Shown in pieces: positions 1 through 64,000 of a stretch of DNA of 64,000 nucleotides (its first letter is position 1; every line of letters starts with the position of its first letter). Origin of the DNA: Methanolobus mangrovi (GTDB taxonomy: Archaea; Halobacteriota; Methanosarcinia; Methanosarcinales; Methanosarcinaceae); contig NZ_CP133594.1 of the NCBI RefSeq assembly GCF_031312535.1, positions 1,488,001-1,552,000 on the forward strand, given 5' to 3'. The position numbers and the translations under genes were made by a program. The notes beneath the pieces were generated by a model that did not search any database, was not told the origin of the DNA, and saw only the letters and a program-made list of their open reading frames with translations.

Positions 1-1
1 T

Positions 2-847
2 GCAAAACAGCTTAACAAAGCAAGGGACATACCGGGCAAATACAGTTCCATAGATGGACTTGAGAATGTAGATAAGGTAATAACCATAGACCAGTCACCC
101 ATCGGACGCACACCCAGATCAAACCCCGCAACTTACACTAACCTTTTTACCCCTATCAGGGAACTCTTCGCCCAGACAAAAATGGCACGTGCAAGAGGTT
201 ACAAACCCGGACGTTTCAGTTTTAATGTCCGCGGCGGCAGGTGTGAAGCATGTTCAGGTGACGGGATAATCACCATTGAAATGCACTTTTTGCCTGACGT
301 ATACGTCCCATGTGAAGTGTGTCATGGCAAGCGTTACAACAGGGAAACCCTTGAAGTAACCTACAAGGACAAGAATATAGCCGAAGTTCTTGATATGACA
401 GTTGAGGAAGCTTTTGAGTTCTTTGAGAATGTTCCTACTATCAGCCGCAAGCTTCAGACACTTAACGATGTGGGCCTGGGATACATAAAACTTGGACAGT
501 CATCCACCACACTTTCAGGCGGAGAAGCGCAGAGAGTGAAACTCGCAACCGAACTAAGCAAGCGCTCAACCGGTAAAACAGTTCACATATTAGATGAACC
601 CACAACAGGTCTTCACTTTGACGATGTGAAAAAGCTTCTTGAGGTCCTCCAGAGACTCGTGGATACAGGTAACACAGTTATAGTCATCGAACACAACCTC
701 GATGTCATAAAAACCGCAGACTGGATAATAGACCTCGGGCCTGAGGGAGGAGACCGTGGCGGAGAAGTTATTGCGCAAGGAACTCCTGAAGAAGTGGCAA
801 AGAGCTATATTTCCTATACAGGGAAGTTCTTGAAGAAAATGCTATAA
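2..847 (+). CDS. uvrA: UvrABC excinuclease subunit A, C-terminal part (5' end outside window)
   Basis: UvrA is the damage-recognition ATPase of bacterial-type nucleotide excision repair; it dimerises, scans DNA and loads UvrB. The reading frame is open from base 2, so the N-terminal ABC half lies upstream of the window. Visible are the second zinc-finger module ([10 protein letters not shown] followed by [10 protein letters not shown]), the ABC signature LSGGEAQR, the Walker B segment [11 protein letters not shown] and the switch histidine in VIEHNLDV. The protein ends normally after FLKKML. Recruitment of the bacterial Uvr system is usual in Methanosarcinales. The gene is followed by about 210 AT-rich bases without a coding signal. 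Identification is secure; only the start is missing. Confidence 0.97.
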
Positions 848-1062
848 TAAAATAGACTCAGACAGTTCCTGCTCATTATCAGTTATTTTTTAATAATACT
901 TTTGTACAAGGCCCATTGAGTACAATATATAAATTTCATAATAATATTATTTTATATATTATTGGCGTGTAATATAATACTCTCTTATAGATTTTATGAG
1001 CTCAATACCTGAATCACCAGGAAATGAACTCATGATGGAAAATCTGAAAAACGATTACAAAA

Positions 1063-3726
1063 ATGCTATATGATACAGCAGAAGATGTAAATATGTACCT
1101 CAATTACTATGCAATTCCCTTAATCATCCTGGCATGTCTCCTGAGTGTACTGATATTTCATATTCAAAAACATAAAAATACAAATGGAACTACCAGCTTC
1201 TCGTTATTATTATTTTTCATCATTATTTATGCATTTTTTTATGCATTTGAAATATCTTCAACAACATTGAATTCTGCTCTAACATTTTATAAACTTGAAT
1301 ACATAGGAATTGCTTTTATACCTCTTTTTATGCTTATTTTTGCGATAAAATATACAGGAAAAAAACACTTGTTAACCACACCTGCAATCGTTGCTACCTT
1401 TGCAATTCCATTGATAACTATGATCCTTGTATTTACTACCGGGAAGCATACTTTATATCACAAAGAGATATTCCTGAGCTCTGAAACAATTTTCCCCAGT
1501 CTTGTATTCGAGCCAGGAATATGGTACGGTGTTCAGCAATTCTATCAAATTGCCTGTATCATTTTCAGCATAATCCTTCTCCTGAAAATGTGGCTGGAAG
1601 TAATACCAGCTTTTCGAAAGCAGGTCACCATAGTAATGATTGGTATAATGGTGCCTTTTTTAGTATTATTACTTTACATTGCCAGGATATTCCCACTTGG
1701 TCTTGATCCGATTCCTTATTCCCTTGCATTTAGTGGTCTGTTGATCTATGTAGGAATGACTCACTATAAGCTACTGGATGTAGCTCCTCTGGCACGGAGC
1801 TTACTATTTGAAAAATTACCTGACGGAGTGATTGTTCTCGATGGAATGCAAAGAATAGTTGATTACAACCATTCCGCCATTAAATACCTTGAACTTACAT
1901 CAGAGGACATTGGAAGACATGCATCCAAAGTGCTGGCCTCATGGCCAGAACTTATTGATAATATCCAAAGTACGCATGGAATAGACAGTATTGAAGTAAA
2001 CAAGAACATTGATGGTGCAAGTGTCTGGCTGAATGTTGATTTCCTTCCGCTTTTAGATGATAATAGGAATATAATGGGACAAATGATCGCTCTTCGAAAC
2101 ATCACAGAGAAGAAGAAAGCAGAAGAAATATTGCTTGAAACTAATAGGTATCTTGAAGAAGCCACAGCCCATGCACAAAATATGGCCGCTCAGGCAGAAA
2201 TGGCAAATCGTGCCAAAAGTGAATTCCTTGCCAACATGAGCCATGAGATCCGCACACCTCTTAATGGAGTTATTGGTTTTTCAGATATACTGATGCAAAC
2301 TGAACTTACAGATTCTCAATTCCATTACATGCAAACAGTGTATACATCAGCCAATACATTGCTTGATCTGGTCAATGATGTACTGGATTTTTCAAAGATC
2401 GAAGCTGGAAAACTGGAACTTGACCCGGAAATAACAGAACTTACAGAGCTTCTTAACCAAATTACGGATATTGTCAAGTACAAGGCTCATGAAAAAGAGC
2501 TTGAGCTCAAATTGAAGATAGTATCTGACATACCAAAGCACATTATTGTTGACAATCTGAGATTACGGCAGATATTGATCAATCTCTTGAGTAACGCCAT
2601 TAAGTTCACAGAGAAGGGAGAGATCGAACTAAAAGTTGAAACTTTCAATATCCCTGATGACACACATGAGATTGGAATTAAATTCTCAGTAAAAGATACA
2701 GGAATTGGAATTGCAGAAAAGAACAGAGATAAGATATTTGATTCATTTTCACAGGAAGATGGTTCCATAAACCGCAGATATGGCGGAACTGGGCTTGGAT
2801 TAACCATTTCAAACAGACTTCTGGAAATGATGGGATCAAAACTTGAGCTTGAAAGTGAAGTTGGAAAAGGAAGCACATTTTATTTTACAGTCGTTCTTCC
2901 CGTAAAAGAAGAAGAGAAAACAATTATTACAGATGTTCCTGAAAATCCCTGCAAAGCCCTCACAGAAGATAAAAAGGAAGCAAAATATTCCATATTAATA
3001 GCCGAAGACAATCAAACAAATATGGAATTGGCTTCGATCATCATTTCCGGATTACTACCGAAAGCAGAAATATTGAAGGCAGGGACGGGAACAGAGGTTG
3101 TTCAAATATTCAAAGAGAAAAAGCCTGATCTTATCTTCATGGACATACAGATGCCTGAAATGGATGGATATGATGCCACAAGGGAGATCAGGAAACTTGA
3201 ATCTCAAAATAGGATGCTCACACCAATTATAGCCATTACTGCAAATGCATTTAAGGGTGAAAAAGAACGATGTCTGAAAGCAGGCATGGATGATCAGATC
3301 ACCAAACCAATTATTTCCAACATGATTCAACATATTCTGGATAAATGGCTTTTCATGATTGAAATAAATCGAAATAATGACAACAATGATGATGCTATTG
3401 AGTCAGTCCATTTCGATAAAGAAAAATTGTTGGAAGCAATAAATGAGAATGAAGAAGTATACTGTATGTTGACTTCTATGGCTATTGGATCCATTACATC
3501 TAATCTGGAAGATATAATAACGGATCTTTCAAATAAAGATATACAGAGAGTAAAAGCTCATGTCCATAAGATGAAAGGAGCAGCACTTAATATTAATTTT
3601 AATATCCTTGGTAATCTGGCAAAGGAACTTGAAGAAGCCATTGAGCTCAACGGAGAAATTGTCCCCGATCTGCTGGAACAAATGAAAGACGAAATTGAAT
3701 TTGTAAAACTTGACCTGGAAAAATAG
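1063..3726 (+). CDS. Membrane-bound hybrid histidine kinase (7TM-PAS-HisKA-HATPase-REC-HPt)
   Basis: An 887-residue sensor kinase. The first ~240 residues form about seven hydrophobic segments like the N-terminal 7TM region of archaeal histidine kinases, then a PAS domain (about 245-350), HisKA with the phosphorylatable His394 ([11 protein letters not shown]), an HATPase domain (DTGIGI and GGTGLGL boxes, about 545-620), a receiver with Asp694 ([11 protein letters not shown]) and a C-terminal HPt domain with His835 (HKMKGAALN). All four relay stations are therefore in one chain. No separate response regulator is adjacent, so the output partner is unknown. The start is uncertain: neither the first ATG nor Met11 has a clear ribosome binding site. 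A 13-codon ORF at 1032-1073 overlaps the first ATG. Signal unknown. Confidence 0.9.
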
Positions 3727-3742
3727 ATAAAAAAAGAGGAAA

Positions 3743-5080
3743 TCAATTCCTCTTCAGTTTTGCAACAACGGCCTCAACCTGTTCCACAGAAGTACCGATG
3801 TATTTGTCCGGGTCTACAAGGTTGGTAATATCATCTTCACTCAGGTAGTTTGCAACGTTTGGGTTTGCCAGCAGGACATCCTTAAAGTGTTTGCCTGTTT
3901 CATGGGCTTCCATTGCACTGGAACGTACAAGCTCGTGGGCTTCCTGGCGACCTACTCCGCGCATTGCAAGTTCTATCATTACAGCCTCACCCATGTTCAG
4001 ACCCTTAAGAAGATCAAGGTTACGGCGGATATTTTCAGGGTAGAACCTGAGATTTTCGATAACACCAATTGCGAGTTTTATTATGTGGTCTGTAAGAACA
4101 CATGCCTCAGGGAAAACTATTCTTTCGCATGATGAATTAGTCAGGTCCCTTTCATCCCAGAGAGTGTTGTTCTGGAGTTCTGGTTCGACCATTGCACGCA
4201 CGATCCTTGCAAGACCACAAATCTGCTCGGACTTGATAGGATTACGCTTGTGTGGCATTGTGGAAGAGCCAACCTGGTTTTTCCTGAAGCTTTCCTCAAC
4301 CTCAGCAATCTCACTTCTCTGAAGGGTGCGTATCTCCACTGCTATCTTGTCAAGGGTTGTAACGGTATTTGCCATCCACATGACAAATTCTGCATGACGG
4401 TCCCTCTGGATGATCTGGTTTGAAACATCCACTGAACCAATCTCGAGGTACTTCATTACCCTTTTCTGGATCTCAATACCGTCCTTACCAAATGCAGCCT
4501 GAGTACCTACGGCACCTGTCATCTGACCGACTATAAGACGTGGTTTGAGTTGTTCAAGGCGTTCAATGTGTCTTGCAACCTCAGATGCCCATATGGCAAA
4601 CCTCAATCCATAGGTTGTTGGAACACCGATCTGTCCATGTGTCCTTCCTGCACATACGAGATTCTTATGAGTATCTGCCTGAATAAGAAGTACATCCAGA
4701 AGCTTGTGAACCTTGTTTTCAAGGATCTTAACAGCATCCTTTAACTGAAGACCTGTTGCAGTGTCAAGCATGTCATTTGATGTAGCACCAAAGTGTACCC
4801 ATTTATCTGCATCTTCCTCACACTTTTCGGACATCGCAATTACAACTGCCATCATGTCGTGGTGTATCTCATCCTCGATCTCTTTTACCCTTTCAAGCTC
4901 CACAGAACCAATACTGGCCTCTATTATATCTGCAGCTTCCTTAGGGATCAGTCCAATATCTGCTTCAGCCTTTGCAAGTGCAGCCTCAGCTTTCATGATT
5001 TTCTCAAGGCGGTTAGCCTCACTCCAGACAAATTTCATTTCGTCTGTTCCGTAGCGGTATTCTATGGGGTGGATTGCCAT
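3743..5080 (-). CDS. purB: Adenylosuccinate lyase
   Basis: Catalyses two beta-eliminations of fumarate in purine synthesis: SAICAR to AICAR, and adenylosuccinate to AMP. The 445-residue protein has the fumarase/aspartase superfamily signature GSSTMPHKRNP at about 271-281, the general-acid histidine in GRTHGQ (His148) and the substrate loop TSNDMLDT near 100-107. Length and end points match the short archaeal/Bacillus-type enzyme. A GGAG motif lies 8-9 bases ahead of the ATG, and a TATA-like stretch (ACTATAATATAC in transcript sense) about 55-65 bases upstream. It converges on the kinase gene with only 16 bases between the stop codons, so it is transcribed alone. Confidence 0.97.
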   Translation of the reverse strand: MAIHPIEYRYGTDEMKFVWSEANRLEKIMKAEAALAKAEADIGLIPKEAADIIEASIGSVELERVKEIEDEIHHDMMAVVIAMSEKCEEDADKWVHFGATSNDMLDTATGLQLKDAVKILENKVHKLLDVLLIQADTHKNLVCAGRTHGQIGVPTTYGLRFAIWASEVARHIERLEQLKPRLIVGQMTGAVGTQAAFGKDGIEIQKRVMKYLEIGSVDVSNQIIQRDRHAEFVMWMANTVTTLDKIAVEIRTLQRSEIAEVEESFRKNQVGSSTMPHKRNPIKSEQICGLARIVRAMVEPELQNNTLWDERDLTNSSCERIVFPEACVLTDHIIKLAIGVIENLRFYPENIRRNLDLLKGLNMGEAVMIELAMRGVGRQEAHELVRSSAMEAHETGKHFKDVLLANPNVANYLSEDDITNLVDPDKYIGTSVEQVEAVVAKLKRN

Positions 5081-5543
5081 TTATTGAATCTCCATGATCT
5101 TGATATGAATAATATATCGGTCTATATGCTAGTATATTATAGTATCTTCCAATTAATGATATGCTTCTGGTATAGTTAATCTACCAATAAATAGGCTTTG
5201 TATGATAAATAAAAGGATAATATGATAGCAATGACGCAGAAGATAATTGCTTTGATCACCTACGACACCATTTATCCTTTTGGAAATCACTGTCAAAATG
5301 CAGATTGTGCTAAAGACTCATGATGATGTTTAGAGTTTTTGCTGACTTCAATGGATGCTTCTTCTTTTGTACTCATATTTAGAACCAAATATAAATTGTA
5401 TTTTGCAGATAAATAATTGTCCATGTTTTTGAAAAAACAAAACAGTTAATGAAATCAAACCAAATTATTTAAATAATAGTGCATAGGAAGTGGGAATAGT
5501 ATTGCAGACATCCTAATTACAATATATAAACATAGGTGGAACT
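5081..5543. promoter_or_regulatory. Divergent purB / amtB-glnK promoter region
   Basis: An AT-rich gene-free stretch of more than 450 bases. The purB promoter occupies the left edge. Near the right edge are two TATA-like elements pointing at amtB: a palindrome ATTATTTAAATAAT at 5464-5477 and TATATAA at 5523-5529. The spacing predicts starts near 5497 and 5552. A 33-codon ORF at 5222-5323 has an AGGA motif ahead of it but no recognisable product; I treat it as unproven. I could not find a convincing NrpR-type GGAA-N6-TTCC operator. The large distance before amtB suggests elaborate nitrogen control, by inference only. Confidence 0.5.
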
Positions 5544-5591
5544 ATGGAACAGATAATAGAACACAATCTAACAAAAACACAGGTGATGTAA
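5544..5591 (+). CDS. Possible 15-codon leader ORF abutting amtB, in the same frame
   Basis: ATG, 15 codons (MEQIIEHNLTKTQVM) and TAA, with a good ribosome binding site AGGTGG four bases before the ATG. Its stop codon is followed immediately by the TTG start of amtB in the same reading frame. It could be a translated leader that couples to or modulates amtB, or a chance ORF. Its own last codons supply the GGTGAT that serves as ribosome binding site for amtB. No function is claimed. Confidence 0.35.
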   Translation: MEQIIEHNLTKTQVM

Positions 5592-6788
5592 TTGGTACTC
5601 GATACCGGAGATACAGCATTTATCATCATCTGTACCGCCATGGTCATGCTCATGACCCCAGGAGTAGGACTTTTCTATGGTGGAATGGTACGTAGTAAAA
5701 ACATAATTTCCATGATAGCCATGGCTTTCATAGCCTTTGCCATTGTAAGTATCCAGTGGGTTACAATCGGTTACAGCCTCTCTTTTGGTACTGACATCTC
5801 AGGATTCATTGGCGGTCTGGACTACGTAGGCCTTGCAGGAGTAGGGCTTGAAGGTGAAGGAATCCCTGACATGTTATTCATGGCATTCCAGCTTGTTTTT
5901 GCAGGAATCACACTGGCAATCCTCACATCAGGAATTGCCGAACGTGTTAAATTAAGTTCTTTTATCGTTCTCGGATTACTCTGGACAACCCTTGTCTATG
6001 ATCCTCTGGCCCACTGGGCATGGGGAGGCGGCTGGGCCGGAGAACTGGGTGCTCTTGACTTTGCAGGCGGTACCGTAGTACATATCAGCTCAGGATTTGG
6101 AGCTTTAGCACTTGCACTTGTTATCGGCAAGCGTTCAGGATTTGGAAAATACAGCATGGAAGCAGAGAACATCACAACAACTCTCCTCGGCGGATCACTT
6201 CTCTGGTTCGGTTGGTTCGGATTCAATGCAGGAAGCGCACTTGCAGCAAACGGACTTGCGGTCAATGCACTTGTAGTAACAAATGTATCTGCTGCAGCAG
6301 GCGCAATTACCTGGATGGCAGCATCATGGATAAAGGGTAAGCCAAGTTCACTGGGCCTTATCAGTGGAGCTGTTGCAGGTCTTGTAGCTATCACACCAGC
6401 CTCCGGTTTTGTTAGTCCTATGTCTGCCATTGTAATAGGTGGATTTGCCGGACTTCTCTGTTACGGAGCACTGCTCTTCCGTGTTCGCAGAGGACTTGAT
6501 GAAAGTCTTGATGCCTGGGCAGTACACGGAATGGGAGGATTGTGGGGAGCACTTGCAACAGGAATATTTGCAAGCGCAGCCATTGGCGGAGTTGACGGAC
6601 TCATCTATGGAAATACACATCAATTCCTGGTACAACTCATTGATGCTTCCGCTGCCATACTATATGCTTTCATAATGACCTTTATACTTGCCAAGCTTGT
6701 GGACAAGGTAATGGGATTACGTGTGACCGAAGAAGAAGAATATGTTGGACTTGATATATCCCAGCATGGTGAATCTACTACAGCCTGA
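5592..6788 (+). CDS. amtB: Ammonium transporter (Amt/MEP/Rh family)
   Basis: A 398-residue integral membrane ammonium channel. About eleven hydrophobic segments are visible. Family landmarks include the start [27 protein letters not shown], split here as [10 protein letters not shown] (first helix), the pore histidine in [12 protein letters not shown], the stretch [14 protein letters not shown] and the second pore histidine in [17 protein letters not shown]. The start codon is TTG, chosen because GGTGAT sits five bases upstream at 5582-5587 and homology begins there. The PII gene follows ten bases later, the classical amtB-glnK pair in which GlnK plugs the channel when nitrogen is sufficient. 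It is presumably induced under nitrogen limitation. Confidence 0.96.
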
Positions 6789-6798
6789 GGTGATGTGA

Positions 6799-7134
6799 AT
6801 GAAGAGAGTAAAAGCAATTATTCGCCCGGAGAAGCTGGAAGATGTAAAGGCGGCACTGGAAGAGAAAGGCTACTTTGCCATGACAGTTTATCAGGTTAAA
6901 GGACGTGGAGCACAGAAAGGTATCTGCCTCCAGTACAGAGGAAAACAGATCAAGGTAGATATGATCCCTAAGACCGAAATAGAGATGGTCGTGGGTGATG
7001 AAGACGTCAGACCTATCATCGAGATCATTAGAACAAGCGCAAGAACCGGTAAATTCGGTGACGGAAAGATTTTCGTATCCCCGATAGAGCTGGTAGCTGC
7101 AATCAGAAATGATGATGAGATAGTGTCTGAATAA
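6799..7134 (+). CDS. glnK: Nitrogen regulatory PII protein (GlnK type)
   Basis: A 111-residue PII signal protein that binds ATP/ADP and 2-oxoglutarate and blocks the neighbouring ammonium channel. Present are the N-terminal KRVKAIIRPEKLEDVKAAL strand-helix, the T-loop region KGRGAQKG...YRGKQIKVD, and the PII C-terminal signature TGKFGDGKIFV. The T-loop position equivalent to the uridylylated Tyr51 of enterobacterial PII appears to be Ile, so control is probably by ligand binding alone. GAGGTGAT lies just ahead of the ATG, directly after the amtB stop. The transcript ends in a perfect hairpin plus T-tract. Linkage to amtB favours GlnK over NifI. Confidence 0.95.
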   Translation: MKRVKAIIRPEKLEDVKAALEEKGYFAMTVYQVKGRGAQKGICLQYRGKQIKVDMIPKTEIEMVVGDEDVRPIIEIIRTSARTGKFGDGKIFVSPIELVAAIRNDDEIVSE

Positions 7135-7167
7135 TATGAGGTAAAACCTCATATTCTTCTTTTTATT
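7133..7167 (+). terminator. Hairpin and T-tract terminator after glnK
   Basis: A perfect 10-bp inverted repeat (AATATGAGGT, loop AAA, ACCTCATATT) overlaps the last bases of the glnK stop codon and is followed by CTTCTTTTTATT. It looks like an intrinsic terminator for amtB-glnK; the next gene converges. Confidence 0.75.
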
Positions 7168-7216
7168 ACAGATTTACACGCTCAAAACTGCGATTCAATT
7201 TCCTGAATTTTTAGCG

Positions 7217-7675
7217 TTATCGCACGTACCAGTCCAGTGGAACAACTATCTCATCGCCTTTTTTCTTTGCACCAAAAAGAGGAATCTCGAATTTTGTATC
7301 TTCCAGAAGAACAATTGAGAGACCACATCCGCCTCCACGAGGAATACATTGGATAACCATTGCTTTAAAATAAAGCTCTTCATCTTCATTCCCCCATGAA
7401 GGGACCTTGATGGTAATAGTATCACCCATGTTGTCAGGCAAATTATCTTCAAATTTGGATATTTTCTTGTAATCCAGTGTAAAACCAGTTCCTTTAAGGT
7501 TATTCGCAACATCCCTCACACTCAGATCAAGTGCATCTGCAATCTCCTCTATAGAGTATCCGGCCTGATGGAGAAACTCCGTAGATCCTTTGTTGAGATG
7601 GTCAAGGTCTGAATATTTCAACGGACGAGTCTTACACAATTGACGCATCTGTTCTAATTTATCACCAATATTCAC
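7217..7675 (-). CDS. Conserved hypothetical protein with N-terminal helix-turn-helix
   Basis: About 152 residues, family not recognised. Residues ~37-60 (GYSIEEIADALDLSVRDVAN) read like a helix-turn-helix that would place it among DNA-binding regulators. The C-terminal half is beta-rich, with a glycine/cysteine patch PRGGGCGLS and an end GDEIVVPLDWYVR. The coordinates use the first conventional start, a GTG that lies 18 bases from the strong ribosome binding site GGAGGT (7694-7699). A CTG in the same frame at 7687 is spaced six bases from that site and may be the true start, adding LDHE. It converges on glnK, which invites the guess of a nitrogen role, but nothing in the sequence proves it. 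Confidence 0.75.
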   Translation of the reverse strand: MNIGDKLEQMRQLCKTRPLKYSDLDHLNKGSTEFLHQAGYSIEEIADALDLSVRDVANNLKGTGFTLDYKKISKFEDNLPDNMGDTITIKVPSWGNEDEELYFKAMVIQCIPRGGGCGLSIVLLEDTKFEIPLFGAKKKGDEIVVPLDWYVR

Positions 7676-7737
7676 TTCATGATCCAGAACAAAACCTCCT
7701 TAAATTAGCTTAGTGCAATGACATATATAAAATGCTT

Positions 7738-8448
7738 TTAGTTTATTTTGCTTCTAATGTTTTCTTCGAACCATTCAAGTATTGCAAACATGAGGTCAGA
7801 AGAAGACTTGATCAGATCATCCCTGCCACATATCTCATTTTCTGATTGTATGTACATGCCTTCTGCAAGATCGGAGCTGCAGTTTGTGATAAGACTACCC
7901 ACACACGCCCCATCAACCTCTGGATGAAACTGCAATGCAAGCACATTGTCCCCATAGATAAAACCCTGCTCGGGACATGCTTCGCTTTCAAACAGACGTT
8001 TTGCACCTTCCGGGAGACTGAATGTATCACCATGCCACTGAAAAACAGAAATATCTGCAGGAACTTGAAAAAGAGTAACATCAGTCTGGAATGATTCAAG
8101 TGGATGAACTTCATGCCAGCCAATTTCCTTGTATTTATTTTTGGACACTTTTCCCCCCAGGACTTCAGAGATCATCTGGGCTCCAAAACATATACCATAG
8201 ACTGCTTTACCAGATTCAATAGCCATTTTTACAAATTCTTTTTCTTTTTTCAGCCAGGGATATTCCTCTTCCTGATAGATACTCATCAGACCACCCATTA
8301 TTATGAGCAGGTCGAAGTCATCCGGATGCGGAAAAGATGAATTTACGTATGGCATGGTCACGGATATAGAATGGTCTTTACTACATGCCCATTCTTTGAT
8401 ATTACCGAGAGTTTCAAATTCCAGATGGACAAGGCAATGTATTTTCAT
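7738..8448 (-). CDS. Class I glutamine amidotransferase-like protein (GuaA-like)
   Basis: A 236-residue stand-alone class I amidotransferase domain. The nucleophile elbow is GICFGAQM with the catalytic cysteine near 91; the His/Glu pair is in LQFHPEVD. An oxyanion-type stretch DLLIIMGGLMSIY precedes it. Such lone domains resemble the glutaminase half of GMP synthase and include gamma-glutamyl hydrolases of polyamine or glutathione-like compounds; the real substrate cannot be told from sequence. A GGGGT motif precedes the ATG, and a TATA-like TTTAAA element lies about 25-30 bases upstream. It is probably transcribed alone. Confidence 0.88.
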   Translation of the reverse strand: MKIHCLVHLEFETLGNIKEWACSKDHSISVTMPYVNSSFPHPDDFDLLIIMGGLMSIYQEEEYPWLKKEKEFVKMAIESGKAVYGICFGAQMISEVLGGKVSKNKYKEIGWHEVHPLESFQTDVTLFQVPADISVFQWHGDTFSLPEGAKRLFESEACPEQGFIYGDNVLALQFHPEVDGACVGSLITNCSSDLAEGMYIQSENEICGRDDLIKSSSDLMFAILEWFEENIRSKIN

Positions 8449-8575
8449 AATATATCTACCCCAAATAGGATTTCGGTTTTAAATCCTTTTGGGCTTTTAA
8501 AACCAAAAAATGAAGCTAAAATGTAGATATTCAAATATGAAAATGAAATGAGAATTGACTACCACTTAAATTAAC

Positions 8576-9049
8576 TTATTCTTCGTCTTCTTTATAATCA
8601 AGTGTGCACTTGAATTCCTTCTCAGAACTGTTTATCAGATAGTAAGTTGCTGCAAGTGCAAGAATAAGTGTTCCCAGACCTATAAGGAACAGGGGCGCTG
8701 TATTTTTGATATCAATGATCATCACTTTTCTTACGATTGCAGTAACTCCTACAAGAATGATAACATCGACATTCATTGAAGATTCGGTGATTATCATCTT
8801 GACAGTTTCCAGCAACTCTATACCTATAATGACAAGGAAGAAAAGACCGAATACATCCAGTATCTGCTCCACACCGATCAAAAATAAAGGTGGTGTAAAT
8901 AAGTCTTTAAACACAATCCATCCAATTTCCAATGTAGCACTGAGGATAACAAATGCCATCATCACGATGACTATTTTTATGATCACTTTCTGGAATTCAT
9001 TGATATATTTGATTATCACATTATTCACCACTGGAGGGACTGTATTCAA
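8576..9049 (-). CDS. PsiE-like small membrane protein
   Basis: About 157 residues with four hydrophobic segments: VIIKIVIVMMAFVILSATL, LFLIGVEQILDVFGLFFLVIIGI, a third around VDVIILVGVTAIVRKVMI, and LFLIGLGTLILALAATYYL. The order and the IGIELLETVKM motif after helix 2 match the phosphate-starvation-inducible PsiE family, whose function is not established. The listed start is a TTG with no ribosome binding site. A TATA-like CATATAATC at 9057-9065 would start transcription near 9035, so an internal GTG (9031, 9028 or 9019) is more likely. No partner gene is adjacent. Confidence 0.75.
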   Translation of the reverse strand: MNTVPPVVNNVIIKYINEFQKVIIKIVIVMMAFVILSATLEIGWIVFKDLFTPPLFLIGVEQILDVFGLFFLVIIGIELLETVKMIITESSMNVDVIILVGVTAIVRKVMIIDIKNTAPLFLIGLGTLILALAATYYLINSSEKEFKCTLDYKEDEE

Positions 9050-9151
9050 GATAGTCGATTATATGGCAGGATTATAAAGACATTATCAATTAGTAACGTC
9101 TTGATAAAGTAGTTTTTCCTTTTTTTGAATGAATTTCCCAGTGACGCTTAT

Positions 9152-9601
9152 ATGGTAAAACGTATATTTCACATGAAACGTAAATCTAATGATGAATTGA
9201 ACCTGTCAATTCTCAGGCGAGGTAAAAGATTGGTAGTTATTACTAAATACCGTGCTATTGCAGTATTTGCACTTTTGTTATTGATGATACTTATAGCTTT
9301 GATGCCACAGGAACAAATGAATATTGATTTTGAAAATCAGACTAATGAAACTCAGGATAATATGTCTGAAAATTCTACATTGATGTCAACAACAGATGAC
9401 AAGCAAACCGATGAAGAGCCCGGATGGTGGAAACACGAAGGCCACAGTACAGTGACCGGCACCAACACCACCCCAGGTAGTTACCCTAATACTGATGGCG
9501 ATGACAGCAAGAATGATACTCAGGAAATTCCCGAGTTCCCCTCAATTGCAGCACCCGTCATAATCACATTATCTATTGTCCTTTTCGCCGGAAAGAAATA
9601 G
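9152..9601 (+). CDS. Short exported protein with PEF-CTERM sorting signal
   Basis: About 149 residues. It has a positively charged N-terminus, one membrane segment (AVFALLLLMILIALM), a ~75-residue hydrophilic stretch rich in Asn, Thr and Asp with several N-glycosylation sequons (NQT, NET, NST), and a C-terminus PEFPSIAAPVIITLSIVLF ending GKK. That tail matches the PEF-CTERM signal recognised by archaeosortases in Methanosarcinales: PEF motif, hydrophobic segment, basic end. The mature protein would be a very short, heavily modified surface peptide. A TTG start at 9125 is possible; Met10 at 9152 has a GTGA seven bases upstream. No archaeosortase gene is in the window. Confidence 0.75.
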   Translation: MVKRIFHMKRKSNDELNLSILRRGKRLVVITKYRAIAVFALLLLMILIALMPQEQMNIDFENQTNETQDNMSENSTLMSTTDDKQTDEEPGWWKHEGHSTVTGTNTTPGSYPNTDGDDSKNDTQEIPEFPSIAAPVIITLSIVLFAGKK

Positions 9602-9604
9602 ATA

Positions 9605-10645
9605 TTATTTTTTTATCAGCCATGTGGAGGATAGTTCCTGGAATTTGCCCAATGAACGGTAACCCACCGCAGACAGATCGGACCTTAAACCTCCTACGGA
9701 TATAGCACCAGTATTCCCCGGCTCAAAAAGAAGAATGAGTGCACCCAGGATTATGAAGAAGCAACCCTGTATGGTATTCATGAATATTGGTTCGTGAAGG
9801 AACAGGAATCCAAAGATGATGCCACTTACCGGTTCAAGTAATGCAAGTACGCTTACAGTCTGTGCTCGAATTTTTGCAGCACTGTTAAGATACAGAACCG
9901 AAGCAAATGCAGTTGTTATCAGCCCGAAAAGTATGAGAGTACGCAGGTTCATTACAAGTATGTCTACAGGAACTTTGCTGCCAAAAGGCAACAGTATCAG
10001 CAAACTGATGAAAGTTGACCAGAACAACTGGGAAATACCGGAATATTCATCCTTAAGATAACTTACAGTCATGATAGTTCCACTGTAAGAGATACCTGAT
10101 ATGACACCAAGAAAAATACCCAGCAAAAAGTGGGTATCGTATCCTGATGCGCCACTACCGGGCAATATAACGATGAGAATACCGCTTATCGATATTAACA
10201 GGGAAAACATCCCGCGCTTTGTAATCTTCTCTTTTAAAAAGAGAGGAGATAACAGTGTAACATATACAGGTGCAGTGTAAAGCAACAGAACGGCAATAGA
10301 AATACCTGCATATTTTATAGAACTGAAGTAAGTATAAAGCGTAAGAACGTTGAAAATAGCAATTAAGAGAATAAAAATCTTTTTTTTGTTCAAGCGTAGT
10401 ATATCATCTCTTTTAGTCACAATACAATAAGCTAATAACAGCATGAATCCAAAAATAAGCCTGTAAAAGATAATAGAAGTTATTTGCATGTCGTAAATAT
10501 GTTTTATGAAGATTCCACTAGCTCCAAATATAGTACATGAGATTATAAGCTCTAAATAAGAGTATTTGCTGCTTTTAGTAGATATCATCAGGGCTACGCA
10601 GAAACAGCCCCATATTATATAAATAAATCTGAAATCAACAATCAT
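9605..10645 (-). CDS. EamA/DMT-family transporter
   Basis: A 346-residue drug/metabolite-transporter protein with about ten membrane segments arranged as two EamA repeats: the first about residues 30-160 (GASGIFIKHIY..., then APVYVTLLSPLFLKEK), the second about 175-310 (GVISGISYSGTIM..., then ALLEPVSGIIFGFLFLHEP). The characteristic A-x-E-P near the end of the second repeat is present. Family members export metabolites or amino acids; the substrate cannot be assigned. A hydrophilic tail of ~35 residues follows the last helix. The first ATG has no ribosome binding site and Met20 is an alternative. The gene stands alone, ending four bases from the PEF-CTERM gene. Confidence 0.88.
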   Translation of the reverse strand: MIVDFRFIYIIWGCFCVALMISTKSSKYSYLELIISCTIFGASGIFIKHIYDMQITSIIFYRLIFGFMLLLAYCIVTKRDDILRLNKKKIFILLIAIFNVLTLYTYFSSIKYAGISIAVLLLYTAPVYVTLLSPLFLKEKITKRGMFSLLISISGILIVILPGSGASGYDTHFLLGIFLGVISGISYSGTIMTVSYLKDEYSGISQLFWSTFISLLILLPFGSKVPVDILVMNLRTLILFGLITTAFASVLYLNSAAKIRAQTVSVLALLEPVSGIIFGFLFLHEPIFMNTIQGCFFIILGALILLFEPGNTGAISVGGLRSDLSAVGYRSLGKFQELSSTWLIKK

Positions 10646-10836
10646 TAATAAATGTTATTACAAAATATGCATTAATAACCTATTAAACATAAAAATGATT
10701 TCAAAATAAGTCCGGTAGAAATATCAAAATAACAATCATTTGATGAAAGTAACCTGAATGGCAGGTATTTCTACAAATGAAAATATACAACATCTAAATA
10801 GAGAAGGAACTTTGCACTAGTTGTAAATTAAAAGTA

Positions 10837-10860
10837 GTTTTCCTGCAAATGCAGGAAAAC
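10837..10860. repeat. Perfect 11-bp palindrome
   Basis: GTTTTCCTGCA, two central bases AA, TGCAGGAAAAC. The inverted repeat is perfect. It is not followed by a clean T-tract on either strand, so an operator or relic fits at least as well as a terminator. Confidence 0.6.
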
Positions 10861-10866
10861 ACGTTA

Positions 10867-10919
10867 TTGACAATAACCCCATTGACAATAATTTTAACGA
10901 TAATGTTGACAATAACCCC
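10867..10919 (+). repeat. Three iteron-like TTGACAATAA repeats
   Basis: TTGACAATAA occurs at 10867, 10882 and 10906; the first and third extend identically to TTGACAATAACCCC. They start a few bases after the palindrome. Spacing of 15 and 24 bases is irregular. No gene is near enough to give a role. Confidence 0.6.
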
Positions 10920-11307
10920 GGAGCCACTCCGACAATTTTGAAATGACTACCAAACCGCTCATACTCCACTAAAGCCCCACTTTAACTCGCTCATACTCCT
11001 TTTATTTATCCTTCCGGGATTTTGGAAATGTAGACATTTTTCGTTTTTAGATACCGAGAGGGCCAGTATCGTGCCTACAATTCCATGCAATCCAATTTCG
11101 TTTTTCCGGAGGAATCTGGGATGAAATCCATATCGTACCACAATATGGCACATTTCGTTTGAGGCATTCTCTGGCTAGTAGATCTTGCCACAATTAATAG
11201 TAGATTTTACTACTACATAAATATATCTACACTTTAATATATGATGAGCATGATGATGATGAGGTGGTGTTCAAACCAAAAATCAATAACAACACCCACA
11301 TAAAGGA

Positions 11308-11553
11308 TTATTCTGAACAAAAGTACTTGCCCTGAAGAGCGAACTTTCCATACATGAAACACTCAGAACACATGCATCCTTTTTTCTGTGTTCCCGGATA
11401 TGAACCTTTAGAACAAAACATGAAGATACCGTTTCCAGGATATGAAGGACATGTAGGACAATTACAACCCTTGGAATGATGATATGATGTGCAGATTCCA
11501 AAATATTTGCCACGACTTTTTGACATATCAGCTTTATCAGTATTCAAAAGCAT
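11308..11553 (-). CDS. Cysteine-rich DUF2769-type protein
   Basis: An 81-residue protein with eight or more cysteines in a regular layout: CNCPTCPSY, then FCSKG, then CMCSECFMY, then YFCSE. This pattern matches DUF2769, small cysteine-rich proteins found mainly in Methanosarcinales and probably metal-binding; their function is unknown. A TATA-like element TTATATA lies about 25 bases upstream of the first ATG, so the message may be nearly leaderless; Met10 is the alternative start. It stands alone between a repeat-bearing intergenic region and thrC. Confidence 0.8.
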   Translation of the reverse strand: MLLNTDKADMSKSRGKYFGICTSYHHSKGCNCPTCPSYPGNGIFMFCSKGSYPGTQKKGCMCSECFMYGKFALQGKYFCSE

Positions 11554-11619
11554 ACCTCACAACATACTGAAAATGTATATAAATAACGAAGAATGCACAG
11601 AAATTGAAAAAAGGAAAAC

Positions 11620-12963
11620 TCAACCGAGTTTTTCCTTCAGGTATTCCTTGAAACTGGCATAATCCGTGCCAAGGTAATCCATATGTTCTTCCCTCGCCTC
11701 GATCTCTTTCAGGCTTTGAGGAAGTTCAGGCTCAATCCCTGTTTCATTCCTTACATGCTCCGGGAACTTTGCCGGGTCGGCAGTCTCCAGTGTCACAGCA
11801 AGTGTGTTATCACCGGTTTGTGATCTGAAATCAAGCAATCCTTTTATGCCGACTGCCCCATGTGGTTCAATTAGGATGCCGTACTTTTCGTAGACTTCCT
11901 TTATGGTTGCCTTGGTCTCATCATCTGTGACAGAGCCGGAGTAGATATCTTTTCTGAGCTTTTCCATGTCAGGCTCTTTGCTGATATTGCCCTTTTCATC
12001 CATTTCCCCGCCATAGATAGCTATGAGCCTTGAAAGATTGCTGGGATGTCCCACGTTCATTGCATTTGAAAGACAATTCTTTGACGGAACTATCTTTTCG
12101 TAGTCACCGGTGCTAAGGAAATGAGGGACTTCATCATTTTCATTCACAGAAGCGATTATCATTTTCACAGGAATACCCATGGTCCTTGCCAGGACGCAAC
12201 CCATCATATTACCAAAGTTACCCGATGGAATGGAGAAGATAATCTCTTCCGGATAGTTCCTGAGTCTTGCGTATGAATAGATATAGTAGATAGATTGCGG
12301 AACAAGACGACCAATGTTTATGGAATTGGCTGATGAAAGATTGAAGTGTTTTAAGTCCTCATCTGCAAATGCCTGTTTTACCATTGCCTGGCAGTCATCG
12401 AATTTACCATCTATTGAGATGGCGGTGATATTCTCATTGAGGGTGGTCATCTGCTTGCGCTGGCGGTCAGACACCTCATCAGTCGGAAAGAGCACTATGA
12501 CCTTTATGTTATCAAGACCGTAGAATGCATGTGCAACGGCACTGCCAGTATCACCGGAGGTAGCTGTGAGAATTGTCAGGCTCTTGTTCTCTTTGCTGAG
12601 GTAATACTGCATGAGCCTTGCCATCATACGGGCTGCAAAGTCTTTGAAGGATGCCGTAGGCCCCCGGTCAAGTCTCATGATATAGGTCTGTTCATCCATC
12701 TTCTCAAGAGGAACATCATAATTGTAAGCATCATAGGTGATCGCTTTGAGCGACTCATCGTCAACTTCACCATCAAGAACCTTGCTAAGTACCCTGTATG
12801 CAATCTCAGGATATGGTGCATCCTTGAAGGAGTCTATCTCTTCTTTAGAGAAGGTCGGAAGGCTCTTTGGCATGTAAAGCCCCCTGTCCGGTGCAAGCCC
12901 TGTTATCAGAGCCTCCTGAAAGCTTACTTCCGGTGCCTTAAGATTTGTACTATAGAGTTTCAT
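11620..12963 (-). CDS. thrC: Threonine synthase
   Basis: PLP-dependent conversion of O-phosphohomoserine to threonine and phosphate, the last step of threonine synthesis. The 447-residue protein belongs to the longer bacterial/plant-like ThrC group, with an N-terminal MKLYSTNLKAPEVSF segment. The PLP lysine is Lys107 in GPTASFKDFAAR; the cofactor-phosphate loop is ATSGDTGSAVA and a glycine-rich stretch SIPSGNFGN follows. A TATA-like TTTATAC lies about 25-30 bases upstream and the ribosome binding site is weak, so the message may be near-leaderless. It is monocistronic, with no hom or thrB nearby. Confidence 0.96.
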   Translation of the reverse strand: MKLYSTNLKAPEVSFQEALITGLAPDRGLYMPKSLPTFSKEEIDSFKDAPYPEIAYRVLSKVLDGEVDDESLKAITYDAYNYDVPLEKMDEQTYIMRLDRGPTASFKDFAARMMARLMQYYLSKENKSLTILTATSGDTGSAVAHAFYGLDNIKVIVLFPTDEVSDRQRKQMTTLNENITAISIDGKFDDCQAMVKQAFADEDLKHFNLSSANSINIGRLVPQSIYYIYSYARLRNYPEEIIFSIPSGNFGNMMGCVLARTMGIPVKMIIASVNENDEVPHFLSTGDYEKIVPSKNCLSNAMNVGHPSNLSRLIAIYGGEMDEKGNISKEPDMEKLRKDIYSGSVTDDETKATIKEVYEKYGILIEPHGAVGIKGLLDFRSQTGDNTLAVTLETADPAKFPEHVRNETGIEPELPQSLKEIEAREEHMDYLGTDYASFKEYLKEKLG

Positions 12964-13277
12964 TTTAATCAGGAATTCGGTTGATAAGTGTATAAACTAG
13001 CTAATGACCTTTAAAGGATAAATTAGTATGAATACCTTGCCATTCGCATAAAGCTATAACCTATAGGCAGAGTAGTGACATTTTTAAATAATGCGCAACC
13101 GGAGAGTTCCAGAATATTGCCTGGTGTTTTATTCAGAATCATTATTCTGAAACTGAATTTTGAAGCTTTGTTTCCAAAAAGAATTGTACTACCTCCTAAA
13201 AAATACCTTATTACCATACATGAACAATGGTTTTTGTCAGATAGAACATGTGTGTCAATAGCATTTGAGGGTAATTC
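12964..13277. promoter_or_regulatory. thrC / phosphoesterase divergent promoter region
   Basis: About 310 AT-rich bases between two divergent genes. A perfect 8-bp inverted repeat TTCAGAAT-CATT-ATTCTGAA lies at 13132-13151, a possible operator. Short ORFs on both strands (13023-13217 and 13075-13290) lack ribosome binding sites and look accidental. Confidence 0.4.
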
Positions 13278-14093
13278 ATGTCAACAATAGCTGTTTCAGA
13301 CGTACATCTCGGTATGAAGGAAGCAAAGGTCGATAAGTTTGTAGAATTCTTAGAATTTGTAAAATCCAATAAAATTGAACATCTGGTTCTTCTGGGAGAC
13401 ATAATCGATATATGGAGAAGGGATTTCACAAAGACTGTGCTTGAATGCTCCAAATCATTGAAGACCTTGAATGAAATGCTGGATAAAACCAAAGTCCATT
13501 ATATAGTTGGGAACCATGATTTTTATTTGCTGCGTCTTAGCGAGCTTTTAGGGGAAAACTTTCCTTTCGAAGTAAAGAAAACAGCTGTAATTAAAAGTAA
13601 AAACCAGGAATTCTTCTTTTTTCATGGCTATCAGCTAGAGGTATTGTGTAACCCATACTACAAATCAATGAAAACATACGAAACATTCAGCGAACACATG
13701 TGTCTTGCAGGAGATGATGCAGGCAATGCTGCTGATAAACTATGGAAAAGTATTCAATCACATAGCTCTCTGTGGGACAGTTTGAAGAGATTTCCGGAAA
13801 ATCCCCAGGATGCGCTTAGGTCAATGATTCAGCCACCAGAGGACAGAATCAAGAATTTCAATAAGCATAATGTCATCGAACCTATTGAAGAACTTGCAGG
13901 AGCAGAGACAAGGCATTTCCTTTTAAGCATACGACCCGATCAATATTTGATCTACGGCCATACTCACCATGCATACGTAGAAGATAAGAACAAAGTTGCA
14001 AATACCGGCAGCTGGGGCTTTGGTGAAGATAAGAAACTTGAGTATATTGAGATCACTGATGATAAAGTGGAATTGAAGGAATTTAAGCCATAG
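13278..14093 (+). CDS. Metallophosphoesterase, LpxH/calcineurin-like
   Basis: A 271-residue soluble metallophosphoesterase. The dinuclear metal motifs are in order: SDVHLG (7-12), GDIIDIW (~40), GNHD (~77), a histidine in FFHGYQ and GHTHH near the end. This order, and tryptophan after GDIID, resemble UDP-2,3-diacylglucosamine hydrolases (LpxH). Archaea lack lipid A, so the substrate must be something else, perhaps another nucleotide diphosphate or phospholipid. GAGGGT precedes the ATG by five bases. It stands between thrC (divergent) and the flavoprotein gene (convergent), so neighbours give no hint. Confidence 0.9.
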   Translation: MSTIAVSDVHLGMKEAKVDKFVEFLEFVKSNKIEHLVLLGDIIDIWRRDFTKTVLECSKSLKTLNEMLDKTKVHYIVGNHDFYLLRLSELLGENFPFEVKKTAVIKSKNQEFFFFHGYQLEVLCNPYYKSMKTYETFSEHMCLAGDDAGNAADKLWKSIQSHSSLWDSLKRFPENPQDALRSMIQPPEDRIKNFNKHNVIEPIEELAGAETRHFLLSIRPDQYLIYGHTHHAYVEDKNKVANTGSWGFGEDKKLEYIEITDDKVELKEFKP

Positions 14094-14127
14094 GCTTAGA
14101 TTCCCATGCATTAATTGATCAATTGAT

Positions 14128-14706
14128 TCACTCTGAATTAATCTTCTTCAAGAGCCATGCCATATTCAAAGCAAGGTTACCCATAGTCTGCATACCCTCT
14201 GCATCCTCATTAACATCCCCGGGATTTAAACCAACACCAAGATTCCAGTAAGAAGAACCCACGGTTATCATATTGGTTATTCCAAAAAGATGATTGATAG
14301 AATCATAAGCATGAACTGCACCAGCTCTGCGAACTGCAATTACAGCAGCACCGACTTTTCTTGAAAAGAGTCCACCACTTGCAATAGATACGAAACCTGC
14401 ACGGTCTATGAGTGCCTTAGTCTCTGTGTTAACATCAGCAAAGTAGGTTGGCGAACCTATGACAATACCATCGGCATCCTTCATCTTTGTGATACACTCA
14501 TTGATACCATCATCATCGAAAACACAAAGACCGTTTTTCTTTTCAAAACATGTCATGCATGCAGTACAACCGTGAACCTTCTTCCCGCCAATGTGAATAG
14601 TTTCGGTTTCTATCCCTTCAGCTTCAAGTTTGGATGTTAGTTCTTTTAATAGAGAGGCAGTGTTCCCTTCTTTTCTAGGGCTTCCGTTTATGGCAATTAC
14701 TTTCAT
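14128..14706 (-). CDS. Iron-sulfur flavoprotein (Isf family)
   Basis: A 192-residue flavodoxin-fold FMN protein beginning MKVIAINGSPRKEGNT, the FMN-phosphate loop. Cys47, Cys50, Cys53 and Cys61 form the compact CX2CX2CX7C motif that binds a [4Fe-4S] cluster in the iron-sulfur flavoproteins first described from Methanosarcina. Such proteins accept electrons from ferredoxin and are implicated in defence against oxygen and peroxide. SPTYFADVNTETKALIDR is the usual active-site loop. A GGGAT motif precedes the ATG by six bases. It is probably monocistronic; the large gene downstream in the same direction is preceded by its own promoter. Confidence 0.92.
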   Translation of the reverse strand: MKVIAINGSPRKEGNTASLLKELTSKLEAEGIETETIHIGGKKVHGCTACMTCFEKKNGLCVFDDDGINECITKMKDADGIVIGSPTYFADVNTETKALIDRAGFVSIASGGLFSRKVGAAVIAVRRAGAVHAYDSINHLFGITNMITVGSSYWNLGVGLNPGDVNEDAEGMQTMGNLALNMAWLLKKINSE

Positions 14707-14837
14707 TTTTAATCCCTTTTTTTGTTTTTGTTAGGTTAGTTAACCAGGGAGAGAATATGTTTTGTGATTTTATAAATGGTTGTAGATATACAGGAAAATG
14801 TAATGAGAAAACATTTACTAATTCGACTTATTAAATC

Positions 14838-14882
14838 ACGGCTTTAAAAATAAAAAAAGGAAGAGCATCCCGAAGAGGATAC
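14838..14882 (-). terminator. Weak hairpin plus T-run after the large phosphoesterase gene
   Basis: In minus-strand sense, ATCC-TCTTCG-GGAT is followed within a few bases by TTTTTTTATTTTT. The stem is short, so the T-run is the main evidence that transcription ends here. Confidence 0.4.
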
Positions 14883-14888
14883 CCTAAT

Positions 14889-17498
14889 TCATTTAATATC
14901 AATTTTCCTTAAGAACATGACAACGAACAGGCCTAGAATCCCTGCCGTCACCAGAGGACTGGCTGTTGGCACATATTCTTGTTCTGCCTGTACCGTTACA
15001 ATAGCAATACAGCCATTCAGATTTACCTCAGGAGTAACAATTGCTTCAGGCACTTCGTTGATCATCACGTCACCATCAAACTCAATGCTGTAAACACCAC
15101 TTGCAGGAACCAGTGAAGGAATCAATGAAATATCCCCGATATTGTCATCATGCCATTGGAGACCTTTCAAATGATAATGCCCGGAGAACCAGTGAACAAC
15201 ATTGATTCCATAATCATCGAATACTGTGGTGAGCCGGCCATATTCATCCTTACCGTCATAATCCTCTTTGTTGAATGCAAGAAGAGGATCGCCTTCTACC
15301 CTGTCAATTATTGTCCCATCCATTATCATCCGGTTGTTCCAGTCACTGAACAGTGCACCTGTCCTGAAGTTTGAGAGTGTCCTGTCATCAAGCAAGTCAA
15401 GAGGGTCATCTTTTACATGTATCTCACCAGCAATCTCTGAGGATGGAGATGACATCACCGGAATACCACCTGTGTTCAGAATTGCCGCACTTCCTGCAAT
15501 CGTATCCAGTTCATAGATAGGAGGATGGTGAGTGAAGACCACCACATTCTTTATTCCCCTGCTACTGCATTCAGCAAGATGCTCGTTCAGCCACTGCCAC
15601 GTACCATTTTCAATATCCGCATTTGACGAATCCTTGTAATGCAGGTCTGCATAGCCTTCAAATTTCCTGATAGTTGGCGGGAAGCTTGTTTCATCATACG
15701 GATCAAAATCATCTCTTGCACAAAAGTCCAGACAGATAAAATGATATGGCCCGTAATCAAATGCATAATTCTGGAAATGTGGTGCGGGGTACTCAGGAAC
15801 ATACGGATTCTCAGAAGGCATTGATTCCTGTTTATCCCAGCCATCCAGTTCAGTACCTAGCTCAGCATACTGTGATTCAAAATATTCTGCAAAAAGCTCT
15901 TCCGGATAATCAGGCCAGCCGCCGGATGTTGTATAGTCACCAGACTTGAACCAGATATCATGATTACCTATAACAGGAATGTAATTTACATTGGCACCTG
16001 TTGGAAGAGGCTGTTTCAGCCTTTCCAGCTCTGCAATTACCTGCTCATATTCCACCCTGTATCCAGCCTCCCCTTTCCATTCACCAGTGGCTGTGTTCCT
16101 ACCCTGTATCAGGTCACCAAGGACTATTACGAATTCTATATTATCGTCAGTCACACCATTGTTGTTCAGAGAGATTATTTCGTCCACTGCATTTTTGAGA
16201 GCTGATGATGATATCGCATCATTTGAATCGTACTGGAGATCGGATATTATCGCAAATTTGTATTGCTCCCCTCCATTTCCAATCACAACCGGGATTGTCT
16301 CAAGCTCACTAATCGTTTGGGACGGAATATAGAATTCTATTGCACCTGCATCTTCCAGGAAGCCTTTTGCGGCATAGGATACAGGCATGCCATCTACAAC
16401 CCCTTCCACATAATAGGTGCCCAGAAGTTCCCATATTATCACGATAGTGGCATTGCCAGTGTTGTCCAATGTTGGCACAGGAAGTGGTGTTGCCTGTTCA
16501 GTATCAAATAATATATTGACAACATCACCCGTTTCACCCGATGTGGCCTGAATAACTGTCTGGTCAGGATAGAAGACAGAAGGCGGAAGGTCAATTGGAA
16601 GTCCCACAGGAAGATAGGGTATCAGGTAGGACGTATCAAATTCGCCGGTGCTAACGGTAGTTACAGTTATTTCGGAAAAGTTGGCAACGATTGAATCATT
16701 CTTCCAGACATTCAACACCTGACCAAGTTGAGCACCACTGATTGAACTGACGTTTCCAAAAGAAATAGTGTAAAGATCTGCATTATTCTGAGTGACCTGA
16801 CCCCAGTCCCATCGAAGATTTGCCCAGTTCCAGTAACCCCAGTTATGGTCGTGATAGCCTTTTACATTTTCGAATGTATAAGTGACAGGACCATTGGTAC
16901 CATCCGGGATGGTAAGTGTTCCATTGACCATCATAAATGGTGATGCCACCAGCCAGTTCATGTCAATCATTTCAGACATGCTTGCAGCTTTCATTAAATG
17001 TGGCTCAGCATAAGGTTTGAACAAAGCATCAAAAACAGCATTCCCATCATCTGACTCCACATGCACAAGGTAACCTTCAGGAGTAAGGGTAACCCTACTG
17101 AATCCCATTATAACATCAGATGACATATCTGAAAAATCAGCCTGAGCCACCGGACTATAAATTCCAAACTTTGTGCCCGGCATTCCTGCAATACTGTACC
17201 CCAGCAATACCTGAGCAGAACTTGTTGCCGGAAATGTAGCAGAATCAGAAACATTACCGTTCAATTTCAGTGAAGCAACAATCGCAATATCCTGTTCTTC
17301 ATCGATCATATTGAAATAATGCCATTCGTTGTACAGATCCGCACGATAATAATCTGCTGCATCCGGCGGATGAAAGACATCAATAACAGATAATTCAGAT
17401 ATCAGGTCACTGCTTCCATTTGCAAAAGCCAGGCCTGGTAATGCTGAAACAAACAGTGAGACAACTAACATTGTAATTACTATTGACCTAAATTTCAT
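14889..17498 (-). CDS. Exported metallophosphoesterase with AttH/CrtC-like domain and VPXXXP-CTERM tail
   Basis: An 869-residue surface protein. Residues 1-26 are a typical signal peptide (cut near LAFANG). Residues ~45-390 are beta-rich and carry HDHNWG (216-221) and WDWG (230-233), the pattern of AttH/CrtC lipocalin-like domains. From ~412 there is a calcineurin-like phosphoesterase: SDLQYD (Asp420, Gln in place of the usual His), VLGDLIQGR, VIGNHDIWF, FTHHPPIYE and FSGHYHLKG. The C-terminus is VPTASP at 843-848, one hydrophobic helix and basic RK, fitting the VPXXXP-CTERM archaeosortase signal. DxQ phosphoesterases include ADPRibase-Mn-like enzymes, but the substrate is unknown. GGGGT precedes the ATG and a TATA-like AAAATATAAG lies upstream. 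Confidence 0.85.
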   Translation of the reverse strand: MKFRSIVITMLVVSLFVSALPGLAFANGSSDLISELSVIDVFHPPDAADYYRADLYNEWHYFNMIDEEQDIAIVASLKLNGNVSDSATFPATSSAQVLLGYSIAGMPGTKFGIYSPVAQADFSDMSSDVIMGFSRVTLTPEGYLVHVESDDGNAVFDALFKPYAEPHLMKAASMSEMIDMNWLVASPFMMVNGTLTIPDGTNGPVTYTFENVKGYHDHNWGYWNWANLRWDWGQVTQNNADLYTISFGNVSSISGAQLGQVLNVWKNDSIVANFSEITVTTVSTGEFDTSYLIPYLPVGLPIDLPPSVFYPDQTVIQATSGETGDVVNILFDTEQATPLPVPTLDNTGNATIVIIWELLGTYYVEGVVDGMPVSYAAKGFLEDAGAIEFYIPSQTISELETIPVVIGNGGEQYKFAIISDLQYDSNDAISSSALKNAVDEIISLNNNGVTDDNIEFVIVLGDLIQGRNTATGEWKGEAGYRVEYEQVIAELERLKQPLPTGANVNYIPVIGNHDIWFKSGDYTTSGGWPDYPEELFAEYFESQYAELGTELDGWDKQESMPSENPYVPEYPAPHFQNYAFDYGPYHFICLDFCARDDFDPYDETSFPPTIRKFEGYADLHYKDSSNADIENGTWQWLNEHLAECSSRGIKNVVVFTHHPPIYELDTIAGSAAILNTGGIPVMSSPSSEIAGEIHVKDDPLDLLDDRTLSNFRTGALFSDWNNRMIMDGTIIDRVEGDPLLAFNKEDYDGKDEYGRLTTVFDDYGINVVHWFSGHYHLKGLQWHDDNIGDISLIPSLVPASGVYSIEFDGDVMINEVPEAIVTPEVNLNGCIAIVTVQAEQEYVPTASPLVTAGILGLFVVMFLRKIDIK

Positions 17499-17708
17499 CT
17501 AATGTACCCCACAACCAATTTTGTAGTATGAATCTTATATTTTGTAGCGGAACATGATAATATTGATACGATAAAAGAAGTATTTTAGGAAACAATATTC
17601 CAGAGGAATGTTATTTAATAGAAAAGAAGGAGCGAAAGCTACGCCTGTATATAGAAAACAATAACAAAATGTAAGAATGAAAATAGTAATGTCAAAATTA
17701 GTAATTCT

Positions 17709-17796
17709 TGGTGCGGGAGATGCGATTCGAACGCATGAACTCCTACGAGACTAGGCTCTGAACCTAGCGCCTTTGGCCAGGCTGGGCAACTCCCGC
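17709..17796 (-). tRNA. tRNA-Leu (anticodon CAG)
   Basis: Transcript starts GCGGGAG and ends CTCCCGCACCA, so the 7-bp acceptor stem is perfect, the discriminator is A and CCA is encoded. The anticodon stem CTAGG/CCTAG encloses TTCAGAG, anticodon CAG. A long variable arm (CTC-GTAG-GAG) and TTCGAAT T-loop confirm a class II leucine tRNA. It lies between argF and the phosphoesterase gene and closely resembles the two Leu(GAG) tRNAs elsewhere in the window. Confidence 0.97.
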
Positions 17797-17873
17797 ATTG
17801 TGAATGTTGGTTAGTAGCGCTTTTTCTAATTAAACTTTGTGTTTGAAAAAGCTTTGAAGGAAACTGGTTGGTG

Positions 17874-18779
17874 TTAACCCAGCAGTTTCAGTAAAAGTGC
17901 TTTCTGGGCGTGCAGACGGTTCTCAGCCTGGTCGAAGACAACCGAATGCGGACCGTCCATAACCTCTGCGCTTATCTCCTCGCCACGGTGTGCCGGGAGG
18001 CAGTGCATAACGATAACATCAGGTTTTGCCTGTTCCACCAGTTCAGTGTTTATCTGGTATGGTGCAAGATCCTTCAGGCGCTTGTCGCGTTCGTCCTCAT
18101 CACCCATAGAAACCCAGACGTCCGCATAGATAATGTCTGCATCCTTTGCGGCCTCATTTGGATCGTTGGTAATAGTGATATTTCCGCCAAGTTCCCTTGC
18201 AAGCTCCACAATGTCCTCATCCGGCTCATATCCCGGAGGACAGGCAACCACAGCTTCCATGTCCATGAGGGCACAGCCGATAATAGCTGAATTACATACA
18301 TTATTCCCATCACCAACCCATGCGTACTTCAGGCCGGAGAGTTTGTTCTTGTACTCACGGATAGTGAGAAGGTCGGCAAGTATCTGGCATGGATGTTCCT
18401 TATCGGAAAGTGCATTAATGACTGGGATAGAGGAATGTTCTGCCAGTTGTTTCACCGTTTCATGGCTATAGACCCTTGCAATAATACCATAGAGATATCT
18501 TGAAAGCACTTCAGAAGTGTCTCCAACCGTCTCGCCGCGGCCAAGCTGCATATCCCTGGGATTCAGGTAGAGTCCATGCCCGCCAAGGTCACACATTGCA
18601 ACCTCAAATGAGACACGAGTACGTGTAGAAGACTTCTCGAATATCATACCAAGACTCTTATTCTTCAGGAGGTCTGTGACCTTGCCCCTCAGACGTTTTT
18701 CTTTCAGGTCTTCCGCCATATCAAGTAACTCAATGACCTCATCATGAGAAAGGTCAGCCATGGAAATCAGGTGTTTCAT
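17874..18779 (-). CDS. argF: Ornithine carbamoyltransferase
   Basis: Transfers the carbamoyl group of carbamoyl phosphate to ornithine, giving citrulline in arginine synthesis. The 301-residue protein carries the phosphate-binding STRTRVSFE, the carbamoyl-phosphate HPCQILADL, the ornithine loop [10 protein letters not shown] and the catalytic-cysteine motif [10 protein letters not shown]. The ATG is chosen because [11 protein letters not shown] is the usual N-terminus and AAGG lies upstream; an in-frame GTG five codons earlier is less likely. purD ends 27 bases before this start, in the same direction, so the two are probably cotranscribed. Confidence 0.97.
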
Positions 18780-18806
18780 ACTATCAACCTTCACTAACTA
18801 ATATTA

Positions 18807-20111
18807 TTACTGTCCGCGTATTTGCGCCATATGGTCAATGCGTCTCTGGATAAGTTCAGCTTTGCCGATATCACTTCTGTAATGCAGGTCACCTGAGAGG
18901 TTTTCCAGAGCATTCTGGGCTATTTTTTCAGCCTCGGCAATGGAATCTGCAACACCTACAACAGCAACCGCCCTTGAACCGGTGGTATAGACCTTTCCAT
19001 CCTTTTCGTAAACACTTGAATAGAAAAGTATGGCATTGTCAATGTCCCCTACAACTACTTCCCGGTCCTTCGTTGGTTTGTCAGGATAGCCTGCAGGAAC
19101 AGCATACTTACAGACTGTTGCCTTCTTGCTGAACTTTATATTTAATTTATCAAGTGTACCACTTGTCATTGCACCGAGTACATCCACATAATCTGTTTCA
19201 AGCAAAGGCAATACATTCATTGCCTCGGGATCGCCGAAACGTGCATTGAATTCAATGACCCTGGGGCCATCTTTTGTGATCATGAACTGGCCATACAGTG
19301 TACCCCTGTACTTCTGCCCGGTTTCATTGTAAAGCGCCTTCACAGTGTCGATCATTATCTGTTTTGAGCCTTCCACATCTTCAGCAGTAAGGAAAGGAAG
19401 TATCTCACCAGGTGCATTGTAGGAACCCATTCCGCCTGTATTAGGTCCGAGATCGTTCTCAAATGCCCTCTTATGATCCTGCACTGTTGGCATGAAAGCA
19501 AGGTTCTTGCCATCCACAAAAGCCTGAAGAGTGAATTCCTCACCAACAAGGTTTTCCTCAACAACAACGCTTCCCTGGTCGAGCAGACTTGCAGCATACT
19601 CTTTTGCAGCTTCAACATCCGGCAACTGGTCACCCATTACCTTGACGCCTTTTCCACCAGTAAGACCTGATGGTTTGATAGCAACATTTCCAAGTTTGTC
19701 GATGAAAGCATCCATAGCATCCTTATCAGTGAACACATCAAAGACAGGACAGCCGGCAATGTTGTTATTTCTCATGAAATTACGTGCCCATGCCTTGTCA
19801 AACTCAAGTTGTGCTACCTTCCTCTTAGGGCTGGCAACGCTGATACCCGCATCCTCAAGGGCATCTGCAAGACCAACTGCAAGAGGTGCTTCAGGACCAA
19901 CTACAACAAGTTCAATGTTCTTAGATAATGCGAACTCGACAACTTTTTCGACATTTGTCTCTTTTTCAAGAAGGAAATCCTCACATAGTTCAGCAATGCC
20001 CGGATTCTTCTTTGACATCACCGCATAGATGGACGGATCTTTTCTGCTTCGTGCTATTGCAGCTACCATAGCATGCTCTCTTCCGCCGCCACCAACTACT
20101 AATACATTCAT
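18807..20111 (-). CDS. purD: Phosphoribosylamine-glycine ligase (GAR synthetase)
   Basis: ATP-grasp enzyme making glycinamide ribonucleotide in step two of purine synthesis. The 434-residue protein starts [15 protein letters not shown], the family N-terminus, and holds [13 protein letters not shown] (ATP-grasp), the long [15 protein letters not shown] motif and the metal-binding [11 protein letters not shown] near 275. GAGGT lies seven bases upstream of the ATG and a TATA-like CCTATAAAAT about 100 bases upstream. A 9-of-10 bp inverted repeat at 20204-20233 precedes that promoter and may be an operator or the end of the pyrE message. Likely cotranscribed with argF. Confidence 0.97.
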
Positions 20112-20271
20112 ATATCAAACCTCATCATCAAAAAATTATTATTAGCGATATCCAGATACGCTTGGACTTATATCGATATCTGTTATTGTTTTGTTATTTT
20201 ATAGGAATCAGAATACCAAAGAGTTCTAATTCCTGAAATAAATAACTTGTCTTTATCTTTGCTGCGCAAAT

Positions 20272-20805
20272 TCAGATAAGGTCACTTGCCCGGACCAGAG
20301 GAACGAGCTTCACACCTATATCACTCAGATTCTTCTCTGCCCCTGAATCACGGTCCACTACAGTAATGACCCTGTCCACAATGCCCCCTGCATCACGTAT
20401 TGCAACGATGGCATCTTTTACAGAACCACCACTTGTGGTTACATCCTCAAGAAGCAAAATCTTAGAATCTTTCTGGAACTCACCGACAAAAAGTCCGCCA
20501 GTACCATAATCCTTTTCAGATTTGCGTATCAGCACAAGTGGAAGTTCCGTCTCAAGAGAGACAGCCGTAGCAAGAGGAACGCCACCAAGCACGACACCAC
20601 CCACAAAATCAATATCAAGCCCGTTTATGACCCGTGCTGCTTCCTTTGCTATCACTTTAAGTGTAGCAGGATCTGTGCTGGCCTTCTTAATATCAACATA
20701 ATAAGTACTCTTCTTCCCTGAAGCAAGTGTGAAATCACCGAACTTAACCGCACCACATGCTTTCAGTGCATCTACCAATGCACGTTTACCATTCCCTTCA
20801 GACAT
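20272..20805 (-). CDS. pyrE: Orotate phosphoribosyltransferase
   Basis: Converts orotate and PRPP to orotidine monophosphate in pyrimidine synthesis. The 177-residue protein has GDFTLASGKKSTYY at the N-terminus, the catalytic-loop lysines in IRKSEKDYGTGG and the PRPP-binding LLLEDVTTSGGSV. The start is the ATG with GGTGATC two bases upstream, a near-perfect archaeal ribosome binding site. A GTG 16 codons earlier overlaps the carS stop (GTGA) and is an alternative, but its extra residues (MSLKIILLNFLVIGDQ) are not typical of the family. It follows carS directly in the same direction, so both probably share a transcript. Confidence 0.96.
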   Translation of the reverse strand: MSEGNGKRALVDALKACGAVKFGDFTLASGKKSTYYVDIKKASTDPATLKVIAKEAARVINGLDIDFVGGVVLGGVPLATAVSLETELPLVLIRKSEKDYGTGGLFVGEFQKDSKILLLEDVTTSGGSVKDAIVAIRDAGGIVDRVITVVDRDSGAEKNLSDIGVKLVPLVRASDLI

Positions 20806-20849
20806 TTGATCACCTATAACTAAAAAGTTTAAAAGAATTATTTTTAAGC

Positions 20850-21425
20850 TCACCAGGGCTCATTCTTGACCCCGATGAAATATCCTATGATATTCGTACC
20901 CAGATGCAGAACAGGAGTCAGCACCAGCAGCACTATGATTATTGGAATTGTGAAATTAGCTGTGAACCAGGCAGGAGATGCTATGTATGTTAACAGCCAT
21001 GCACCGAAAACAAAATCAAGCTGGTCAACAACAGGCAGGGGAGCGCCTCTTTTAAGTCCAAGTCTCCTCTTGAAGAAACTCATGAACATATCCCCGAAAA
21101 GGGAACCAAAAGCCAATGCAAATATCACAATAATAGCACTGGCACTCATGCCATTTCCTGCAAACGATGGAAGCTCAACTGAGAACAATGTTGTTCTCTT
21201 AGACAGATAATACATTTGCAGCAGACCCACTACCATTCCAAAGAATAAGCCTGCCAGAAGACCGCGGTATGTTTTCCCGTCCCCCAATATACGCCGCCCA
21301 TCACTCATTGTTCTGCCACCGTCAATTGGCTTACCTCCACCAAAGACAGCCGCAAGAGGACTGGGAATATAAGCAGGAAGCATTAGCCAGACAGCAATTA
21401 TCAGCATCTCTATCGTAGTTATCAA
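20850..21425 (-). CDS. carS: CDP-archaeol synthase (CarS, DUF46)
   Basis: Membrane enzyme that activates 2,3-bis-O-geranylgeranylglycerol phosphate with CTP, a step of archaeal ether-lipid synthesis. The 191-residue protein has about five hydrophobic segments and the family motifs PIDGGRTMSDGRRILGDGKT (about 33-52) and the loop FKRRLGLKRGAPLPVVDQLDF. The final YFIGVKNEPW is also characteristic. The listed start is TTG; Met7 is an alternative. pyrE follows with a possible four-base overlap. Upstream lies a promoter region shared with the divergent ccmF-like gene. Confidence 0.95.
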   Translation of the reverse strand: MITTIEMLIIAVWLMLPAYIPSPLAAVFGGGKPIDGGRTMSDGRRILGDGKTYRGLLAGLFFGMVVGLLQMYYLSKRTTLFSVELPSFAGNGMSASAIIVIFALAFGSLFGDMFMSFFKRRLGLKRGAPLPVVDQLDFVFGAWLLTYIASPAWFTANFTIPIIIVLLVLTPVLHLGTNIIGYFIGVKNEPW

Positions 21426-21494
21426 CTCACATTTATTGCTCTGTTCTGATATACAACATCATTATTTAATATATCGAAGCACGACTGATAAAAC

Positions 21495-21566
21495 ATCTCT
21501 AATTATAAATATATTATACATATGTGAGTTGCCCTTATCTCTAACTATAAATATGTTGTATACATA
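21495..21566. repeat. Tandem duplicated promoter element ahead of the ccmF-like genes
   Basis: ATCTCTAATTATAAATAT at 21495 recurs as ATCTCTAACTATAAATAT at 21537, each followed by a TATACATA ending, a ~28-30 base repeat with a 42-base period. Each copy includes a TATA box. The second copy places transcription a few bases ahead of the 21581 ATG, implying a nearly leaderless message. Confidence 0.65.
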
Positions 21567-21580
21567 AAATTTGCCGCAAG

Positions 21581-22612
21581 ATGAAAAACAAAATACCCTA
21601 TCCGACAACAAGTAATACCATGCTTGCGGCTGTTGTCACTTTTCTACTACTGGCAACAATAATAACAATGGGGATGTTAACACCCCTTATTGCAAAACTC
21701 ACAACCGGAGTCGAGCTTAGCCTTGAACCGGAATATTTCAATAACAGAACTGCAATTCCTGTTGCCATCCTGATTCTTATCCTGAGTACAGGTATGCTCG
21801 TAGGTTATGCAGACCGCAAGTACATCTACCCAATAGTAGGATCTTCTGCCGCCCTATCAATCGTTTTTGCAGTATTCTCCCCTTTTGGGAATATGCCTAT
21901 GGACATTTCATTGCCCATACTTATCGTTGCCCTGCTGGCAACCTTTTACAGGATTTTTAAGATATACAGCAACAACAAAAATGCTACTGCTTCAGCAAAG
22001 GTAAAGAAGCTCAGCGCACACGTGATCCATGTAGGAATTATATTAATTCTACTGGGAATAATCCTCAGCTCGAACATGAAAATGGAAAGTTCCGCTGTGC
22101 TTGGAACAGGGCAGACCGGCTCTTTTGAAGGCCAGCACTACCAATTAAAGATCAACAGCATGGATTCATACTACAGCGGAGAGGCTTTCAGAAATAATCC
22201 GGCATCATCCTACACTACAGAAATTGCTTTTGACATATATAAGAACGGGAATTATTTCAAGACCGGACATGTTAATTATATCACCGATTTCAAATGGGGA
22301 CAAACATACACAACCACTTACATCAACCGCGGACTCACTGAAGAACTTTTCATAGCACCAAGAGCCATTGATGAATCCGAGAGTGAGATAGACCTCTACA
22401 TGCGAACCGTACCCTTCATCAACTTTCTATGGGGAGGAATCTACCTGATGGTGATAGGTATCATTGCCCTGCTGGTAACAGACCGCAAGACAGATACAAA
22501 ACCAGGACCCTCCGGCATAAGCAACAAAACAAACGAAGGAAGATATGACCACATGCTCGAGCAGGAAATAGAAAAACGTAAGGCAAAGCGAGCAAAAGGA
22601 AAGAGGCGATGA
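21581..22612 (+). CDS. CcmF-like cytochrome c biogenesis protein, C-terminal-type subunit
   Basis: A 343-residue membrane protein: four hydrophobic segments in the first ~125 residues, a helix at about 148-164 after AHVIHVGIILILLGI, a ~115-residue extracytoplasmic beta-rich domain (GSFEGQHYQLKINSMDSYYSG onward), then a final helix and a basic tail. The histidine-containing helix followed by a beta domain is the layout of the C-terminal part of CcmF, which attaches heme to apocytochrome c. The next gene supplies the WWD half, so CcmF function is split across two proteins. There is no ribosome binding site; a TATA element predicts a leader of only a few bases. Cytochromes c are known in Methanosarcina and relatives. 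Confidence 0.8.
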   Translation: MKNKIPYPTTSNTMLAAVVTFLLLATIITMGMLTPLIAKLTTGVELSLEPEYFNNRTAIPVAILILILSTGMLVGYADRKYIYPIVGSSAALSIVFAVFSPFGNMPMDISLPILIVALLATFYRIFKIYSNNKNATASAKVKKLSAHVIHVGIILILLGIILSSNMKMESSAVLGTGQTGSFEGQHYQLKINSMDSYYSGEAFRNNPASSYTTEIAFDIYKNGNYFKTGHVNYITDFKWGQTYTTTYINRGLTEELFIAPRAIDESESEIDLYMRTVPFINFLWGGIYLMVIGIIALLVTDRKTDTKPGPSGISNKTNEGRYDHMLEQEIEKRKAKRAKGKRR

Positions 22613-22613
22613 T

Positions 22614-23702
22614 TTGAATTTAGGAATGATTCTCATATGGCTGGCCTTCATCTGTGGATGGGGAGCCACATTCTATTCTATTAACTATTATACAGCATCG
22701 AACCACAGGGCAAAAATGCGCTGGAATAAGCTGGAAATGCTGTGTACGGCATGCATTACCCTCTCGTCATTCATACTTGTAATACAACTCCTGAGTGTCA
22801 ATGCTTCCTACGAATACGTATTCGATCACTCCAGCACAGACCTTTCATGGTTCTATCGCATATCGGCCTTCTGGGCCGGACAGGAAGGTTCCCTTCTGCT
22901 CTGGACGTGGGCGACACTTGTAATGCTTTTGCTTCTCCGCTACATCGGACACACAAAAGAATTGTCAGAAACAAGAATGATAGACATCACAAGAATTGTA
23001 ACCATGATGGTTGTGTCCGTATTCCTGATACTGCTTGTGATTGACAACCCATTCTCTGCGTACCGTATACTCCCGTCAGGCACCATCGAAGCAACTAACT
23101 GGAACCCTTTCGCTATACTCTACGATGTACCCTACGGTCAGGGAATGAACCCGCTTTTGCGCAACCCCTGGATGGCTGTCCATCCGCCCGTACTGTTCCT
23201 GGGCTATGCAGCTTTTACCATACCTTTTGCAGCTGCCATTGGCAACCTTATTACAAAGGACAGCCGCTGGACACTTGTAGCAAGGGACTGGATGAGAATT
23301 GCATGGCTTTTCCTCACACTTGGAATAGGACTCGGAGGATTCTGGGCATATGAGGTACTCGGATGGGGAGCATGGTACTGGACATGGGACCCTGTGGAAA
23401 CATCCTCACTCATACCATGGATAACTGCCACAGCCTACCTGCATGCCCATACACGTACAAAACATGGCGAATACGGATTCCTGGCACCACTGCTTGCAGT
23501 TGCCTCGTTCATACTGGTTATATTCGCAACCTTTGTAACAAGAAGCGGAATATGGGCTTCAGTACACTCATGGCAGGATTTTACAACAGAAGGCCTTATT
23601 ATTGCCATATTCCTGATAATGCTCACAGGAAGCAGTGTATTCCTGTTAGCAAAAAGATATCTTGAAGATGAGGATGATAAGAAAGGAACGGCAACAGACT
23701 AA
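22614..23702 (+). CDS. CcmF-like cytochrome c heme lyase, WWD-domain subunit
   Basis: A 362-residue membrane protein with about nine helices. The hallmark WWD heme-handling motif is WGWGAWYWTWDPVETSS (about 244-260), flanked by conserved histidines (VHPPVLFLGYAAF before, HAHTRTKHGEYG after), as in CcmF/CcmC/CcsA. An N-terminal ASEYVFDHSS-like loop (ASYEYVFDHSSTDLSW) and FWAGQEGSLLLW are further CcmF signatures. The TTG start lies one base after the stop of the preceding gene, so the two are translationally coupled. Together they cover a whole CcmF, with the C-terminal part encoded first. No ccmABCE gene is adjacent. A T-rich stretch after the stop probably ends the transcript. Confidence 0.87.
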   Translation: MNLGMILIWLAFICGWGATFYSINYYTASNHRAKMRWNKLEMLCTACITLSSFILVIQLLSVNASYEYVFDHSSTDLSWFYRISAFWAGQEGSLLLWTWATLVMLLLLRYIGHTKELSETRMIDITRIVTMMVVSVFLILLVIDNPFSAYRILPSGTIEATNWNPFAILYDVPYGQGMNPLLRNPWMAVHPPVLFLGYAAFTIPFAAAIGNLITKDSRWTLVARDWMRIAWLFLTLGIGLGGFWAYEVLGWGAWYWTWDPVETSSLIPWITATAYLHAHTRTKHGEYGFLAPLLAVASFILVIFATFVTRSGIWASVHSWQDFTTEGLIIAIFLIMLTGSSVFLLAKRYLEDEDDKKGTATD

Positions 23703-23720
23703 GTCTGAACCTTTCAAATC

Positions 23721-23750
23721 ATTTTTCTGTTTTTTTTATTTTTTCACTAC
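23721..23750 (+). terminator. T-tract terminator after the ccmF-like operon
   Basis: ATTTTTCTG followed by TTTTTTTTATTTTTTC about 20-45 bases after the stop codon, without an obvious stem. Oligo-T runs are sufficient termination signals in many archaea. Confidence 0.5.
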
Positions 23751-23816
23751 ATAGAAATCATGGATTTGTATCTTTGACCGTCAAAACCTTTTTCCACCCA
23801 TTCCCCCATATCAAAA

Positions 23817-24077
23817 TCATTCATCAATGAATGTTTCAGTCTTCAGCCTGCCATTCTCTTCGATCAGTACTTCGATCTTCCTTTCAGCTTTTGATAACTT
23901 CTGATTGCATACGCGGGCAAGTTTCATTCCACGCTCAAATATCCCAAGACTCTCATCAAGGGTAAGCTGGCCCTTTTCAAGCTTCTCTACAAGGGATTCA
24001 AGCTCTTCCAGAGAGTTTTCAAAACTTATTTCATCCAGCCCTTCTATCCCTTCTGAATCATTCTTCCCTTCTTCCAT
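23817..24077 (-). CDS. xseB: Exodeoxyribonuclease VII small subunit
   Basis: The 86-residue small subunit of exonuclease VII, which degrades single-stranded DNA. The family core SFENSLEELESLVEKLEKGQ continues as LTLDESLGIFERGMKLARVC, a helical hairpin typical of XseB. The ATG is chosen for the GGAG ribosome binding site nine bases upstream; it lies just past the xseA stop. An earlier in-frame start would overlap xseA by 44 bases and add 16 non-conserved residues. xseA and xseB form a bicistronic operon. Confidence 0.93.
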   Translation of the reverse strand: MEEGKNDSEGIEGLDEISFENSLEELESLVEKLEKGQLTLDESLGIFERGMKLARVCNQKLSKAERKIEVLIEENGRLKTETFIDE

Positions 24078-24081
24078 AGAC

Positions 24082-25305
24082 TCAACTCCTTTTCTCACCA
24101 ATGTTCCTGTTTTCTGGCTTAACACCTGTCACTTTGCATTCCACAGTACCGTCAATTACCCTCAGATCCAGGCATTCATCAGGACCTACATCACCGATAT
24201 GCCTCACAATGCTATGATCCCTACTGCGAAGAGCGATACTGTAACCCCGCTCCAGTGTGTTCAAAGGACTTATGGCGTTCAGACGCCCTGCAAGACCAGA
24301 AAGTGAGGATGCCTTTGATTCAATGATCTTTCGGAGTCCGAATTCCATGCGTGAGCTGAGTTCATCAACCCTTTGCATATCACGTCGCAGTATCTCAGCG
24401 AACCTTTCCGGCTCTATCCTTGAATAAAGATATTCCAGATGGTGGTATTTGTCGGATATGAAATGTATTGCAGCCTGCTCCATACGTGATGACAGGGAGA
24501 GAACATGTTTCTTCAACTCGGACTTTTCCGGAACCGCTATCTCTGCAGCTGCAGATGGTGTCGGAGCCCTGACATCCGCTACGAAATCAGCAATTGTGTA
24601 ATCCGTTTCATGCCCCACTGCCGAGATTATTGGTACTCCGGAATCAAATATTACCCTTGCAACGGTTTCCTCATTAAAAGACCACAGGTCTTCAAGAGAG
24701 CCGCCACCCCTGCCAACAATTATTACGTCGACATCAGTCTTATTGAGATATTCGATCGACCGGACGATACTTTGGGCGGAGTTCTCCCCCTGAACAATTG
24801 CCGGACTGAGCAACACATCAACCGGAAACCTGCGTTTCAGCACGTGGAGTATATCATGAATTGCAGCCCCTGTTGGCGAGGTGACCACCCCCACCTTCCC
24901 CGGAAAACGAGGGATCTTTTTCTTGTGAGACACATCAAATAAACCCTCATCCTGCAGCCTGTTCCTGAGTTGCTCATAAGCCTTGTAAAGCTCACCTATT
25001 CCATCAGGACGCATATCCAGTACTCTCAACTGGTACTGACCACGTACGGTATAAACATCCACTGTTCCGAAAACAAGAACCTTCATGGATGCTTCAGGTT
25101 CGAACTTCAGGGTACGGTTGGTCATCCGGAAGCTCACACAACTAATCTGGGCACCTTTGTCCTTCAGGGTAAAATAATAATGGCCAGAGCTATGTTTTGT
25201 CAGATTTGATATCTCACCACGCACCCATAGTTGCCCTAGCTGCGGGTCCTGTGTTAGAACCTGCTTGATATATTCATTCAATTGCGAAACAGTATATATA
25301 CCCAT
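24082..25305 (-). CDS. xseA: Exodeoxyribonuclease VII large subunit
   Basis: The catalytic subunit of exonuclease VII, 407 residues. The N-terminal OB-fold begins YTVSQLNEYIKQVL and contains WVRGEISNLTKHSSGHYYFTLKD. The catalytic domain shows VGVVTSPTGAAIHDIL, the VQGENSAQSIV motif, DVIIVGRGGGSLEDLWSF and the conserved ISAVGHETDYTIADFVAD, then APTPSAAAEI. The C-terminal coiled coil is present but short. The enzyme is bacterial in origin and patchy among archaea; it is common in Methanosarcinales, presumably acquired by transfer. xseB follows five bases after the stop. Confidence 0.96.
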   Translation of the reverse strand: MGIYTVSQLNEYIKQVLTQDPQLGQLWVRGEISNLTKHSSGHYYFTLKDKGAQISCVSFRMTNRTLKFEPEASMKVLVFGTVDVYTVRGQYQLRVLDMRPDGIGELYKAYEQLRNRLQDEGLFDVSHKKKIPRFPGKVGVVTSPTGAAIHDILHVLKRRFPVDVLLSPAIVQGENSAQSIVRSIEYLNKTDVDVIIVGRGGGSLEDLWSFNEETVARVIFDSGVPIISAVGHETDYTIADFVADVRAPTPSAAAEIAVPEKSELKKHVLSLSSRMEQAAIHFISDKYHHLEYLYSRIEPERFAEILRRDMQRVDELSSRMEFGLRKIIESKASSLSGLAGRLNAISPLNTLERGYSIALRSRDHSIVRHIGDVGPDECLDLRVIDGTVECKVTGVKPENRNIGEKRS

Positions 25306-25693
25306 ATAGAATCTCCGGCCTCTTTAATAAATTAGGCACCGGGAATATAAAATCCAGACGGAAGTTATGTGAAAGTATTATATTAACGCTTGTTGCCGAT
25401 TGATTATAACTGCTGCAAGTACTTCATAAAATATAAGCGTATTAAAAATTAAATTATTAGAAATTAATTTCGAAATCTTTTAATAGATTATTCTGTTTTT
25501 CTTAAAAAACTTGACCCGTGAGCTAAAAACGTGACATTTGACAAAGTAGAAACTGACCGGATATTGAAAAACGATACTACGGGCATCACACAATATCAAC
25601 AAATGCAATTGGTCCTGTCTGAACGAAGGCCAGCCGATAGTATGCCGGATACTAAAGGAAAGATCAACAGGGCATTCAATAAATTCTGGTCAG
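25306..25693. promoter_or_regulatory. Upstream region of the secretion ATPase, with a possible out-of-frame N-terminus
   Basis: The left part is AT-rich, with an xseA-side promoter. A TATA-like CTTTTAATAG near 25475 points right. From 25531 a GTG preceded by GTGAG opens a 75-codon frame (to 25758) that overlaps the start of the ATPase ORF in another frame. It may be the real N-terminus of the ATPase after a one-base frameshift near 25690; otherwise it is a chance ORF. Confidence 0.4.
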
Positions 25694-27619
25694 GTGTATC
25701 CTTACATCCGGACAGAATGTGTTCTATGCAGAGAAAAATTCACAGGTGTCCTCTGTGAAATGGAATCCATTTCAAAAGGAATTACAAAGAACATTACTCT
25801 CAAAGTGCCCGACAAAATCACAGTAGAATGTGATAATGAATACGGATTTGAATATGAAAAGCACCTCAAGTCCTATGTGAGACCTCCTTTTTCTACATCC
25901 AGGATCTACACAGAGCCACCGGATAACACCATTTTCCAGGAATGTTACGACATCAGTTATCAGAATGAGAGAAAGTTGCCGGTGAACATATACCAGTTAG
26001 CTGACCGTCCTGAAAAAATGTACATGATCAGCCCGATAGAATATTCCCTTGAAGAAAAAGAGCTCAAACTGATAGAAAGGATCAGGAAAAAGATGATAAT
26101 GCACCGGCCTGCAGATCTGCAGTTTGCCGACCCTGCAAATTCGAGAGAATACTTCCGCAGGCTCAGCAAACAACTCCTGCTCGATGAGAATGATGTTGAC
26201 GAAATAATCTCCAATCCTGCAAAAGTGAATATATGCAGCGACCTGCTCACAAAATATACCACAGGACTCGGAATACTTGAAGACCTGCTGTCCGATGAAC
26301 GTGTCACTGATGTTTATGTGAACGCACCGGCCGACCGGAATCCTGTACACGTAGTACTTGATGGTGAGGAGTGTGTCACCAACATATACCTCTCTTCAGA
26401 AGACATGGAATCCATGGTGTCAAGACTTCGTTCAATTAGCGGGCGTCCTTTCGGGGAAGCGACACCTGTACTTGAGATGTTCCTCAGCGAATACGGAGTG
26501 CGTGTTTCAGTCATAGGAGATCCACTGAGTGCAAAAGGGATTGCCTATGCCTTCAGGAAACATGCAAAGGACCCCTGGACATTGCCAAAGCTCATCAATA
26601 ACGGCTCCATCTCACCACTCACCGCAGGCCTTCTCAGTTTCATCATGGATGGACAGGACTCTGTTCTGGTTGCAGGAGGCGTGGGGGCTGGAAAGACTTC
26701 ACTCATGTGCGCCTTGATCATGGAAATGCCGCAGAAATACCGAATGATAACCATTGAGGACACTCCTGAGATACCTGTTGAAGAGTTCCAGGAAATGGGC
26801 TGGAAAGTCCAGGGGCTCAACTCACAATCTGCTATCATGAAGTACGGTATTGAGATAGAGCCTACTGTGGCACTGCGGGCATCCCTGAGACTTGGTAGCT
26901 CATCCCTCATTATGGGAGAGGTAAGAGGTCCTGAAGTAGCCGCATTATATGAAGCAATGCAAGTAGGTGCTGCCGGAAACTCAGTCATAGGAACCATACA
27001 CGGGTCATCCACAGATGCAGTTTACGAAAGAATTGTGAATACACTGGGAGTTCCACCTGCATCATTCAAGGCAACTGATGCAGTCATTGTCTGCTCCAAT
27101 ACCAGAATAGCCGGAAGCATGACAATGAAGCGACGAGTCATGCAGGTTGCCGAGGTCAATGAAAAATGGGAAGGGAATTGTGGAAAAGTGTTTTCGGACA
27201 TACTCACTTACAATGCTCAGGAAGACTGCCTCAAACCTTCTGACATAATGGACAGGGGACAATCTGCCCTTATTGGAAAGATAGCAGATAAATGGGGCAT
27301 TTCCATGGATGAGGCTTCCCGCAACATACGCATGAGGGCACAAATAAAAGCAAAGATAGCAGAGTATGCCAAAGAAGACCAACATCTGCTGGAAGCAAGG
27401 AATGTGGCTGTTGCGAACAACATGTTCTGGCTGCTTATGGACAGGGAAATTGCAGAATCTGGCGGAACCGATTACCAGAGAGTCTATGATAGATGGCTAG
27501 ACTGGTTCAACAGGTTTGCCGGCAAGAAAGAAGAGAACTCTGCCATAATAGCGGATGGAACGAAAACTGCAGGGCAACTTGAGCACCACATCTACGCAGG
27601 TGGTCAGGTTGTACAATGA
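25694..27619 (+). CDS. Type II/IV secretion-system ATPase (TadA/archaellum FlaI-like)
   Basis: A 641-residue hexameric secretion ATPase energising an archaeal type IV pilus-like machine. Residues ~9-21 hold CVLCREKFTGVLC, a possible metal site. The ATPase core has Walker A GGVGAGKTS (about 328-336), the Asp box EDTPEIPVEEF, Walker B LIMGEVRGPE and the His box IGTIHGSS. The GTG start has no good ribosome binding site and opens abruptly on YPYIRTECVLC, which suggests that the true start lies upstream in another frame; Met23, with AGGTG upstream, is a further option. The membrane platform gene follows with an 11-base overlap. No pilin is adjacent, so the exported product is unknown. Confidence 0.9.
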   Translation: MYPYIRTECVLCREKFTGVLCEMESISKGITKNITLKVPDKITVECDNEYGFEYEKHLKSYVRPPFSTSRIYTEPPDNTIFQECYDISYQNERKLPVNIYQLADRPEKMYMISPIEYSLEEKELKLIERIRKKMIMHRPADLQFADPANSREYFRRLSKQLLLDENDVDEIISNPAKVNICSDLLTKYTTGLGILEDLLSDERVTDVYVNAPADRNPVHVVLDGEECVTNIYLSSEDMESMVSRLRSISGRPFGEATPVLEMFLSEYGVRVSVIGDPLSAKGIAYAFRKHAKDPWTLPKLINNGSISPLTAGLLSFIMDGQDSVLVAGGVGAGKTSLMCALIMEMPQKYRMITIEDTPEIPVEEFQEMGWKVQGLNSQSAIMKYGIEIEPTVALRASLRLGSSSLIMGEVRGPEVAALYEAMQVGAAGNSVIGTIHGSSTDAVYERIVNTLGVPPASFKATDAVIVCSNTRIAGSMTMKRRVMQVAEVNEKWEGNCGKVFSDILTYNAQEDCLKPSDIMDRGQSALIGKIADKWGISMDEASRNIRMRAQIKAKIAEYAKEDQHLLEARNVAVANNMFWLLMDREIAESGGTDYQRVYDRWLDWFNRFAGKKEENSAIIADGTKTAGQLEHHIYAGGQVVQ

Positions 27620-29546
27620 GAACTGGTACTACCATAGCTGCAAGTTCACATCTGCAAACTTCAGATGGCTTGTAAAGGATTTCGAGGTTTTCCGCCAGAA
27701 ATCCGATAATGCTACCAGTGAGAACTACCATAATGCTATGGTCTATACAGGATTTGGACTTGAGCCACATGAAACCGTACTATTTTCCTATGTGGCTGCA
27801 GCCCTTGCACTGACAGGAATTCTCATTTTTGACTTTTTTCTTTTCAGGATCACTTCCTTTGAAGCATCCACCAGCAGAGCAGTAGTATTATTGAGCCTGT
27901 TATTTCCATTGGCTGTACTGCTTTACATGAGCGAGTACATCAAGATACATGCAAAGTGGATGAAGGTAAGCTCTCTTGGTGATATACCGGAGATAATCAG
28001 CTACATTGTAATGTCAATGAAACTTGTACCAAACATGGAGGTTGCCATTCGTTTTGCAGCCAGTAATTCCAGCAGGCCCCTTGCAAAGGACCTGAAAAAA
28101 ATGATATGGAACCTGCATGTGAGGGAATACAGAGGAATTGATGACGCAATCCTTGAGTTCTCCAATCTATGGGGAAAGGACAGCGAATATTTCAAAAGGG
28201 CATTGCATCTTATAAAAAGTTCTACGAGCGAACCTGATGAAGCACAGAGAGTCATCACACTCAACAGGTCACTGGACCTTGTACTTGAAAGTACACGCAA
28301 CCTCATGGATAGTTTTGCCTCAAAGCTAAAAACTCCCACCTATGTCCTTTATTCCATATTCATCCTGATACCACTTGCACTTGTAGCCCTGATGCCTGCT
28401 ATAACCGTTGTAGGAATACGTTTTGGTATCGGAACCCTTGTGATAGTATATGATGTGGTGCTTCCACTGCTGACCTTTGCATATGCAGAGTACATACTGA
28501 TGCAACGCCCTGCTGCTTTTATTCCGCAGGACATACCTGAAAGTCATCCGGAACTCACTAACATCAAAAAGAGAAAACAACAGGCTATGCTGCTTTCTTC
28601 AGCTATAGGGATTGTAATATCCTCACTCGGGTACATTTTGATTTACAAAGGGAACCCCTGGAATATAGTATCAACAGCGACGCTGGACGGTATTATTCCT
28701 CCCTCGCTTTTCATGATATGGGGCATTGTATTCGGGGTTGCAGTTTATTTGAATATCAGCTACGCGCCTTACAAGAAGATACGGGATGAAATACGCAGAA
28801 TGGAGAACGAGTTTTCAGATGCACTATTTGTCCTTGGACGGAGAATATCCGAAGGCAGGTCTGCTGAAGAAGCTTTCATCCACACAGCTGCGACCATGCA
28901 GGGTTCAGATATAGCAACTGCATTTGAGAGGATATCACTTAACCTGATGAATATGAGAACAGATATCCATTCCGCGATATTTGACGAGGAATTCGGAGCA
29001 TTCAGGGACATATATTCCGAAAGGATAAAGACTACCATGATGCTTTTCGTTGAAAGTGCACACAAAAGCCATGTCGTGGCAGGTGTTGCCATTGTCAAGC
29101 TTGCAGACCACCTCAAGGAACTCCAGAACGTAGAGTTGAACATAAAACAATCACTCTATGATATGACCTCAACCATGCGTACAACCGCTGCTGTCTTTGC
29201 ACCCCTGATAGCAGGAGTTACAATTGCTCTCTCTGAAGTGATAGCAAAGATCCTCCAGAACATATCAGACAGCATCAATCGTCTCCCTGAAAATGCGTTT
29301 CCAGGTCCCGCACAGATATCACCCGAAAACCTGAACCAGTCCATACCCTCTGACCTTTTCATGTTCGCCATTGGAATATACATTATACTGATAACGGTCA
29401 TACTAATTCGTTTTTCAGGCACTATCGAATTTGGAGGTGACAGGGCACAGTTGCGATATGAGATAGGGCAGATTCTACCAGTTACCATAATAGTCTTTAC
29501 GGTTTCAACCATTTTTTCAAGGGTCATCTTCAGGGGAATGATATGA
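27609..29546 (+). CDS. Type II secretion F-family membrane platform protein (TadC/FlaJ-like)
   Basis: A 645-residue polytopic protein that anchors the preceding ATPase in the membrane. It holds two T2SSF domains: one about 100-215 (SLGDIPEIISYIVMSMKL... FKRALHLIKSS) and one about 400-510 (FSDALFVLGRRISEGRSAEEAF ... TTMMLFVESAH, split here), each followed by hydrophobic helices; about nine membrane segments in all. The TTG start is chosen for AGGTGG five bases upstream, giving an 11-base overlap with the ATPase gene and tight coupling; a longer frame begins at 27555. A T-rich stretch follows the gene. A minimal ATPase/platform pair like this recurs in Methanosarcinales without its pilins next door. 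Confidence 0.88.
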   Translation: MYNENWYYHSCKFTSANFRWLVKDFEVFRQKSDNATSENYHNAMVYTGFGLEPHETVLFSYVAAALALTGILIFDFFLFRITSFEASTSRAVVLLSLLFPLAVLLYMSEYIKIHAKWMKVSSLGDIPEIISYIVMSMKLVPNMEVAIRFAASNSSRPLAKDLKKMIWNLHVREYRGIDDAILEFSNLWGKDSEYFKRALHLIKSSTSEPDEAQRVITLNRSLDLVLESTRNLMDSFASKLKTPTYVLYSIFILIPLALVALMPAITVVGIRFGIGTLVIVYDVVLPLLTFAYAEYILMQRPAAFIPQDIPESHPELTNIKKRKQQAMLLSSAIGIVISSLGYILIYKGNPWNIVSTATLDGIIPPSLFMIWGIVFGVAVYLNISYAPYKKIRDEIRRMENEFSDALFVLGRRISEGRSAEEAFIHTAATMQGSDIATAFERISLNLMNMRTDIHSAIFDEEFGAFRDIYSERIKTTMMLFVESAHKSHVVAGVAIVKLADHLKELQNVELNIKQSLYDMTSTMRTTAAVFAPLIAGVTIALSEVIAKILQNISDSINRLPENAFPGPAQISPENLNQSIPSDLFMFAIGIYIILITVILIRFSGTIEFGGDRAQLRYEIGQILPVTIIVFTVSTIFSRVIFRGMI

Positions 29547-29607
29547 GGGAGTAACTGCCGCAAGATTAAAGGTTGCATAATCCCTTTTTTTTATAGAGGT
29601 GTATCCT

Positions 29608-30171
29608 ATGAAAAAATCAATCGGAGCAAAATCCTTAGCTTACCCGACACCCGCATGGGTTGTTGGAAGCTATGACATGTTTGGGAATGCAAATGTAATG
29701 ACTGCGGCCTGGGGAGGTATCTGCTGCTCAGAACCACCATGCATCAGTGTTTCCATGCGCAAGGCCACTTACACTTATGCCAATATAATGGAGAAAGAAG
29801 CTTTTACCATAAATATCCCCTCTGAAAAATACGTGAAGGAAACAGATTACTTTGGTATGGCAAGTGGAAAGGACGTGGATAAGTTTGAAAAGACAGGACT
29901 TACGGCTGTAAAAAGCGACCTGGTATATGCACCTTACATAGAAGAATTCCCTATTGTACTTGAATGCAAACTTGTACACAGCTTTGAACTGGGACTTCAT
30001 ACGCAGTTCATTGGAGAGATCATAGACATCAAAGCAGATGAGTCAGTACTTGATGAGAATGGGAATCCGGCCATCAGAAAGATAAAACCCATAATTTACT
30101 CACCTGAAAGAAATTATTATGGCGTTGGCGAATTACTTGGCAAGGCATTTTCCATAGGAATGGAGAAATAA
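29608..30171 (+). CDS. Flavin reductase-like FMN-binding protein (flavoredoxin type)
   Basis: A 187-residue member of the flavin-reductase-like split-barrel family that includes flavoredoxin. Typical features are [13 protein letters not shown] at the N-terminus, [21 protein letters not shown], split here as [13 protein letters not shown] (FMN contacts), [11 protein letters not shown] and the C-terminal [15 protein letters not shown]. Such proteins carry electrons between ferredoxin-like donors and acceptors in anaerobes. GAGGTG lies six bases ahead of the chosen ATG; a GTG three codons earlier is unlikely. The ferredoxin gene downstream converges on it and is a possible partner, by proximity only. 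Confidence 0.92.
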
Positions 30172-30196
30172 CTGCGAAACTATGGAATGGCTTTGT

Positions 30197-30382
30197 TCAT
30201 TCCATATATACCAGCGCCTTGTTAGGACATGTTTTTACGCATTCCATACAGAGATCACATTTTTCATGATCCACATTAACAAAACCATTGATCCTGTAAA
30301 GTGCACCATTTGGACAGATGTTCTCGCACTTACCACATTTTCTGCATCCAATGGCCACAATAAAGCCTTCACGCTCTTCCAT
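30197..30382 (-). CDS. 2x[4Fe-4S] ferredoxin-type protein
   Basis: A 61-residue protein made of two [4Fe-4S] motifs: Cys13-16-19-23 (CRKCGKCENIC) and Cys42-45-48-52 (CDLCMECVKTC). Spacing is that of bacterial-type 2x[4Fe-4S] ferredoxins, with a short acidic N-terminus. It is a soluble low-potential electron carrier, one of many in methanogens. The neighbour on the other strand is a flavin reductase; upstream and divergent is a radical SAM enzyme that would need such a reductant. Confidence 0.92.
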   Translation of the reverse strand: MEEREGFIVAIGCRKCGKCENICPNGALYRINGFVNVDHEKCDLCMECVKTCPNKALVYME

Positions 30383-30472
30383 CGGAACTGATTATTGTTT
30401 AGATCGTAAATAATATTTCGGATATAGGACAATAAAATAGCCTTATATACATGCAGGTTATAGGAAACCTGA

Positions 30473-31528
30473 ATGAGTGAAATAATTCAAGGTGAAGCAG
30501 GTTCTTTCTATTCTTTTCTTTCAGATGGCTGCAAACTCTGCCAGCAGGGAGCAAAGATGGTTCTTTTTATTACAGGGATCTGCCCGAAGGATTGTTTCTA
30601 CTGTCCTGTTTCAGACGAGAGGCGTACTGATGCTACGTATGCTAATGAACGAAAGGTCTTTACTGACAAGGATGTACTTGAAGAAGTAAGACAAATGGAT
30701 GCACTTGGAACAGGGATTACCGGTGGAGAGCCGCTTTTAAAAAAGAATTTGGTTATCCATTATATTAAATTACTGAAAACTGAATTCGGGATGAAGCATC
30801 ACATACACATGTATACGTCCATTGCACCAGACAGGAAAATGCTAAATGAACTGGCTGAAGCAGGACTTGATGAAATCAGATTCCACCCTGCAGTGGAACT
30901 GTGGGACAGAATGGATGATACCAGCTATGCAGATTCAATAACCTTTGCAAAAGAACTGGGAATGGAAGTCGGAATTGAGATACCTTCGATCAAGGGTGCT
31001 GAAAATGTGGCACTTTTTGCAGAGAAGGCCGGATGCTTCCTTAACCTTAATGAACTGGAGTTCTCAGACACAAATACTGATGCTATGAAAGCAAAAGGTT
31101 ATACCCTGAGAGATGATGTATCAAATGCAGTTATCGGCTCAGAGGAATATGCAGCTGAAATTGCCCCAGCTTGTGATAAGATACATTTCTGCTCATCAAG
31201 TTACAAAGATGCGGTGCAGCTTCGAAAAAGACTCATACGCATTGCTGAGAATACGGCACGGCCATTTGATGAGATTAGCGAGGACGGCACCATATATTAC
31301 GGACACATCGAATGTGCTGTGAATGAAGATATAAAAACTGCAAGTAATGAACTATTGCAGATGGAAGTTCCGCCTGAAATGATGGAAACCACTGCTGATG
31401 GAATAGATATTGCCGGGTGGATACTGGAGGAAATCGCGGAATCCATCAGGAGTCCGATAAGAAAATTGTACATTCTTGAAAGATATCCTCTCATGGATGG
31501 ATTAATTGTTGAGAAGATACCCCTGTAA
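30473..31528 (+). CDS. Radical SAM protein related to pyruvate formate-lyase activating enzyme (COG2108-like)
   Basis: A 351-residue radical SAM enzyme. The cluster motif is CPKDCFYC (CX3CX2C, about residues 38-45), followed by the glycine-rich SAM contact GITGGEPLL and a beta strand HHIHMYTS. Two earlier cysteines (CKLCQQG, 20-23) and C-terminal CDKIHFCSSSYKD may hold a further metal. This layout fits the archaeal group of uncharacterised proteins related to PflA (COG2108). The substrate is unknown. A TATA-like CTTATATAC about 27 bases ahead of the ATG predicts a nearly leaderless message. A divergent ferredoxin gene could supply electrons. Confidence 0.87.
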   Translation: MSEIIQGEAGSFYSFLSDGCKLCQQGAKMVLFITGICPKDCFYCPVSDERRTDATYANERKVFTDKDVLEEVRQMDALGTGITGGEPLLKKNLVIHYIKLLKTEFGMKHHIHMYTSIAPDRKMLNELAEAGLDEIRFHPAVELWDRMDDTSYADSITFAKELGMEVGIEIPSIKGAENVALFAEKAGCFLNLNELEFSDTNTDAMKAKGYTLRDDVSNAVIGSEEYAAEIAPACDKIHFCSSSYKDAVQLRKRLIRIAENTARPFDEISEDGTIYYGHIECAVNEDIKTASNELLQMEVPPEMMETTADGIDIAGWILEEIAESIRSPIRKLYILERYPLMDGLIVEKIPL

Positions 31529-31634
31529 AAGCTAAAATATATATGGGAGAATGATATAGATGGTACAATTTCCATATCCAATACGGATTTTAAGACTATT
31601 TCAAATAAATAGTTTTATAAGATAAAATAACATA

Positions 31635-31958
31635 TTGAAGAAAGAGGTGTTTGTACTGGAAACGATTGAAGAGCGAGTAAGAGAAAGACTAATAAAATAT
31701 CTTAGTCGCGATGATACTGGTATACGAAAAGTAGTACTGAAATTGTTCCTTAATGGTGGTAAATTCACTACAGGTGACGTGTACGAGCATCTTCATAATA
31801 CGGATTTTGACGTGAGTTACAGAGGCGTCTCCGCAATGGTAGGTCTCATGAACACCAGATTAGGGATACTGAGTATTGATGTTACCGGAGATCACAATAT
31901 ATACTTGCTAAAGGAAGATTACAGGGATATTGTAAGAACCGTTCTTGATAACTACTAA
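31635..31958 (+). CDS. DUF2551-family small protein, start codon uncertain
   Basis: A ~100-residue protein matching DUF2551, a small family of methanogens with a winged-helix-like feel: ETIEERVRERLIKYLSRDDTGIRKVVLKLFL, split here as ERVRERLIKYLSRDD and IRKVVLKLFLNGG, then TTGDVYEHL and VSYRGVSAMVGLMNTRLGIL. The listed TTG is the first conventional start, but it lies upstream of the only good ribosome binding site (GAGGTG, 31644-31649). The codon six bases after that site is CTG at 31656, giving LETIEERV, the likely true N-terminus. A TATA-like TTTATAAG at 31614 also predicts transcription starting after the TTG. It may be a transcriptional regulator. Confidence 0.8.
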   Translation: MKKEVFVLETIEERVRERLIKYLSRDDTGIRKVVLKLFLNGGKFTTGDVYEHLHNTDFDVSYRGVSAMVGLMNTRLGILSIDVTGDHNIYLLKEDYRDIVRTVLDNY

Positions 31959-32033
31959 TATACCCCTACATTCTTTTTCGTATTTGAAAGGTTTCACGAT
32001 TTAAAGAAACTATACTCTACGTAATGCACGGGA

Positions 32034-32915
32034 GTGTCACCCATACTAAGACGTATACCCCGAATATTTTACAAAGGATATGAACGTCTGCTTACGCAGG
32101 AAGTTCTAAATGCAGATGTTCCAAGGCACGTAGCCATTATTATGGACGGAAACCGCAGGTATGCGCGTAAGTTTGGCCAGATGACATCATTTGGGCACCG
32201 CATAGGAGCAAATGTTACTGAAAAAGTTATGGAATGGTCCTCCGAACTTGGAATAGAGTACCTCACAATATACGCTTTTTCGACTGAGAATTTCAACAGG
32301 TCAGACGATGAGAAAGATAAGCTCTTTGACCTTATCAAACTCAAATTTGATGAGATTGTCGTAGATGAAAGAACGCATGAAAGAAAGATGAGAGTTCATG
32401 CCATCGGCGATATCGAGAAATTGCCCGAATCTCTCCGCGATTCCATTAAAAATGTTGAACTTGTAACATCAGTATACGATAAGTTCAACCTCAATGTAGC
32501 AATCGCATACGGAGGCAGACAGGAAATAGTCCAGGCAGTAAGAGAGATTGCCAGTAAAGTTGAATTAGGAGAGCTGGAACCGGAAGATATCAATGAAGAT
32601 ACCATCTCCAATCACCTGTATCCAGCAGGAGGCTCAGCACTGCCTGATGTGGACCTTATCATACGCACAGGAGGAGATGAAAGAGTCTCCAATTTCCTTC
32701 CATGGCAGGCCAATGGAAGCGAATGTGCAGCATATTTCTGTGCACCTTTCTGGCCAGAGTTCCGCAAGATAGATTTCCTTCGCTCCATACGCGTATATCA
32801 GGCCCGTATGAAAGAAAGAAGAATGCATACAACCATTCGTGCTGCACATTTCCTGAAAGCCCTTGGAAAGGCGGAGATCGAAGAAGTAAGACAGCATTCC
32901 AAAGTAAAGAACTGA
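32034..32915 (+). CDS. uppS: Archaeal cis-prenyl diphosphate synthase (UppS)
   Basis: Condenses isopentenyl units in cis onto geranylgeranyl diphosphate to make the long polyprenyl carrier used for archaeal glycosylation. The 293-residue protein has the catalytic-aspartate P-loop HVAIIMDGNRRYARK, the GHRIGANVTEKVMEW segment, TIYAFSTENFNRS, the NVAIAYGGRQEIV stretch and the RTGGDERVSNFLPWQ motif that binds IPP. The long insertion typical of archaeal enzymes is present. The start is GTG with a short leader and no clear ribosome binding site. It is probably monocistronic. Confidence 0.95.
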   Translation: MSPILRRIPRIFYKGYERLLTQEVLNADVPRHVAIIMDGNRRYARKFGQMTSFGHRIGANVTEKVMEWSSELGIEYLTIYAFSTENFNRSDDEKDKLFDLIKLKFDEIVVDERTHERKMRVHAIGDIEKLPESLRDSIKNVELVTSVYDKFNLNVAIAYGGRQEIVQAVREIASKVELGELEPEDINEDTISNHLYPAGGSALPDVDLIIRTGGDERVSNFLPWQANGSECAAYFCAPFWPEFRKIDFLRSIRVYQARMKERRMHTTIRAAHFLKALGKAEIEEVRQHSKVKN

Positions 32916-33050
32916 ACTTTCTTTTGCTTGTTTTTCACTTATAAGCTGCCCTTTAAGTTATAATCATACATCTTGAAGCTGAGAGCTACCCACAGATTAA
33001 AACCTTCAGGAATTAAGAAACAAGCTACCATATAGAGTACAGCGCTCAGT

Positions 33051-33914
33051 TCAGAACAGCTTTTCCACACATTCCTTGAAATCACAGTAGGTACGAGTCT
33101 CTGCAATATTCTGGGGACCTGTAGCAAAAGTTTCCAGCATTGACCTGTAGTACCATTCCTGTTCTTCCTTAGGTGCATTGAACTTGTCCCAGAACCCTTC
33201 CCCTTCCATCCTTATATCGCTGATAAGGTCCCTGATATTGGCGAGCTTGTCTGCACATGAGAGGAGTTTTATCTCCCTGTTTGCCCGTCCCATATATTTG
33301 ACGGTATATTCCTTACGTTCTTTCCAGTTTTGTGCCTTGTTGCCAGTAGCAGGCTGCCTGAGCTCTTCAGGTTCGGTAACAGCATCTACGTAATCAGCAA
33401 TCTGCTGGCCATATTTTCTTAATATTGTTGCAATATCAACGTCAGTATCTTCAACGATGTCATGAAGCAATCCCGCTAAAACAAGTTCATCTGATGCATT
33501 CTCTTTGAGAAGGATGGATGCTACATCCATTAGATGTGATATGTACGGAGTACCTGACTTTCTTACACCATTCTTGTGTTCATGGATGGCAAAAGCAAAT
33601 ACATCAGCAAATTGGAGCAGATCATCCTCTTTTTCTTCCCCATACTTCTCCTCGAGATCATGAAACTGTATCCTGTAGTTTGCCAGCCTCACATGCTCAT
33701 AAACAGTTAGTTCGCCATTGATCTCTGTTAATATCATCCTGTATTGGTCACTGATCCATACCTTCCTGGAAGGTTCCTCGGAGAGGAAATCCACATAGCT
33801 GAATAGTTCAGGTGTTTCTATAGGTTCAGAAACATTACCTGTATGAATGGTAATCCCGTTTCCTTTTTTTTCAGTGTTGTTGCAATGCTGGCTGATAAGC
33901 TCGCGTATTTTCAT
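33051..33914 (-). CDS. HD-domain protein resembling small alarmone (ppGpp) hydrolases
   Basis: A 287-residue protein. The HD domain (about 105-235) holds the full RelA/SpoT hydrolase set: His127 (ISHLMDVA), His151-Asp152 with Glu155-Asp156 (LLHDIVEDTD), and the K/C-AD-K-L-x-N-I-R motif SCADKLANIRDL near 217-228. No synthetase or TGS/ACT domain is present, so it looks like a stand-alone hydrolase (SAH/Mesh1 type) with a ~100-residue N-terminal extension of unknown role. The true substrate could be ppGpp, NADPH or another nucleotide. GGAG lies nine bases before the ATG. It faces uppS and precedes the tRNA-Leu pair. Confidence 0.85.
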   Translation of the reverse strand: MKIRELISQHCNNTEKKGNGITIHTGNVSEPIETPELFSYVDFLSEEPSRKVWISDQYRMILTEINGELTVYEHVRLANYRIQFHDLEEKYGEEKEDDLLQFADVFAFAIHEHKNGVRKSGTPYISHLMDVASILLKENASDELVLAGLLHDIVEDTDVDIATILRKYGQQIADYVDAVTEPEELRQPATGNKAQNWKERKEYTVKYMGRANREIKLLSCADKLANIRDLISDIRMEGEGFWDKFNAPKEEQEWYYRSMLETFATGPQNIAETRTYCDFKECVEKLF

Positions 33915-34178
33915 AATAATAACTCCGTTATTGATCTACATACTAACTTTACAGGTCTTAACCTATATGCTTTGCAGCTATTAGTACATCCTCCCGACAA
34001 AAGAGATCCGATTTCCCTGATTGGGAGAAAACGGTATTCTATAGAGGGTGCACGATAGCATATGAATAGAAAAAGGTATCACTAATAATATCAAATAAAT
34101 CAATCTTGTTCTTTTAAATCATGCTTTTGCATTAATAAAAATAGTAACCACTGAGGAGTATAATTGATTTAAAAAGCT

Positions 34179-34266
34179 TGGTGCGGGAGGTGTGATTCGA
34201 ACACACGAACTCCTACGAGACTAGGCCCTCAACCTAGCGCCTTTGGCCTGGCTGGGCAACCCCCGC
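34179..34266 (-). tRNA. tRNA-Leu (anticodon GAG), copy 2
   Basis: Transcript GCGGGGG...CTCCCGCACCA with one G-U in the acceptor stem. The anticodon loop TTGAGGG within CTAGG/CCTAG gives GAG. A long variable arm and encoded CCA are present. The coding sequence is identical to the copy 74 bases upstream in transcription. Confidence 0.97.
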
Positions 34267-34340
34267 ATAAGATTTGCTGATGGAATTGTTTTAATTAAAG
34301 TGAAAGAATCTTCATTGAAGATGTAACATGTCGGAAAGTA

Positions 34341-34428
34341 TGGTGCGGGAGGTGTGATTCGAACACACGAACTCCTACGAGACTAGGCCCTCAACCTAGC
34401 GCCTTTGGCCTGGCTGGGCAACCCCCGC
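34341..34428 (-). tRNA. tRNA-Leu (anticodon GAG), copy 1
   Basis: Same structure and sequence as the next copy: acceptor GCGGGGG/CTCCCGC, anticodon GAG, class II variable arm, CCA encoded. It lies about 50 bases after the rpoD stop codon and so may be part of the rps13-rpoD transcript, as tRNA-Leu often is in euryarchaea. Confidence 0.97.
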
Positions 34429-34479
34429 ATCATGAAGTACATCCTATAAAGATTAGGAGAGAAAATCTCCTAAACCAAG

Positions 34480-35277
34480 TCAGAGAGACTCTAAAATCTG
34501 CCCCAACTGGCTGGCTTTCTCTCTAATAGTTGTTCCTGCATTTATAATTAACTGTTGAACTGTGTATGAACCATCAGATTCCATGGTGAAAATGAAAGAA
34601 CTTTCATCTTCAGACACCGTAATGGCATCAATTTCACATGCTGATGCACAGAGTTTACAGAGAATACATTTCAGGATATCGTCACCAGATATTTCTGCGC
34701 CGTTTGGACCAAGGTGAATAATGTTTTTCGGACACTCATCCACACATGCACCACACTGGTCACAGTTCTCGAATTTGACAACGGGCATATTCTTGTAGCC
34801 ACAGGCCACGCCTGCCTGCCATTTTGCATGCTGATAACCATAGCCCATGTGAGCGATAGCTTCAAGCACTACCTTCTGGCCTTCTTTCAGATCAATAATA
34901 GGAATATTTTGATCGGCAGCCTGAACTTTTTCATCAGATGACACAAGGTCACCTGAATATACCATTCTCGGACCTTCAGCACTGAGTGTCAGAGATACCT
35001 TGCATGCAGGGCATTCTGAACCATCACATGTGCATTCTTCAACAGGTACGAACTCCTCAATGTCTGTTGTCAAAGGAATAAGGCCAAGCCTTAAAGCTAA
35101 CTGTTCGTCAAAGAGGACAGATGTATTGTTATAGATGTTAACGTCATCTATTGCAAGAGTAGGTACGTCAGAGAGCGATGCTCTCCTTATACCATTTGCA
35201 AAGGCTGCACTTGCGTTTGACAATATAAACTTTGCAGACCTCTCTGACAGCTCAAGTATGTCTACTTCCATTGTCAT
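34480..35277 (-). CDS. rpoD: DNA-directed RNA polymerase subunit D (Rpo3) with two [4Fe-4S] motifs
   Basis: The archaeal counterpart of eukaryotic Rpb3 and bacterial alpha; with subunit L it nucleates polymerase assembly. The 265-residue protein has the dimerisation start FILSNASAAFANGIRRASLSDVPTLAIDDV, cut here as NASAAFANGIRRASL, and an inserted ferredoxin-like domain with Cys172-175-178-182 and Cys204-207-210-214. Both clusters are typical of Methanosarcina subunit D and may link polymerase assembly to redox state. An earlier cysteine group CTCDGSECPAC (82-92) is also present. It is the last protein gene of rps13-rps4-rps11-rpoD, 22 bases after rps11. Confidence 0.97.
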   Translation of the reverse strand: MTMEVDILELSERSAKFILSNASAAFANGIRRASLSDVPTLAIDDVNIYNNTSVLFDEQLALRLGLIPLTTDIEEFVPVEECTCDGSECPACKVSLTLSAEGPRMVYSGDLVSSDEKVQAADQNIPIIDLKEGQKVVLEAIAHMGYGYQHAKWQAGVACGYKNMPVVKFENCDQCGACVDECPKNIIHLGPNGAEISGDDILKCILCKLCASACEIDAITVSEDESSFIFTMESDGSYTVQQLIINAGTTIREKASQLGQILESL

Positions 35278-35299
35278 GAGTTCATATCCATTTATTATT

Positions 35300-35686
<387 letters not shown>

Positions 35687-36247
35687 TTACTCCTCCTTTC
35701 CTGCAATTGCTGAAGCTATCTGTGCTGGCCTTTCAGGATGTGATTCACCAGTGAGTGGTGAATTGCCATAGTAATCAATCAGCATTTCTTCGGTGTGTGA
35801 TATAAGCATGCCAGGAATCGTTGCTTTCTTGCCATCTATTGCAATGTGACCGTGTGTAATGAACTGCCTTGCCTGCTTTGGAGTTCTTGCAAGACCAAGC
35901 CTGTATACCTGAGTCTGCAACCTGCGTTCCAGAATGGTCTCAGTCTGCAATGCAAGAATATCATCAATATTTGCATCGGATGGAAGGATTGAGAATCTTC
36001 TCAGCCTCTCAAGGATCTGGTCAGATTCAGTCTTAAGGTGGCCTGTAAGTTCTGTTTCTGCAGATTCTGCAAGAATCCTACGAGCGTCGCCTCTGTATCT
36101 TCTAAGGATACTGACTGCCTTCCAGAGTTCCTTCTTGTTACGGAGACCGTACTTTTTAAGGAGCTCTACTTCAGTTGCCATCCTGGCTGCCTGCCAAGGA
36201 TGTTTTGGAGTATCGTAACTCTTTCTTTTTTTACCTGGATATCCCAT
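35687..36247 (-). CDS. rps4: 30S ribosomal protein uS4
   Basis: A primary 16S rRNA-binding protein, 186 residues. It starts [19 protein letters not shown], the archaeal form, and carries the S4 RNA-binding domain [19 protein letters not shown]. The C-terminal tail [17 protein letters not shown] is lineage-specific. Part of the rps13 operon, with 13 bases to rps13. Confidence 0.98.
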
Positions 36248-36260
36248 GAGATCACCTTAT

Positions 36261-36707
36261 TTACTTCTTCTTGCTTACGCCAATGGTTGAGCCACGTCTT
36301 CCGGTGGACTTTGTCCTCTGACCTCTGACCTTAAGGCCTCTCTCGTGCCTGAGACCACGGTATGCTCTTACCTTCTTCAGGTTGTTGATGTCTTCCCTGA
36401 AGGTCATGATTATGTCCTGACCAAGGTGATGTTTATTTTCACCAGTGATAGGATCTGCACATCTGTTAAGCATCCAGGTTGGGAGTTTATTTTCGAAATC
36501 AGCGATTGCTGCATCGAGCTTTGCAACGTCTTCATCAGGAAGATAACCGATAGTCTGCTTCGGGTCTACTCCTGTGCTTTCGACGATAATTCTTGAGGTT
36601 CTAAGTCCAATACCGCGAATACCTGTCAGCGCATACATTACAGGCTGACTACCCTGAAGGTCAGTATTCATGATACGGACTAAATGTCTTATTTCTTCAT
36701 CTGCCAT
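36261..36707 (-). CDS. rps13: 30S ribosomal protein uS13
   Basis: A 148-residue protein at the top of the small-subunit head, contacting tRNA and the large subunit. Signatures are [29 protein letters not shown] (helix-two-turn-helix) and the basic tail [20 protein letters not shown]. The ATG is chosen because AAGGAGG lies about eight bases upstream; a longer frame would run through the hairpin leader. First gene of the rps13-rps4-rps11-rpoD operon. Confidence 0.98.
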
Positions 36708-36824
36708 TATTTTTTCCTCCTTAGGGACGCAAAGCGTCCTGTAGCCTCGGAACAAAGTTCCGACACACCCAATAAAGGGCTAGGCGACTAAAGATTAATA
36801 GAATAATTCACCGTAATATACTAC
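36708..36824 (-). promoter_or_regulatory. rps13 operon promoter and structured leader with two perfect hairpins
   Basis: A TATA-like GTAGTATATTAC at 36813-36824 predicts transcription from about 36790. The ~85-base leader folds into two perfect hairpins: TCGGAAC-TTT-GTTCCGA (36747-36763) and GGACGC-TTT-GCGTCC (36725-36739), in minus-strand sense. The second ends a few bases before the AAGGAGG ribosome binding site. The arrangement suits translational control by a ribosomal protein, by inference. Confidence 0.6.
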
Positions 36825-36981
36825 GTTTCTTATTTACACAATCCATGTAACAGAAAATAGCAATACAAGTGAACATTCCCTATAGGTTAATTACATAAAT
36901 AGTTTCCTGTAAATTGATTTCGAAAGTTATTCTATGAAAACCCACACATCAGGAAGCAGAAAACATACCTAACTTCAACAC

Positions 36982-38085
36982 TTAAGCAGTTGATTGCAAA
37001 AATGGCCTATCAAGTATTTTGAATATAATGACACCGGCAATGGAACAAAGAACAGCAAATACCATCGTTTCCTTAAACCCGTATAACTGAAGCATCGCAC
37101 CGCCAAGAATAGCACCAACTATATTGCTTGCAGCTATCACAGAATTAAGAATTCCTGTTGCTGTGGCTTTTTCGTCACTGCGCTCCATTAGTAACTGGCT
37201 GGCACCTACAAAAAGGAATGACCACCCAAATGCAACAAAAACCATACCAGGAATTATGAAGACGTAATTTGGAGACATAAAATATCCAAAAAAGGCCAGT
37301 CCAGACATTATAAAACCCCATTTCATAAGCCACTCATTCCCGAACCTGTCCAACCTTCGCATAATCAAAAATTGCAGGAAGGGATTGATAGCATAGATAA
37401 GCCCTATCCATACACCGGAAGCTCCCAGGAATGTAAGATATAGCGGCAATATGGCCCACACCCCTGCAGCACCAGTATGCCGAACGAATACTGACAGATA
37501 AGTTGCAATGTTTTTCCTAAAAGTTTTGAGTGAAAAATAACTTACTTTCAGGGATGGTTTTTCAACATCTTTAAGTTGCAATGCTGCCAGAAATGAAATA
37601 CAATAAAAAAAAGAAGAAATTATAAAAAGATACTTGATATCCCCAACAAAACCTGCAACCAGAAAACCAGCCATCCAACCCAGTGAACCAAATGAGCTAA
37701 ACTTGCCTATACTTTCTTTTTGATAATATACATATACCGTAAGCGCTGCCGGATAGATGCCCATACAAAAGCCTACCAACGCACGGATAGCAGCAAGTGA
37801 AAGCGTATCATTTGCAAATACTTGCAATAAAAAAGCAATTGCGGACATCAACAGGCCAACGAGAACGATTGGTCGAAGGCGATTTATATCAGCAGCTTTG
37901 CCGAATATAAAGGATGAAACGAACGTAGCAAGACTAAAACATGCTGCAATGACACCTACTTCAAAGAATGAAGCCCCCAGCGACCTGGCAAATATAGGAA
38001 TAAAAATGTTGGACATCATATGAGAGGCATTTGCCAAAAACTGAATAGTATTCACTTTCATAGTAGTATAAGGACCAAAAACCAT
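36982..38085 (-). CDS. Major facilitator superfamily transporter
   Basis: A 367-residue protein with about twelve membrane helices in two halves. The MFS A-motif appears as FGKAADINRLRPIVLVG between helices 2 and 3, and a second, weaker one as MRRLDRFGNEWLMKWG in the C-terminal half. Such archaeal MFS proteins are often annotated as drug or sugar exporters; the substrate cannot be told. It sits between the rps13 operon and truB, so it interrupts a gene string that is usually continuous. Its own promoter region lies above it; no partner is evident. Confidence 0.88.
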   Translation of the reverse strand: MVFGPYTTMKVNTIQFLANASHMMSNIFIPIFARSLGASFFEVGVIAACFSLATFVSSFIFGKAADINRLRPIVLVGLLMSAIAFLLQVFANDTLSLAAIRALVGFCMGIYPAALTVYVYYQKESIGKFSSFGSLGWMAGFLVAGFVGDIKYLFIISSFFYCISFLAALQLKDVEKPSLKVSYFSLKTFRKNIATYLSVFVRHTGAAGVWAILPLYLTFLGASGVWIGLIYAINPFLQFLIMRRLDRFGNEWLMKWGFIMSGLAFFGYFMSPNYVFIIPGMVFVAFGWSFLFVGASQLLMERSDEKATATGILNSVIAASNIVGAILGGAMLQLYGFKETMVFAVLCSIAGVIIFKILDRPFLQSTA

Positions 38086-38224
38086 TCCGGGTATTTTAAG
38101 TTATTGAAAGCATAACCATAGTTAAATTGAACAGGAATAATGAACACATCAGGCACGCATATGCTTAAAGAGAAATTAGAATCAGGCAGTAGCCGTCGAC
38201 ATTAGGTAGTTAAAAAAATACGCA

Positions 38225-38515
38225 TCACTGAAGGTTGTTGAACGTTTGACCAAGGTCCCTTTCTAAACTTTTCAATAATTCTCTTGCCACATGATCAGCT
38301 ATTTTACCAATTAGCGCTTCAGACGGATGCACCTGATCCAACCGACTGTTGCAAAGAGGACATACTACACACTCGGCAAGCGCCATGCTATCATCTACAA
38401 CATTGGAAAATACCACATTAATTTCGCCTTCACACTCAGGACATGTCACCAGCGTGCTCCCATCATCATTGACATCCATGTTTAATTTAATATTGAATAC
38501 TTTTAGATCATCCAT
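38225..38515 (-). CDS. Small zinc-ribbon-like protein
   Basis: A 96-residue protein of unknown family. Two CxxC pairs (CPEC at 25-28 and CPLC at 52-55) with a beta-rich stretch between them suggest a zinc ribbon. The C-terminal ~35 residues (ALIGKIADHVARELLKSLERDLG) are an amphipathic helix. GAGGCGAT three bases before the ATG supports translation. It might be a nucleic-acid-binding or protein-contact module. It sits between tRNA-Ser and the MFS gene. Confidence 0.72.
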   Translation of the reverse strand: MDDLKVFNIKLNMDVNDDGSTLVTCPECEGEINVVFSNVVDDSMALAECVVCPLCNSRLDQVHPSEALIGKIADHVARELLKSLERDLGQTFNNLQ

Positions 38516-38635
38516 TATATCGCCTCATTCTTCCAAACTTGTGGAGTAGTTTTCCAGTAATACCTAATTAAAGTGGTCCAAAGTAAAAAATCAAATTATA
38601 CATTGAATGACAAATAGATGTTAAAAAAAAAGTTA

Positions 38636-38722
38636 TGGCGCCGAGAGGGGGATTCGAACTCCCGAGGGGCGGATGCCCCACAAGCTTTCCAGGCTTGCGC
38701 CCTACCGCTAGACTATCTCGGC
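38636..38722 (-). tRNA. tRNA-Ser (anticodon GGA)
   Basis: Transcript GCCGAGA...TCTCGGCGCCA: perfect acceptor, discriminator G (usual for serine) and encoded CCA. The anticodon loop CTGGAAA within CAAGC/GCTTG gives GGA. The long variable arm GGGGC-ATCC-GCCCC marks class II. The T-stem is GGGAG/CCCCC, with an A-C mismatch at 52-62. It lies eight bases after truB and is probably on its transcript. Confidence 0.97.
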
Positions 38723-38730
38723 ACACGTAT

Positions 38731-39741
38731 TCAATCTGTTTTTGGTGGCTTGCTGTGCCAACCTTGCGCATAAGTGCCAGCATCCATTATTACTCTTTCG
38801 GTCGTAGCTACGATTCCATGCTTCTTTTCAAGCATTTCAGCAGTATCCATAAGAGAAGTACATAACGCTACAGCCTCACCTTTTAAGGTGAAAAGACAAA
38901 TATCATCACCTTTTGCAATATTTTTGTCAAGACTTAATATACCAGGCACTGCTATTGCGGCACCCCTGCATACCGCATCCACCGCACTATCACGAATAAT
39001 AATTTTTGGCAGATGGGAAAGACCTTCTTCCATAGGCCTGACAACCTCGCGTAAGAATGATTCGTCGCCATCCTCTTTCCAGAAAACATAGGCATCCTTC
39101 AGCTCATGGAGAGTCACAAGAGTATCCTCCCTGAAAGGACCAGTCTTAGTCCTGCGAAGTTCCTGCATGTGAGCACCGCAGCCCAGTGCAACACCAATGT
39201 CATGACATAACTTACGCATATAGGTACCAGCTTCGCAGCCAACTCTCATGAGAACTGATTTCTCTTTTACATCCAGAACTTCAAGATAATAGATATTTCT
39301 CACACGAACTGCACGTTTTACAGCAGAAATAATTGGCGGCATTTGAAAAATAGGCCCCGTGAACTGCCTGCAAACCCTGATAACCTTTTTTTCAGGGACG
39401 AACTCATGCAGAGTCATAAGGCAAATATACTCTTTCCCCGACAATCGAAGAGCTGCAACGGTCTTAGTTGCCCTGCCAAGCATAATTGGAAGTACACCAG
39501 TCACCACAGGATCCAATGAACCTGAATGACCTGCCTTACCCAGCTCAAGGATATCTTTGACCCAGGCCGTAACTTCATGACTTGTGGGACCTGCAGATTT
39601 GTCTAGATTGACAACACCCATTTCCAAATGCTGTCTGATTGGACGTTCATAAGGAGAACAGCCATAAAATGGGCTGGTTTTTGCTTCTGCTTTATGCACC
39701 AATTCACGTTTATATTCCGAAGGTAAGATACCAGAATTCAT
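38731..39741 (-). CDS. truB: tRNA/rRNA pseudouridine synthase TruB/Cbf5
   Basis: The 336-residue archaeal Cbf5, catalytic subunit of H/ACA RNPs and able to make tRNA pseudouridine 55. The N-terminal half holds NLDKSAGPTSHEV and the catalytic-aspartate motif AGHSGSLDPVVTGVLP; GTYMRKLCHDIG is another TruB signature. The C-terminal PUA domain includes AVCRGAAIAVPGIL and ERVIMDAGTYAQGWHSKPP near the end. The ATG is preferred over a TTG four codons earlier because a G-rich GGCGGGT lies upstream. It follows cmk at 14 bases, last protein gene of the secY unit. Confidence 0.95.
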   Translation of the reverse strand: MNSGILPSEYKRELVHKAEAKTSPFYGCSPYERPIRQHLEMGVVNLDKSAGPTSHEVTAWVKDILELGKAGHSGSLDPVVTGVLPIMLGRATKTVAALRLSGKEYICLMTLHEFVPEKKVIRVCRQFTGPIFQMPPIISAVKRAVRVRNIYYLEVLDVKEKSVLMRVGCEAGTYMRKLCHDIGVALGCGAHMQELRRTKTGPFREDTLVTLHELKDAYVFWKEDGDESFLREVVRPMEEGLSHLPKIIIRDSAVDAVCRGAAIAVPGILSLDKNIAKGDDICLFTLKGEAVALCTSLMDTAEMLEKKHGIVATTERVIMDAGTYAQGWHSKPPKTD

Positions 39742-39755
39742 AGAACCCGCCAAAA

Positions 39756-40283
39756 TTAGAAGTTAAAAGTATGATCGATAGCACAGGAAATAATATCAGC
39801 TATCTGGAATTGATCCCACTTTCTGGAATCGATCACAAGATCGTAAACAGAAAGATCGTTAATATCAATATTATATATTGTTTTATACCGGATTGCTTCC
39901 GATGCCTCACGTTCGATAGTTTCGTTGAGCTTGTCTTCAAAAGAACCGCTTTCCCTGCTGACAATTCTCTTCACACGAACATCAACTGAAGCTTTTATCC
40001 AGACCTTCATGGCCTTTTCAGCCATATGACCTGCAAGCCTTCCTTCAAGAATAATATTATCGCGAGTGTTGGCAATTTCTTTCTGACGCTCATCGATCTC
40101 AAGATCAATACTATCATCTGATTCGGCAAGTGCACCAAACTCTGCCAAACTCATACCATACTCTTTTGCAAGGGAACGGAAAACCTCCCCCGCAGATATC
40201 ATTTCAAGACCATATTTCTCAGAAAGTAACCGGGATACAGTGGTAGTACCACTTCCCGGAAGACCACTAATAGTCACTAACAC
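39756..40283 (-). CDS. cmk: Cytidylate kinase
   Basis: Phosphorylates CMP and dCMP with ATP. The 175-residue archaeal enzyme begins LVTISGLPGSGTTTVSRLL, the P-loop, followed by the NMP-binding stretch MISAGEVFRSLAKE, RLAGHMAEKAM and the lid KRIVSRESGSFE. The GTG start is chosen because GGTGGAG lies five bases upstream, it follows the DUF106 stop by one base, and it gives the usual N-terminus. Typical gene order secY-adk-DUF106-cmk-truB. Confidence 0.95.
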   Translation of the reverse strand: MLVTISGLPGSGTTTVSRLLSEKYGLEMISAGEVFRSLAKEYGMSLAEFGALAESDDSIDLEIDERQKEIANTRDNIILEGRLAGHMAEKAMKVWIKASVDVRVKRIVSRESGSFEDKLNETIEREASEAIRYKTIYNIDINDLSVYDLVIDSRKWDQFQIADIISCAIDHTFNF

Positions 40284-40284
40284 T

Positions 40285-40905
40285 TTATACTCCACCGACA
40301 TCCAGAGCCTTTCTTATAAGCTGACTTACAGCCAGTGAGGCAATGAAATACCAGAAGATCCAATACTGGAAAGGACCAAATACAGTATCAGTTAGTATTT
40401 GCTGTCCCCAGAATGGAAACACAAATGAAGCAGCCTCATGACTTTTGATGTAATAATAAGCCCACATGAACAATGGCAAGGAGATTATACTGATGTATGC
40501 CATTGGCTTGAACTGCTGCTTTGACATCTCCATCTGATCCTGCATCATCTTTGAGCGCTCTTCTTCCATCTTCTTCATAAGAGCAGTGTTATTGGAAAGC
40601 TGGGCTTCCCTGAACTCTTTCTGGAATACTTTCATCTTTTCCTGAGTGTTACGCATCAGATCCCAATCAATTGTATATTTCTGAATGAGTGATGCGTAAA
40701 GCGCAGTAATTGACGCCATAATGAACAGGACTATATGAAAATTACTTGCTCCAAGTATTGTCACTACCGGGTCCATAATAATACTTACAGACTTGCCCAG
40801 AGAGTCTCTGAAGTCCTGTCCGAGTATCATGATTCCCAGCATAAGGGAAATACCGAAAGCCAACAAAAATTTATCCAGCTGTTTCTTAAATGATTGTGTA
40901 ACCAA
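40285..40905 (-). CDS. DUF106 membrane protein of the Oxa1/EMC3 superfamily
   Basis: A 206-residue membrane protein with three main hydrophobic helices and a cytoplasmic coiled coil between the first and second (MRNTQEKMKVFQKEFREAQLS and MKKMEEERSKMMQDQMEM). DUF106 proteins are archaeal relatives of Oxa1, YidC, EMC3 and TMCO1 and are thought to insert membrane proteins. The position next to secY and adk is conserved in euryarchaea and fits that role. It ends one base before cmk. Confidence 0.92.
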   Translation of the reverse strand: MVTQSFKKQLDKFLLAFGISLMLGIMILGQDFRDSLGKSVSIIMDPVVTILGASNFHIVLFIMASITALYASLIQKYTIDWDLMRNTQEKMKVFQKEFREAQLSNNTALMKKMEEERSKMMQDQMEMSKQQFKPMAYISIISLPLFMWAYYYIKSHEAASFVFPFWGQQILTDTVFGPFQYWIFWYFIASLAVSQLIRKALDVGGV

Positions 40906-40930
40906 GGAGATAGCCTCTTTTGACTTGGGT

Positions 40931-41578
40931 TTATTTATATTGATCCATTATCCTGGAAATGTCAGCAAGGACAGAATCTACAGATCCTGCGCCATTCACA
41001 TTTACAAGAAGTCCGGCATTGTCATAATAATCGATCAATGGTTTTGTCTTATCATTATAGACAGAAAGCCTCTGGCGTATGACCTCTTCCTTATCGTCAT
41101 CCCTCTGGTAAAGTTCACTACCACATGCATTACAAAGTCCTTCCTGTTTAGGAGGATTGAACATCAGATGATAACTTTCACCACAGGCACAACTACGACG
41201 TCCACTGAGCCTTTTAACAAGCTCCTCATCTGTCACTTCAATATTAATGACAGAATCAAGAGGCTTGCTTATTTCGTCAAGGATTTCGTTAAGTGCATCT
41301 GCCTGAGGAATAGTTCGTGGATAACCGTCAAGAAGGTAACCAGTCTTGCAGTCAGGTTCTGTTAATCTGTTTCTGATGAGTCCTATGAGGACCTCATCAG
41401 GGACAAGTTCACCCTTATCCATGTATTCTTTTGCTTTTACCCCAAGCTCAGTCCCATCACGGACATTTGCTCTGAGGATATCCCCTGTGGATATGTGGGG
41501 AATACTATAATGCTTTGATAATTCCTTTGCCTGGGTGCCTTTGCCAGCACCCGGTGGGCCAAATAATGCAATATTCAT
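40931..41578 (-). CDS. adk: Adenylate kinase
   Basis: Interconverts ATP, ADP and AMP. A 215-residue enzyme of the long bacterial type: P-loop FGPPGAGKGTQ, AMP-binding ISTGDILRANV, LDGYPRTIPQA, and a LID with cysteines CACGESYH...CNACG. The first lid pair is CxC instead of the usual CxxC, so metal binding may be altered. The ATG is chosen for AGGTG seven bases upstream. It follows secY by ten bases. Confidence 0.96.
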   Translation of the reverse strand: MNIALFGPPGAGKGTQAKELSKHYSIPHISTGDILRANVRDGTELGVKAKEYMDKGELVPDEVLIGLIRNRLTEPDCKTGYLLDGYPRTIPQADALNEILDEISKPLDSVINIEVTDEELVKRLSGRRSCACGESYHLMFNPPKQEGLCNACGSELYQRDDDKEEVIRQRLSVYNDKTKPLIDYYDNAGLLVNVNGAGSVDSVLADISRIMDQYK

Positions 41579-41588
41579 GATTAACACC

Positions 41589-43067
41589 TTATTCCTGTCC
41601 GAAGAAGGATCTTACCATCGGATGCATCTCCATCATCTGCTCAGATGCTATATCCTCATACAGACGGTATACAATACTTACCGTAAGCAGAAGACCAGTA
41701 CCACCTGCACCTCCAAGGGTACCAAGCAGACTTGCAACAAGTGTCAGAACACCTATGAAAGCACCACCAATGACAGTTACTTTTGGGATGTACCTTAACA
41801 TCACTTTTTCAATACTTCCCACATTCCTTCTGAAACCCGGAATTTGCATACCTGAATTAAAGATCTTCTTAGCTGTGGGTTTTGCACCCATTCCAGTAGT
41901 CTCTATCCAGAACAGAGCAAAGACTATACCTCCTACTATCAGGAAGAAGGCATCGACAAGCACATGCAATCCTATTTGCCACATAGCGGGCACAGGAGCA
42001 CCATAACTTGTAAATGTTTCTCTTACCAGTGAAGGTATCCAGTCATATGGACTGTGGATGGGAGCCAGATAATACATCAGACCATTGATAGGTTTTGAAC
42101 CACTGAATTCACCAAGGAAAGTTATTCCCTTGCCGCTCAACAAAAGACCTACCATCTGGATATTAGCCTGCAATGCCCTTACAAGAATCATTGGCAGGAC
42201 TGATGCGTATATGAGTTTGACAGGGAATTTGCCCCTTGCACCCCTTACTGCACTGTGTGCCAGAGGAATCTCGATACGCGTACTTTCTACATAGACGACA
42301 AGCAGGAAGATAACAATTGTACTTACAAGTGCAAGTATTCCACCACTTACCAGCATGAACATTATACCATCGCCGGAAAAGAGGAAATCTGCTTCCACAT
42401 TTTGCACGATGTATAACCACTTGGGGAAGAAACCCGTTGGTAGACCACTTGAATCTGATGTCCAGTTGAACAAACCGGTCACAATCTGCTGGGAAACTCC
42501 AGCCACGATGAAAAGACCGACACCTGAACCAATACCCCATTTGGAAACTACCTCATCCATAAAGAGTACCAGTGTACCGCCTATGCATATCTGTATAAAG
42601 ATGATAAATGTAATTACTCCCGTACCTACTCCTAAAGTAGCTGCAAGCGCCTGGTCCGGCTGAATGTAGCCGCCAGCGATCTGTGGCAGAGCCTCAAGTA
42701 CGATCATTACAAAAACCATGAACTTCTGTGCGCCCTGGAAGAACGCCTGATCCGATGGATTGGACATGTCGAGCTTAATGACATCAGCACCAACCAATAG
42801 CTGAAGGACAATGGATGCGGTAACAATAGGACCTATACCAAGCAGCATCAAAGAACCCGAAGCTCCGGCAAAAAATGCTCTATAGGACTCGAAAAGATCT
42901 ATCGAATCCGCTGACAATCCAAATAGCGGTACATTAGCAAGTGCGAAATAGAGCACAAGAATTCCAAGTGTCCACATCAGTTTATTTTTAAAGTGAACAT
43001 GCCCCTCCGGACTTGCAACCGCAGGCAATTTATTGAAAATTGGTTCCAAACTATCCTTAAGACTCAT
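41589..43067 (-). CDS. secY: Preprotein translocase subunit SecY
   Basis: The 492-residue core channel of the Sec translocon with ten transmembrane helices. Archaeal signatures are FALANVPLFGLS near the first helix, the plug-like region after it, LGIGPIVTASIVLQLL, the cytoplasmic loop VESTRIEIPLAHSAVRGARG and the C-terminal TGLLLTVSIVYRLYEDIASEQ. The ATG is chosen because GGGTGG lies five bases upstream; an ATG ten codons earlier is upstream of the predicted transcription start. TATA-like elements at about 43108-43115 and 43127-43134 give it its own promoter. Confidence 0.97.
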   Translation of the reverse strand: MSLKDSLEPIFNKLPAVASPEGHVHFKNKLMWTLGILVLYFALANVPLFGLSADSIDLFESYRAFFAGASGSLMLLGIGPIVTASIVLQLLVGADVIKLDMSNPSDQAFFQGAQKFMVFVMIVLEALPQIAGGYIQPDQALAATLGVGTGVITFIIFIQICIGGTLVLFMDEVVSKWGIGSGVGLFIVAGVSQQIVTGLFNWTSDSSGLPTGFFPKWLYIVQNVEADFLFSGDGIMFMLVSGGILALVSTIVIFLLVVYVESTRIEIPLAHSAVRGARGKFPVKLIYASVLPMILVRALQANIQMVGLLLSGKGITFLGEFSGSKPINGLMYYLAPIHSPYDWIPSLVRETFTSYGAPVPAMWQIGLHVLVDAFFLIVGGIVFALFWIETTGMGAKPTAKKIFNSGMQIPGFRRNVGSIEKVMLRYIPKVTVIGGAFIGVLTLVASLLGTLGGAGGTGLLLTVSIVYRLYEDIASEQMMEMHPMVRSFFGQE

Positions 43068-43170
43068 TAATTCCACCCTTTGAATGGAAAAATCCATGCA
43101 ATTATTAGGTTATAAAGTACACCTTAATGGATTTAAACATTAATAAATATGTACCCTTTAATTGCAGTAA

Positions 43171-43206
43171 TATAAAATAAAAGAAGTAATGCCAAATGGC
43201 ATTACT
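43171..43206 (-). terminator. Terminator between rpl15 and secY
   Basis: In transcript sense, AGTAATGCC-ATTT-GGCATTACT is a perfect 9-bp hairpin that includes the rpl15 stop codon and is followed by TCTTTTATTTTA. It divides the ribosomal operon from the secY unit. Confidence 0.7.
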
Positions 43207-43645
43207 CGTCTATCTCAGTGCAAGATCCACCTGCACTTTCGATCTTTTCCTTTGCACTGGCTGAGAATCCAGCCGCTGTTACGGAAAACTTCTTTGAGAC
43301 CTTACCGGCACCAAGTACCTTGTCTATATCAAGAACAGCAAGATCGATGACATATGCGCCATCCTGAAGTTCTGCAAAGCCATCTTCAACAAGCTGATCT
43401 GCAAGTTCATCGAGTTCTCCGACGTTTACGATTGAAACATCGTTTATGACCTTCAATGGACGTGTAAATCCTCTCTGGTGACCACGGAAGTATCCGAGCT
43501 TTAGCGCACGGGTAGCATGATGAGCATTCTCACCACATCTGCCTCGTCCACCACGGTTACCGGCACCACGTCTGTTCTTAGTAGTACCGCCACCACAGGT
43601 GCGTGATCCTCTGAACTTCTTTGTGTTGGTTTTCTTAGATGTCAT
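43202..43645 (-). CDS. rpl15: 50S ribosomal protein uL15
   Basis: A 147-residue 23S rRNA-binding protein. The glycine/arginine-rich N-terminus [19 protein letters not shown] and [15 protein letters not shown] is typical of archaeal L15. Last gene of the long ribosomal operon; its stop codon is inside a terminator hairpin. Confidence 0.97.
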
Positions 43646-43649
43646 AGGA

Positions 43650-44111
43650 TTACCTCATTTTCTTCAACAACTTGTTGATGTCCTCACCATGGTTACCCAG
43701 TACACCGCCCTGCTGAACAGTTCTCTTTATACCAGAATGTCCTTTTCTTGGTGGGTGAAGTCTGAAAACAGGCTTTAGTTTAGGAACATCTTTCACTGTT
43801 GTCTCACCGTCACAGATAGCCTGTGCCAATGCCTTGATGGAATCATAGTTTGTGTTCTCAGCTACATACTCTTCAGTAAGTTTTACGTCACCTTCAAGTC
43901 TTCCACGGTTGGTGAGCATCTCTTCAAGAGTAGCGGCATCAATAACACCATATGCCACATAGTCCTTTACCTTCTGAATCATTCCTGCATTGTGAGGATT
44001 GTCGTTAAGGAGGACACAGTGGTTCACTCTGTGAAGACGAAGCATCTTAAGAGTATCCTTAATGGTACCCCTGACATTCACATCTCCACGTACTCTAACC
44101 AAAGCGTACAT
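43650..44111 (-). CDS. rpl30: 50S ribosomal protein uL30
   Basis: A 153-residue archaeal/eukaryotic-type L30, longer than the bacterial form. Starts [20 protein letters not shown] with [12 protein letters not shown], and ends in the archaeal extension [16 protein letters not shown]. Binds 23S rRNA. One base after rps5. Confidence 0.97.
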
Positions 44112-44112
44112 T

Positions 44113-44748
44113 TTAATCCTCCTTATTCACTATTTTTGCAGGCACTCTTACTGTACCTGCATTCTGCAATGCTGTGAATGTTGCTTTTGCGAAGTTCAAG
44201 GTTGTCCTTGTAGTACCCTCAGTTCTGGTCCAGACATCTTTGATACCTGCCTTCTCAAGCACTTTTCTTGCAGTGTCTCCTGCAGCAAGACCAAGTCCTC
44301 TTGGTGCTGGCTTTAGTTCGACAACGACACTGCCGACCTTTCCACGTACCTCGGAAGGTACTGTGTGTTCAAGTCCGCATGCACATTCCCATGAACCGCA
44401 TCCACGCTTTACTTTAATTATATTGATCTTAGCATTGCTGATAGCTTTCCTGATTGCTGGTCCTACCTGAACGTCCTTTGCCTGTCCGAGACCGACAAAA
44501 CCGTTTCCATTACCAACAATAACAGTTGCTCTGAACTTTACACGACGTCCAGAGTCAGTCATCCTCTGGACCATGTTGATATCAAGAACCTCATCCTCAA
44601 GATCAGGTAACAGAATATCGACTATATTGGATTCCCTTATAGGAAGACCTGACTCGATCGCCTCGTCCATGGAAGTGATCTGCCCTTCTTGAACGAGTTT
44701 TCCAAGCCTTGTCTGTGGAACCCATTCCTCTTCATATTGATATGCCAT
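44113..44748 (-). CDS. rps5: 30S ribosomal protein uS5
   Basis: A 211-residue protein at the mRNA entry site, affecting decoding accuracy. Has the dsRBD-like [19 protein letters not shown] and the conserved [19 protein letters not shown]. The archaeal N-terminal extension [19 protein letters not shown] is present. Confidence 0.98.
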
Positions 44749-44756
44749 GTAATCAC

Positions 44757-45278
44757 CTAGTTGAACTCAGCAGAGATCTTTGCCTTAACTGTATCGAACA
44801 GTTCAGGCAGATTTGAGCCTTCCATGTACTCTGCTACGTGTTCTCCTCTTACTCTCTCATCTGAAGGAAGAACAGATGAGTCATGAGGAATCTCAAATCC
44901 TGAATCTACGATGCCTTTCAAGGTTGCATACACACGTGATCCGGATGATGATGCCTGGAGTCCTATATCAAGAACGCCGTAATCAAGTCCTTTGCTTAGT
45001 GCCCTGTAACCGAACAACAGACCGGTGAGGTACGCAGCTGTTGTGTTACCAGTAGATGCCTCGTATCCATACTTTTTAAGTTCTGTTGAAATTGCAGATG
45101 AAAGGGTTACATCCCCTTCTGGTTTTGGAGCTACAAGCTGAATCTGCATGTGCCTTGAACTCTTGCGTACTACCACACGGTCTTCCTTTGAAAGGAGTAA
45201 CCTGAGTCTCTGGTGGTAATCAGTACGCCCTTCTCTTCGTCGCCTGAAAGCGACTTTATATCTGGGTCCTGTTGCCAT
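44757..45278 (-). CDS. rpl18: 50S ribosomal protein uL18
   Basis: A 173-residue 5S rRNA-binding protein. Starts [20 protein letters not shown], the archaeal form, with [19 protein letters not shown] and [19 protein letters not shown]. Two bases separate it from rpl19e. Confidence 0.97.
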
Positions 45279-45280
45279 GA

Positions 45281-45739
45281 TTATTCCTCGTGCTTTATTA
45301 GCTTCTCTGACTCAAGGTGTGCCTTAAGGTGAGCTACACTGCGGTATTCTCCACCCTTTGCCTTACGGTAAACCTTACAGTAAGTAGACCTGTCCAATGA
45401 ACCATCTTCACGCATCTGTTTAAGTTCCTTCCTGAGAGCACGGATCTTTTTCATCCACTGCTCTTTACGAGGGTTACGTGCGCCTTTCTTACCTTTCCTC
45501 TTACCTTGTCCCTTGCGGTGACCATACTTGCGCTTGATATCTCTTATTCTTGCACGACCACGGCTTACACCTTTAACAGGAACAGCTTTGATACTGCCAG
45601 CTGCGACGAGCTCACGGATATCAGCTCTTGTAATAGCTACTGCGATTTCTGCTGATGCTTCAGGATCTAACCAGACCCTGTGAACACCACAATCCAATAC
45701 CTGAGAAGCAATTCTCTTCTGGTTTGTAAGATCTGTCAC
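45281..45739 (-). CDS. rpl19e: 50S ribosomal protein eL19
   Basis: A 152-residue archaeal/eukaryotic protein without a bacterial counterpart. Starts [18 protein letters not shown] and holds the very basic [20 protein letters not shown]. The GTG is chosen because GAGGTG lies six bases upstream and it follows the rpl32e stop by one base; the longer frame overlaps rpl32e by 120 bases. Confidence 0.96.
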
Positions 45740-45740
45740 C

Positions 45741-46130
45741 TTACTCACCTCTTGTTGGGTTGAGGATCTTGATAGAAAGCTCTGCAGCTTTTGCCTCAAT
45801 GATTGCCTTCTTTCTTCCGCCAACCTTTGCAGATATCCTGATAGCTTCCTCAGTTGCATTTACAGAGTCAAGCTGTCCAACTGTGAATACAAGAACCTCT
45901 GAATATCCGGAGGGATGTAGACCTTTTACAGCGGCTGGACTTCCATAACCTACCTGAGCAAGAGCACCCTTACCTTTTATGTGCTGACGCTGTTTACCCT
46001 GAAGACCTCTTGGACGCCTCCAGTTGGAATCCAGACGCTTGTACTTGTGGCTGTCTGTCCTCTTGAAATCAGGTTTTTTGTGCTTCTGGATTTTCCTTAC
46101 CTTAAAAAGGCGTTTAATTTTATCATCCAT
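45741..46130 (-). CDS. rpl32e: 50S ribosomal protein eL32
   Basis: A 129-residue archaeal/eukaryotic protein. The core [20 protein letters not shown] is followed by [18 protein letters not shown] and [15 protein letters not shown], the usual eL32 signature. Nine bases after rpl6. Confidence 0.97.
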
Positions 46131-46139
46131 TCAAATCAC

Positions 46140-46673
46140 CTACACTATCTTCTCCACAGTATATATTCCGTCCTGGAATACACGCGGGTCGAATCTCTTG
46201 ATCCTTGTTGCCTGCTCAATGTTAGCTGCAGTCTGTCCAACATCCTCTTTGTCGATGCCTGTGACAATAACTTCATCAGCCGAGGTCTTGACAGCAGTCA
46301 TACCAAGGATATTCGCTGACCTTGGCTTTTTCTCTCCAAGGAAATTGCTGATCATTAACTTCTTCCCATCAACCTTTAGTTGCATAGGGAAGTGAGCGTA
46401 AACGACCTTCATGCGATATTCGAATCCCTCTGAAACACCTTTAATCATGTTTCTAACATGTGATGCAAAGGTTCCGACCATTGCTTTCTGAGACTTCTTG
46501 GAAACACTTGAGTCTACAATGACCTGTGAATCTACAATCTCGATCTTGATGCCTGGGTACCAGAAAGTTCTTTCGTTTTTGCCTTTTGGTCCTGATGTTG
46601 TCAGGAGCTGGCCCACGAACGTAACAGTCACACCGTCAGGGATAGGGATTATTTTCTTTATTTCTTTTGCCAT
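46140..46673 (-). CDS. rpl6: 50S ribosomal protein uL6
   Basis: A 177-residue protein near the factor-binding site, with two similar beta domains. [21 protein letters not shown] marks the first and [20 protein letters not shown] the second. In the archaeal order rps8-rpl6-rpl32e. Confidence 0.97.
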
Positions 46674-46688
46674 GTGACATCACATCCA

Positions 46689-47081
46689 TCAGTACACATA
46701 TGCAAGTAGCTGTCCACCGACATTATTCTCACGAGCTTCGTACTGTGATATTACACCATTTGAGGTGGTCAATATCAATGTTCCAAAGTTCTTTGCAGGA
46801 AGATACTGCTTTTCCCATCTTTCAAAGTCTGCAGCTCCTACTGAATAACGTGGTTTGATAGCACCACATTTGTTGATCCTACCAATAAGTTCTACCTTAT
46901 AAATTCCCGCCTTACCATCTTCGACAAACTCGAATTCGCCGACATAGCCACGGTCCTGCATAACTTTCAGGACAGTACCGATAAGTTTTGATGCGGGTTT
47001 AATGATACAGGAATCTTTACCAATTGCCTCTGCGTTCTTTATCGTAGATAAAGCGTCAGCAAGCGGGTCTAATAATACCAT
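46689..47081 (-). CDS. rps8: 30S ribosomal protein uS8
   Basis: A 130-residue 16S rRNA-binding protein. Starts [20 protein letters not shown] and ends with the family signature [19 protein letters not shown] region. The ATG is chosen for GAGGTG six bases upstream; an earlier start would overlap rps14. Confidence 0.97.
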
Positions 47082-47091
47082 TTCTTTCACC

Positions 47092-47244
47092 TCACGTATA
47101 CTTTTCAAATCCCATATCGTGGGCAATCTCACGGAAACAGTGCCTGCAAAGATAAATATCATATTTTCTTACAAGTCCCTGTTTTCGTCCACATCTCTTA
47201 CATTCACTTGCCCCTCTTCCAAAGCTCTTAGTGGTTTGAACCAT
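47092..47244 (-). CDS. rps14: 30S ribosomal protein uS14 (zinc-binding)
   Basis: A 50-residue protein easily missed because of its length. The zinc site is CKRC (15-18) and CRHC (33-36), with the conserved [19 protein letters not shown], split from the tail [26 protein letters not shown] precedes the ATG. It fills the gap between rpl5 and rps8, where uS14 lies in all archaea. Confidence 0.97.
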
Positions 47245-47754
47245 TTATATTACCTCCACGGAGTATTCGTCTTTGAAGAAAGCAATGGTATCCTCTTTTG
47301 TAATCTTGTGAGATGAGGGGATTTTCCTTTTAACTATCCTTCTTTTGTTGATCCTGTAACCACGACGGTTGACAATCACATTGATATCCATTCCAAAGAT
47401 ACCAATGTTAGGATCATATCTCATGCCCGGGAAGTCAGTATGCTCTTCAATACCAAAAGCAACATTCCCGTACTTGTCAAATTGGGATGATCTGAGTTTG
47501 CTCTCTACAATATCAAGTGCTAATTTAAGAAATTTCTCTGCTGCTTCGGACCTAAGAGTAACTTTACAGCCAATTGGCTCGTTCTTCTTAATACCAAATG
47601 CCGGAAGAGTTCTTTTTGAGTATGTCCTGACAACAGACTGTCCGGTGATCTCACTGAGAATACCTTCGGCATCCACAAGGTGCTGGCCACTTTCTCCGAC
47701 ACCCATATGAACAACAACCTTTTCCACAATAGGTGTTCTCATTGGATTACTCAA
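47245..47754 (-). CDS. rpl5: 50S ribosomal protein uL5
   Basis: A 169-residue 5S rRNA-binding protein. Signatures are [21 protein letters not shown], cut as [13 protein letters not shown], and [21 protein letters not shown], cut as [13 protein letters not shown]. The TTG start is preferred (SNPMRTP N-terminus, GAGG four bases upstream); it overlaps the rps4e stop by eight bases. ATG four codons later is an alternative. Confidence 0.95.
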
Positions 47755-48457
47755 CGACCTCACCACCTAATAGAATTGCAGGTTCCTTCTCGCCTATGAT
47801 GACAACGAAGTCTTCAATGGTCTCGAACTCATAGTCCCCGGATATTGCGACAGTGTTGTGTTTGGAACTCCTTACAGTATTGATCTCTTTGATAGTACCA
47901 ATCTCGCCTGTATGCCTTCCACCAACGATCATAGCAAGATTACCGACCTCATATTTGATGTGCTTGACAATGTTCTTGTCAGGCAGTGAGAGGATGAGTG
48001 AATCCTTTGGCTTATAGTCATTGGAGCCCAGGAGGTTTGTACCGTCATTGAGGTTAAGCTGTACTATTCCACCTTTTAAGATAGTCTTGCCGTCGATCCT
48101 GCAAAGCTTGTTTGCATTTGAATCTTCCAGCTTATGAACTTCAAGTCTTCCCTTGCGGTCCAGTAGCATACGGTATGCCACATTATCAAGAGGGATTGAA
48201 ATTACATCTAAAAGTCCTACAGGGAACCTGAGGTCCTTTCTTATGACACCATCAACAAGTATCTTACCTTCGGAAAGAATACGCTTTGCTTCTGCACGGG
48301 TGTCTACGATACCCAGCATATCCCTCAAGACGACGCTCAGAGGAATGCTCTGCTGCTTGTTATGTGGACCCGGTCTTGTTGATGTGACCCATTTGTTGGA
48401 TTTCTTTGATACCTGCCAGCTGTTAGGGACAGATATTCTTTTCTGATGTTTGCCCAC
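47747..48457 (-). CDS. rps4e: 30S ribosomal protein eS4
   Basis: A 236-residue archaeal/eukaryotic protein with S4, central and KOW domains. [19 protein letters not shown] is the usual N-terminus; [19 protein letters not shown] and [15 protein letters not shown] follow. Sits between rpl24 and rpl5 as in other archaea. Confidence 0.97.
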
Positions 48458-48461
48458 AAAA

Positions 48462-48815
48462 TCACCTGTTATTAATAATTTCTGCTCTGTGTTTGTCCTT
48501 CATTTCAAGGGTTGTGATCATTACATTTGAAGGGTAAACAGGTCTTGCAACCTCAGTTCCGTCTGCTTTTGAAACTGTTACGCCTTCTACAACAATCGTT
48601 CCGTGCTTCAGGGAAATTGCTTCCACAATTCCAGAGGTACCTGCATGGTCCCCACGCATTACCTTTACAGTGTCACCAACAATTACATTAGCTGTGCGAC
48701 GACCGTACTTCTCACGAAGATCCTTTGAAAGAAGAGCACCCATATATTTCTGCCTGATGTGCAGAGGAGCATTGTATCTTGCTTTCCTCTGTTTCCTTGG
48801 TTGATTTGATACCAT
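48462..48815 (-). CDS. rpl24: 50S ribosomal protein uL24
   Basis: A 117-residue protein at the exit tunnel rim. [20 protein letters not shown] is the archaeal N-terminus, and the KOW motif is [19 protein letters not shown]. The ATG has GAGGTG upstream; the longer frame starts inside rpl14. Confidence 0.96.
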
Positions 48816-48826
48816 ATTTTCACACC

Positions 48827-49225
48827 TCACACAACAGTAGATGCTGTAGTACCTATCTTAGGGAATCTTTCAGCTGCTTCTCTTGCAACAGGACCTTTGA
48901 TGTCAGTGCCTTTTGGAATTCCATCAGCATCAACAATGACAACTGCATTGTCTTCAAAGGAAACCCTCAGACCATCAGGACGACGAAGTTCCTGCTTCTG
49001 GCGTACGATTACTGCAAGAAGAATCTGCTTGCGCATTTCCGGAGTTCCTTTCTTCACGGAAACAACGCACATGTTGCCAACACCAGCCTTAGGATACCTG
49101 TTCTTAACACCCCTGTAGCCCTTTACGGATATAATCTCAACTACACGTGCACCTGTATTGTCCACGCAGTCAATCTTAGCACCGGCGTTAAGTGCACGGG
49201 GAACGGTGGATCTAATTCCTCTCAT
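48827..49225 (-). CDS. rpl14: 50S ribosomal protein uL14
   Basis: A 132-residue protein at the subunit interface. Signatures are [39 protein letters not shown] and [20 protein letters not shown]. Overlaps the rps17 stop by four bases. Confidence 0.98.
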
Positions 49226-49551
49226 TCCTGTGCCTCCGCCTTAATGACTACAAACGACTTTGTCTTGCTAAGAGGCCTGCATTCTGCCACGGTCACAACG
49301 TCCCCTACTTTTGCATCAATGCAAGGTGGATTGTGTGCGTGGATCTTGGATTGCCTCTTTTCATATCTCTGATATTTCTTAATGAGAATCTCATGTTTGC
49401 GCTGGATGACCACAGTCTTGTCCATTTTATCGCTGACAACAGTCCCTACTAAGACCTGTCCACGAACTGGGAGTGCTCCATGGAATGGACAATTTACATC
49501 ATCGCATTCAACTGCTGGAGCTGGGACATCCAATCCAATATCTTTAACCAT
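49222..49551 (-). CDS. rps17: 30S ribosomal protein uS17
   Basis: A 109-residue 16S rRNA-binding OB-fold protein. The archaeal N-terminus [18 protein letters not shown] and [18 protein letters not shown] are characteristic. Follows the RNase P gene by five bases. Confidence 0.97.
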
Positions 49552-49556
49552 GATTA

Positions 49557-49868
49557 TTACCTCATGTGTATTTTTCTTATATTCTTTGTTCTGTTCTCAG
49601 GTTGTGAGAGCAGAAGGTTTCCATTCACTTTAACATACCTCTCAGCATGCTTACCGGATAAATGGGCAGGTATCTGAAACACGAAGGACGTACCGTTTTT
49701 CTGAATCATCTTTTCAATCCCTTCATTTGTTTGAATGATTATCATGTTCTTCGTTTCGTCAACCATTTTGCCGCTTATATCTTTCAAGGTCGGATTAGTA
49801 GCTTCTACTACTGTTACGTGCAATCCGACCAGTTCATGGAATACCAGTTTAGAAGGAGTGATCTCCAA
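49557..49868 (-). CDS. rnp1: Ribonuclease P protein component 1 (Rpp29/Pop4)
   Basis: A 103-residue RNase P subunit that helps the catalytic RNA cut the tRNA 5' leader. The Sm-like fold shows [21 protein letters not shown] and [19 protein letters not shown]. Its place between rpl29 and rps17 is conserved in euryarchaea. Confidence 0.94.
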
Positions 49869-49869
49869 A

Positions 49870-50073
49870 TCAGATCTCCTTCATTTCCCGCTGGATGGTC
49901 TTTACCCTGGCAACGGTTTTCCTGAGTTCTCCAATCCTACCCGGATTGTCAGGAGCTCCGCCAGCAGATGAAAGAGCACGCTCGCGAATGAGTTCATTCC
50001 TCATTTTGTCGAGTTCGTCCATCCTTTCTTCCGGGGACATATCCCTGATCTCGTTCAAGCGAAGAATTGCCAT
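49870..50073 (-). CDS. rpl29: 50S ribosomal protein uL29
   Basis: A 67-residue helical hairpin protein near the exit tunnel. [20 protein letters not shown] and the final [17 protein letters not shown] are typical. Shares one base with the rps3 stop. Confidence 0.97.
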
Positions 50074-50996
50074 TATTTCTCCTCCTTGTGAACACGTGAG
50101 ACTGGATGCCAGTAATCATAGCTATCATGTTTATGCTGCCATACATCGTCAACCAGCCTTCGTTCTTCTCCGAGCTCTTCTGCAGGGATTGAATCATCAG
50201 ATACAGATGCCTCGCCTACACAGGATTCATCTTCAACTTCCTCAGCTGAAGCTTCTTCAGTTACTCCTGTTTCTGCGACGTCAGCAACTTCTACTACTTC
50301 CTCCTCGTCAGCAACCTCGCCTTCGGATTCCTTGCCTACGAGTTCTGCGATGTCAGCTTTTGCAACTTCTGGTGCAACAGCTTCAACCACGTCAACCTCT
50401 ACGACATCTCTAATATCAAAAGCGTCAGGTAATACTGCGCCTGGAGGGATGATCCTAACTTTGCAACCAAGAGTTCCCAGCTTCTTTACAGCTGTTGCGA
50501 AACCCTCGTCTACTATTTCATCAACAGGTTTTCCAGCGTGCTTTATGTATCCATTGACCATTTTTTCGACTCTGGATCTTGCACCTGTCAATTTGCCTGA
50601 AATAACTATTTCACAGCCCAATGCACCTGCATTCATAATAGCCCTCATGGTATTATGACCGGCCTTTCTGAAATACCAGCCTCTTTCAATTGAAGAAGCA
50701 AGGCGTGAAGCCATCATCTGAGCATTGAGTTCAGGTCTTTTAACTTCCTGAGCATCGATCTGAGGGTTATCCATATCGTACATCCTGTCGATGTCACGTG
50801 TAAGTTTACGGATGACCTTACCAGCCTTACCAATGACCATACCTGGCTTTTCAGCATATACAGTGATCTGAGTACCCATCGGAGTACGATTGATCTCCAT
50901 TCCACCATAGCCTGCTTTGCTGAGCTGTTTAGAGAAATATTCATTCATTGAGGCTTTTACGTAACCTTCCTGAACGAACTTCTTTTCTATTGCCAT
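50073..50996 (-). CDS. rps3: 30S ribosomal protein uS3 with acidic tail
   Basis: A 307-residue protein at the mRNA entry with helicase-like activity in bacteria. The KH domain holds [19 protein letters not shown]; the C-domain has [19 protein letters not shown]. Residues after ~205 form a ~100-residue Glu/Val-rich acidic tail ([19 protein letters not shown]), a feature of Methanosarcinaceae S3. Overlaps rpl22 by one base. Confidence 0.97.
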
Positions 50997-51451
50997 TAAC
51001 GCACCTCATTCAAAATAATCTCGACATTCACAGTATCTGTGTTACTAGGACTGCCGCGTCCACGTGCCCTTGGCCTCATACCATGGATTACACGTCCACG
51101 CTTTGCAGCAACATGCGCAATGTACATGTGCTCAGGGTCAAGTCCCTTATATTCAGCATTGTTTCCGGCATTCTCCAAGATCTTCAGGAAGGCCTCAGCG
51201 ACCTTCACAGGGTACCTACCATTTGCCATTGGACCTTTTCTGTGTCCTGAACCATCGCAGTGCCTCTTGAAAGGAACTGCCTGTTTCATTATAACAACAT
51301 TTTCAAGGTAATTTTTGGCTACTGAGGTACGCATGCCTTTGATGGCCTTACCAAGTTCTCTTGACTTTTTCGGAGAGATGTGAAGTTCAGAACCCATAGC
51401 TTTTGAGCTTACTTTAGGGTCCATTTCTATAGAATATCCTATTCTTGCCAT
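50996..51451 (-). CDS. rpl22: 50S ribosomal protein uL22
   Basis: A 151-residue protein lining the exit tunnel. [18 protein letters not shown] and [20 protein letters not shown] are the family signatures. Ten bases after rps19. Confidence 0.97.
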
Positions 51452-51460
51452 TATCTCACC

Positions 51461-51874
51461 TTATTTAAGTGGTACGAACTTGCTTGAACGGGTTGCTCCT
51501 ACACCAGCGCTTCCGTGGGAAACCTTTGGACGGGTTGGTGAGAACTCTCCGAATCTGTGTCCGATCATTTCAGGCTGAATCTCGAATGCCACAAATGATT
51601 TACCGTTATATACTTCTACATTTTTGCCGACCATTTCAGGGAATATAATGATATCCCTGTAGTGGGTCCTCAAATTATCCTTACCATCTCTGAGCTGCTG
51701 AACAACGCTCTTCCTGCCTTCTGTGTAGCCCCTCTTAAGAGTACGGCGTTCACGTGCAGGCAGCATCTCAACAAACTCATCAGTGCCAATGGCCAGGAGT
51801 TCTGATACCGTTTTACCACGGTAGGTGTATTCACCTTTTCGTTTTGGTAATCTTGATGATAATTTCTTTGCCAT
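51461..51874 (-). CDS. rps19: 30S ribosomal protein uS19
   Basis: A 137-residue head protein. [21 protein letters not shown] begins at residue 16 (cut as [13 protein letters not shown]), and the signature [20 protein letters not shown] with [10 protein letters not shown] follows. Next to rpl2. Confidence 0.97.
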
Positions 51875-51888
51875 GTCATAACCTCCGG

Positions 51889-52602
51889 TTAACGCTTTCC
51901 GGTCCTGCGTGCTGCAATCTGACCTACCTTACGTCCAGGAGGCGCATTCCTTCCAACAGTTGTTGGCTTACCAGGATGCTTACGGTTACCGCCACCGAAT
52001 GGGTGGTCAATAGCGTTCATAGCAATACCTGATACACGAGGATACTTTGCAGCTCTTGTCTTCATCTTGTGGTACTTCTTACCTGCCTTAAGGAAAGGCC
52101 TGTCAACCCTACCGCCACCAGCAACGATACCGATTGTTGCGCGACATTTAGGATTTAACCACTTCATCTCACCTGATGGCATCTGAACAACAGTCTTACC
52201 ACGGTCGTGGGACACAACTGTTCCATAGGTGCCTGATGCACGTGCGAACTGTCCACCATCGTTTGGCTTTGACTCGATGTTACATACTGGGATACCTTCC
52301 GGGATCTCTGCCAGAGGCAGGATGTTACCAGGTTTTATCTCAGCTGATATTCCACATGCAATCTTTTCGCCTAAGGATATACCCTCAGGTGCAATGATCA
52401 GGCGCTCTTCACCATTGTCAAAGGAAACCCTTACAATAGGTGCTGAACGAGCCGGATCGTGTGTAATCTCAATAATTGTACCATACACTGTACCTTCTTC
52501 ATCAACACGTGGGTGTTTAAGTGCAGCTTTGTACTTGTGTGAAGGAGCCCTATAAGTAGGACTTCCACGACCCCTGTTTTGTGATATGATTCTCTTTGTC
52601 AT
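51889..52602 (-). CDS. rpl2: 50S ribosomal protein uL2
   Basis: A 237-residue protein essential for subunit joining and near the peptidyl-transferase centre. Shows [16 protein letters not shown], and the very conserved [20 protein letters not shown] near the end. Eleven bases after rpl23. Confidence 0.98.
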
Positions 52603-52613
52603 TTATGTCCACC

Positions 52614-52862
52614 TCACATCAGGCCAATTCTGGTCGCTATCTCGTGGGCTGCGTCTGTGCCTTCGAAAGTAACGATAGCTTTCTTCAGACCCTTCATTGT
52701 GCTCATGGTGCAGACAGATAATACAGGGAACCCATACATCTTCATTACATCGGCCTTGATCTGATTCTTGTTTGCGCGAGTATCAACAATGAACTGGAGT
52801 TTATTGTCTTCCAGCAGCATCATTGCCTTTTCAGTTATAAACGGATACTTAATGACGTTCAT
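52614..52862 (-). CDS. rpl23: 50S ribosomal protein uL23
   Basis: An 82-residue tunnel-exit protein where SRP docks. [20 protein letters not shown] and [19 protein letters not shown] are typical. Overlaps rpl4 by four bases. Confidence 0.97.
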
Positions 52863-53620
52863 TCGAACATTCCTCCCAGAGAGGATATTGCAGACTCGGT
52901 CCAGACTACTAATCGGCCTGCATGAGTACCCGGTGCAAGAAGTTCAGCATTCAGTGCATCAACAGATACGACATCCACACCAGCAAGATTCCTTGCGGAC
53001 TTCATTAATGGACTGTCACATGTTGCAACAATGAGAAGACTCTTCTTGTTCTTGTATCTCCTGCCACGAAGTTTGCCCTTTCCTGCGCGGATGTTCCTGC
53101 CGTCCTTTGCACGGACTACATCTTCATAAACACCTGCATTCTGCAAGAAACTTACAACATCCTTTGTCTTTGCGACGTTTTCCAGTTCATCTGCAGCCAC
53201 CAAAGGAAGCTGTGCATCGAATCTGTGTCCACGGCCCTTTACAAGTTCTGCATCGATTGTAGCAGCAATTGCGGAGCGAATGGCCATACGTCTTTCCTTC
53301 TTGTTGACCTTTTCAGTCTTGTCTGCTTCAGGCTTTGGAGGATGTGCTCTCCTACCACCTACAGCCTGAGGAACTCTTGCTGCACGGCTACCATTGGCAA
53401 TTCTTGGGATCTGAGCAGCGCCTCTGCCTGAGCCCCATGATCTTGCGGAAGTCTCCATACCAGCATACATCTTAGGACCGTATGGCTGATACCTGTTTGC
53501 CTGAGCTGCAAGAACTGCTCTTTTGATAAGATCAGGTCTGTATGCTTCATCAAATACATCAGGAAGGTCAATCTCTCCCTTTGCATTTCCTGATAGATCT
53601 ATAATTTTTGCTGTAATCAT
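52859..53620 (-). CDS. rpl4: 50S ribosomal protein uL4
   Basis: A 253-residue protein with a long tunnel loop. [21 protein letters not shown], cut as [12 protein letters not shown], and the archaeal [20 protein letters not shown] are signatures. In E. coli, L4 autoregulates the S10 operon; whether the archaeal one does is unknown. Confidence 0.97.
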
Positions 53621-53625
53621 TCAGT

Positions 53626-54639
53626 TCACCCCTGCTTGGACTGTGTGCTTACGTGAACGATCTCTGGTTCACTCATAGCAGGTACTTTTGATCTCATTGG
53701 ATCTCTGAGTCTTACAAGCCTCTTTGAAGGTCCTGGAACGCTTCCTTTTATAAGGATATATTCACCACGGACAAGACCGTAGTTAAGGAAACCGCCTGCT
53801 GGAGTGATTTCATCCCCATCAGCACCCACCTTAAGGATACGCTTGTTGTATTCAGTTCTCTGGTGATAGCCCATCTGACCCATCTGAGGAACTCTCCAGT
53901 TTACGTGAGCTGGATGGAACGGACCTAGTGTACCGGTCTGCCTGAGACTTCCCTGACGTGAGTGTTTACCTTTCATCAGGCCGACACCCCATCTCTTAAC
54001 AGGACCCTGAGTACCTTTACCGGTTGTAATAGCTGCTACGTCTACAAATGTACCTTCATCGAAAACATCGCTGATCTTTATTTCAGAGCCAAGTATGGAC
54101 TTTGCATACTCGAACTTTGCCTTTACATCTGATCCGCTAACTGCAGTTTCCATTATGTCAGAGTTCTTCTTAGGAACACCGGTCAGCTTCTTTGGTAAAG
54201 TATAAGTGATCACTTTAATGTCTGTAACGTTGCCTTCATCAATCAAACTCTCGATCTTTGTAAGAGCGGATTCGGTGTTTGATGCCTTTGGCAATGCTAT
54301 TGTCTTACCAAGACTTTCGTCAAGATCTGCTGCCCATGCTTCAGAAAGTGCTTTGTCACCATATGCTGAGCTGGTGTAGGCACGGACTGCAGCAACACGA
54401 ACAGCAGGAGTTTCTACAACAGTTACAGGAACTGATATCTCCATACCTTCTGTGAGACTGTACTTAACGTCATCAATCATTACCACATGGGTCATACCTA
54501 CCTTGTAACCTGCAAAGTCCTGGAGCTTTGGTTCTCCAGCAGTCTGCGGCCATGAGTTAAACCTTGGTATGTGGCTTTTTGCTCTTACGCGTGGACTGAA
54601 AGCGAGTGATCCTCGTCTTGGTCTGTGTCCTTTTGCCAT
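53626..54639 (-). CDS. rpl3: 50S ribosomal protein uL3
   Basis: A 337-residue archaeal/eukaryotic-type L3, close to the peptidyl-transferase centre. Starts [20 protein letters not shown], followed by [12 protein letters not shown] and the core [33 protein letters not shown] precedes the ATG. First ribosomal gene of the operon. The RNA methyltransferase or conserved gene often found before rpl3 in other archaea is absent; a short ORF and a long leader lie there instead. Confidence 0.97.
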
Positions 54640-54715
54640 TATTATTCTCCTAAATTATACATTTTCTACTTGACAGATCAATGCAATTTTGCAAAGACCC
54701 ATTTACGCGAGAAAG

Positions 54716-54847
54716 TCAGGCAGGAACCACTAATGAAAAAGAAGTAGATATGACGCCAGCGGACTCCACGTACTCATATGGTACGCATTCAACACCGACC
54801 CTTACATCCCTCCAGTCATCAACGGACCTTAGTATGCCCAAAGGCAT
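54716..54847 (-). CDS. Possible 43-codon leader or small-protein ORF ahead of rpl3
   Basis: ATG to TGA encoding MPLGILRSVDDWRDVRVGVE and 23 further residues ending SFSLVVPA. A TATA-like GTTTAAAT at 54871-54878 predicts transcription starting one or two bases before the ATG, so the message would be leaderless, which would explain the missing ribosome binding site. Codon use (AGG, ATA, GTA) is like the neighbours. It ends 76 bases before rpl3 and so would be the first cistron of the operon. I do not recognise the product. It may be a regulatory leader peptide or chance. Confidence 0.4.
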   Translation of the reverse strand: MPLGILRSVDDWRDVRVGVECVPYEYVESAGVISTSFSLVVPA

Positions 54848-55118
54848 TACTGAGTGGTCATCTCTAAAAGATTTAAACACTTCAGTATTTTAACACATTT
54901 TGTGTAAGCGGGCATTCTCGAAGAGGCCCAATTATACTTCATGTTAAATCCGACTTTTTCGCACTGTAATCTTAATCCGGCCAGACATCCATATTTCAAT
55001 GGAATCTAACGTTGCGCCATTAAAGGGATATATTGTATATAAACCTTTGCAAAGAAACAAACAAGAACAAATTAATATGAAATCGTAGCACTGCCAACCA
55101 GACATCAGGAAGAAATAC
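54848..55118. promoter_or_regulatory. Ribosomal-operon / galU divergent intergenic region
   Basis: Together with the leader ORF and its trailer, this makes up a 550-base stretch between rpl3 and galU. The only strong signal on the ribosomal side is GTTTAAAT at 54871-54878. The middle is AT-rich with scattered short TATA-like words. On the far side the galU promoter begins at 55119. No further gene is supported. Confidence 0.5.
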
Positions 55119-55142
55119 AGTATAATAGTATAATAGTATAAT
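55119..55142 (+). repeat. Three tandem AGTATAAT repeats in the galU promoter
   Basis: AGTATAAT repeats three times without interruption; each unit contains a TATA-like core. The last copy is about 50 bases before the galU ATG, placing transcription near 55165. Confidence 0.8.
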
Positions 55143-55190
55143 GCACTATTATTAACACTGTAATATTACTACCAGAATTGGAGCTAGAAT

Positions 55191-56054
55191 ATGGAAATTA
55201 AAAAAGCTGTGATACCTGTTGCAGGAATGGGGACAAGATTTCTACCAGCAACAAAATCCATGCCAAAGGAAATGTTACCGATAATCGATAAACCAGTGAT
55301 CCACTATGTGGTGGAAGAAGCTATAGCTTCGGGAATCGATGATATAATATTCATCACAGGGAGAAGTAAAAGGTCCATAGAGGACTATTTTGACGACTCC
55401 CCAGAACTGGAGAGCCACCTACATCAAAAGAACAATGATAAAATGCTGAAGATGATACAGGACATCTCATCCATGGTAGACATCCACTACATCAGGCAAA
55501 AAGAGCCAAGGGGTCTTGGAGATGCCATCCTCACTGCAAAGAAACACATCAACGATGAGCCTTTTGCCGTACTGCTTGGTGATGACATAATAGTGAACAA
55601 AAAACCGTGCACAAAACAGTTGATAGACAACTTTCAGAAATACGGACGTTCAACCATAGCAGTAGAGGAAGTTCCCCTCGAAAAAACAGGTAGTTATGGA
55701 ATTATCAAAGGAAAAGCAATGGATGATTCATTATACATACTAGAAGACATCGTGGAAAAACCAAAGCCGGAAGATGCCCCATCCAACATCGGTGCGATCG
55801 GAAGATACGTGTTCACACCGGAAATAATGGAGTGTATACAAAAAACCGCCGCAGGAGTAGGTAACGAGATACAACTTACAGACAGTATACGCCTTTTGAA
55901 GGAAGAGCAGAAGATATATGCATACAAATTCACGGGTAAGAGATATGATACCGGCGACAAGGTAGAGTACGTGAAAGCCATCATCGATTTTGCCCTCAAG
56001 AATGAAGAAACAATGGAACAAATAAAAGAACATATCACAGATTTAAATCTGTGA
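55191..56054 (+). CDS. galU: UTP-glucose-1-phosphate uridylyltransferase
   Basis: Makes UDP-glucose from UTP and glucose 1-phosphate for glycan synthesis. The 287-residue protein has the nucleotidyltransferase motif VAGMGTRFLPATKSMPKEML, cut as GMGTRFLPATKSMPKE, the helix DKPVIHYVVEEAIASGID, FAVLLGDDI with the metal aspartates, and the sugar-binding VEKPKPEDAPSNIGAIGRY, then the lysine-containing GKRYDTGDKVEYVKA. GGAG lies seven bases ahead of the ATG. It is convergent with the cassette at 56.1-58.6 kb and monocistronic. Confidence 0.96.
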   Translation: MEIKKAVIPVAGMGTRFLPATKSMPKEMLPIIDKPVIHYVVEEAIASGIDDIIFITGRSKRSIEDYFDDSPELESHLHQKNNDKMLKMIQDISSMVDIHYIRQKEPRGLGDAILTAKKHINDEPFAVLLGDDIIVNKKPCTKQLIDNFQKYGRSTIAVEEVPLEKTGSYGIIKGKAMDDSLYILEDIVEKPKPEDAPSNIGAIGRYVFTPEIMECIQKTAAGVGNEIQLTDSIRLLKEEQKIYAYKFTGKRYDTGDKVEYVKAIIDFALKNEETMEQIKEHITDLNL

Positions 56055-56083
56055 TTCCTTTTTTGGACTTAAAAATAAAAGAA

Positions 56084-56356
56084 TTATTGTTGTCCAGGAG
56101 TAACACTCTCAGCCTTAGACCTGCGCTTTACAACCTTCCGGACAGTCCTACCCCTGAAATTCACACCACCAACAAGCTGTACACCAGGTTTGCGTTTGAT
56201 AATTTCTGCATAATCGCCATTAAAAGTCGCGATTATGTTTTTGTTTGCAACCACTTTGACACGTCCACCAATACCAACAAGAGCTTTCAGAATGCCTTCT
56301 ATTTGAGAAGGAGTTGCATTATGTGCAACCCTAATAAGATGTGATTCAACAGGCAT
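56084..56356 (-). CDS. Small basic protein of unknown family (cassette gene 4)
   Basis: A 90-residue protein, family not recognised. Residues 1-60 look like a compact alpha/beta domain (MPVESHLIRVAHNATPSQIE, LKALVGIGGRVKVVANKNII), and the C-terminal third is strongly basic (GRTVRKVVKRRSKAE). It is the last gene of a four-gene minus-strand operon, six bases after the PASTA gene. It may bind nucleic acid or an acidic partner, by charge only. Confidence 0.72.
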   Translation of the reverse strand: MPVESHLIRVAHNATPSQIEGILKALVGIGGRVKVVANKNIIATFNGDYAEIIKRKPGVQLVGGVNFRGRTVRKVVKRRSKAESVTPGQQ

Positions 56357-56362
56357 AGTTCA

Positions 56363-57448
56363 TCACCTTGTAATCGATTTTCTTACAGAGGATAGACGTG
56401 AAGGCTGCTTGGCCGGCGATACTTTTGCACCAGGTTTCAGGACATCGATGTTGGCAGGTGATCTAACCAATTCAGGCTTACCAGAGACAGCAGCAAATTC
56501 CACCTTTTCAGTCCCAACTACAACATCGATGGGTGCATTAACATCAGCATACTCATTGGCGGCTACTGACTGATCAAGGATAGTACCCACCTTCAAGGCA
56601 TCAGGTTGCTCCGTCACTTTTCCCATCGTAAGCCTATTGCCCACCAATTCCTTTTTAGCAGAGTCAAGTGTCATTCCCACAACATCAGGAACCAGGACAG
56701 AAGTTATCTTTGAGATTACTATATCAACAGTATCACCAGATCTTGCAACAGAACTTCCGGAGGGGATCTGTGAAAGTACAGTACCCTGAATCAAATCACT
56801 TTCTTTTTCAGTAATCTCCCCCTGTACGAATCCGGCATCCTTTATTAGAGATAGTGCAGAGTCCACGTCAAGTCCGATAACATCCGGGACATCGATAAGG
56901 TCAGAGAACACAGGTTGCTTTGCTGAAGAACTGATGGTGAATTCCACCTCGCTCAGATTGCCAGCAGGGATAACATCATCTGCTTTAGGCAACTGGAAAC
57001 GCAGTTCATTGTCCTGAACAGCAAGGTTCGTCCTGAGCTTTATGCTCATCGAACTCACACTATAATTCACATTCGATGAAGTGGAATTCATAGTTACATC
57101 CATCTCTTCAAGTGAATCACGGAATGTTTTTATAAGATTGGATGAGGTCAGTTCCGGCCTCGTACGTGAAAGTTGTTCCAGTTGCTTTTCAATTTCAGCT
57201 TTCTCCTTGAGTATTTCCTGTACCCTGCTGTCAAGGATAGCATAATCCTGTTTTAGGTTCAGGTTCTCCTTCTTCAATAATTCCAGTGAATCGTCTTTTA
57301 ATACGAGTTCCTTTTGTATTGCCCCATATTCAGATTCCAGCCCTTCGATCGTCTTTTGAACCAAAGTATAGCTCTGCTTCTTTGCGGCTGCTGTTGTTGA
57401 CCTGTTCAAACGATCAATGTTATTTCTAAGTTCTATGATATCGACCAT
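56363..57448 (-). CDS. Coiled-coil protein with two PASTA domains (cassette gene 3)
   Basis: A 361-residue protein without signal peptide or membrane segment. Residues ~30-95 form a coiled coil; ~104-172 a beta-rich domain (VNYSVSSMSIKLRTNLAVQD); ~187-247 and ~252-312 are two PASTA repeats (VPDVIGLDVDSALSLIKDAG and VPDVVGMTLDSAKKELVGN); the tail is basic and Pro/Ser-rich. PASTA domains normally sit outside the cell on penicillin-binding proteins or Ser/Thr kinases and bind cell-wall muropeptides. Here, in a peptidoglycan-free archaeon and in a seemingly cytoplasmic protein, they more likely act as an assembly scaffold. Second-to-last of four cassette genes; a short space of 16 bases separates it from gene 2. 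Confidence 0.82.
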   Translation of the reverse strand: MVDIIELRNNIDRLNRSTTAAAKKQSYTLVQKTIEGLESEYGAIQKELVLKDDSLELLKKENLNLKQDYAILDSRVQEILKEKAEIEKQLEQLSRTRPELTSSNLIKTFRDSLEEMDVTMNSTSSNVNYSVSSMSIKLRTNLAVQDNELRFQLPKADDVIPAGNLSEVEFTISSSAKQPVFSDLIDVPDVIGLDVDSALSLIKDAGFVQGEITEKESDLIQGTVLSQIPSGSSVARSGDTVDIVISKITSVLVPDVVGMTLDSAKKELVGNRLTMGKVTEQPDALKVGTILDQSVAANEYADVNAPIDVVVGTEKVEFAAVSGKPELVRSPANIDVLKPGAKVSPAKQPSRLSSVRKSITR

Positions 57449-57464
57449 CCCATACCCCCGAGTA

Positions 57465-57872
57465 TCATTCCTTCACTACTTTGGAAGATGAAGGAACCGA
57501 CACTATCTTGGCTTTCAGAACACTTGAACCTTTAACATCATAGGAATTAAGAGAATTGTATGAAGCATTCAATGGTGCTGCACTAAGGACACGTTTGTAG
57601 CCCCTTATACGGTTCTTTGAGTCACGTTCTTCCTCATACTTCATTGATAGAGCCATCTTCAGTTCGATATCCACCTCTGGTATGTGATACCAGGTTGCTT
57701 CAAGGCCATAATCCTGAAGAGCCTCATCACCTGAGAGCTCGATTTGAGTGTCAATGGAATTACGATCAAGTGCCTTCTGAGTCTCTGCAATAGATTTACC
57801 CATCTCGCTCAATATTGTAGATAGAGGACTTACAAGTACCTCTTCAATATTCACATTACTACTGGATGGCAT
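57465..57872 (-). CDS. Cassette gene 2, paralogue of gene 1
   Basis: A 135-residue protein of unknown family. It shares three blocks with the 202-residue product of gene 1: an N-terminal amphipathic helix (ILSEMGKSIAETQKALDRNS), a central strand pair (YGLEATWYHIPEVDIELKMA) and a C-terminal beta segment (NASYNSLNSYDVKGSSVLKA). It lacks the ~50 extra residues found between the first two blocks of gene 1. No signal peptide or membrane helix. The upstream 70 bases hold a strong hairpin that may lower its expression relative to gene 1. A GGAGGT ribosome binding site precedes the ATG. Confidence 0.78.
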   Translation of the reverse strand: MPSSSNVNIEEVLVSPLSTILSEMGKSIAETQKALDRNSIDTQIELSGDEALQDYGLEATWYHIPEVDIELKMALSMKYEEERDSKNRIRGYKRVLSAAPLNASYNSLNSYDVKGSSVLKAKIVSVPSSSKVVKE

Positions 57873-57906
57873 ATACTACCTCCTTCAATAATCATAAAAA
57901 TAAATA

Positions 57907-57932
57907 ATCAATGCAGGAATTTCTGCATTGAT
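57907..57932 (-). terminator. Intra-operon hairpin between cassette genes 1 and 2
   Basis: A perfect 10-bp inverted repeat (ATCAATGCAG, six-base loop, CTGCATTGAT) is followed on the minus strand by TATTTATTTTTATG. It could be a partial terminator, an mRNA-stabilising 3' hairpin for gene 1, or both. Confidence 0.6.
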
Positions 57933-57942
57933 ATTACATTAG

Positions 57943-58551
57943 TTACTCAGCAGCCTCTTTTACACGGACTGTAGGAACAGCTCTTTCAGGTGCTGGTACT
58001 GGCTTAAGGGTAGTTCTCAGAAGACTGGTACCCTCCTCATTGAATGTATACTTGGACTTGTATGTTGCATCATAGGTCGATGTGTATGCAACATTGGTAG
58101 TGTTCTCAAAGCTAACCTTGGACTTACCGAAGAGGAGACCTGCAAGACCACCCGACTGGTAGCTGCCCTTTATCTTCGATTCGTTGGTGAACTTGAATTC
58201 TCTGCCATATTTCTTTTCTGTAGAATACTCCCTCTTCATTGAAATCGTCATCTTTACCTCAATGATCGATTCGGTGAATTCATAGAAACGTGGCTCCAGA
58301 CCATAAGTCAACAATGACATTGGCTGGTCGTTCGTAACCACATCTGTTGCGGTGACGTTACCATCCTCATCCACTGTTTCCTCTATATAGAGAATTACAC
58401 TCCCAGCCTCTAGTTCTGTCTCTGCAAGGGCCTGTGCTACATTGATAGAATTCATATCAAGTGCGGTCTGCCCTTCTGCGATGGCAAAAGCCATCTCTTT
58501 TATCATGTCCCCGAATGGGACATCTAACAATTTCTGACCAACAGATACCAT
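57943..58551 (-). CDS. Cassette gene 1, founder of the paralogous pair
   Basis: A 202-residue protein, family not recognised. Residues ~14-34 (GDMIKEMAFAIAEGQTALDM) are the helix shared with gene 2; ~82-115 (YGLEPRFYEFTESIIEVKMT) the shared strand pair; ~155-190 (AYTSTYDATYKSKYTFNEEG) the shared C-terminal strands. In between lies a Glu/Asp-rich insertion. It is predicted cytoplasmic and rich in beta strands, which suits a self-assembling structural protein. The general layout faintly recalls DUF2589-type proteins, but I cannot confirm a relation. GGGAGG six bases ahead of the ATG is a strong ribosome binding site; 14 extra in-frame codons upstream are unlikely to be used. First gene of the operon. 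Confidence 0.8.
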   Translation of the reverse strand: MVSVGQKLLDVPFGDMIKEMAFAIAEGQTALDMNSINVAQALAETELEAGSVILYIEETVDEDGNVTATDVVTNDQPMSLLTYGLEPRFYEFTESIIEVKMTISMKREYSTEKKYGREFKFTNESKIKGSYQSGGLAGLLFGKSKVSFENTTNVAYTSTYDATYKSKYTFNEEGTSLLRTTLKPVPAPERAVPTVRVKEAAE

Positions 58552-58569
58552 ATTAACCCTCCCAAATTT

Positions 58570-58615
58570 TAGGTACATTATAATATAAGACATTATAATT
58601 TAAAAGATTTTGCTA
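58570..58615 (-). promoter_or_regulatory. Cassette promoter region with repeated ACATTATAAT
   Basis: ACATTATAAT occurs at 58575-58584 and 58590-58599 (plus-strand reading), 15 bases apart, beside a TTTAAA TATA-like element. These lie 25-60 bases before the gene 1 ATG, a fitting place for a promoter and operator. Confidence 0.5.
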
Positions 58616-58768
58616 TAAATAATATAATTCTACCAAAAAATATTGTTGAGTGTTTCCACACATCAGATAAATTCCCAAAATATTGCATTCTGCAATCTAT
58701 TTCAAAAAAAAACAAGCTGATAATATTTTAAATACAAAAAGAAAAGGTAAATAAGAATGAACTACAGT

Positions 58769-59365
58769 TCATCCCTGAGCTACAGACCTTCCCACTTCAA
58801 AAGCCCTGACATTAATATCAATGGTCTTTGGAGGGACAAGTTCCCTGACACACTCAAGCATAGTGCCTACAGGTATCGGCAGGTAATTTGAGACCGCACC
58901 CACCATAACAACATTCATGGATTGCGGATGCCCTGCTTCTTTTGCAAGCTCTGTGGCATTGAAGGCTTTTACCTCATGATTCTGCCCTAGTTTGGCAATT
59001 ATTGCTTCAACATCCGGGTAAGTGCAAAGACCTGAAGTTACAGTTACCGGAAGTATCGGGTCGGTGTTGACTATAATTATACCATCGTCAGAAAGATATT
59101 CAAGGTATCTCAGTGCCTCGCTTGGTTCAAGGGCAAGAAGTACATCAGCACCTTTCAAAGGGATCATGGAACCGAGTTCACAGTCAAGCCTGATGTGGTT
59201 TACTACAGAACCGCCACGTTGTGCCATTCCATGAGTTTCAGCTGCACGTACCGGCATGTTTTCCTTCACAGCAGCCTTGCCGATTATATCTGATGCAAGG
59301 ATCGCACCCTGTCCGCCTACACCGGCGATGACAAGATCGAATCGGGATATTCCTTCAGCACTCAT
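58769..59365 (-). CDS. iorB: Indolepyruvate ferredoxin oxidoreductase, beta subunit
   Basis: The small subunit of indolepyruvate:ferredoxin oxidoreductase, which decarboxylates aryl pyruvates to aryl-acetyl-CoA with ferredoxin as acceptor, or runs in reverse to assimilate aryl acids. The 198-residue protein has VIAGVGGQGAILASDIIGKAA, the gamma-domain nucleotide-like loop, and AETHGMAQRGGSVVNHIRL, cut as HGMAQRGGSVV. GAGGTG precedes the ATG, which overlaps the iorA stop by four bases, so the pair is coupled. Confidence 0.95.
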   Translation of the reverse strand: MSAEGISRFDLVIAGVGGQGAILASDIIGKAAVKENMPVRAAETHGMAQRGGSVVNHIRLDCELGSMIPLKGADVLLALEPSEALRYLEYLSDDGIIIVNTDPILPVTVTSGLCTYPDVEAIIAKLGQNHEVKAFNATELAKEAGHPQSMNVVMVGAVSNYLPIPVGTMLECVRELVPPKTIDINVRAFEVGRSVAQG

Positions 59366-61191
59366 TTCTTCACCTCTGAGATAGCATCAAACTTGCACAT
59401 ACGTGAACATACCCCACAGCCAGTACACATGTTATTTATAGATGCTTTTTTGGTCTTAGTATCAAATTCAATTGCAGGGCAACCGAGATTCACACATAGC
59501 CTGCATCCCACACATTTTTCAGCATCGACAGTAAATGGTTTTCTGCGAATGCCGGCACGTTTTGCATCAATGATACAATATTGCCTTGTGATGACAACGG
59601 AAGTTCCTTTGTAGCCCTTTGCCCTCTTGAAGACCTCTTCAGTCTGTTCAAGGTCATAAGGGTCGACGACTTCCACAAACTCGGCACCAAGTCCTCTGCA
59701 AAGCGCCTCAAGAGATACTTCCACCGTTGGCTCACCTGTGGCAGTCTTACCCATACCAGGATTTGGCTGGTGACCGGTCATTGCAGTGATACGATTGTCT
59801 ACTATAGTTACTGTGATGTCAGCTTTATTATAGATAGCATTGAGCAGACCATTCATTCCGGTGTGGAAAAATGTTGAATCCCCAATGGAACAGCAGATAG
59901 GTTTTTTCTCGCCTGCCTGATACATCCCACTTGCCACAGTTATGCTTCCGCCCATACAGAGTGTTGTGTCAACTGTACCGCTCTGGATACCCAGTGTATA
60001 GCAACCAATGTCGCTTGGGAAGATCGCATTCTTACCATACACTTTTTTCATGACATGGAAAGTTGCCCTGTGGGAACATCCCGGACACATTACAGGAGGA
60101 CGCATAGGAAGGTCGATCCTGCATGCATCGTAATCAAAATCTTCCCCGACATCAGCCGGAACGGCAGTTCGTTCAAGTCCGAGAACTTCTGCAAGAACAT
60201 CTGCACAAATATCTGTGTTCAGCTCGAACACTCTTGGAACAGGACCCTGCATCTTGCCTATTACCTCAACGCTGGCACCGGTCTGCTGTGCTATTATCCG
60301 TACCTGTTCTTCCACTACAGGTTCCATTTCCTCGAAAACAAGGATCCTTTCAACATTTTCCATCAGGGTCCGTATCTTGTCCTCTGGAACAGGATAAGTC
60401 CCTATCTTAAGGAATGATGCATTCAATCCCTGTTTTATGATGGCTTCTTTGGCATATACGGAAGCAATTCCTGATGCTATGACACCAAGTGTTGAACCTT
60501 TGTTGATCTCCAGTTCATTCCAGGGAGAGTTCTCGAGTTCGGCAAGGATATCTTTTTGCAGTTCAAGCAGGTGAATATGCTGCACCCTGGCATTCTTTGG
60601 GACCATGACCCATCTTTCGAGCTCCTTCTGGAAGTTTGCTGCAGGTTTGTTCTCATTTACAGATCCGAGTTCCACATCGGATTTCCCATGGGATATGCGT
60701 GTTGTGGGCCTGAAAATTACAGGCATCTGCACCTTATTTGATAGCTCGAATGCATATGAGATCATGTCCTTTGCTTCCTGTGGTGTGGAAGGGTCCAGAC
60801 ATGGGATAAGTGAGAATTGTGAGTACCTGCGAGTATCCTGTTCGTTCTGTGATGAGTGGCATGAAGGATCATCTGCAACGATGATAATCATACTGCCCTT
60901 GACACCGGTATATGCCAGAGTCATCAGCGGGTCTGCTGCAACGTTGAGTCCAACATGTTTCATGGTCACTACGGAACGCACACCAGCCATCGCAGCACCG
61001 GCTGCAACTTCAAAGGCAACTTTCTCATTGACCGACCACTCTACGTAAAAATCCCTTTCCTTCATTCCTGCCAGTGTACCGATGATCTCGGATGACGGTG
61101 TCCCGGGATACCCGGATATAACCTGTCCTCCTCCTTCCACGATACCGCGTGCAATTGCAACGTTTCCCAGCATGTACTCGCGTGTGCTCAT
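59362..61191 (-). CDS. iorA: Indolepyruvate ferredoxin oxidoreductase, alpha subunit
   Basis: The large subunit, 609 residues. The N-terminal pyrimidine domain has VISGYPGTPSSEIIGTLA and EWSVNEKVAFEVAAGAAMAG; the TPP-binding domain holds GDSTFFHTGMNGLLNAIYNK with NRITAMTGHQPNPG. The C-terminus carries two [4Fe-4S] motifs, CVGCRLCVNLGCP and CTGCGVCSRMCK, as in archaeal IorA. In methanogens the complex serves aromatic amino-acid synthesis from aryl acids. AAGGAG lies about six bases before the ATG. First gene of iorA-iorB. Confidence 0.96.
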   Translation of the reverse strand: MSTREYMLGNVAIARGIVEGGGQVISGYPGTPSSEIIGTLAGMKERDFYVEWSVNEKVAFEVAAGAAMAGVRSVVTMKHVGLNVAADPLMTLAYTGVKGSMIIIVADDPSCHSSQNEQDTRRYSQFSLIPCLDPSTPQEAKDMISYAFELSNKVQMPVIFRPTTRISHGKSDVELGSVNENKPAANFQKELERWVMVPKNARVQHIHLLELQKDILAELENSPWNELEINKGSTLGVIASGIASVYAKEAIIKQGLNASFLKIGTYPVPEDKIRTLMENVERILVFEEMEPVVEEQVRIIAQQTGASVEVIGKMQGPVPRVFELNTDICADVLAEVLGLERTAVPADVGEDFDYDACRIDLPMRPPVMCPGCSHRATFHVMKKVYGKNAIFPSDIGCYTLGIQSGTVDTTLCMGGSITVASGMYQAGEKKPICCSIGDSTFFHTGMNGLLNAIYNKADITVTIVDNRITAMTGHQPNPGMGKTATGEPTVEVSLEALCRGLGAEFVEVVDPYDLEQTEEVFKRAKGYKGTSVVITRQYCIIDAKRAGIRRKPFTVDAEKCVGCRLCVNLGCPAIEFDTKTKKASINNMCTGCGVCSRMCKFDAISEVKK

Positions 61192-61390
61192 TATAATCTC
61201 CTTCTAGCCCTTACTTAACGATTATTGATAAAGATATCCAAAAGGATGTTGTATGTTAACATATGTCACTGCATGATGATTTAGTAATAACTGAACAAGA
61301 ATAAACACGATATCAGCAGTGTCCTGTAAATATTTATAAACAAACACCGTGAAAATATAAACAATAGTTCTCCACAGGAGATAAGAACCC

Positions 61391-62452
61391 ATGATAACGA
61401 TTCGCTTTTACAGAATCTATGATATAGGACTGGATATTGACCTTGACTGGCTCGAAAAGGAACTGGCCAGCAGCTTCACCACAGCAAGAGCAAGCTTTGT
61501 GCGCGTCAGGCCCACATCTATTATCATGGAGGTAACGCCACTTTTTGTAAGACTGGGACAATGTAGTGTGGAGAAAGAAGGAAAGGACTTTGAGTTCTCT
61601 GTTTTTGCACGCATTTTCCGAATTGGTGCCATCAGCCTGTGTTTCGTTTATGAGAAAGAAGATGCAGATTTTGAATTCCTTGAAAATACAGCATTGTTAT
61701 TCTCTGAACAGGAAGGACTTGAGGACCTGTTCCTGTCACATCTCAATACCCTCGCAGACATACTCAAGCCCCATATCAGAGGGTTTTCACTTAGCCCGGA
61801 TTTCTTTGAAGACTATACTATCTACCATATGAACTGGATAGATGATTACATTGACCCAATGCCACTGCTTGCTGGTGAGAAAATAGATTTTTCACCGCAG
61901 ATGAAAGAGGAAACGCTTAAAAGTGCGCAGAGTTATACAAAGAATGACCGTGCCATATTTTCCTGGGACTCTGCACTTATATGCGACCCCGATACTCCTA
62001 CAGACCTTTTTGACCTTATAGAGTTTGCAAATGTTCAGGTCTTTGAACTGCGTTATTATGACAGGGAACTGAGCAGGAGCATGGAAAAAATGTACGATGA
62101 CATCGCCCTTGCAGACAAACTCCCTTTTTTCAAAAGAAGACACCTGTACAGGACGATTATGACTCAGCTCATGCAGGACAATGCTGCCCTTTCCGAGGTC
62201 ACCGAAAAGGTCAACAACCTTATCAAAGTCACTGAGGACGTTTACTATGCAAGGGTATATGCCACCGTCCTGAAAACACTGAGAAGCGAACAGTGGAGCG
62301 AGAGCGTAAACCATAAAATAGACATTATCAGGGACAATTATTCAATGCTCTCTGATGAGGTAAGAATCCAACACTCCAATTATCTTGAATGGATAATTAT
62401 TGTGCTGATCGCGATCGAGATTGTGATGGCGGTTGTTGAGAGGATAGTTTGA
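61391..62452 (+). CDS. RMD1/DUF155-family protein with C-terminal membrane anchor
   Basis: A 353-residue protein resembling RMD1/DUF155, a family known mainly from eukaryotic mitochondria (Rmd1, MIOREX factors). Features are a beta-rich N-terminus (TIRFYRIYDIGLDIDLDWLE), a helical region with EVTEKVNNLIKVTEDVYYARVYA, cut as VNNLIKVTEDVYYARVY, and the closing HSNYLEWIIIVLIAIEIVMA, the family-typical single C-terminal helix preceded by an H-x-x-x-LEW motif. Function unknown. CAGGAG lies ten bases before the ATG, with a TATA-like ATTTATAAAC near 61330. No partner gene is evident. Confidence 0.85.
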   Translation: MITIRFYRIYDIGLDIDLDWLEKELASSFTTARASFVRVRPTSIIMEVTPLFVRLGQCSVEKEGKDFEFSVFARIFRIGAISLCFVYEKEDADFEFLENTALLFSEQEGLEDLFLSHLNTLADILKPHIRGFSLSPDFFEDYTIYHMNWIDDYIDPMPLLAGEKIDFSPQMKEETLKSAQSYTKNDRAIFSWDSALICDPDTPTDLFDLIEFANVQVFELRYYDRELSRSMEKMYDDIALADKLPFFKRRHLYRTIMTQLMQDNAALSEVTEKVNNLIKVTEDVYYARVYATVLKTLRSEQWSESVNHKIDIIRDNYSMLSDEVRIQHSNYLEWIIIVLIAIEIVMAVVERIV

Positions 62453-62482
62453 GCTTGTGTTTTTTGCTTTAATTTTAGTTTG

Positions 62483-62534
62483 CTTTACTTAGAATGAGGG
62501 ATGAATCCTAAGTAAAGGAAGCTTTACTTATTTT
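62483..62534 (+). terminator. Terminator with two mutually exclusive hairpins
   Basis: CTTTACTT occurs at 62483 and 62522 with its complement AAGTAAAG at 62510-62517 between them, so segment 2 can pair with 1 (10 bp) or 3 (8 bp); the latter is followed by ATTTTTAAA and fits an intrinsic terminator for the upstream gene. Confidence 0.55.
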
Positions 62535-62652
62535 TAAATCCTTCAACCCTTACGTCATAATCGACAAATTTAAAACCAAAGAACTATGTGCAATACCACT
62601 ATAATATATAATCTGACATCACTCTTTTAAAAAACCCAAGGTGGTTTATTTC

Positions 62653-64000
62653 ATGGTTCTGGAAATTGAAGAAAAGGTCATTGAAGCAAAGAAGGCATCC
62701 ATTATCCTCGCAAGTGTCAGCACAGACACAAAGAATGCTGCTCTTGAAGCAATGGCACAGGCACTTGACGATAATCGCGATAAAATACTTGAAGCAAACC
62801 AGAAGGACGTTGAGACTGCTGAAAAGCTGAAAAGGAAAGGAGAACTTTCCCAGGCTCTTGTGGACAGGCTCAAGGTCAGCGACAGTAAGATCAGCGGAAT
62901 GATAGACGGTATACGTGACGTAATAAACCTTGAAGACCCCGTGGGCAAGACCATGGAGGCACTTGAACTTGATCAGGGTCTTGAACTCTACAAGGTAAGC
63001 TCCCCTATCGGACTCATCGGAGTAATATTTGAAGCACGTCCTGATGTCGTACCACAGGTCATGTCCCTCTGTCTTAAAAGTGGGAATGCCACCATATTCA
63101 AAGGCGGTAGCGAGGCACTCAACTCCAACCGCGTGATCTTCAATCTCTTAAATGAAGCAGCTGAATCCGTAAAAGGAATGCCTGAAGGTGCATTCCAGCT
63201 AATGGAAACAAGGGAAGAGGTCAATGACATTCTCAGCATGGACGCATATATCGACCTGCTTATCCCAAGAGGGTCCAACGCATTTGTAAAATACATGCAG
63301 GACAACACAAAGATACCTGTTCTCGGACATGCAGACGGTATCTGTCACGTATATGTTGACGATGAAGCAGACCTTGGAAAAGCATATGATGTATGTTTTG
63401 ACTCAAAAGCCCAGTATCCTGCGGTCTGTAATGCAATGGAAACACTGCTGATCAACGAAAAGATAGCCGATAAATTCCTTCCTAAGATGGCAAGGATGTA
63501 TGGCGATGCAAATGTAGAAATGCGCTGTGATGACAGCTCCTTTAAGATACTTGAGGAAATAGACTTCCTCCAAAACGTAAGCAGAGCCACTGAAGACGAC
63601 TGGAAGACCGAGTACAACGACCTGATACTTTCTATAAAGATAGTCGGGTCTATGGAAGAGGCCATTGAACATATCAACAATTATGGTTCCCATCACACAG
63701 ATGCCATCATAACGGAAAGCGACCTCAAAAAGAAGAGATTCACTGAACTGGTAGACTCATCAAGCGTGATGATCAACGCATCCACACGATTCGCAGATGG
63801 TTTCCGCTATGGAAAAGGCGCAGAAGTCGGCATCAGCACTAACAAGATACACGCACGTGGTCCTGTTGGCATGGAAGGACTCCTTATCTACAAATACATA
63901 CTCGTGGGCAATGGCGACAAAGTTGCAGATTATGCAGGACCCGATGCGAAGAAATTCACACATCGCAGACTCAACAAGACAGCAGCAAATGCTCTTTCCA
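62653..64000 (+). CDS. proA: Gamma-glutamyl phosphate reductase (3' end outside window)
   Basis: Reduces gamma-glutamyl phosphate with NADPH to glutamate semialdehyde, the second step of proline synthesis. 449 codons are in the window without a stop; the family is usually about this long, so only a few residues are missing. Signatures are PIGLIGVIFEARPDVVPQV, the SGNATIFKGGSEA loop, LIPRGSNAFVKYM and the catalytic cysteine in KAQYPAVCNAMETLL; the end shows GAEVGISTNKIHARGPVG. AAGGTGG lies eight bases before the ATG and a TATA-like TATAATATATAAT about 45 bases upstream. The frame stays open to the last base. Confidence 0.96.
   Translation, partial: MVLEIEEKVIEAKKASIILASVSTDTKNAALEAMAQALDDNRDKILEANQKDVETAEKLKRKGELSQALVDRLKVSDSKISGMIDGIRDVINLEDPVGKTMEALELDQGLELYKVSSPIGLIGVIFEARPDVVPQVMSLCLKSGNATIFKGGSEALNSNRVIFNLLNEAAESVKGMPEGAFQLMETREEVNDILSMDAYIDLLIPRGSNAFVKYMQDNTKIPVLGHADGICHVYVDDEADLGKAYDVCFDSKAQYPAVCNAMETLLINEKIADKFLPKMARMYGDANVEMRCDDSSFKILEEIDFLQNVSRATEDDWKTEYNDLILSIKIVGSMEEAIEHINNYGSHHTDAIITESDLKKKRFTELVDSSSVMINASTRFADGFRYGKGAEVGISTNKIHARGPVGMEGLLIYKYILVGNGDKVADYAGPDAKKFTHRRLNKTAANALS

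Follow-up and report, generated by a model that had tools for sequence, protein, structure and literature searches.

Four neighboring genes on the minus strand of Methanolobus mangrovi, designated G1 to G4, constitute one unit that is kept or lost nearly always together. We tentatively favor an explanation, at a probability of roughly 45%, in which this cassette is one functional unit making a cytoplasmic hetero-oligomeric assembly, G3 being the coiled-coil spacer that presents PASTA domains and G4 an accessory component. The cassette lies in a 64,000-nucleotide stretch of DNA that was analyzed as a whole (the window), and its open reading frames (ORFs), separated by gaps of 70, 16, and 6 bases, were re-found where the initial annotation had placed them (Table 1).

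Table 1 Features of the G1-G4 cassette in the window.
Feature	Position	Strand	Basis
BRE/TATA-like element, archaeal, conserved, upstream of G1	58598..58614	-	Alignment of nine upstream regions
G1, 202-aa acidic protein	57943..58551	-	ORF, start, alignments, model, hhalign to DUF2589
RNA stem-loop ATCAATGCAG/CTGCATTGAT, between G1 and G2	57907..57932	-	Conservation, z score, pairing
G2, 135-aa protein, shorter paralogue of G1	57465..57872	-	ORF, BLAST, alignments, hhalign
G3, 361-aa protein	56363..57448	-	Pfam PF03793, model, Foldseek, alignment A7
G4, 90-aa basic protein, pI 11.3	56084..56356	-	ORF, alignment, profile searches

The survey of gene neighborhoods for co-conservation that the initial annotation had proposed revealed near all-or-none linkage in 101 genomes of Methanosarcinaceae, with gene order kept where checked. 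G1 was present in 35 of these genomes, G2 in 33, and G4 in 30; all three occurred together in 29 genomes and none of the three in 65. The remaining genomes contain either decayed remnants (G007, G032, and G086) or variants that have diverged (G080 and three members of genus g10). G1 and G4 reside on one contig and the same strand, no more than 3.3 kb apart, in 27 of the 29 genomes; contig ends interrupt this linkage in the other two (G038 and G087). Fisher’s test for co-presence of G1 and G4 gave a value of 2.6e-18, which takes no account of shared ancestry; loss of the genes as a block is therefore the stronger argument for a unit. G3 is found between G2 and G4, giving the order G1-G2-G3-G4, in the wide loci of Methanosarcinaceae and of one other family of the order. 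In seven genomes that belong to the same genus but lack the cassette, the oxidoreductase gene adjoins the uridylyltransferase or uL3 gene, leaving a clean empty site.

Decay of the cassette can be seen at two loci. A G1 fragment lies immediately downstream of an ORF that by eye is IscB-like in genome G032 (L130:6735-8269), and a lone G4 remnant persists in genome G086 (L135:8711-9004). Genus g11 has an additional gene directly upstream of G1 that encodes many PASTA domains (L041:11550-15524; 1324 amino acids in this locus).

As originally listed, the G1 ORF (57943-58593, minus strand) begins with an ATG at position 58593. Since the TATA element (TTTTAAAT, approximately 58605-58598) is only a few bases away from this ATG, the transcript should not include it. 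A second ATG, at position 58551, is preceded by a GGGAGGG ribosome site and coincides in alignment with the start position in eight relatives. We accepted the latter start and moved the upstream limit of the gene to it, which sets the length of G1 at 202 amino acids. The direct repeats described for the promoter (ATTATAATGT, at 58590-58599 and 58575-58584) are present, but the conserved feature of the region is the BRE/TATA-like promoter rather than the repeats. Alignment of upstream regions revealed no such repeats in relatives, and they arise in about 3% of shuffles; lacking conservation and obtainable by chance at this rate, they were rejected as a regulatory element.

The initial annotation regarded G1 and G2 as paralogues, and comparison by BLAST (approximately 1e-9) and hhalign (99.6%, E 8e-24) showed that the two are homologues. 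G1 comprises an N-terminal helix (residues 13-44) with invariant Gln28 and Asp32 followed by a beta-rich remainder, which bears a Ser/Thr-rich segment with a GGLAGLLFG turn. The predicted model of G1 is weak (mean pLDDT 55.7); it supports a long helix followed by strands and yielded no fold match in Foldseek. Neither G1 nor G2 matched an entry in Pfam, NCBIfam, or PHROGs, and PDB profile searches with both proteins returned nothing meaningful. The codon usage of G1 bears no mark of high expression, and high expression of G1 is thus not supported on this basis.

A link to the DUF2589 family (PF11655) emerged from profile comparisons. The DUF2589 model matched no G1 member at E ≤ 1, no G2 member at E ≤ 10, and nothing in the window’s own genome. 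When G1 was compared with the DUF2589 profile by hhalign, the result was 92.5% with E 4.8e-7 for one comparison, and the score of 50.3 compares with a maximum of 17.6 among 40 column-shuffled controls. Both the N-terminal QEL motif and the glutamine conserved in the helix lie within the alignment. These comparisons showed G1 to be a distant homologue of DUF2589, sharing common ancestry with it. Direct comparison of G2 with DUF2589 by hhalign was not significant; G2 is tied to the family because it is homologous to G1. DUF2589 genes resemble the cassette with its G1 and G2 in that two or three paralogues stand in tandem, as pairs or triplets in L083-L087, L113, and L119 from archaea and bacteria. 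However, neither a PASTA protein nor G4 was seen in the DUF2589 loci that were read, and the AVQDEMP-type helix that closes DUF2589 proteins is missing from G1. An example of DUF2589 is the AF0414-AF0417 region of Archaeoglobus fulgidus, which is reported to be up-regulated on lactate (PMC3949148).

The AlphaFold model of G3 contains a 94-residue helix (residues 2-95), a small alpha/beta domain (residues ~99-177), two PASTA domains (residues ~184-313; PF03793, 4.8e-23), and a tail of low confidence. The long helix and the two PF03793 copies agree with the earlier description of a coiled-coil/PASTA protein. PASTA structures were the sole Foldseek matches of G3, the top match being PDB entry 5e10 (E 2e-9). 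The middle domain resembles G2 weakly, with one of 40 shuffles equally good, and one fold common to G1, G2, and G3 may be suggested from this resemblance.

G3 has the PASTA fold in common with PASTA Ser/Thr kinases and PBPs (PknB, PrkC, and PBP2x). In contrast to these proteins, G3 is archaeal, and no kinase, transpeptidase, or membrane anchor accompanies its PASTA domains; several G3 relatives lack PASTA altogether. Indeed, one bacterial and some archaeal relatives keep the coiled coil and middle domain and are missing PASTA. These relatives show that PASTA is dispensable there and constitutes an optional arm, and hence that the core function is not to sense the wall. The stress that the initial annotation laid on PASTA was therefore off target, and the archaeon that it called wall-less is better described as lacking murein.

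The product of G4 proved basic, as predicted, and contains a conserved GGINFRGRK-type motif. G4 matched no entry in Pfam or NCBIfam, its matches in PHROGs were insignificant, and a PDB profile search returned nothing meaningful. An I9-type propeptide fold, considered for G4, was rejected for want of profile support. No signal peptide or membrane helix was apparent in the G1-G4 stretches in a hydrophobicity scan, which peaked at 1.66 within the PASTA linker of G3; for three of the products, the absence of both had been claimed from the outset. The initial annotation could assign no product to a known pathway, and the profile and fold searches for a known family gave no confident match for G1, G2, or G4 and PASTA only for G3. 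Membership in a defense system was rejected, as the PADLOC matches consist of PASTA or coiled coil only.

Of 295 genomes surveyed throughout the phylum, 25 responded to searches with the G1 alignment; other orders and haloarchaeal-type genomes are represented among them. The G1-G2-G3 arrangement is retained in L103-L106, L109, and L110. Relatives of G4 are recognizable in L103, L104, and L110 as well as in L069, where the gene lies upstream of G1; the G4 equivalents of L104, L110, and L116 are only 6 to 17% identical to G4 of the window, so they are assigned by their position and by a short motif. On a Sphaerotilus plasmid, a G4-like gene occurs together with two relatives of G1, a small gene, and a gene for a coiled-coil protein in which the G3 middle domain is present and PASTA is absent. 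The bacterial search covered plasmids and, for Pfam families, fourteen mixed control genomes, and the bacterial range is underestimated; alignment A6 of G1 takes in no row from a plasmid record.

The G2 domain in genus g10 occurs in fusions with PASTA and with DUF4332/HhH modules; the fusion to PASTA is independent support for G2 and G3 working together. Loci of this genus (L053:6232-13103 and L057:830-6512) contain an enlarged version of the cassette, with two G1 relatives and with proteins that combine the G2 domain with PASTA and DUF4332/HhH. One of these proteins includes repeats like the C-terminal domain of L7/L12, and the loci also harbor TPR-like genes as well as a long gene whose product is basic and of low complexity. 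Three strongly diverged genes occur in a like pattern in genus g7 (genome G080, L055:6896-9235), one of them fused to a DUF4332/HhH region; their kinship with G1 and G2 is weak by BLAST.

Median non-synonymous rates relative to uL3 of the same loci were 0.67 for G1, 1.04 for G2, 1.67 for G4, and 2.86 for G3. In a gene that can be lost, stronger constraint than that on a ribosomal protein whenever the gene is present would be expected if it encodes a subunit with most of its surface engaged in contacts; other causes are possible. The stem-loop between G1 and G2 is followed by a T-rich run (57896-57906), and both are kept in 14 of 15 Methanolobus-type loci. The stem-loop has a z score of -4.2 in the window, and 97% of stem cells in the alignment are paired, with changes mostly to G-U. 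The hairpin sequence is confined to Methanolobus and one near genus; much longer predicted hairpins of unrelated sequence occupy the G1-G2 gap of Methanosarcina loci. The hairpin and T-rich run are a candidate leaky terminator or processing signal, which we read as probably lowering the expression of G2-G4 relative to G1.

These observations can be accommodated in a model in which G1 and G2 would be homologous subunits from a superfamily to which DUF2589 also belongs, each built of a helix and antiparallel beta strands. The subunits would pack through their helices and sheets, and G3 would join them via its small alpha/beta domain. The long coiled coil of G3 would act as spacer and dimeriser, and PASTA domains, variable in number, would be displayed by the protein as an interaction arm; for G4, a small protein, we envisage an accessory role. 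The hairpin and T-rich run after G1 would allow G1 to be made in excess over G2-G4. We infer the oligomerization, the roles of the parts, and the stoichiometry from features that fit an assembly, namely the paralogous subunits, the very slow evolution of G1, and the hairpin that separates G1 from the rest. Against this reading, the slow rate of G1 can equally mean many partners or a bound ligand. It may be speculated further that G1-G4 and the DUF2589 clusters represent a single, hitherto unnamed class of multi-paralogue assembly (a ring, a filament, or a shell) in the cytoplasm of archaea and bacteria, for which PASTA would be an optional cytoplasmic interaction arm and not a wall sensor; we regard this wider proposal as somewhat doubtful.

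The cassette could instead function as an adaptor in signaling or in a conflict system, with small helix-plus-beta domains like Trypco2 (PF19631) as sensor-effector scaffold and PASTA, HhH/DUF4332, and TPR regions as arms, an explanation that we find unlikely. Trypco2 has been described as serving conflict systems of multicellular prokaryotes as an adaptor (PMC7159879, PMC10907252), among them the VMAP ternary conflict systems (PMC7159879). Like the G3 middle domain, Trypco2 is a small recurrent module with a short helix followed by strands, and by eye the modeled helix-beta-beta-beta order of the G3 domain appears to resemble the Trypco2 protein of L117. The fusions to DUF4332/HhH and the adjoining TPR-like genes in g10, as well as the patchy presence of the cassette, would also fit an adaptor. 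However, there is no sequence match: Trypco2 is unmatched in the window genome and among the families listed for G1, G2, and G3. Furthermore, no trypsin-like peptidase, MoxR-vWA, or other effector gene was seen adjoining or near the cassette in the loci read, where neighbors are housekeeping-like, and PADLOC similarity is confined to PASTA and coiled coil. Conflict genes are usually under weaker constraint, and the constraint on G1 exceeds what is usual for them. Membership of the cassette in Trypco2 was rejected because its Pfam model is unmatched in that genome and for those three proteins. The sole Trypco2 match among the 101 family genomes is a protein beside a subtilase-TPR protein in genus g7 (genome G086, L117:1213-3229).

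Quite unlikely, in our estimation, is a membrane-active assembly in which the Ser/Thr-rich segment of G1 forms an amphipathic beta hairpin whose hydrophobic turn inserts into or coats the membrane and a ring is held together by the helices. Beta-type amphipathicity occurs in two flanking stretches of G1 (p 0.004 and 0.042, uncorrected and for segments picked by eye), and glycine and large hydrophobic residues are frequent in the turn throughout G1 and DUF2589 relatives (GWGWGS or GFGLWSS in place of GGLAGLLFG). Yet this segment is the lowest-confidence part of the G1 model, the cassette products have neither signal peptide nor membrane helix, and no pore-former was matched by profile or fold.

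Empty sites, unrelated neighbors, and the lack of viral relatives make two further explanations very improbable. The cassette adjoins indolepyruvate oxidoreductase, UTP-glucose-1-phosphate uridylyltransferase, and uL3 ribosomal operon genes in most Methanosarcinaceae examined and might encode an accessory factor of these neighbors, which is largely refuted by the cassette-free genomes that keep the same neighbors directly adjacent and by the different neighbors outside the family (by our own assignment, genes for an MscS-type channel and a tRNA synthetase as well as a molybdopterin gene; by annotation, ilvD). Small genes of no recognized family, patchy presence, and one bacterial copy on a plasmid could point to a set of particle genes, virus-derived or mobile, that the archaeon has domesticated, but we rejected a viral origin, as no relative was present in the phage records or IMG/VR contigs searched, the syntenic site is common across genera, and base composition does not shift in the cassette region.

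The cassette of G1-G4 is widespread, tightly linked, and strongly constrained, although family models are lacking for three of the four genes. Through it, the unexplained use of PASTA in archaea is linked to DUF2589, an uncharacterized family of bacteria and archaea. Methanogens that bear the cassette, set against close relatives with a clean empty site, provide a natural starting point for studies of its function.
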